Shown here one piece after another: positions 1 to 22,187 of a DNA stretch of 22,187 nt (its first letter is position 1; every line of letters starts with the position of its first letter). The stretch covers positions 1-22,187 of the IMG/VR virus record IMGVR_UViG_3300043395_003396; one strand, written 5' to 3'. This stretch comes from a virus. The position numbers were made by a program, and so were the translations under genes. The notes under the pieces were generated by a model. The model saw nothing but the letters and a program-made list of their open reading frames with translations. It did no database searches and was not told where the DNA came from.

Positions 1-946
1 GGGTGGCGATGGTGGGGGTGTCCTTGACGTGGAACTCCGTCACGAAGTGGTACACGTCTCCGCGACGGATGCAGATTTCAATGAAGCAGGTGCCGACGTT
101 AAAGTCGCACCCCGCGTAGATCATGTCGTCGGGGCGGATTTCTTCGTCGCTCCAATGCACGTCGCGGTCGAAGTAGCTGTAGACCGTTGTTTTGTCGAGG
201 GCTGTGAATTGGCCCTGGAGGTAGGCCGCGAGGAGCTGGGGTGGGTAGTTGGCATAGAGGGAGTCGACGAAGCCTGGGGGGAGGTGGGGGTTGTCGAGCG
301 TCTTGGCGCGGATGAGGTGGCGGTCCGGGCCGGCCTTCTGGTCGAACGTGTTCCACATGAACCCGTAGCCCTCAGGCGTCGAGGCCAATGCGAACTGGGG
401 GTGGGCGCCGCCGCGGAGGCGGGCAAGGATCATTTCGGCGCCCTTTTGCGCTAACTCGTACTTGCTGGTGTCAATCTCGTCGGCCAGCGCAAAGGCGAGG
501 TTCGTGCCCCGGATGCGATTAACGGCTTCAAGCGTCCGGCACAGGATCGTGCACTGGCCGTGGGGCAGGTGCAGGGTGTATTCGGGCTGGGGGCTGGCGC
601 GGTAGTCGTACTCGATGTTGAAGCGATCTAAGAACTCGTCGAAGCTGCGGACCCACACGTCGAGCACCATTTGGAACGTCGGCTCGAAGACGGCGCCGAC
701 CTTGCCCGGGTTGTCCATCGCCAAAAAAACAGCCTTGGCGCATAACGCCACTGTTTTTCCCGCGCCGAAGCCGGCGCACAACCCCAGGAGCAGGTGGTCG
801 GTGTCGTCGACGAAGGCGCGCTGGTGCGGCAGAAGGGAGTCGTAGATCGCGTCGCGGAGCGCGGTGTAGGTCGTGCTGCAGCGGGTGTCCACCGCGATGG
901 GCGCATCGAGGCACTTTCCGCCAGGAACAATGCCAAGAATCCCCAC
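1..946 (-). CDS. terL: Phage terminase large subunit (5' part; gene continues beyond the left edge)
   Basis: ATP-driven DNA packaging motor and nuclease that fills procapsids. The minus frame is open from a GTG at 946 to the window edge (315 codons; the family is usually about 450-550). Visible motifs: Walker A GFGAGKT at residues 59-65, Walker B FALADE with the catalytic Glu at about 157, and the start of the RNase H-like nuclease domain at YAGCDFNVG, with Asp281 as the first metal ligand. GTG 946 is chosen because a TAA lies directly upstream in frame and the first in-frame ATG comes after Walker A. There is no clear Shine-Dalgarno; a -10-like TATGTATAG sits about 20 bases upstream on the minus strand. 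Its usual partner, a small terminase, is not adjacent: a 3-kb opposite-strand cassette lies between them. Identity is secure; the subfamily is not resolved. Confidence 0.93.
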   Translation of the reverse strand, partial: MGILGIVPGGKCLDAPIAVDTRCSTTYTALRDAIYDSLLPHQRAFVDDTDHLLLGLCAGFGAGKTVALCAKAVFLAMDNPGKVGAVFEPTFQMVLDVWVRSFDEFLDRFNIEYDYRASPQPEYTLHLPHGQCTILCRTLEAVNRIRGTNLAFALADEIDTSKYELAQKGAEMILARLRGGAHPQFALASTPEGYGFMWNTFDQKAGPDRHLIRAKTLDNPHLPPGFVDSLYANYPPQLLAAYLQGQFTALDKTTVYSYFDRDVHWSDEEIRPDDMIYAGCDFNVGTCFIEICIRRGDVYHFVTEFHVKDTPTIAT

Positions 947-1452
947 TTACAGCCGTGTTCAGTTCTATACATAGGCTACGAAGGGGCGCTGGGGGCTGGG
1001 AGCGGGGGTGGGGGAGGGCTAAATAGGGCGCCGGGGAGCGCTAAATGAGCGCTACCTAGCTAGAGGTGGCGATTTTGGGGGCTGCAAACGGGAGGACGAG
1101 GGTGTGTCCGACCCCTTGGGCGGCCTTTGGGTGGGGGTGGGGCGGGCGTGAGAGGGCGCGGCCGGGCCGGGGCGGCGTGTCCAGCGCTGCGGTGCCGATT
1201 CGCCCGGATCCGTTGTGGCGCAGCGTGTCCTGTCCTGCGTCACTGTCGCTATAGCAGGTACGCTGGACACAGTGTTAAGAGTTGCGACAATACGCGGTGC
1301 GGCATGGTTCCGCACTTGACCGCATCAGGCCTCCCTATGTAGGTTCGAGGTTGAGCTCGAAAGATTTCGAATCGCGCAGCATTCTGCGCCGCGAAAATTT
1401 TCGGCCCCGCGTATCAGCTGGGCAGCTCACCCCCACCACTGCTAACGACACC
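947..1452. promoter_or_regulatory. 506-bp non-coding region between terL and the plus-strand cassette, rich in inverted repeats
   Basis: No convincing gene. It holds several perfect inverted repeats: GTGTCCAGCG (1177-1186) with its complement CGCTGGACAC (1261-1270); GTGCGG/CCGCAC (1297-1315, 7-base loop); TTCGAG/CTCGAA (1344-1361, 6-base loop); GCGCAG/CTGCGC (1374-1389, CATT loop); and the 12-bp palindrome CGAAAATTTTCG (1392-1403). A -35-like TTGACC (1316-1321) precedes a TATGTA (1336-1341), but the 14-base spacing is short. The 8-mer CCTATGTA occurs here in plus orientation and again at about 969-976 in minus orientation, which would suit divergent promoters for the cassette and for terL. 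A single TGTCCGA half-site lies at 1105-1111, and a 13-mer GCTACCTAGCTAG at 1051-1063 recurs inverted at 10248-10260. Function is inferred only. Confidence 0.5.
1436..1451 (+). repeat. 16-bp leader repeat, copy 1
   Basis: CCACTGCTAACGACAC stands directly before the ATG at 1453. An identical 16-mer stands directly before the ATG at 1685. Neither has a normal Shine-Dalgarno, so the repeat may itself be a translation-initiation leader or a regulatory site. Confidence 0.7.
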
Positions 1453-1635
1453 ATGACCTGCCTACTCGCCTGGGCTGTGGCGCTCCTGCTGCTGCCCCTG
1501 ATCGTGATCCTCTGGGCCACCGAATCGCGCGCCCAGCGGATACGCCGCCTTTCCCGCACCGGTGCATCGCAGCGCGCCATCGCGCAACGGCTGGGCTGCT
1601 CCCGGTACGCGGTGCAACGCGCCCTCGCCGTCTGA
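1453..1635 (+). CDS. Small membrane-anchored helix-turn-helix protein
   Basis: 60 residues. Residues 4-22 are a strongly hydrophobic segment (LLAWAVALLLLPLIVILWA), so the protein is probably membrane-anchored by its N-terminus. Residues 30-58 look like a resolvase/Hin-type DNA-binding helix-turn-helix, with RRLSRTGASQRAIAQRLGCS followed by RYAVQRAL. I infer a membrane-tethered DNA-binding protein, but no family is recognised. ATG 1453 is preferred to a longer in-frame start at 1282 because it follows the 16-bp leader repeat shared with the next gene and because palindromes fill the upstream stretch. A short GC-rich hairpin (GGGGC/GCCCC, 1642-1656) follows the stop. First gene of the cassette. 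Confidence 0.6.
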   Translation: MTCLLAWAVALLLLPLIVILWATESRAQRIRRLSRTGASQRAIAQRLGCSRYAVQRALAV

Positions 1636-1668
1636 ACAACAGGGGCCTCGCGCCCCTTCTCACCCTTC

Positions 1669-1684
1669 CCACTGCTAACGACAC
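1669..1684 (+). repeat. 16-bp leader repeat, copy 2
   Basis: Exact second copy of CCACTGCTAACGACAC, ending at the base before ATG 1685. A partial relative, CCCACTGCTA followed by GGACGAC, occurs at 4813-4829 in the non-coding region beyond the cassette. Confidence 0.7.
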
Positions 1685-1867
1685 ATGACCCCCACCGAAC
1701 TACGCGCACAAGCCGGCGCCTTCTTTGCCGTCTCGCTGCTGTTCACCGGCGCCCTGCTGCTCACCGCCGGCTTTGCACAAGCGGACGCCCGCGCCGCACG
1801 TTTTGAGCGCTGCGTTAACGCCGGCGGCTTGGCCGGCCAGTGCGAACGCGCCGCCTACGGGTTCTGA
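1685..1867 (+). CDS. Small predicted membrane or exported protein with two cysteines
   Basis: 60 residues, family not recognised. Residues 12-31 form one hydrophobic segment (AFFAVSLLFTGALLLTAGFA), followed by AQADA, which could be a signal-peptidase site. The remainder is a short tail with a CVNAGGLAGQC cysteine pair. The next gene has a similar plan, with a hydrophobic N-terminus and a C...HC pair, so the two may be related or act together. The start is fixed by the leader repeat at 1669-1684. The stop is the first half of a TGATCATG junction, so the next ATG comes two bases later. A role at the cell envelope is inference. Confidence 0.55.
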   Translation: MTPTELRAQAGAFFAVSLLFTGALLLTAGFAQADARAARFERCVNAGGLAGQCERAAYGF

Positions 1868-1869
1868 TC

Positions 1870-2076
1870 ATGCGCCCCGCAACCTACGCGGCCTGCTGCG
1901 CCCTCGCCGCTTCCCTCGCCCTTGGCGCCTGCGCCGCTGCCCTCGCCGTCACCGGTGCCACAGCCCGCGCCCTCGCCTACCGGGCCTGCGCCACAGAGGC
2001 CGCCCTCGCGCACCTAACGGCTGAGCACTGCGCCACGCGCCCCGCGTCCGCCATCACGTCCGCCCTCGCCTACTGA
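1870..2076 (+). CDS. Small alanine-rich predicted lipoprotein or membrane protein
   Basis: 68 residues, very rich in Ala and Cys. The hydrophobic N-terminus ends in LALGAC, a plausible though imperfect lipobox, with a second hydrophobic stretch around residues 20-30. The C-terminal half carries ACATEAALAHLTAEHC, a spaced cysteine pair like that of the preceding gene. Codons are strongly C-ending (GCC, CTC), as in the rest of the cassette and unlike the G-ending bias of the replication genes. It starts at the ATG of a TGATCATG junction and ends at the TGA of the next. Function unknown; a small envelope protein is only a suggestion. Confidence 0.5.
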   Translation: MRPATYAACCALAASLALGACAAALAVTGATARALAYRACATEAALAHLTAEHCATRPASAITSALAY

Positions 2077-2078
2077 TC

Positions 2079-2441
2079 ATGACCGCTCACAAGCTGGGGC
2101 CTCAAGCCCGCGCCATTGCAGACGCCCTCGATGGCGCCCTGTCCTACGCGGGCCGCACGCCCTCGATGTATCTCCACTTCATCGCCGAGCACACCGAGCA
2201 CGGCGTCGGCCTGTTGCTCTCACAGTCCCCGCTGACCCGCAGCGAGCTGAGCAGCGCAGACCCTGCCGATCTCGTGCTGGTTTGCGAGGCCGGGATTGTT
2301 GGCGACTGCGGCGATGGCACAACGCTCTGCCTGACGCCCGACCAGCCCGCTGCGTCCCTGGCCGCCCTGCTCACAGCCGCGATTCTCACCGATTCGCCTA
2401 TCGACTTCCCCGTCTGCGCTCAATGCGCTGCTGAGGTTTGA
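2079..2441 (+). CDS. Hypothetical cassette protein, 120 residues
   Basis: No family recognised. The protein looks soluble and mildly acidic, with a helical N-terminus (residues 8-22), a middle with SPLTRSELSSADPADLVLVC, and a C-terminal CAQC motif that could bind metal if paired with Cys69 or Cys77. It starts and ends within TGATCATG junctions and lies directly upstream of the ardA-like gene, so it is probably co-translated with it. By position it could be an accessory of the anti-restriction function, but nothing in the sequence shows that. Confidence 0.55.
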   Translation: MTAHKLGPQARAIADALDGALSYAGRTPSMYLHFIAEHTEHGVGLLLSQSPLTRSELSSADPADLVLVCEAGIVGDCGDGTTLCLTPDQPAASLAALLTAAILTDSPIDFPVCAQCAAEV

Positions 2442-2443
2442 TC

Positions 2444-3031
2444 ATGTCCGCAACCACACCAACCCGCCCCCACGCCCTTACCGGCGCAGCCTGCCCCGAT
2501 ACCGGCGCCTACTTCGCTTGCCTCGCCTCCTACAACGAAGGCACCCTGCACGGCGCCTGGGTTGATCTCGCCGAGATCAGCGACGCCGCCGAGCTTCAGG
2601 AGTGCATTGACTACATCCTCGCGACCAGCCCCACGCCCGGCGCTGAGGAATGGGCCATGCACGACAGCAGCGGCCTCCCGGCTGTGCTCGCCCGTAGCGA
2701 GTGGCCGGGGCTCGGCGATCTGGCCGCCTATGGCGCCGCACTGCAGGAGCTCGGCGACGACAACGCGGAGCCCTTCCGCCTGTATTGCGACAACCTCGGC
2801 GAGATCGCCAGCCCTGACGCCTTCCGCGAAGCATTCGCCGGCGAATGGGACAGCGAGGAAGCATTCGCCGAGGAACTGGCGGCCGAGATCGGCGCCATCC
2901 CGCAGGAGCTCAGCTGGCCGCTGTATTGCATCAGCTGGGAGCGCGCCTGGTGCGAGCTTCGCATCGGCGGCGACTACTACAGCGAAGTGAGCAGCGACAG
3001 CGGCGCCCTGTACGTCTTCCGGGGCTGCTGA
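2444..3031 (+). CDS. ardA: ArdA-type antirestriction protein
   Basis: ArdA proteins are elongated, acidic mimics of B-form DNA that occupy and inhibit type I restriction enzymes, protecting incoming phage or plasmid DNA. The 195-residue product matches the family pattern: YFACLASYNEGTLHGAWVDL near the N-terminus, then ECIDYILATSPTPGAEEWAM HD, SEWPGLGDLAAYG, GEWDSEEAFAEELAAEIG, and a C-terminal WERAWCELRIGGDYY. It is rich in Asp and Glu, as a DNA mimic should be, and slightly longer than the roughly 165-residue Tn916 protein. ATG 2444 is chosen as part of the TGATCATG junction; an in-frame TTG at 2438 would add two residues. Surrounding small genes are uncharacterised, so this is the functional anchor of the cassette. 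Identity comes from recognised motifs, not a database search. Confidence 0.85.
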   Translation: MSATTPTRPHALTGAACPDTGAYFACLASYNEGTLHGAWVDLAEISDAAELQECIDYILATSPTPGAEEWAMHDSSGLPAVLARSEWPGLGDLAAYGAALQELGDDNAEPFRLYCDNLGEIASPDAFREAFAGEWDSEEAFAEELAAEIGAIPQELSWPLYCISWERAWCELRIGGDYYSEVSSDSGALYVFRGC

Positions 3032-3033
3032 TC

Positions 3034-3300
3034 ATGCGATATCGCGCCCCGCTGCTGGATCCCGAAACCGGTGCCCTCTCAAACGACCACTACCGGGTGT
3101 TGAGCTCCGCTCAGCTCGCCCGCTTCGCTAGCTGGAGCATCCAATCAGGCCGCCCCGTGCTGGAGCTGATGGCCGGTTTCGTGATCGAAGAAATCCCCTG
3201 GCCGCACAACGACGGCCGCGAGCAGGTGTCCCTGACCGGCACCCTGCCGCACTGCTCCCTTTACGGCGCCGTGATGCCTGACGGCTCCACCCATACCTGA
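3034..3300 (+). CDS. Hypothetical cassette protein, 88 residues
   Basis: No family recognised. Soluble, single domain, with a hydrophobic and aromatic middle (FASWSIQSGRPVLELMAGFV) and IPWPHNDGREQVSLTG. It is the last gene entered through a TGATCATG junction with the preceding gene, placing it immediately after the ArdA gene at two-base spacing. The next gene begins nine bases after the stop. A function in anti-restriction is possible from position only. Confidence 0.55.
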   Translation: MRYRAPLLDPETGALSNDHYRVLSSAQLARFASWSIQSGRPVLELMAGFVIEEIPWPHNDGREQVSLTGTLPHCSLYGAVMPDGSTHT

Positions 3301-3309
3301 GGCTGCGCC

Positions 3310-3564
3310 ATGCACACCCCCTACCCCACGCCCTACCGATTCCCGGAGGTCTTCCGCTTCCGGCACGTCCGCCCCGGCCACGTCTTCCGGGTGACTGACG
3401 CCGCGGCCACTGAGCAGGTGCCGGCCGGCTTTTACATCCGGGCATCCGCCCGTAAGGCGCTCCCCTGCACCTATTGCGAGTTCTCCGGCCGTTCTCACGT
3501 CGACGCCGCAGCAGGTGCCCGATACATCCCCGCTTCTCTCCCCGTTGTGCAGGTGCAGGTATGA
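3310..3564 (+). CDS. Hypothetical small protein with a CxxC motif
   Basis: 84 residues, unrecognised. The N-terminal half is rich in Arg, Phe and His (RFPEVFRFRHVRPGHVFRVTD). A single PCTYCEF motif near residue 52 could be half of a metal site. The stop overlaps the start of the next gene by four bases (ATGA), implying translational coupling. Confidence 0.5.
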   Translation: MHTPYPTPYRFPEVFRFRHVRPGHVFRVTDAAATEQVPAGFYIRASARKALPCTYCEFSGRSHVDAAAGARYIPASLPVVQVQV

Positions 3565-3866
3565 CACGCCCTCTCCCCGCCTGGCGCCACTGGTTCTCAG
3601 GCCGCGCCGCGATCTGCCCCCTTCCGCCCGAATGCATCGCTGACTGCTCAGGCCCGGGGCGCGCTGATGAGGCCGTCGCTTACTGGTGCCGGCGCCTTTA
3701 TTTCGACGCGCCGCCCTGGCTCCTACGCGAACACCTGCGCGGCTACGGCGCGTGGGATCGCTCAGAGCTCTGCGATCACACCGCCAACCTGCACCGCCTG
3801 CTCTGGATCTGGGCCTGCGATGCCCGCGAACAGCAAGACCCGAACTTTCTCCCCTTTCTTCAATGA
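3561..3866 (+). CDS. Hypothetical protein, 101 residues, Trp- and Cys-rich
   Basis: No family recognised. It has many tryptophans and cysteines (AWRHWF, AYWCRRLYF, LLWIWACDA), suggesting a compact helical fold rather than a membrane protein. It overlaps the previous gene by ATGA at its start and the next by ATGA at its end, so all three are likely translated as a coupled set. The C-ending codon bias matches the rest of the cassette. Confidence 0.5.
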   Translation: MTRPLPAWRHWFSGRAAICPLPPECIADCSGPGRADEAVAYWCRRLYFDAPPWLLREHLRGYGAWDRSELCDHTANLHRLLWIWACDAREQQDPNFLPFLQ

Positions 3867-4036
3867 TCGGCCCCAAATCCGCGCGCCTCTCCATCGTGAT
3901 CCCCGCCGCGGTGGATCAGCGCCTGCGCGCTGTCGCCGATCAGCAGGGGCGCAGCATCAGCAACCTGGCCGCTCGGCTGATTTGTGACGCCCTGCGCGAT
4001 GAGGGCGCCCCTGGCGATGGGGGGCGCAATGGGTGA
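3863..4036 (+). CDS. Ribbon-helix-helix (CopG/Arc-like) DNA-binding protein
   Basis: 57 residues. The layout is that of ribbon-helix-helix repressors: a short beta strand ARLSIVIPA that would pair in a dimer and contact DNA, helix 1 VDQRLRAVADQQG, and helix 2 SISNLAARLICDALRDE. Such proteins bind as dimers to short palindromes. The inverted repeats at 1344-1403 ahead of the cassette are obvious candidate operators, which would make this an autoregulator of the cassette; that is inference. It overlaps the previous gene by four bases and the next by eight. Confidence 0.7.
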   Translation: MIGPKSARLSIVIPAAVDQRLRAVADQQGRSISNLAARLICDALRDEGAPGDGGRNG

Positions 4037-4445
4037 GCGCGCCACTGACGCGCAACGGGCCGCGCGGGAGCGCGACGCGCTGGAGCTCCTAAGCTCCGGC
4101 GCTGGCTCCGCCTTCGCCGCGGCCACCCTCGCCGAGCGCTACGGCGTCTCCCTGCGCCAGGCCCGCCGGTACGTTGCGGCCGCATCGTTTGAATTGTGCG
4201 ATCCGGCCACGCCGCATGAGCTCGACCGCCAGGCCATGCTGTCGTTGCACCGGCTGGATCTGATCGCCGGCCGGGCCATGGCAGCAGGAGACGAGGCCCT
4301 CGCGGTGCGCGCTACGCGGGCGCACGCGGCCGCCTTGGCGCAGTTCCGCCGCGCCATCACAGCGCCCGCGGTGCGCTTCCGACTTCCCACAACGCAGGCG
4401 CCGCCCGGGGCGCAGGAGCCGGTGCCCCCGGACTGCCCCTTCTGA
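4029..4445 (+). CDS. Helix-turn-helix protein resembling a phage terminase small subunit
   Basis: 138 residues. Residues about 30-60 carry a helix-turn-helix with LAERYGVSLRQARRYVAAA, followed by a helical region with LSLHRLDLIAGRAMAAGDEA and a run of alanine-rich helix. This arrangement, and several aligned positions (CADRWGIATRTAEHRMAAA in the other), match the protein encoded at 4981-5400 on the opposite strand. Both resemble small terminase subunits that recognise packaging sites. ATG 4029 overlaps the previous stop by eight bases and is preferred to the in-frame ATG at 3984, which lies inside the previous gene. It may alternatively be a cassette regulator. Last gene before a terminator. 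Confidence 0.55.
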   Translation: MGERATDAQRAARERDALELLSSGAGSAFAAATLAERYGVSLRQARRYVAAASFELCDPATPHELDRQAMLSLHRLDLIAGRAMAAGDEALAVRATRAHAAALAQFRRAITAPAVRFRLPTTQAPPGAQEPVPPDCPF

Positions 4446-4471
4446 CGCCCCCGGCGCCCTTGCGCCCCTTC

Positions 4472-4496
4472 CGCCCCGGCATCCCCGGGGCGTTTT
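4472..4496 (+). terminator. Rho-independent terminator of the plus-strand cassette
   Basis: Perfect 8-bp stem CGCCCCGG (4472-4479) and CCGGGGCG (4485-4492), loop CATCC, then TTTT (4493-4496). It lies 27 bases after the last cassette stop codon, as expected for a cassette transcribed as one unit. Confidence 0.8.
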
Positions 4497-4729
4497 GCTG
4501 CGCCCGTGCGCCCCGGGCGCCCGGCTGTTTTGTGTCCTAATTGTGTCCCCGGCGCGTGGGGCGCCGATTGCGCTCAGGGCGCCCACGTGGGGCCGGTGCT
4601 CGCACTGCGCCCCTGACACCTAGGGGCGGATTGGGGCGCCTTGGGGGCGATTCTGGGGGCGCTCAGGCGGCGCTATGGGTAGCGTCGGGGCTAAGGCCAG
4701 GCGCTAGGCAGCGCCCGGGCGCCCATGGG

Positions 4730-4746
4730 CTGAGAACGATTCTCAG
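4730..4746. promoter_or_regulatory. 17-bp Fur-box-like palindrome
   Basis: CTGAGAA-CGA-TTCTCAG is a perfect 7-bp inverted repeat with a 3-base spacer. It is very close to the TGAGAATNATTCTCA form of the ferric uptake regulator site. No gene begins immediately downstream, so a role in iron control is unproven. Confidence 0.4.
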
Positions 4747-4865
4747 TCTCGGTGCGCCCTTGGGCGCGGTGAGAAAATCCGGGCGCCGGGGGTGTCCGCT
4801 GGCGCCCTTAGTCCCACTGCTAGGACGACGGCACTATAAACGCCCGGGGCGCGAAAACAACGCCC

Positions 4866-4939
4866 TGAATGCGATTTTGAATGCGATTTTGCGCCTTGAA
4901 TGCAAAATTGCATTGAATGCGCGCGGGCGCCCTGAATGC
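4866..4939 (+). repeat. Five TGAATGC direct repeats (iteron-like)
   Basis: TGAATGC at 4866-4872, 4878-4884, 4897-4903, 4914-4920 and 4933-4939, with start spacings of 12, 19, 17 and 19. The third and fourth copies embed the inverted repeat AATGCAA-AA-TTGCATT. The island is much more AT-rich than its surroundings. Confidence 0.65.
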
Positions 4940-4946
4940 GCCGGGG

Positions 4947-4972
4947 GCGCGTGGCGCGTGGCGCGTGGCGCT
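4947..4972 (+). repeat. 7-bp tandem repeat GCGCGTG
   Basis: Three exact copies of GCGCGTG (4947-4967) followed by a partial copy. A simple microsatellite, possibly from replication slippage, directly downstream (in the minus sense) of the small-terminase-like gene. Confidence 0.75.
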
Positions 4973-4980
4973 GGGGCGCC

Positions 4981-5400
4981 CTAAATCCCCTTCGCCTTGA
5001 CGAGCTGGAGCAGGTCGGCCTGCAGCTTCATCGCGCCGATGGCGTTGGCGCCCATGTTGCGCTCAATGCTCATCTGAATGACCGTCTCCAGCTTTTCGAT
5101 CATCTCGCTCACCTTCTCCGCGCGATCCATCACGTTGATGTCGCGGATCATTTGCTGGCGGGCTGCCGCCATCCGGTGCTCAGCTGTGCGGGTCGCTATC
5201 CCCCACCTGTCTGCGCAGCGCTGCCGGATTTGGTTCGGGCGGTAGCCCTCGCTCAGCCAGTCCTGCACAATGCGGACTTGCTCGGCGATCTCCAGCGCAG
5301 TGAATGCCTGGCGGCGGCGGGGCACGTCCTCCGGGTTAGCTGGGGCGGGGTTGCCAAAGTCCGCTAGCTGGGCGTCGGTGCTCTCGTCGGCCATCGGCAT
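4981..5400 (-). CDS. terS: Terminase small subunit candidate
   Basis: 139 residues. An N-terminal low-complexity segment is followed by a helix-turn-helix region (residues 36-75; QVRIVQDWLSEG and CADRWGIATRTAEHRMAAA) and a long helical C-terminus (AEKVSEMIEKLETVIQMSIE, then GAMKLQADLLQL). HTH plus oligomerisation helices is the usual design of small terminases, which bind the packaging site and load the large subunit. It is the first gene upstream of terL on the same strand, as expected, but the cassette at 1453-4445 has come between them. Identity is inferred from fold layout and position; a general DNA-binding regulator is the alternative. Confidence 0.6.
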   Translation of the reverse strand: MPMADESTDAQLADFGNPAPANPEDVPRRRQAFTALEIAEQVRIVQDWLSEGYRPNQIRQRCADRWGIATRTAEHRMAAARQQMIRDINVMDRAEKVSEMIEKLETVIQMSIERNMGANAIGAMKLQADLLQLVKAKGI

Positions 5401-5439
5401 AGGCGCTCTCGGGCGCGGGGCGTTGTGACTAAGTTGCCC

Positions 5440-5455
5440 AAAACGCCCGTGGGCG
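5440..5455 (-). terminator. Possible weak intrinsic terminator
   Basis: On the minus strand CGCCC and GGGCG are nearly adjacent (5455-5444), followed by TTTT (5443-5440). It lies between the 5505-5795 gene and the small-terminase candidate. The stem is short, so this is tentative. Confidence 0.35.
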
Positions 5456-5504
5456 CTGGGCGCATGGGACGCAGGGGGCGCAGTGCGGGCTAGCTATTTA
5501 GGGC

Positions 5505-5795
5505 TCAGGGTTCGAGGGCGAGCTCCTGGAGGGTGAGGCCGTATTCGTCGGCGACAGCTTTCATGTCGGCGTCGCTGCGGCGCTCGTTGAATGCGAGTTG
5601 GCAAGCGCCGTTCATGATCACCCGGTCGCTGAAACCTTTGGCGCGCAGCACCTGCTCAAACACCTGCATCCAGGCGTGGACTGTGCAGTCGTCCATGGAG
5701 ATGGACCAAGTGGTGGTGCAGGTGTTGGGGTCGTCAAGGCCGCGGCCGCCGCTTGTGATGAGGGTGATGCGGAGGTCGAAGTCGCTGGGGTTCAT
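5505..5795 (-). CDS. Hypothetical phage protein, 96 residues
   Basis: No family recognised. Predicted soluble and mixed alpha/beta, with strands near DLRITLITS and TTTWSISMD, a helix WMQVFEQVLRAKGF, and a C-terminal helix DMKAVADEYGLTLQELAL. It starts at ATG 5795. It is the last gene of the long minus-strand replication block before a possible terminator. Coding is supported by an intact frame, its position in the operon and the absence of a better alternative. Confidence 0.6.
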   Translation of the reverse strand: MNPSDFDLRITLITSGGRGLDDPNTCTTTWSISMDDCTVHAWMQVFEQVLRAKGFSDRVIMNGACQLAFNERRSDADMKAVADEYGLTLQELALEP

Positions 5796-5829
5796 GGCGC
5801 AGTGGGGCGTAGGTATTTGTGCCTAGTGC

Positions 5830-6063
5830 TCAGGCGGGGCGGCGTTCGTGGACGAGTACGTCCTGGTGGTTGTCGCGGCCGACCCAGCTGAAGTCGGCAC
5901 CGTTGACGATGCGTTCGGCGTCCTGGAGCGTGTACCAGCGGTGGTCGCAGCTGTAGCAGTGCCGGCGGCGCAGGATGTGGATGTAGTCGCGCGTGGGGCG
6001 GGTGATGACGACGTGAATGCGACGACTGCCGCACTCAGGGCAGGGTTGGGGGGATATGCGCAT
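5830..6063 (-). CDS. Small zinc-ribbon protein (NrdR-like N-terminal domain)
   Basis: 77 residues with a CPEC pair (Cys8, Cys11) and a CYSC pair (Cys36, Cys39) followed by DHRWYT. This is the zinc-ribbon pattern seen at the N-terminus of the NrdR repressor (CxxC, Arg-rich strand, CxxCxxRxxT), but the ATP-cone domain is missing. It probably binds zinc and nucleic acid. A second protein of the same design is encoded at 17345-17683. The start overlaps the end of the upstream gene (6035-6283) by 29 bases. Confidence 0.65.
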   Translation of the reverse strand: MRISPQPCPECGSRRIHVVITRPTRDYIHILRRRHCYSCDHRWYTLQDAERIVNGADFSWVGRDNHQDVLVHERRPA

Positions 6064-6283
6064 CGGAGGAGGCGAGGTCGGCGAAGAACTGGGTGCGGTC
6101 GGGGAGTTGATTGGCGGTGGCGTTGGCTAGGCGCAGCAACGCAACCTTCAGGTGCTGGATCTCAGCCCGCAGTTCCAGCAGACACGGGTACTCCGGGGTG
6201 ACGACGAAGCGCGGGGAGTTCTGAGCGATCTCAACCGCTTTCTCGATCTCTGCCCAGCGGTCGTCGGGGCTGGGGCTAGTCAT
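6035..6283 (-). CDS. Hypothetical small helical protein
   Basis: 82 residues, unrecognised. The N-terminal half contains RWAEIEKAVEIAQNSPRFVV and the middle a coiled-coil-like helix LLELRAEIQHLKVALLRLAN. ATG 6283 overlaps the methyltransferase stop by four bases (ATGA), which decides the start over an in-frame ATG nine bases upstream. It may be a small accessory of the replication block; no function is visible. Confidence 0.55.
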   Translation of the reverse strand: MTSPSPDDRWAEIEKAVEIAQNSPRFVVTPEYPCLLELRAEIQHLKVALLRLANATANQLPDRTQFFADLASSDAHIPPTLP

Positions 6284-7161
6284 TGCGCGCAATGGGTGAT
6301 TTCGGTGGGCGGAGGCGTAGTGGCGAGCTCAAGAACTCGGCGGAGAGGGATCGCGGCAACATGTGGCACGACCGCGTTTCCTAAGGTCTTCAAGCGGTCC
6401 ACCCGATTGGAAAGCCCATCATTTCCTCGACAAATGACGGGTTTAGATAGGTAGCTTCGCCAGTCGGGATTGAGGGGTCGCGGAGCATGGCCCCAGCAAG
6501 TCCGTCTCTGGTTATTTGAGAGGGGGGCAGGGTGCTGTTCCTGCTGTCGTTCACCGTTTGGGTAGGAAGCATCCGAGCTACCACGGTCTCCAAGTTCGGG
6601 TGAAGCTCCGGTCGGTTTTGTTGGGTTCGCAAGTCCACAGTCATCGCGGAGTTGGCCCTGGGCGTGGGCAATGACCCACACTCGCTTTCGCAGGTGGCAG
6701 GCGCCCACATCTCGCGCCGATACAACTGCCCACTCCGCATCAAACCCTGCACGGGCAATTTGGAAGAGGACTTCTTGGAAGGTCTCCCCGTTCTGGTGAG
6801 AGACGAGATTTGCAACGTTTTCAAGGATGACGAAGCGAGGTCGAATCTCCCGAGCCAATCGGATGACCTCGTAAAAAAGTCCACTACGGTGTCCAGCCAG
6901 TCCCTCTTGTTTGCCCGCCGATGAGAGGTCTTGGCAGGGGAAGCCAGCTGTAAGCACGTCGTAAGTGGCAGGGGCAGCTGTAAAGGTGCGTACATCGTCG
7001 TGGAGGGGTACGTCCGGCCAGTGGCGTTGAAGTACCCGCTGGCAGTAAGGGTTGAGCTCAATGAACTGAGTGGTTGTGAACCCGCCGACCAAATGCTCTG
7101 CGGCGTAGCTGAAGCCCCCAATGCCGCTGAAACAGTCGAGTAGTCGCAGCGGCGCAGTCAC
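6280..7161 (-). CDS. dcm: C5-cytosine DNA methyltransferase
   Basis: Transfers a methyl group from S-adenosylmethionine to C5 of cytosine in a specific DNA site, probably to shield phage DNA from host restriction. The 293-residue product has motif I DCFSGIGGFS (9-18), the catalytic PC of GFPCQDLS (Cys76), motif VI ENV (114-116), motif VIII near LRKRVW, and a C-terminal RVDRLKTLGNAVVPHVA (motifs IX-X). The target-recognition region is short, and the site cannot be read from sequence. GTG 7161 overlaps the previous stop (GTGA), and motif I begins eight residues later. No restriction endonuclease is adjacent. A 19-bp direct repeat lies inside its 3' end and at the 3' end of the preceding gene, suggesting insertion. 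Confidence 0.92.
   Translation of the reverse strand: MTAPLRLLDCFSGIGGFSYAAEHLVGGFTTTQFIELNPYCQRVLQRHWPDVPLHDDVRTFTAAPATYDVLTAGFPCQDLSSAGKQEGLAGHRSGLFYEVIRLAREIRPRFVILENVANLVSHQNGETFQEVLFQIARAGFDAEWAVVSARDVGACHLRKRVWVIAHAQGQLRDDCGLANPTKPTGASPELGDRGSSDASYPNGERQQEQHPAPLSNNQRRTCWGHAPRPLNPDWRSYLSKPVICRGNDGLSNRVDRLKTLGNAVVPHVAAIPLRRVLELATTPPPTEITHCAQ
6293..6311. repeat. 19-bp direct repeat flanking the methyltransferase gene, copy 1
   Basis: TGGGTGATTTCGGTGGGCG, identical to 7171-7189; with the preceding bases, 22 of 23 positions match. It encodes the shared C-terminal residues TEITHC of the methyltransferase. Confidence 0.85.
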
Positions 7162-7421
7162 GGAGTGCAGTGGGTGATTTCGGTGGGCGTAAAGTCGCCG
7201 CTGGGGTGGTGGTGCCAGACTTGGATCGTTGCGTCGAGCTGGTCGGTGCGGTGCTCCTCGACCAGGACGCGCAGCCAGGTGCCAAGCCACTTGCCGGTGC
7301 GGATGCCGCGGACCGTGAAGACGATGTCGGGCTGGGGCGGCAGGCCGTGCTCAGGAATGAATTGCAAGACCGCGGTGGTGGTGTTACGCGGCGGGAGGTA
7401 GAGGTCGTCGGAGCTGCTCAT
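7158..7421 (-). CDS. Hypothetical phage protein, 87 residues
   Basis: No family recognised. Likely beta-rich (TTAVLQFIPE, DIVFTVRGIR, WLGTWLRVLVEE, ATIQVWHHHP). It ends in PTEITHC plus two residues, almost the same as the methyltransferase C-terminus, because both lie in the 19-bp repeat. Starts at ATG 7421, overlapping the exonuclease stop by ATGA, and ends in a GTGA overlap with the methyltransferase. It sits in the replication block, so a replication accessory is possible. Confidence 0.55.
   Translation of the reverse strand: MSSSDDLYLPPRNTTTAVLQFIPEHGLPPQPDIVFTVRGIRTGKWLGTWLRVLVEEHRTDQLDATIQVWHHHPSGDFTPTEITHCTP
7171..7189. repeat. 19-bp direct repeat flanking the methyltransferase gene, copy 2
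   Basis: Second copy of TGGGTGATTTCGGTGGGCG, 878 bp from the first. It lies at the 3' end of the gene preceding the methyltransferase. Confidence 0.85.
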
Positions 7422-8143
7422 TGCTCAAAACCGTGTTGGGCCGTGTAGTACGTGTTGGCGCGGGAGATGAACTTGCGGCCGTAGTCGCGTAGTTCCTCGC
7501 CCGTTAGCTCCCAGATGTCGGGGAAGTCGCCGTGCGGGCGCGCGATCACCAACAACGCGCGCTCCGGTTTGACGCCATAGACGTAGTCAATCGCTGTGGC
7601 GTAGGCGCCCAGCTGGCAGCAGTAGTCCTCCACCAGCGCTGAATCGCGCTTGTTCTTCGACGTTTTCCAATCCAGCAGCGTCAGCAGATTGCTGGCGTCC
7701 TCGGGGGTGAGGTCGTCGCGCTGCGTGTAGTTGCTGTAGCCCAGCGCGTCGAACTGGCCGGCGAAGCGGGTGGGATGGTACACCGCGCACTCCTGCGCCA
7801 CCAGCTGGACCCAGTGCTGCTCCAGGAACGGACGGATGTTGCGCCAGTAAGCCCCGAAGGCGAAGTGCTTGGGGTCTGGCAGGGGGTCGCCCGCTTGGTG
7901 CGCCAGCAACCAGTTCTCGATTTGCTCGTGCGTCCAGGTGCCTCGGGCTTTGGCAGCGTCGCTAATCGCGGCGGCGTCCGGGCGCTTGAGCCATTGCTCC
8001 AGACGCTTTTTGCTGGTGCCCGTTTTGCCCAGGATCGACGTAACGCTGTCGAGGCGGCCGACCGGTGAGGTGTAGCCGCTCTTGTCCGCTAGTCGAGTGA
8101 CGACGCCCCGCGGCTTGGGTAGAGACGTGAGGCGTTCGGGCAT
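7418..8143 (-). CDS. PD-(D/E)XK exonuclease (RecB/Cas4-like)
   Basis: 241 residues. The RecB-family nuclease signature is complete: the early TWTHEQIE (His72), QECAVY (Glu118), GQFDALG (Asp132), LLDWKTSK (Asp158 and Lys160) and the late QLGAYATAID (Gln177). Such phage enzymes resect or recycle DNA ends during replication and recombination, or degrade host DNA. It lies between a small helical protein and a hypothetical protein in the replication block and overlaps the latter by ATGA. ATG 8143 is used. Confidence 0.8.
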   Translation of the reverse strand: MPERLTSLPKPRGVVTRLADKSGYTSPVGRLDSVTSILGKTGTSKKRLEQWLKRPDAAAISDAAKARGTWTHEQIENWLLAHQAGDPLPDPKHFAFGAYWRNIRPFLEQHWVQLVAQECAVYHPTRFAGQFDALGYSNYTQRDDLTPEDASNLLTLLDWKTSKNKRDSALVEDYCCQLGAYATAIDYVYGVKPERALLVIARPHGDFPDIWELTGEELRDYGRKFISRANTYYTAQHGFEQ

Positions 8144-8146
8144 TGG

Positions 8147-8350
8147 CTACTGGTGCAGTAGGGCAGTGGTGATGGCGTCGATAGAGGCGTCGCTGAGATA
8201 CAGCGACTTGGCGATGCTCTGGGCTTTGACGGCGGTGCGCAGGGCCAAGGCGTTGGCGATGGCCGCTGCGTCCAGCTCGTTGATGGATGCCGCTAGCTGC
8301 TCCTCCTCTTCGCTCAGACCGTCCTGGAGGTCGTCAAGGAGGTGTTTCAC
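8147..8350 (-). CDS. Hypothetical small helical protein
   Basis: 67 residues, almost entirely helical by appearance, with an acidic start (LLDDLQDGLSEEEEQLAASI) and a repeated pattern of Ala and Leu. GTG 8350 overlaps the upstream stop by GTGA, and the gene ends three bases before the exonuclease start. It may be an accessory to the nuclease, judged only from position. Confidence 0.5.
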   Translation of the reverse strand: MKHLLDDLQDGLSEEEEQLAASINELDAAAIANALALRTAVKAQSIAKSLYLSDASIDAITTALLHQ

Positions 8351-8589
8351 GCGGGTGTAGGTACAGCTTTGATCGAGGTTGCCGCGGGGCGGACGGTGAC
8401 CACGACAACCGCACTCTCACCTGTGTTTTTGGTGTAGAGGCGGCACGCCTTGTGGCAGGCGTTGAGGTCGACCCACTCCTGGGCTTCCTCCGGGAACCGG
8501 GTCCAGTTGCTGTCCGCGCCGGGGCGTTGGTGGGCCTCGGCGCGGTAGTAGCCGCGGGCCGTTTTGATCAGGTAGCGGGTGACATCCAT
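8347..8589 (-). CDS. Hypothetical small protein, 80 residues
   Basis: No family recognised. MDVTRYLIKTARGYYRAEAH suggests beta strands at the N-terminus, and GESAVVVVTVRP a further strand near the C-terminus. Two cysteines lie in ACHKAC. ATG 8589; coupled to the next gene by GTGA. Twenty bases separate it from the SSB-like gene upstream. Confidence 0.5.
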   Translation of the reverse strand: MDVTRYLIKTARGYYRAEAHQRPGADSNWTRFPEEAQEWVDLNACHKACRLYTKNTGESAVVVVTVRPAATSIKAVPTPA

Positions 8590-8608
8590 GGCAAACAGCG
8601 CGTGAGGG

Positions 8609-9244
8609 TTACTTGGCGCTGAAGGGGTTGCCGCCGTCGGTCAGGCGCCAGATGTCAGCGCCTGCAGCCTTGGCCGATTCCCAGGCGTCGTTCAGGGCAG
8701 CCGCCACCTTCTTGTCCTTCGCACGAAGGGCAGGCTTCATGTCGGCCGTGTAGCTGACCTTGGGATTGGTGACCTTGCTGATCTCCAAGTCCCAAGCGCT
8801 CAGGTCTTCGTAATCGGGGTCGCCGGTCTTGCGGTCGATGTCACGCAGGAGCGAGACCTGGGTGTAGTTCAGCACCTTCACCGCCTCGGCTTCGTAGTCG
8901 TAGATGAAGAACGCGGCGCACTTCTTGATTGCTTTGCGGTCCGTGGGCTGCTTGGTCTCGTAGTCGACCTCGTAGGCGACGGTGCCGCCGATCTGCTTTT
9001 CGTACTCAGCCAGCAGGGCGTCAGAGGGGTAGTCGCCAGCAGCGATGCGCTTGGTCTTGCCGCCGTCCGCCTTGTCGAACCAGATTTCGTAGCCGGTCAA
9101 CGGCTCCTCACTAAGGATGGCGCACCTAAAGGGGTTGGGTAGTGTCTTGCCGATTTGAGAGGGGTTCACGTAGCCGTCGCGGCTGGTGCTCTCGGTTTCC
9201 TTGGGGGCGAGGGATGCGCTGAATGATTGCGAGAAGAAGGGCAC
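8609..9244 (-). CDS. Putative phage single-stranded DNA-binding protein
   Basis: 211 residues. The plan resembles the divergent SSB proteins of marine and cyanobacterial phages: a short polar N-terminus, a strand-rich core beginning DGYVNPSQIG, then YEIWFDKADGGKTKR, CAAFFIYDYEAEAVKVLN, the segment SLLRDIDRKTGDPDYEDLS, WDLEISK, and a short C-terminal tail. In that role it would coat single-stranded DNA at the fork and recruit the polymerase and exonuclease. Position among primase, nuclease and methyltransferase genes fits. It starts at GTG 9244. No strongly acidic C-terminal tail like bacterial SSB is present, and the assignment rests on remembered family resemblance. Confidence 0.6.
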   Translation of the reverse strand: MPFFSQSFSASLAPKETESTSRDGYVNPSQIGKTLPNPFRCAILSEEPLTGYEIWFDKADGGKTKRIAAGDYPSDALLAEYEKQIGGTVAYEVDYETKQPTDRKAIKKCAAFFIYDYEAEAVKVLNYTQVSLLRDIDRKTGDPDYEDLSAWDLEISKVTNPKVSYTADMKPALRAKDKKVAAALNDAWESAKAAGADIWRLTDGGNPFSAK

Positions 9245-9298
9245 TGTGTTCGAGGTGGGTCGTTTGGGGCCTACCCGACCTGGATAGGTATTGAGACG

Positions 9299-9514
9299 TT
9301 AGCGGGGGCGATTCAGGTCGTCAAGCATTTCTGTTGCCGCTTGTCGGGCCATGCGCTCCACCACCTCGCTGATGCTCACACCCTCTCTGTCCGCAAGGGT
9401 TCTCAGGATTTCGTGGCAGGTGTCCGTCATGCTCAGACTGCGGCACCGCTTCATCTCGCCCCAGTGCGTCAGACGCTGGACTGCAGGCCGGGGCTGGATG
9501 ATCGGTTCGGGCAC
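9299..9514 (-). CDS. Ribbon-helix-helix type regulator
   Basis: 71 residues. The core CRSLSMTDTCHEILRTLADR followed by EGVSISEVVERMARQAA fits strand-helix-helix of the CopG/Arc fold, with a 20-residue N-terminal extension. Likely a dimeric DNA-binding regulator of phage genes. It starts at GTG 9514; an internal ATG at 9454 would remove the extension and leave the domain intact. The nearby TCGGACA array at 10.3-10.5 kb is a possible target. Confidence 0.6.
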   Translation of the reverse strand: MPEPIIQPRPAVQRLTHWGEMKRCRSLSMTDTCHEILRTLADREGVSISEVVERMARQAATEMLDDLNRPR

Positions 9515-9541
9515 GTTGCGGTATTGAGGGGCGGCGCGAGT

Positions 9542-10240
9542 CTACCTACCTAGGTTCGCCTGCAGGTGCTCCCAGAGAACCGTGCCGCTCAGGCCCACCA
9601 GGCGCCCGATGGCGTCGAGGTCGTGGATCAGGCGGTCGGCAGGGACGGCGCGGTTCAGGAGCAGGGGCTCGATGGTGGGGCAGTCGTAGACGAGCTCGGG
9701 CAGCTTTTCGTACCAGTCGATGTTGTGCTTGCCGTAGTGAGCCCGCAGGAAGGCGCCGAGGGTGCGGCTGGCGGCCGGGGCGTCGGCTTCGTCAAGCTCA
9801 CGGCGTTCGCGCGCTGGCAGCTCCCGCAGGCCGCAGAACGCCTCAAACATGCCCACAGGGCCCAGGGCAATGCCGTCGCGGTCAAGCAGGGGGATGGTGT
9901 GCTCCCAGTCCGATTTGAGGTAGTGGGGGAGCTTGGGTGGGTAGCCGATGTCGGGCACCTGCTCAATCAGGTCTTCCGGGTGGCCGATGCTGCGGGCTAG
10001 GGCGGTGTTGAAGTAGCCCAGCGCCAGCAGCGTCTTGGGGGCGGGTTCGATGAGCTTGCCGGTGCGGAAGCCGCCAATGGTGCTGCTGTGGATCGCCTTG
10101 GTGCCCAGGTAGGCCGCGGCCAGCTTCATGAACTGCGTCTGGGTCATCTGGCTGCTCAGCGCCCGGAACGCAGGAGGGAATTGCATGGCGCCCTGTTCAA
10201 GTGCGGTGAGCAGTGGGGCGGCCTTGGTGGAGTCCGTCAT
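9542..10240 (-). CDS. Hypothetical phage protein, 232 residues, possible DNA-binding protein
   Basis: No family recognised. The N-terminal 80 residues look helical, with KAIHSSTIGGFRTGKLIEPA resembling a helix-turn-helix with a winged or AbrB-like follow-on. The C-terminal half is soluble and helical (RTLGAFLRAHYGKHNIDWYE). It is the first gene left of the TCGGACA array and would be transcribed from the leftward promoter-like arm at 10308-10339, so it may regulate or initiate from that array; that is inference. ATG 10240. Its stop lies in CCTAGGTAGGTAG, similar to sequence at its own upstream region. Confidence 0.55.
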   Translation of the reverse strand: MTDSTKAAPLLTALEQGAMQFPPAFRALSSQMTQTQFMKLAAAYLGTKAIHSSTIGGFRTGKLIEPAPKTLLALGYFNTALARSIGHPEDLIEQVPDIGYPPKLPHYLKSDWEHTIPLLDRDGIALGPVGMFEAFCGLRELPARERRELDEADAPAASRTLGAFLRAHYGKHNIDWYEKLPELVYDCPTIEPLLLNRAVPADRLIHDLDAIGRLVGLSGTVLWEHLQANLGR

Positions 10241-10582
10241 CAGTGGCCTAGCTAGGTAGCCCTGACGCTACCTGAGGGCGCAATAGCGGGTGTCAAAACT
10301 CCTGTTCCCTTTAATACTCCCCCGGTTTGCCTGTCCGAGTACCTATCAAACCCCTTGGGGGGGAATGGATTTGATCTCGGACAGCTATCTCGGCATATCT
10401 CGGACAGTGTCCGCGCAACAAGAGAGCTTATTGAGAATGGACACCGGTTTACTCGGACAGTGTCCGAGATAAGTCCGAGACCATTTGTCCGAGTTAATCG
10501 CTTGCGCTGCAATGGATCCCAGCTATCTCGGACAGGAAAAGGGGGAGAGTATTAAAGGAGACCCTCCCCCGTTGGGTGCGGA
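10241..10582. promoter_or_regulatory. 342-bp non-coding region with an array of TCGGACA sites, candidate origin or operator cluster
   Basis: No convincing gene. Sites of CTCGGACA or its complement TGTCCGAG lie at 10332-10339, 10376-10383, 10399-10413 (near-complete palindrome), 10452-10468 (perfect CTCGGACA-G-TGTCCGAG), 10486-10493 and 10527-10534. Weaker copies are at 10389-10395 and 10473-10479. A perfect 12-bp inverted repeat, CCTTTAATACTC (10308-10319) and GAGTATTAAAGG (10547-10558), bounds the array. In each arm the outward order is CTCGGACAGG, then about 8 bases, then GAGTATTAAAGG, like a -35/-10 pair with 16-base spacing on the left. AGGTAGC-CCTGAC-GCTACCT (10254-10273) is a further hairpin. 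Confidence 0.7.
10537..10570 (-). terminator. Terminator-like hairpin after the primase-helicase gene
   Basis: On the minus strand GGGGGAG (10570-10564) pairs with CTCCCCC (10547-10541) across a 16-base loop, followed by TTTT (10540-10537). It begins 13 bases after the primase-helicase stop. The large loop makes it weaker than usual, and it overlaps one arm of the 12-bp inverted repeat. Confidence 0.5.
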
Positions 10583-12829
10583 TCAGATGTAGTTGATGCC
10601 GTCGCCCCGGCTGGTGAGCATTTGCTGCGCCGAGGTGCGGACCTGCTGCCGGGGGCGGTAGTGGAGGCAGGGGCGGTTCTTGACGATGGGGCTGGGGCGT
10701 ACCTCCGTCTCCAGCACCGTCCCCACCAGCCGGTCGAGGTAGCGGCGCAGGTTGCGCTCGTTGAACTGCAGGTCCAGCAGCTGCATCCACTCGCTGGGGA
10801 TGCGCCAGCGGTCATCGGTGACGCGCCGAAACGACGACGCCAACACCTCCAAGGGCGATGCCTCCCCTTGGTTGGGATCCATCCACTGCCAGACGCCGGT
10901 GTAGCCGTCGCGGGTGATCTGCAGCTTGCGGCCCGCATATCCGCCCCGGCTCTTCTCCACCAGGAGGTGGCGGGTCTTGTTGAACGTGGGGGCCGTCTTC
11001 TTCTGCTTGATCAGTTCGGGGTCGTAGTACACCCACAGCTCTTCGCAGGCGGCTTTGATCTGCTCGGTGCCGCTGAAGCGCAGGGGCTCGTCCCGGCTGG
11101 TGTGGTGCAGGATCAGGAACGCGCACTTGGGCCAGCTGGTGCCGTTGTGGCGCACGAACATGCGGATCGGGTCGGCGTAGGCAGGGTCGCCTACCTTCAC
11201 GCCGGTGACAGCCATCGATGTGAGGCAGTCGCAGATCACCAGATCTGGCTTGAAGTCGCTGAGCGTCTGGACGATGGGGATCATGTCGTCGAAGTTGGCG
11301 CCGGAGTGGATCAGTAGGCGCTCCTGGCACGCCTTGTCCTCAATGCCCTCCAGCACCAGATCGCGCACCATGTCCTCATCGCTGCAGTCGCTGGTGAGCA
11401 CCAGCACGCGGCCCGGGGCGTTGATGCCGTGGCGGGTGTTGCCGATGTCGACCGGGGCGCCATTCAGCACCCTTGACGCCAAGAAGCACGCCAAGGTCGT
11501 TTTGCCGCTGTGGCTGCCGCCGGCTACGACGTGGACGCGCCGGGGCAGCAGGCCGTCCAGCACGTCGGTGGCGACGTTGTCGTTGCGGCGCGACTTGGCG
11601 ATGTCGGCCATGGAGCGCGGGGCGCCGAGGCTCACCACCCCCAACCACTGCTCCAAACGCAGCCGGTACAGGTCAGCTGGGCTCACGCCGTATTCGCGGT
11701 AGGCGCGTCCGGTCCACGCAGCCAGCGCCGCGTGATCGGCGCTCACCTCGTTCATCTTGTTGAGCACCTTCTTGAGGCCGTCGACGTGGAGCTGGGTCTG
11801 CTCCAGCGGGGGCAGGGCCCAGGTGGGCCATTGGAAGCCGTTGTTGCGGGCGAAGTGGAACAGTGAGCCGATGCGGGCGCGCTGGTCCTCGGCCACGCGG
11901 CTGCTCGCCAGCGACGCGATGGTCTTCTCTGCGGTGGTGTTGCCCCAGTCGTTGCGGGTGTCCCACTCGCTGGCTTCGATGATGTCCTGGGCGAGCTGGG
12001 GGCCGAACTCGTCGATAAGGCCGCAGATGATGCGGCGTACCTTTTCGTAGGTGCCGCTGCCGCGGCCGTCGCGGTTGGGGCAGAACTCCAGCGCCTCTCG
12101 CGCCAGCTGGATCTTTTCGTGGGTGCGCAGGCGCTCCCAGGGGGTGGCGTCGTCCTCGCCCGAACGGCGGCGCTCCTCAGGGCTATCGGGCACCTGCTCG
12201 TCGAACTTGGCAATGATTCCCAGCAGCAACCACTCCGGCGCGTCGCCCCACTTCACGTCGGTGGGCGCGCTGCCGCTGAGCCAGCGGTAGTAGAGGGGCG
12301 TTTGGTGGGAGCTTTGGGGGTGGTCGCCGCAGATGACGGCATGGCGGCCGGTGCCGGTGCCGTTCATCCAGATCGCTTCGAGCACCACCTTGTCCTCCAC
12401 GCGCCAGGACGCGCTGCGGTTTTCCAGCTGGGGCCACCAGTGGGGCGGGACGCGCAGGAAGACCTTGCCGCGGCCTTTCTTGCCGCTCTCGTTGCAGATC
12501 GTGGGGCGCAGTTCGCTGGGGTTGCGGTGGAAGTGGTCGCGGAAGGCGCGGACCGCCTGCGAGCCGGTGCCGTCGAAGTCGATCACCAGCAGTCCGCCGG
12601 ATTCTGGGCCGGTGATCGCGCCGACGCCGATCAGCTTGTTCGACTTCCAGCGCTCATACGGCGTCGGGGAGGAGTTAATGCGCAGCACGTCGTCGAGCGT
12701 GCGGCCGGAACCCTTGGTGTTCCAACCCTCCTCAAAACAGACCTTGGAGTCGTCGTTGCCGCCGGTGAGGGCATAACGCCACTGGGGCGGCAGGCCCTGT
12801 AGGAGCGCTGTCTGGTCGTCGCGAAGCAT
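10583..12829 (-). CDS. Primase-polymerase / RecA-fold helicase (bifunctional replication protein)
   Basis: 748 residues. The N-terminal 210 residues are an archaeo-eukaryotic-type primase-polymerase domain, with LLVIDFDG (catalytic Asp84 and Asp86) and GTGRHAVICG (His163). The C-terminal half is a RecA-fold ATPase like RepA/AAA_25 helicases: Walker A GGSHSGKTT (437-445), Walker B PDLVICDC (Asp534), and a following LILHHTSRDEP. It would make primers and unwind DNA at the fork, serving the polymerase encoded divergently on the right. ATG 12829 has TTAATA nearby and a TCGGACAG half-site 12 bases upstream (12841-12848). The gene is followed by the TCGGACA array. The middle segment (210-430) is helical and unassigned. 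Confidence 0.85.
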   Translation of the reverse strand: MLRDDQTALLQGLPPQWRYALTGGNDDSKVCFEEGWNTKGSGRTLDDVLRINSSPTPYERWKSNKLIGVGAITGPESGGLLVIDFDGTGSQAVRAFRDHFHRNPSELRPTICNESGKKGRGKVFLRVPPHWWPQLENRSASWRVEDKVVLEAIWMNGTGTGRHAVICGDHPQSSHQTPLYYRWLSGSAPTDVKWGDAPEWLLLGIIAKFDEQVPDSPEERRRSGEDDATPWERLRTHEKIQLAREALEFCPNRDGRGSGTYEKVRRIICGLIDEFGPQLAQDIIEASEWDTRNDWGNTTAEKTIASLASSRVAEDQRARIGSLFHFARNNGFQWPTWALPPLEQTQLHVDGLKKVLNKMNEVSADHAALAAWTGRAYREYGVSPADLYRLRLEQWLGVVSLGAPRSMADIAKSRRNDNVATDVLDGLLPRRVHVVAGGSHSGKTTLACFLASRVLNGAPVDIGNTRHGINAPGRVLVLTSDCSDEDMVRDLVLEGIEDKACQERLLIHSGANFDDMIPIVQTLSDFKPDLVICDCLTSMAVTGVKVGDPAYADPIRMFVRHNGTSWPKCAFLILHHTSRDEPLRFSGTEQIKAACEELWVYYDPELIKQKKTAPTFNKTRHLLVEKSRGGYAGRKLQITRDGYTGVWQWMDPNQGEASPLEVLASSFRRVTDDRWRIPSEWMQLLDLQFNERNLRRYLDRLVGTVLETEVRPSPIVKNRPCLHYRPRQQVRTSAQQMLTSRGDGINYI

Positions 12830-12914
12830 GAACTATTAAGTCGGACAGGCGGAAAGTAGCGCGACCTGACCGAGTCCGGTAGTCTCTGCGCACCCCTACC
12901 CAATAAGGTGCAAC
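12830..12914. promoter_or_regulatory. Divergent promoter region between the left and right replication operons
   Basis: 85 bp between divergent starts. It contains TCGGACAG (12841-12848), the same half-site as the 10.3-10.5 kb array, next to CTATTAAG (12833-12840), echoing the TATTAA of the array arms. An AAGG precedes the GTG at 12915 by six bases. No standard -35/-10 pair is obvious. Confidence 0.5.
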
Positions 12915-13103
12915 GTGGATCTTCCAGAGGGCGGCCTATTGCCGCATGAGAAACGAGATCTCATTCAGGAGATCCAGGTCGATACCTTCCGGCATATGAA
13001 AGTTGAGGAGGTGCGCTGGGTGACCAGCTGGGCGTTGACCTTGGCCGCGGCCTCTGATGAAACCGTTGTCCGCGTGTGGAGCGAGATTCATGGCGGACGT
13101 TGA
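12915..13103 (+). CDS. Hypothetical small protein upstream of the DNA polymerase
   Basis: 62 residues, probably helical (HEKRDLIQEIQVDTFRHMK, then VRWVTSWALTLAAASDETVV). No family recognised. GTG 12915 has a Shine-Dalgarno-like AAGG at proper spacing. Its 3' end overlaps the polymerase start by 14 bases, so the two are likely coupled. It is the first gene of the rightward operon. Confidence 0.6.
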   Translation: MDLPEGGLLPHEKRDLIQEIQVDTFRHMKVEEVRWVTSWALTLAAASDETVVRVWSEIHGGR

Positions 13104-14907
13104 TCAGGCGCTTCTGGCCGACCTGGAGAGGTTCGGTAGCGCGTTTGCGCTCGACATGGAGACGGCACTGGTGCCCCTGTGCTGGGAAGGTAGGCATCAG
13201 CAGCGCCTGCTCCAGCTGCACAACGACACCTGCAGCAGCTGGTATGACCTGGCGCTGTGGGGCGAGCCGCAGTGGGAGGCGCTGCGGGTGTTCCTGGAGA
13301 ACCCGGCGCTGGAGGTGTACGGGCACAACCTCGCCTTCGACCTCAAGTGCTTGCTGGCGTCAGGCGTTGAGGTCAAGGGGCGCCTGTACGACACGATGAT
13401 CGCCTCGCGCCTGATCCATCAAGGCGTGGCGAAGGTCAGCCACTCGCTGGCGGATGTTGTGCGCCGGGAGCTGGGGAAGGTCATTGATAAGTCGCTGCAG
13501 TCGCAGGACTGGATGAACGCCGAGCTGACCGAGGCGGATCTCGCATACGCGATGGGCGACGTGAAGATGACGTGGGATGCCGCCCACTCCCTGCACGCGC
13601 AGATTTTTGAGCAGGGGCTGCTGCACACCTATCGGCTGGAGACGGCGCTGATCCCGGTGGTGGCGTCCATGGAGCTCAAAGGGATGTACGTCGACACCGA
13701 GCAGCTGCGCTCGGCGCGGGAGTTCTACAGCTCCAGTCGCAATGAGGGTGAGGCGTTCTATGTGCAGTTGCTGGATGAGCAGCTGAAGGCGGCCGGGCAT
13801 GAGGGGCTGCCCCGGCTGGCGTCAGGCGAGTTCAATCTCAACGCCAAGGCGACGGGCAAGGTGCGCGAAGGCACCAAGGTGCCGGCCGGTTTCAACATGG
13901 GCTCGCCCCGGCAGCACGCGGCGTACTGGGGCGTGCTCGGCATTGAGCCCAAGGATGAAAAGGGCAAAGTGTCGCTCGACAAGAAGAACCTTGCGACCTA
14001 TCGCCACCACGAGATTGTCCGCACCTACGAGTTCTACAAGAAGGCGGAGAAGCGGGCGACGATGGCGGAGAAGTTGCTGGAGCATGTGAAGGCGGACGGG
14101 CGCATTCATGCGCAGTTCATGCCCCTGCAAACGGCGACGGGGCGCTGGTCGTGCGCTAATCCCAACCTTCAGCAGATTCCGCGTGATCCAGAGTTTCGCA
14201 ATGCGTTCACTGCGCCCGAGGGTTGTGTGCTGGTGCAGGCGGATTACAGCGCGATGGAGCTGCGCTACCTGGCGGCAGTTGCTAAGTGCGGGCCGATGCT
14301 GGATGCGTTCAATAGCGGGGCGGATTTACATACGCGCACGGCTGCGTTGATGTACGGCATCAAGGACGAGGATGTCGATAAGACGCAGAGAACTGCGGCC
14401 AAAGCGTGTAACTTTGGTCTCGCGTATGCGAGTGCTCCCAAGGGGTTGCAGGCGTACTTCGCGACCTTGGGCCTCTACATCGACATGAAGCAGGCGCGGG
14501 AGTTTCATGCGATGTGGCATAACGCCTACCCCGAAGTAGGGGTGTGGCATGACTGGTGCCAGAAGCAGGTCAACGCTGGGGTGCCGGTGACGACTGCGAT
14601 TGGGAGGCGTCGCAAGCTATTTGGCGAGGAAAACCGCGTTCAGATCTTCGCCAATAACACGATCCAGGGCGGTTGCGCTGACATCATGAAGGCAGCGATG
14701 GTCGAGATCTTTCATAAGCTCCCCGCCCAGGCCCGGTTGGTGGCCTGTGTCCACGACGAGGTTTTATGCGAAACGTGCATAAACGTGGCCGAGGAGGTTT
14801 TGGGGCTCGTTATCGGCGAGATGCAGGATGCTGCTATACCCATCGTCGGTACTGCAGTCACGATGAAGGCAGAGGGAGGCGTCGTTCGGAGCTGGGGTGA
14901 GAAATGA
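13090..14907 (+). CDS. polA: Family A DNA polymerase with 3'-5' exonuclease domain
   Basis: Replicative phage polymerase, 605 residues, with no 5' nuclease domain, as in T7-like enzymes. Proofreading domain: LDMET (Asp22, Glu24), GHNLAFDLK, and YAMGDVKMTWDA. Polymerase: motif A DYSAMELR (catalytic Asp385), motif B RTAAKACNFGLAYA (Arg434, Lys438, Phe442, Tyr446), and motif C VHDE (Asp556). Phe442 occupies the position of E. coli Phe762, which affects nucleotide selection and has been linked in the literature to phage lifestyle. ATG 13090 has a GGAG about eight bases upstream; an in-frame ATG at 13057 would deepen the overlap with the previous gene and is less likely. The stop overlaps an ATG (14904) by ATGA. 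Confidence 0.95.
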   Translation: MADVDQALLADLERFGSAFALDMETALVPLCWEGRHQQRLLQLHNDTCSSWYDLALWGEPQWEALRVFLENPALEVYGHNLAFDLKCLLASGVEVKGRLYDTMIASRLIHQGVAKVSHSLADVVRRELGKVIDKSLQSQDWMNAELTEADLAYAMGDVKMTWDAAHSLHAQIFEQGLLHTYRLETALIPVVASMELKGMYVDTEQLRSAREFYSSSRNEGEAFYVQLLDEQLKAAGHEGLPRLASGEFNLNAKATGKVREGTKVPAGFNMGSPRQHAAYWGVLGIEPKDEKGKVSLDKKNLATYRHHEIVRTYEFYKKAEKRATMAEKLLEHVKADGRIHAQFMPLQTATGRWSCANPNLQQIPRDPEFRNAFTAPEGCVLVQADYSAMELRYLAAVAKCGPMLDAFNSGADLHTRTAALMYGIKDEDVDKTQRTAAKACNFGLAYASAPKGLQAYFATLGLYIDMKQAREFHAMWHNAYPEVGVWHDWCQKQVNAGVPVTTAIGRRRKLFGEENRVQIFANNTIQGGCADIMKAAMVEIFHKLPAQARLVACVHDEVLCETCINVAEEVLGLVIGEMQDAAIPIVGTAVTMKAEGGVVRSWGEK

Positions 14908-14957
14908 ACGATGCGCGGGTCCGCGAACTGCTGCAGACTGCTGCACTTCGCTACGTC
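14904..14957 (+). pseudogene. Possible 5' remnant of a gene cut by the recombinase gene
   Basis: ATG 14904 overlaps the polymerase stop by ATGA, the normal coupling in this operon, and opens with MNDARVRELLQTAALRYVR. After about 18 codons the frame is antisense to the recombinase 3' end and reads as proline- and arginine-rich nonsense up to 15143. The simplest reading is that a real downstream gene began here and was displaced when the recombinase gene arrived. It could equally be a real small gene overlapping the recombinase, or chance. Confidence 0.35.
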
Positions 14958-16251
14958 AGAGGCGAAGCACCACGTTCACCACTTCCTGGTGATCCACCAG
15001 CACCTGCTCCACAAGAGCCAAGTAGAGCTCGCGGAGTTCTTCGTCGTTCAGCTGCGACCACACGGCTGGGTCGGCGAATACCGAAAGCAGCTCGGGGTCG
15101 GGGCCAACCTGCTGCTCTAGCGCTAGCAAGCGCTCGCGCTTGATCGCAATCGCTGGGGCCAGGTCCGGGTCGCCCAGCGCCTCCAACTCCGCGATCTTGG
15201 CCTTGAGCGCCAGGATCTCGGGGTTTTCTGTTGTCGCCAGCTGCGCTAACTGCGTGTTGCGCTGGGATAGAGCAGCATTGATCTGCTCGCGCACCTTCTG
15301 TTCGCGCGTGCTCTTATACCGCTGTGGACACTCGCGACTTTTGCATATAACGCTGGCGATGGTGCGGCTGCCGGCGTAGGTCATCTTCCGGTTACAGCCG
15401 GCGCAGACGCAGAGGCCTGTAAGCAGGCGGGGTCTCACCTGTGCGCTGTGGCCCCAGCGACGGCGATTGTCATGCAACTGACGTTCCATGATCACAAAAT
15501 TGCTGTGGGACAGCAAGGCGGGGTGAGTCTCCCAAATGATCTCTTTATATGTGTTGTCGTTCTGCTTGAGGTATCCCAACCCACCCCGAAGCACGGGGTT
15601 CAGTAGCCACGCTTTGACGGCGCGGCATGAGCCTAGGGGGATTGGCCCGAGCCCTGCTCTATGCCACTGGTCTAAGGCGGTGTTCATGCGCCAGTCACAG
15701 GCTTTGCATAACGCAAGGAACCGGGCGGCTCTCGGAAACTCTTCAGGATCGGGCTCGAGGGCGCTGCGGTCTGCGTTCAGGCGGTAGCCCCACGCCACCT
15801 TGCCGCGCAGGGGCCGGGCGCGTTTGCGGCCTTCGCTGTAGCCGGCGCGGATCCGTAGGGACAGCATCCGGCTTTCCATCTCCGCCATGGAGGTGGCGAT
15901 GCGCGAGAGCAAGAAGCCCTGGGGGGTTTCGGAGTCAACCGTGCCGCCGTCCAGGCAGTGGATGCGCACACCGCGCCGGGCGGCGATGGCGATCAGCGCA
16001 TCGGTGGCCGCCGCGTCCCGGCCCAGCCGGTCGATGCGCGTACACACAACCTCATGGACTTGGCGGGTGTCGATGAGGTGCAGGAGCTCCAGGTAGCCGG
16101 GGCGGTCCTGTGAGAGCCCGCTTTCCACGTCCTCGATGAGGCGGTCGACGCCGGCGCCGAGGATCCGCGAGCGCTGGTTTTGCAGGGCGCTGAGCTGCTC
16201 ACTCGTGTCGGTTGACACGCGCAGGTAGCCGATGCGCACTTCTTGTCCCAT
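14956..16251 (-). CDS. Large serine recombinase (phage integrase type)
   Basis: 431 residues. N-terminal resolvase domain with YLRVST (nucleophile Ser13), TRIDRLGRD (Arg72, Arg75) and GGTVDSETPQGFLLSRIATS. A recombinase domain follows, then a zinc ribbon with CAGC (Cys283, Cys286) and Cys303/Cys308, and a coiled coil at about 316-382. These enzymes recombine short attP and attB sites without a long homology, giving lysogeny; excision needs a directionality factor, which could be one of the small neighbours. The start is ATG 16251, just before the domain; a longer in-frame start near 16491 would add an unrelated 80-residue tail and overlap the next operon. Its strand opposes both neighbours. 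Confidence 0.9.
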   Translation of the reverse strand: MGQEVRIGYLRVSTDTSEQLSALQNQRSRILGAGVDRLIEDVESGLSQDRPGYLELLHLIDTRQVHEVVCTRIDRLGRDAAATDALIAIAARRGVRIHCLDGGTVDSETPQGFLLSRIATSMAEMESRMLSLRIRAGYSEGRKRARPLRGKVAWGYRLNADRSALEPDPEEFPRAARFLALCKACDWRMNTALDQWHRAGLGPIPLGSCRAVKAWLLNPVLRGGLGYLKQNDNTYKEIIWETHPALLSHSNFVIMERQLHDNRRRWGHSAQVRPRLLTGLCVCAGCNRKMTYAGSRTIASVICKSRECPQRYKSTREQKVREQINAALSQRNTQLAQLATTENPEILALKAKIAELEALGDPDLAPAIAIKRERLLALEQQVGPDPELLSVFADPAVWSQLNDEELRELYLALVEQVLVDHQEVVNVVLRL

Positions 16252-16323
16252 GGGACTAACGCTATGCGGGGTTGACTTCTTGTGTGGAACAGATACTCTC
16301 TTCCTGTCTATACAGGAACAACC
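16252..16323. promoter_or_regulatory. Divergent region between recombinase and right operon, with operator-like inverted repeat
   Basis: TTCCTGT (16301-16307) and ACAGGAA (16312-16318) form a perfect 7-bp inverted repeat around CTAT. The right arm contains the AGGA that serves as Shine-Dalgarno for GTG 16324, so either a protein or an RNA hairpin could control translation or transcription. A TTGACT lies at 16272-16277 without a good -10 at normal spacing. A nearby attP is likely but not identified. Confidence 0.5.
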
Positions 16324-16548
16324 GTGACATCCCTTGCGCCACGGCGCATCTCGGCTGTGGCCGAAGATTGTGTGACGCACACTGCAGAGCTCCTGCAGCT
16401 GCTTAACCGCCTCTCTGACGCGGAAGCGGAGCTGAGTGAGGACGAGCCTCGTTACCAGGAGCTGGTGACGGCGCTGTTCGCGCTCAAGCACGCCATCCAG
16501 GGCATCAAGACCGTCGCCGCCCTTGAGGCGGGGAGGTACGGCTTGTGA
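16324..16548 (+). CDS. Hypothetical small helical protein
   Basis: 74 residues. Mostly helix, with HTAELLQLLNRLSDAEAELS and YQELVTALFALKHAIQGIK, compatible with a coiled coil. No family recognised. GTG 16324 is chosen because AGGA stands at the right distance and palindromic DNA precedes it; an in-frame GTG at 16282 would read through the inverted repeat. The stop overlaps the next GTG by GTGA. Confidence 0.55.
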   Translation: MTSLAPRRISAVAEDCVTHTAELLQLLNRLSDAEAELSEDEPRYQELVTALFALKHAIQGIKTVAALEAGRYGL

Positions 16549-16790
16549 CGCCAGACCAGCTCGTCGACCACCCGCCGCACTACACCCAGGGCGATGGGAT
16601 CGAGTGCATTGAGGCGATCAGGTCCGCCCTGACCGCCGATGAGTACAGGGGCTACTTGAAGGGAAACGTCATCAAGTACGCCTGGCGGGAGCGCCACAAG
16701 AACCGCCTGCAGGACGTGAAAAAGCTCGTTTGGTACGCCAACGATCTAGTCAACCACCTGGAAAACACCCTGATCAAACAAGAGGAATGA
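16545..16790 (+). CDS. DUF3310 phage protein
   Basis: 81 residues carrying the DUF3310 pattern: PPHYTQGDGIECIEAI, then YLKGNVIKYAWRERHKN and DVKKLVWYANDLVNHL. This domain is widespread in phages next to nucleotide-metabolism and replication genes and is sometimes annotated as a nucleotide-kinase-like protein, but its biochemical role is not settled. Here it leads the operon containing ThyX, which fits a link to nucleotide supply. GTG 16545 and the ATGA overlap at its end show coupling on both sides. Confidence 0.85.
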   Translation: MTPDQLVDHPPHYTQGDGIECIEAIRSALTADEYRGYLKGNVIKYAWRERHKNRLQDVKKLVWYANDLVNHLENTLIKQEE

Positions 16791-16984
16791 CTCTGTTCCC
16801 TTATCGCAAGATCGCCGATCCGAGCTGCCTCGGGTTGGCAGATGTTTTGAACATGGCTAAGTGCGCTGTTCAGCGCTGTGAGGGCGCTGTCGGCGGCTCA
16901 GATGATCGCTTTTATGAGGAGTACATGAGCGCACTCCTGTGGTCCGATGTGGCCGCGTCTTTCAACCTCTTTCGTTTTTCGTGA
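16787..16984 (+). CDS. Hypothetical small protein, 65 residues
   Basis: Unrecognised. Helical, with DPSCLGLADVLNMAKCAVQRC, a central acidic stretch, and an aromatic C-terminus (LLWSDVAASFNLFRF). Starts in an ATGA overlap with the DUF3310 gene and ends in a TGATG overlap with the next, so it is inside a coupled operon. Cysteines at 14, 26 and 31 are not obviously a metal site. Confidence 0.5.
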   Translation: MTLFPYRKIADPSCLGLADVLNMAKCAVQRCEGAVGGSDDRFYEEYMSALLWSDVAASFNLFRFS

Positions 16985-17181
16985 TGACGACCAATGACAC
17001 CCGCCCATGGAATGGCGCGCTGTACTCGGCGACTTGTGACCCCCGCGTGCAGCAGAAAGTCCAGGACCGGTTGGACGAGCTTTACGTGCGTGATGGCCGG
17101 TATCGGCCTGATCACCCTTTTCACTCAACTTACACAGGCCTATTCGCCAAATACGCGGAGGAGTTCACCGGTGACAACTGA
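16984..17181 (+). CDS. Hypothetical small protein, 65 residues
   Basis: Unrecognised. Central helix CDPRVQQKVQDRLDELYVRD followed by YRPDHPFHSTYTGLFAKYAEEF. Begins at the ATG of a TGATG overlap with the previous gene and overlaps the next by 11 bases. Acts presumably with the early operon genes; no function visible. Confidence 0.55.
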   Translation: MTTNDTRPWNGALYSATCDPRVQQKVQDRLDELYVRDGRYRPDHPFHSTYTGLFAKYAEEFTGDN

Positions 17182-17332
17182 AGAGCTGTTCCTGGAGTGG
17201 TGGAAGGAGTCGTACCCGCACGCCAAGCCGGCGCCACACACCATCACCACTCACGTTGCCTTCGCGGAGTACATCGACCGCAAGCGCACACAAGACGTGC
17301 TGGACTCCATCTCTAAAGCCGGCGCTGAGTAG
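17171..17332 (+). CDS. Hypothetical small protein, 53 residues
   Basis: Starts at GTG 17171 inside the end of the previous gene. Sequence begins MTTEELFLEWWKESYPHAKP, continues HVAFAEYIDRKRTQDVL, and ends KAGAE. The aromatic N-terminus and helical C-terminus resemble small phage proteins of unknown role. The small size and short overlap are compatible with coupled translation. Confidence 0.5.
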   Translation: MTTEELFLEWWKESYPHAKPAPHTITTHVAFAEYIDRKRTQDVLDSISKAGAE

Positions 17333-17344
17333 AGGGCAGGCGTC

Positions 17345-17683
17345 GTGTTGTGCCCCGTTTGCACCGGCAAATACAGCCGGCCTAGCAAAACATTTCGCGA
17401 CGCCCCCGACTCTTTCCTGCGCTTCCGCGACTGCAGGCATTGCGGTCATCGCTGGTGGACGATTGAGGTCGTTGCGCCGAAAGACGCGATCCAGTGGATG
17501 GCGCGGGATCAGCCGGTGCGGCGCCCCAATTACCAACGAATCCGCTTCTCCAACAATGAAAGTAACTCTGGTGCATCGAACCGATGGCGCCGAGGCGCTT
17601 ACGGCCTACATGGCCCGAGTGAGCAATCCAAACAATCAGAACAACAACGAGACGGCTCCGAAGCTGATCAAGTACCTGATTGA
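17345..17683 (+). CDS. NrdR-like zinc-ribbon protein overlapping ThyX
   Basis: Up to 112 residues from GTG 17345. Residues 1-45 are a zinc ribbon with CPVC (Cys3, Cys6) and CRHC (Cys30, Cys33) followed by GHRWWTIEV, the NrdR N-terminal pattern, without the ATP cone. It shares this plan with the protein at 5830-6063. The frame stays open until 17683 and so overlaps the ThyX gene by 128 bases; residues after about 71 are ThyX coding DNA read in another frame. Most likely the native stop has been lost and only the first 70 residues are functional, but a true overlapping tail is possible. Confidence 0.6.
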   Translation: MLCPVCTGKYSRPSKTFRDAPDSFLRFRDCRHCGHRWWTIEVVAPKDAIQWMARDQPVRRPNYQRIRFSNNESNSGASNRWRRGAYGLHGPSEQSKQSEQQRDGSEADQVPD

Positions 17684-18191
17684 GCACAAGCACTGGAGCC
17701 CGTTTGAGATGTGCTCCATGTGCGTCAAGATTGAGACCGAACGCGACATCGCAGCCCAGCTACTGCGCCACCGCAGCTTTTCCTTCCAGGAGTTCAGCAC
17801 CCGCTACGCCCGGACCTCCATCGCGGAGACCCCGCACTTCCGGCGCCAGGACACCAAGAACCGCCAGAACTCCTTCGACGACTTCAGCGCCGAGGACCAG
17901 GAGCAGCTGGGGCGGGACGCCGGGGAGCTCATCACCAAGGCGTATGGGCTCTACTACTCGATGGTCGAGAATGGTGTGGCGCGGGAGACGGCGCGGCGCA
18001 TCCTGCCGCTCTGCACGCCGACCGTGCTCTACATGCACGGCACCCTGCGCTCGTGGATCCACTACATCCAGGTGCGCACTGACCCCGGCACTCAGCTGGA
18101 GCACCGCGACCTTGCGCACCAGTGCCAGCAGGTGTTCTGCCATGAGTTCCCCGTGATCGGGGAGGCGGCTTTCGGCGCAGGGGAGTTGTGA
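17556..18191 (+). CDS. thyX: Flavin-dependent thymidylate synthase ThyX
   Basis: Converts dUMP to dTMP using methylenetetrahydrofolate and NADPH with FAD, without producing dihydrofolate. The 211-residue product contains the defining RHRx7S motif as RHRSFSFQEFS (71-81), the upstream HKHWSPFE, and the C-terminal half with LPLCTPTVLYMHGTLRSW and DPGTQLEHRDLA typical of the family. Length is normal. It supplies dTMP for phage replication in a GC-rich host that probably also has ThyX. ATG 17556 is the family-like start. The stop overlaps the next GTG by GTGA. Confidence 0.95.
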   Translation: MKVTLVHRTDGAEALTAYMARVSNPNNQNNNETAPKLIKYLIEHKHWSPFEMCSMCVKIETERDIAAQLLRHRSFSFQEFSTRYARTSIAETPHFRRQDTKNRQNSFDDFSAEDQEQLGRDAGELITKAYGLYYSMVENGVARETARRILPLCTPTVLYMHGTLRSWIHYIQVRTDPGTQLEHRDLAHQCQQVFCHEFPVIGEAAFGAGEL

Positions 18192-18385
18192 GCACAGCAG
18201 CGTTTCACAGCGCCCTTGCGCTTGGAGGCGTGGAGGAGGTGCTGCTGGAGGTGGTGGAGCAGGGGCAGCGCTATGCCGCTGCGCAACACCCCGCTGTTGA
18301 TAACCGCTCGCTGTACGCCTTTTTGGCGGAGCTGAAGTACAGCGTGCGGCAATCGGAAACCTTGACTAATGCAAACCCACAATGA
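18188..18385 (+). CDS. Hypothetical small protein between thyX and the sigma gene
   Basis: 65 residues, helical and acidic (ALALGGVEEVLLEVVEQGQR, then NRSLYAFLAELKYSVRQ). No family recognised. Coupled to ThyX by GTGA and to the sigma gene by ATGA. It could be a sigma-associated factor, but only position suggests this. Confidence 0.55.
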   Translation: MSTAAFHSALALGGVEEVLLEVVEQGQRYAAAQHPAVDNRSLYAFLAELKYSVRQSETLTNANPQ

Positions 18386-19395
18386 AGTTCGATCACACGT
18401 TTTCTGATTTCCTCAACGAAATCGGCCGCTACCCCCTGCTGACGATGGAGCAGGAGCTGGTGCTGGGGCGGCAGGTGCAGAGCATGGTGGCGCTCAAGGA
18501 GAAGGAGGCGCAGGGCGGCAAGCTCACCAAGAAGGAGCTGCGGGCTGTGCGCGTTGGGATGCGCGCCAAGGAGCAGATGGTGAACTGCAACCTGCGCATG
18601 GTCGTCTCCATCGCCAAGAAGTACCTCAAGCGGGTGCATCACCTGACGATGCTGGATCTGGTGCAGGAGGGCGTCATCGGCCTGATGCGCGGGGTGGAGA
18701 AGTTTGACCCCCAGCGTGGCTACAAGTTTTCGACCTACGCCTATTGGTGGATCCGGCAGGGGATGAACCGCGCCTGCAACCAGCAGGACTCCGCGATTCG
18801 GATGCCGCACCACGTCGCTGAGAAGGTGCCCAAGCTCAAGCAGGCGATCCACCGGCTGTCGCAGGAGCTGGGGCGGATGCCGACGAAGAAGGAGCTGGCC
18901 GACGCCATGGAGATGAGCGTCGATCAGATGTGGATGATCTTCGAGCGCACGGCATCGCCCTGCTCCCTGGATGCGCAGCTGCAAGAGGAAGGCTCTGCGC
19001 TGATCGACGTGCTGCCTGATACGTCGACTGAGGACAACGACGCCATCTTCCTGATGGATGATCGCTGGCGGCTTGAGGCGGGGTTGGCGCGGCTGCCGGA
19101 TCGGGCGCGGTACGTCGTGGAGCAGCGCCATGAGCTCACTGGCAAAGCGCCGGTGGCGTATCAGGTGCTGGCGCAGGAGCTGGGGCTGTCGCGGGAGCGG
19201 GTGCGGCAGATTGAGATTCGCGCCCTGCGCCAGCTGCGCACTTACATGAAGAGCGTGTCGCCGCTAGCCGATCCCAAGGCTCTCGCAAACTTCACGAGCC
19301 ATGGCGACAAAATCAAGGGCCTCGTCAGCCTCCGCTTGAGCGCCAAGGAACAGGACAAGCTCCAGCTCGCTAATGCGGCCAATGGCGTTGGCTAA
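18382..19395 (+). CDS. Sigma-70 family RNA polymerase sigma factor (cyanobacterial RpoD/group 2-like)
   Basis: 337 residues. Region 1.2 FSDFLNEIGRYPLLTMEQEL is strikingly like cyanobacterial RpoD and SigB-type sigmas; region 2 follows (NLRMVVSIAKKYL, DLVQEGVIGLMRGVEKFDP, KFSTYAYWWIRQGMNRA), then region 3, and the region 4 helix-turn-helix LAQELGLSRERVRQIEIRAL. The core is complete, without a long region 1.1, so it should bind host RNA polymerase core and direct it to phage promoters. The last 47 residues, after TYMK, are not part of a normal sigma and lie antisense to the convergent small gene at 19264-19566, suggesting a lost stop. Probably acquired from a cyanobacterial host; that is inference. 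Confidence 0.9.
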   Translation: MKFDHTFSDFLNEIGRYPLLTMEQELVLGRQVQSMVALKEKEAQGGKLTKKELRAVRVGMRAKEQMVNCNLRMVVSIAKKYLKRVHHLTMLDLVQEGVIGLMRGVEKFDPQRGYKFSTYAYWWIRQGMNRACNQQDSAIRMPHHVAEKVPKLKQAIHRLSQELGRMPTKKELADAMEMSVDQMWMIFERTASPCSLDAQLQEEGSALIDVLPDTSTEDNDAIFLMDDRWRLEAGLARLPDRARYVVEQRHELTGKAPVAYQVLAQELGLSRERVRQIEIRALRQLRTYMKSVSPLADPKALANFTSHGDKIKGLVSLRLSAKEQDKLQLANAANGVG

Positions 19396-19566
19396 GAGTT
19401 GTTGCTGGTGGTAGTTGGAGCGCATGAGCGATGCGCACAAATCGCGCACCTTTTTCATGTCGGGGTGGGCGCTGACCTCGCGGATCGCTTGCTCCAGCTT
19501 GAGTTCTTCGGTCAGGGAGATCTCATACGCCATCCAGCTCGTGGGGCGGCTATCGCCATCGCTCAT
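19264..19566 (-). CDS. Small helical protein, possibly NblA-like
   Basis: 100 residues. N-terminal AYEISLTEELKLEQAIREV followed by KKVRDLCASLMRSNYHQQQL and a further helix resembles the two-helix NblA plan, in which a short protein tags phycobilisomes for degradation; some freshwater cyanophages carry nblA. The protein is longer than NblA (about 60 residues), and the match is a resemblance only; another cyanobacterial family may fit better. ATG 19566. It is convergent with the sigma gene and overlaps it by 132 bases. Confidence 0.5.
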   Translation of the reverse strand: MSDGDSRPTSWMAYEISLTEELKLEQAIREVSAHPDMKKVRDLCASLMRSNYHQQQLLANAIGRISELELVLFLGAQAEADEALDFVAMAREVCESLGIG

Positions 19567-19617
19567 AGCAACCTAGGCGTACACAACATGCTAGCGAGCG
19601 CTTACATATGGAGCCCT

Positions 19618-20040
19618 TTATGCGGCGAATGGTGGGGCATAGCGGCGAGGAGTTCTGGGTCGTCGAGGGGCTGGGGATGCAGTTTGTTCATCGTCAGCGG
19701 TGGCAAGCAGAAGTGAAGCTGCACTATCTGCAAAGCAGTGCTGGTGTATCCACAGCAGCAGATCCGCTTCTCGATCAGGGGTCCAGTACGGCTGGAGCCG
19801 GAACCAGCTGAACACCTCGCTGCTGCCCTTTAGGCGGTTGCACTCGGGGCAGGCTGGGGCCAGGTTTTGGGTTGTCGTGTCGCCCCCGCGGCTTCGGGGT
19901 TTGATGTGGTCGAGGGTCGTGGCGCCGGCACAGCCGCAGTAGGCGCAGTGGCCGCGCCAGGCGCTGAAGATGTGGTCGCGGAAACGCCGCTTGGCGTCAC
20001 GCTTGTGTAGCAGGTGAGTCTCCGAAATCCCGTGATCCAC
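19618..20040 (-). CDS. HNH endonuclease
   Basis: 140 residues from GTG 20040. Motif order: CAYC (Cys32, Cys35), LDHIKPRSRGG with Asp44 and His45, NLAP with Asn59, and CPECN (Cys64, Cys67) then RLKG. This is a complete zinc-supported HNH domain, able to nick or cut DNA. It may help packaging (HNH proteins act with some terminases), act as a free-standing homing nuclease, or restrict competing DNA. A TTG at 20079 would lengthen the protein by 13 residues but increase the overlap with the upstream gene from 44 to 83 bases. The Ala- and Pro-rich C-terminus is disordered. Confidence 0.8.
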   Translation of the reverse strand: MDHGISETHLLHKRDAKRRFRDHIFSAWRGHCAYCGCAGATTLDHIKPRSRGGDTTTQNLAPACPECNRLKGSSEVFSWFRLQPYWTPDREADLLLWIHQHCFADSAASLLLATADDEQTASPAPRRPRTPRRYAPPFAA

Positions 20041-20212
20041 TGGTGCTGAGAGGCGGCAGGGGGCATGGCATGACCTCAAGCCTCAGGAGGTGGTCTTCGG
20101 AGTAGGCCAGTTCGGCGCATTGGGCGTAGACGTTGTTGGCGACGCCCTCTGCGTCTTCAACTGATTCGACGACGATCTGGAGCCGAACGTCGACGAGGTA
20201 CTGATGCTTCAT
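19997..20212 (-). CDS. Hypothetical small protein after the endolysin
   Basis: 71 residues. MKHQYLVDVRLQIVVESVED followed by AEGVANNVYAQCAEL and HLLRLEV fits a beta-alpha-beta small domain of phage type with no recognised family. ATG 20212 overlaps the endolysin stop by ATGA. Its last 15 codons overlap the HNH start. Confidence 0.55.
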   Translation of the reverse strand: MKHQYLVDVRLQIVVESVEDAEGVANNVYAQCAELAYSEDHLLRLEVMPCPLPPLSTSGSRDFGDSPATQA

Positions 20213-21363
20213 GGGTCGGCAAGGATGGCCCAGCCGGTGTCCGGGCCCTCAACCATCCAGCGCGGCCCCCAGTTCTTGCAGCTGTACGCCAATCCGCCGC
20301 CCTTGCTGCTCAGGTACACGCCGTCTACTACGTCCATCTCGCCGAAGGGGTCGTGGACGATCACGGCACTCATGGCGCCGTTGGACTTCGTGTAGCCGAT
20401 CACCGTGAGCCAGTGGCCACCACCAGTGGGGGCGCTTGAGGGGCCGTGGTGCAGGAAGCCGCAGGGCACCGGCACGCCTCTGTTCATTTGGCGCTCAATG
20501 TCGCTCCAGTTGGCGTCCTGAGTGAACTTGGCGCGGATGCCGTAGCTGCGCAGCGCGCGGAGCTGGGCCGTGGCGTCGGTGGTGTCGCCGAACTGGCGCA
20601 CCCGCTGCAGGTACTGGTCGTCGGCGTTTAACCCCGTGATCGCGCCCGGGCGGAGCGCTGAGACGAGCATGGCGCAGCTGCTGCTGAAGCACATGCGCAT
20701 CGCCTGGCCGGGGAGGCCGCTGTCGCGCTGGCTGTAATAAGGGACGCGCAGGGGGTTGGGGAACGGCGTGGGCGCCGGGAGTTTGCTCACCGGTGCGTGC
20801 TGGTTCATCAGCGCGATCAGCTTCTGCGCGTAGCTGGGGTCGGTGGCATACCCTTCGCGCACCAGCGCCCGGGCGGCGTCGTCGCGCGTCTTCTCGCGGT
20901 TCACGCCCTTGTAATTTTTGTAGTCCCTGTACCAGCGGTCGACGAGGTACTGGACCGCGGTGGCGAGGTTGGGGAAGTTCAGGAACGAGTCGGTGATCGT
21001 GATCCACTCACCGTTCACAAACTCGCGGGTTTCGCTGCTGGTGCCGGAGCCCTTGAGGCCGAAGGGGTTGTTGCTGCCGCCCGGCATGTGCTTGCCGAAG
21101 CCGCTCTCAAGCGCCCACTGCGCTGCGACGAGCTCCGGGAATGCGGCGCCGGCGGATCGGGCTGCCGCGAGGATGCCGTCCCAGCTGTTGTCGACGGAGA
21201 TGCCTGGCTTGTAGCCGGGGGTGGCGCGGAACAGCAGCGCAAACTCGGTGAGCTGTTCGGGCGTGAGGGCGTCTTCCAGCCAGTTCCACGCGGCGAGCTG
21301 GTGCGGCTCGTTCTTCGTGAACTTGACCGCGTCAACTAGGCGGATTGGACGCTGGGGGCTCAT
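20209..21363 (-). CDS. Bifunctional endolysin: glucosaminidase plus C39-like peptidase
   Basis: 384 residues. The N-terminus (HQLAAWNWLEDALTPEQL, FALLFRATP) is a short helical module seen in cyanophage lysins. Residues about 64-192 are a glucosaminidase of the FlgJ type with AQWALESGFGKH (catalytic Glu86) and NNPFGLKG, which would cut the glycan backbone. From about 205 a C39-type cysteine peptidase follows: VPYYSQRDSG, RMCFSSSCAML (Cys225), GGHWLTVIGY (His317) and VHDPFG (Asp338), which would cut peptide crosslinks. No signal peptide is seen, so it needs a holin; the small membrane proteins upstream are candidates. It could alternatively be a virion-associated lysin. ATG 21363; overlaps the upstream gene by 32 bases. 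Confidence 0.85.
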   Translation of the reverse strand: MSPQRPIRLVDAVKFTKNEPHQLAAWNWLEDALTPEQLTEFALLFRATPGYKPGISVDNSWDGILAAARSAGAAFPELVAAQWALESGFGKHMPGGSNNPFGLKGSGTSSETREFVNGEWITITDSFLNFPNLATAVQYLVDRWYRDYKNYKGVNREKTRDDAARALVREGYATDPSYAQKLIALMNQHAPVSKLPAPTPFPNPLRVPYYSQRDSGLPGQAMRMCFSSSCAMLVSALRPGAITGLNADDQYLQRVRQFGDTTDATAQLRALRSYGIRAKFTQDANWSDIERQMNRGVPVPCGFLHHGPSSAPTGGGHWLTVIGYTKSNGAMSAVIVHDPFGEMDVVDGVYLSSKGGGLAYSCKNWGPRWMVEGPDTGWAILADP

Positions 21364-21667
21364 GGGCGTCGCGGGCGTAGGGCGCTGGGTCGAACCAGGG
21401 CGCGTGGATGCGGAGTTCCGTGCCGTTGTCCGTGATCACCGGGGCGGTCGGGGCGTCGTGCGCGGACCACTGCTGGTGGAGCGCGGCGATCTGGGCGTCA
21501 ACGTCGCGGAGGGTGAGCTCCGTGCGCCAGTTGATCCAGTCGCCGCGCGTGTGCTCAAGGAGCGCTCGGACTATGGGGTGGTGGCGAAGGCTGGGGCGGT
21601 CGTCGCACAGCAGGCGCAGCACCTCGTGGGTGAGGGCGTCCCAGAGGCGGTACGACCCCTCGCTCAC
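21332..21667 (-). CDS. Hypothetical protein in the lysis region
   Basis: 111 residues, unrecognised. Soluble, with LWDALTHEVLRLLCDD and a helix DVDAQIAALHQQW; the C-terminus is proline-rich. It lies between the holin-like gene (GTGA overlap at its start, GTG 21667) and the endolysin (32-base overlap at its end). Position suggests a lysis or tail accessory, without further support. Confidence 0.55.
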   Translation of the reverse strand: MSEGSYRLWDALTHEVLRLLCDDRPSLRHHPIVRALLEHTRGDWINWRTELTLRDVDAQIAALHQQWSAHDAPTAPVITDNGTELRIHAPWFDPAPYARDAHEPPASNPPS

Positions 21668-21804
21668 TTGCGGCCGCTGTAGGGGAAGATCTCGCGCAGG
21701 GTGCGCAGGATCTGTTGGACGATGCCGTTGCCCGCGTAGGGGGTGAAGGGCAGCACTTCGCTGATCACAAGCAGCACAAGCGCGATGATTGCGGTGGTCT
21801 CCAT
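21664..21804 (-). CDS. Small holin-like membrane protein
   Basis: 46 residues from ATG 21804: ETTAIIALVLLVISEVLPF is one transmembrane segment, followed by NGIVQQILRTLREIFP, an amphipathic helix. Such single-pass phage proteins next to endolysins often act as holins or related lysis proteins. A longer reading from near 21885 adds a Trp/Arg-rich stretch with no sign of being coding. Ends in a GTGA overlap. Confidence 0.6.
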   Translation of the reverse strand: METTAIIALVLLVISEVLPFTPYAGNGIVQQILRTLREIFPYSGRK

Positions 21805-21838
21805 AAGGGAGCTCGCGGGTGATCTAGGTTTCCGCCAG

Positions 21839-22084
21839 CTATGGAGTGCGGTCGGCCATCTCCAGCACCCGCACCCGCCGCTCAATGTCGTTTAGGCGCT
21901 CCTTGCTGTCGTTCTTCAGCTCGCGCACGTCGTCCAACACCGTGGCTAGGCCGGTCTCAATCTTCGTCACCTGCAGAAACAGGCCGCATAAGCCGGCGAC
22001 GGCTGCGACCATCAGCGCCGGGACGGCTTGGGCGACCCAGTTGGCGGGGGCCGGTGCGGGGGTGTGGTACTCCTCGTCGGGCAC
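21839..22084 (-). CDS. Membrane protein with coiled coil, holin/XhlA-like
   Basis: 81 residues. Pro/Ala-rich start, one transmembrane segment at about 17-38 (VAQAVPALMVAAVAGLCGLF), and a C-terminal coiled coil (LATVLDDVRELKNDSKERLN, IERRVRVLEM). XhlA-type lysis proteins have a coiled coil and one transmembrane helix in the reverse order; some phage holins have this layout. With the next gene and the endolysin it makes a lysis cassette. ATG 22084. Confidence 0.6.
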   Translation of the reverse strand: MPDEEYHTPAPAPANWVAQAVPALMVAAVAGLCGLFLQVTKIETGLATVLDDVRELKNDSKERLNDIERRVRVLEMADRTP

Positions 22085-22134
22085 CGGTCAGGCGGGTTCG
22101 CTCCGCCTAAGTTGCCGGCGCTATGGTGTGCGCC

Positions 22135-22187
22135 TCAACCTTTCTTAGGTCTGAGGCGTCCGTTGCGGCCGGCAGCGGTGAGGCCAG
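22135..22187 (-). CDS. Possible 3' end of a further minus-strand gene (partial)
   Basis: From the right edge the minus frame reads GLTAAGRNGRLRPKKG and stops at TGA (22137-22135). The basic C-terminus looks like the end of a phage structural or tail protein, but only 16 residues are visible. Between it and the next gene, AGGCGG (22090-22095) pairs with CCGCCT (22103-22108), a 6-bp hairpin without a T-run. Very tentative. Confidence 0.3.
   Translation of the reverse strand, partial: GLTAAGRNGRLRPKKG

Follow-up and report, generated by a model that had tools for sequence, protein, structure and literature searches.

A mirror-symmetric iteron array beside a phage primase-helicase gene: a putative replication origin that varies with the C-terminal winged helix of its predicted initiator

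The locus and its genes

The virus record analysed here, referred to throughout as the window, spans 22,187 bp and carries phage genes, including those for a primase-helicase, a family A DNA polymerase (13057-14907), a serine integrase of the resolvase family (14956-16491), ThyX, a sigma factor, an exonuclease and an endolysin. Matches to isolated phages are few and weak, and because they include the Synechococcus phages S-LBS1 and S-H1, the host is probably cyanobacterial. No relatives were found in the bacterial and archaeal genomes that were scanned. Elsewhere in the window, the region of a C5-cytosine methylase gene (6280-7290) contains a 123-bp piece that is 83% identical to S-H1, and in the relatives that were checked tblastn matches to this gene span only ~30-45 residues.

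The primase-helicase, the proposed initiator, is a 748-residue protein encoded on the minus strand (10583-12829) that combines a Prim-Pol-like N-terminus, an AAA_25 helicase domain and a C-terminal winged helix. AAA_25 is the only domain that Pfam recognises across 12 members of the family; the N-terminus has no direct Pfam match, and no PDB sequence matches the protein. The N-terminus can nevertheless be classed as Prim-Pol-like, of the archaeo-eukaryotic type of primases, by way of the S-LBS1 prim-pol, to which it aligns over the PF09250 region of that protein with an hhalign probability of 98.1% and an E-value of 9e-14. The full-length structural model is poor (pLDDT 54.6); the last 109 residues are modelled as a winged helix with a core pLDDT of 80-93, in which helices are followed by a two-strand wing (approximately residues 706-726, 10652-10714). 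Structural neighbours of this domain in the PDB include DNA-binding proteins of the PadR/MarR/HxlR type, with probabilities of ~0.9-0.99 and E-values of 0.02 or worse.

An array of short repeats lies in the interval bounded by the primase-helicase gene, which ends at 10583, and the gene for a 232-residue protein (9542-10240), which starts at 10240. The 232-residue protein is kept beside the array in relatives and has no match in Pfam or PHROG; its residues 44-80 resemble a helix-turn-helix when judged by eye.

Architecture of the repeat array

The array (10308-10558) was correctly placed by the initial annotation, which counted at least six copies of the repeat. Seven exact copies of CTCGGACA/TGTCCGAG lie within 203 bp, starting at 10332, 10461 and 10486 on the minus strand and at 10376, 10399, 10452 and 10527 on the plus strand, together with two one-mismatch copies on the minus strand at 10408 (CGCGGACA) and 10472 (CTCGGACT). 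This clustering is far above chance: the 22-kb window holds no exact copy outside the array, and Markov simulations gave a mean of 0.71 exact copies per whole window and a maximum of two in any 250 bp.

The whole array forms a single dyad, unnoticed before, whose four site pairs and outer arms have midpoints between 10433.0 and 10434.5, placing its centre at ~10433-10434; the symmetry of the sites alone was matched by 24 of 2000 random placements. A palindrome with a one-base centre had been described, and two are in fact present, one on each side of a 36-bp central spacer (10416-10451): the iteron pair CTCGGACAGTGTCCGCG at 10399-10415 and the perfect pair CTCGGACAGTGTCCGAG at 10452-10468. Farther out on the left are a degenerate plus-strand iteron, CTCGGCAT (10389-10396), recognised from its sequence and its aligned position in relatives, and an iteron at 10376-10383 (plus strand). 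On the right lie the one-mismatch iteron that mirrors the degenerate copy (10472-10479, minus strand) and an iteron at 10486-10493 (minus strand), and the outer iterons occupy 10332-10339 (minus strand) and 10527-10534 (plus strand). The enclosing 12-bp inverted repeat, GAGTATTAAAGG, is found on the minus strand at 10308-10319 and on the plus strand at 10547-10558, and is part of a longer outer inverted repeat of 32 nt that is 88% complementary (10308-10339 and 10527-10558). The central spacer is 58% AT, compared to 36% for the window, and carries a conserved TTCTCAATAAG on its minus strand; it is a candidate site of strand opening. Along the window, GC skew has no turning point at the array.

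In the near clade the arms are conserved, and arm sequence is confined within the window to the two ends of the array. The proposal that they act as divergent promoters is not supported, as no sigma-70-like promoter site occurs in the array. The phage itself encodes a sigma-70-family factor (18382-19395), and the arms could be among its promoters. Similarly, a wide phage regulon governed by the repeat is not supported: the half-site reported near terL (1105-1112) is no better than chance, with 23 occurrences of the one-mismatch motif in the window against 21.5 expected, 9 of the 23 lying inside the array. What stands of the proposed master operator is confined to the promoter of the primase gene itself.

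Repeat types among related phages

Relatives collected by searching with the primase are contigs of 67-97% identity, and in 13 of them, 11 of which are distinct, an array follows the primase-helicase gene at the corresponding position. Three contigs (L011, L012 and L013) have the same array sequence, so that independent lineages are fewer than contigs in the set, and the arrays of L018, L041 and L042 are weak or unrecognisable. The type CTCGGACA is shared by the window and L011-L013, and other types are ACACGGACA in L014, L016 and L017, GTTCGGACA in L019 and weakly in L018, ACGCGGACA and ACAGGGACA in L020, AGGCGGACA in L021 and L023, ATACCGGCA in L022, and AACCGGACA, AATCGGACA and ATACGGACA in L015. 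Between phages the repeat changes in concert in both orientations, while some of the blocks separating the repeats, among them TTCTCAATAAG and CCCCCCAAGGGGTT, are unchanged; concerted change of this kind would be expected of copies that all have to be recognised by one protein. The L015 array (12244-12530 of that contig) is split by orientation, its forward iterons being mostly AACCGGACA, its reverse iterons AATCGGACA and its outer pair ATACGGACA, and the primase promoter of L015 has the same split.

It could be supposed that the array acts as a folded strand, either as a long hairpin or as RNA, in the manner of the stem-loop origin that lies downstream of the replication gene of plasmid pRN1. 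Both strands do fold far better than shuffled sequences (z -8 to -10), as do those of close relatives (z -7 to -11), and pRN1 shares with this locus both the layout of gene and origin and the winged helix (PMC4234260). Hairpins, however, follow automatically from dyad-symmetric binding sites, and the fold is strong only in the near clade and in L020: the array of L022 is almost devoid of long-range pairs, and the others among L018-L023 are weak (z -2.4 to -3.2). Moreover, pairing does not explain why copies in the same orientation, and distant sites in the primase promoter, change in concert, and Rfam has no match to the array. A folded strand is thus very unlikely to be the functional form, and an RNA element was rejected, its hairpin not being conserved.

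When further carriers of the array were sought by means of TTCTCAATAAG combined with an iteron pair, or of ACACGGACATGTCCGTGT, known relatives alone were recovered. A search with CTCGGACANTGTCCGAG also returned five contigs that are not among the primase relatives (L003, L004, L006, L007 and L010), which were judged to be chance single palindromes from flanks and rejected as array carriers. In the centre of the array, TTCTCAATAAG is invariant in the near clade, and the search did not detect it in this arrangement in any other contig.

The protein that varies with the repeat

The primase-helicase is conserved among the relatives except near its C-terminus, and the C-terminal part follows the repeat type rather than overall relatedness. 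Iteron distance correlates with the distance between C-terminal domains (codons 650-748, 10586-10882, minus strand) when residues 1-640 are controlled for (partial r 0.76, p 0.0002, an optimistic p-value because the permutation test takes near-duplicate rows as independent). The wing alone gives a partial r of 0.66, and the correlation for the recognition helix by itself does not reach significance (p 0.08). Across relatives, the predicted recognition helix hardly changes and neither does the GGACA core of the repeat, and the wing is the most variable part of the domain, just as the bases before the core vary; in L022, recognition helix and core are both altered. These parallels suggest that the recognition helix reads the core and that the wing reads the flanking bases.

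Of the protein segments tested, only the last ~100 residues of the primase-helicase change with the repeat. For the 232-residue protein, the ribbon-helix-helix protein, a 211-residue protein, the exonuclease, PolA and the integrase, partial correlations with iteron distance range from -0.36 to -0.04. The initial annotation had named three candidate binders, and only the primase-helicase fits. The other two, the 232-residue and ribbon-helix-helix proteins, are encoded by genes that adjoin the array, and a ribbon-helix-helix domain is present in the second, but neither changes where the iterons change. In two pairs with different iterons, the window and L015, and L021 and L022, identity is 100% for the ribbon-helix-helix protein in both and 98.3% and 99.1%, respectively, for the 232-residue protein. 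Both were rejected as array binders, a role that is scarcely credible for either. Equally improbable is an attachment site for the serine integrase: a resolvase-family recombinase is indeed encoded in the window, but 4.4 kb separate its gene from the array, the array consists of ~10 copies rather than a single imperfect palindrome, and its variation is not followed by the integrase (partial r -0.04).

The association is clearest in individual comparisons. Overall, the nearest relative of the window is L015, ahead of L011, yet it is L011 that has the iteron and wing of the window. Between contigs L021 and L022, DNA identity is 95-100% on either side of one block, running from approximately codon 650 to past the array (codons 650-748 plus the array), in which identity falls to 34-63%, and the iterons of these two contigs are AGGCGGACA and ATACCGGCA, respectively. 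As read from these alignments, the difference is a cassette replacement; L021 and L023 differ by no such divergent block. In a search for the donor of the L022 domain, the sole match was L022's own contig.

Sites in the primase promoter

Because the codons of the domain adjoin the array, one recombination event could move both without any functional link between them. Two sites in the promoter of the primase gene bear on this objection. The first, GTCGGACA (12840-12847, plus strand), is a putative autoregulatory operator supported by relatives, and corresponds to a half-site previously noted one base to the right (12841-12848); the second is CTCGGTCA (12867-12874, minus strand). In most lineages the bases flanking these sites match the type of the array in the same phage (p 0.0004, or 6/720 once near-duplicates are collapsed). 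The sites lie 2.3 kb from the array and outside the exchanged block, yet are of the array's type, which argues against simple linkage as the whole explanation. Together with the concerted iteron changes, they answer the linkage objection in part. Unlike the other lineages, L021, L022 and L023 have no iteron-like sites upstream of the primase, and their absence may ease swaps in these phages. Where present, the sites suggest that the initiator regulates its own gene.

The same sites could be taken to mean that the array is itself a regulatory region, bound by the primase-helicase C-terminus as an operator or silencer for the operon of the 232-residue protein and for the primase gene, with the origin located elsewhere. 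The position of the array upstream of the 232-residue gene would suit such a role. However, a two-lobed dyad of ten sites is bigger than an operator needs, the array lacks a sigma-70-like promoter, and the helicase initiators of SaPI and SCCmec elements use the repeats downstream of their genes as origins or putative origins (PMC7581432), and a purely regulatory function is therefore considered unlikely.

A predicted origin and its initiator

Very probably, the array is the phage replication origin, in which the winged helix at the C-terminus of the primase-helicase binds the iterons and is exchanged together with the array as a specificity cassette. This reading follows from the joint change of iterons and C-terminal domain, which no other tested neighbour exhibits, and from the presence of same-type sites in the primase's own promoter. 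The analogy to SaPI Rep and to SCCmec Cch2 (PMC7581432) suggests that the primase-helicase would be a self-loading initiator. The suggestion of a candidate origin in the initial annotation is thereby well supported by comparison among related contigs.

Initiator subunits would occupy both mirror halves of the array, separate the strands of the AT-richer central spacer and load one helicase ring facing each way. Priming would be carried out by the N-terminal Prim-Pol domain, followed by handover to the phage family A DNA polymerase. Binding of the initiator at 12840-12874 would repress its own gene, and the domain and the array would together constitute an exchangeable specificity cassette.

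Comparison with known replication systems

In SaPI Rep and SCCmec Cch2, a C-terminal domain recognises repeats just downstream of the protein's own gene (PMC7581432). The likeness to the present locus lies in the C-terminal domain of a helicase, here with predicted recognition, and in several short repeats directly downstream of its gene; short repeats thus lie beside the initiator gene, and the repeat varies with the initiator's DNA-binding domain. There are also differences: here a Prim-Pol-like domain and AAA_25 are fused with a winged helix, without DUF927 or Primase_Cterm, the element is a phage that encodes a family A polymerase of its own, and the repeats form a mirror-symmetric two-lobed array. 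No homology to the DUF927 and Primase_Cterm/D5 helicase domains of SaPI Rep and Cch2 is detectable in the primase-helicase. In RepA of the PLE satellites, variation in the iterons likewise goes with variation in the initiator's DNA-binding domain, and the two are exchanged as one module, but RepA has a RepA_N domain and iterons of ~30 bp and belongs to a satellite, whereas here a phage primase-helicase is paired with iterons of 8-9 bp (PMC8263062). In its logic the locus is similar to the origins of SaPI Rep and PLE RepA, its novelty being judged within partial coverage of the literature.

The lambda O protein is not a helicase, unlike the primase-helicase here. Lambda-type origins also consist of phage iterons bound by a phage initiator, the O protein (PMC7466680, PMC3349717); the lambda iterons are inside the O gene, whereas those of the window lie between genes, outside the initiator coding sequence. 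Phages are inhibited by resident lambda replication DNA when they share its replication type, and a hybrid of P22 type escapes this inhibition (PMC3349717). By exchanging the specificity of origin and initiator, PLE satellites can evade Odn, a nuclease of phage ICP1 (PMC8263062). By analogy with both cases, interference is a plausible pressure here, and by exchanging the cassette, phages can probably evade the replication interference that related phages, satellites or defences carrying the same iterons would exert. A broader proposal, that the family keeps a set of replication specificities on one backbone, swapping origin and winged helix as a cassette under interference pressure and so maintaining several replication types, is put forward tentatively, with the chances slightly against it.

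Near-identical phages are here seen to differ at a replication-specificity cassette, and an uncultured, probably cyanobacterial phage lineage gains a predicted origin and initiator. If the reading holds, the series of wings, each paired with its iterons, would amount to a natural code for DNA recognition by winged helices, and with at least six matched types, the code linking origin and initiator, as well as phage replication incompatibility, would be open to simple binding assays.

In ORF904 of pRN1, primase, helicase and C-terminal winged helix are likewise joined in one protein, with a putative origin just downstream, but that origin is a 100-nt stem-loop without iterons and the helicase is of SF3 type; at the present locus, conservation extends to the iterons but not to the long hairpin (PMC4234260). 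The Prim-Pol N-terminus of Synechococcus phage S-LBS1 is homologous to that of the window, and AGGTTRGGCAG repeats lie just downstream of its gene, but its helicase domain is VapE-like rather than AAA_25, and the repeats are unrelated. The S-LBS1 cluster of AGGTTRGGCAG / CTGCCTAACCT (L043:8134-8538, MG271909.1) directly follows the prim-pol gene at the end of its record, and a 127-nt stretch within it occurs twice, 254 bases apart.
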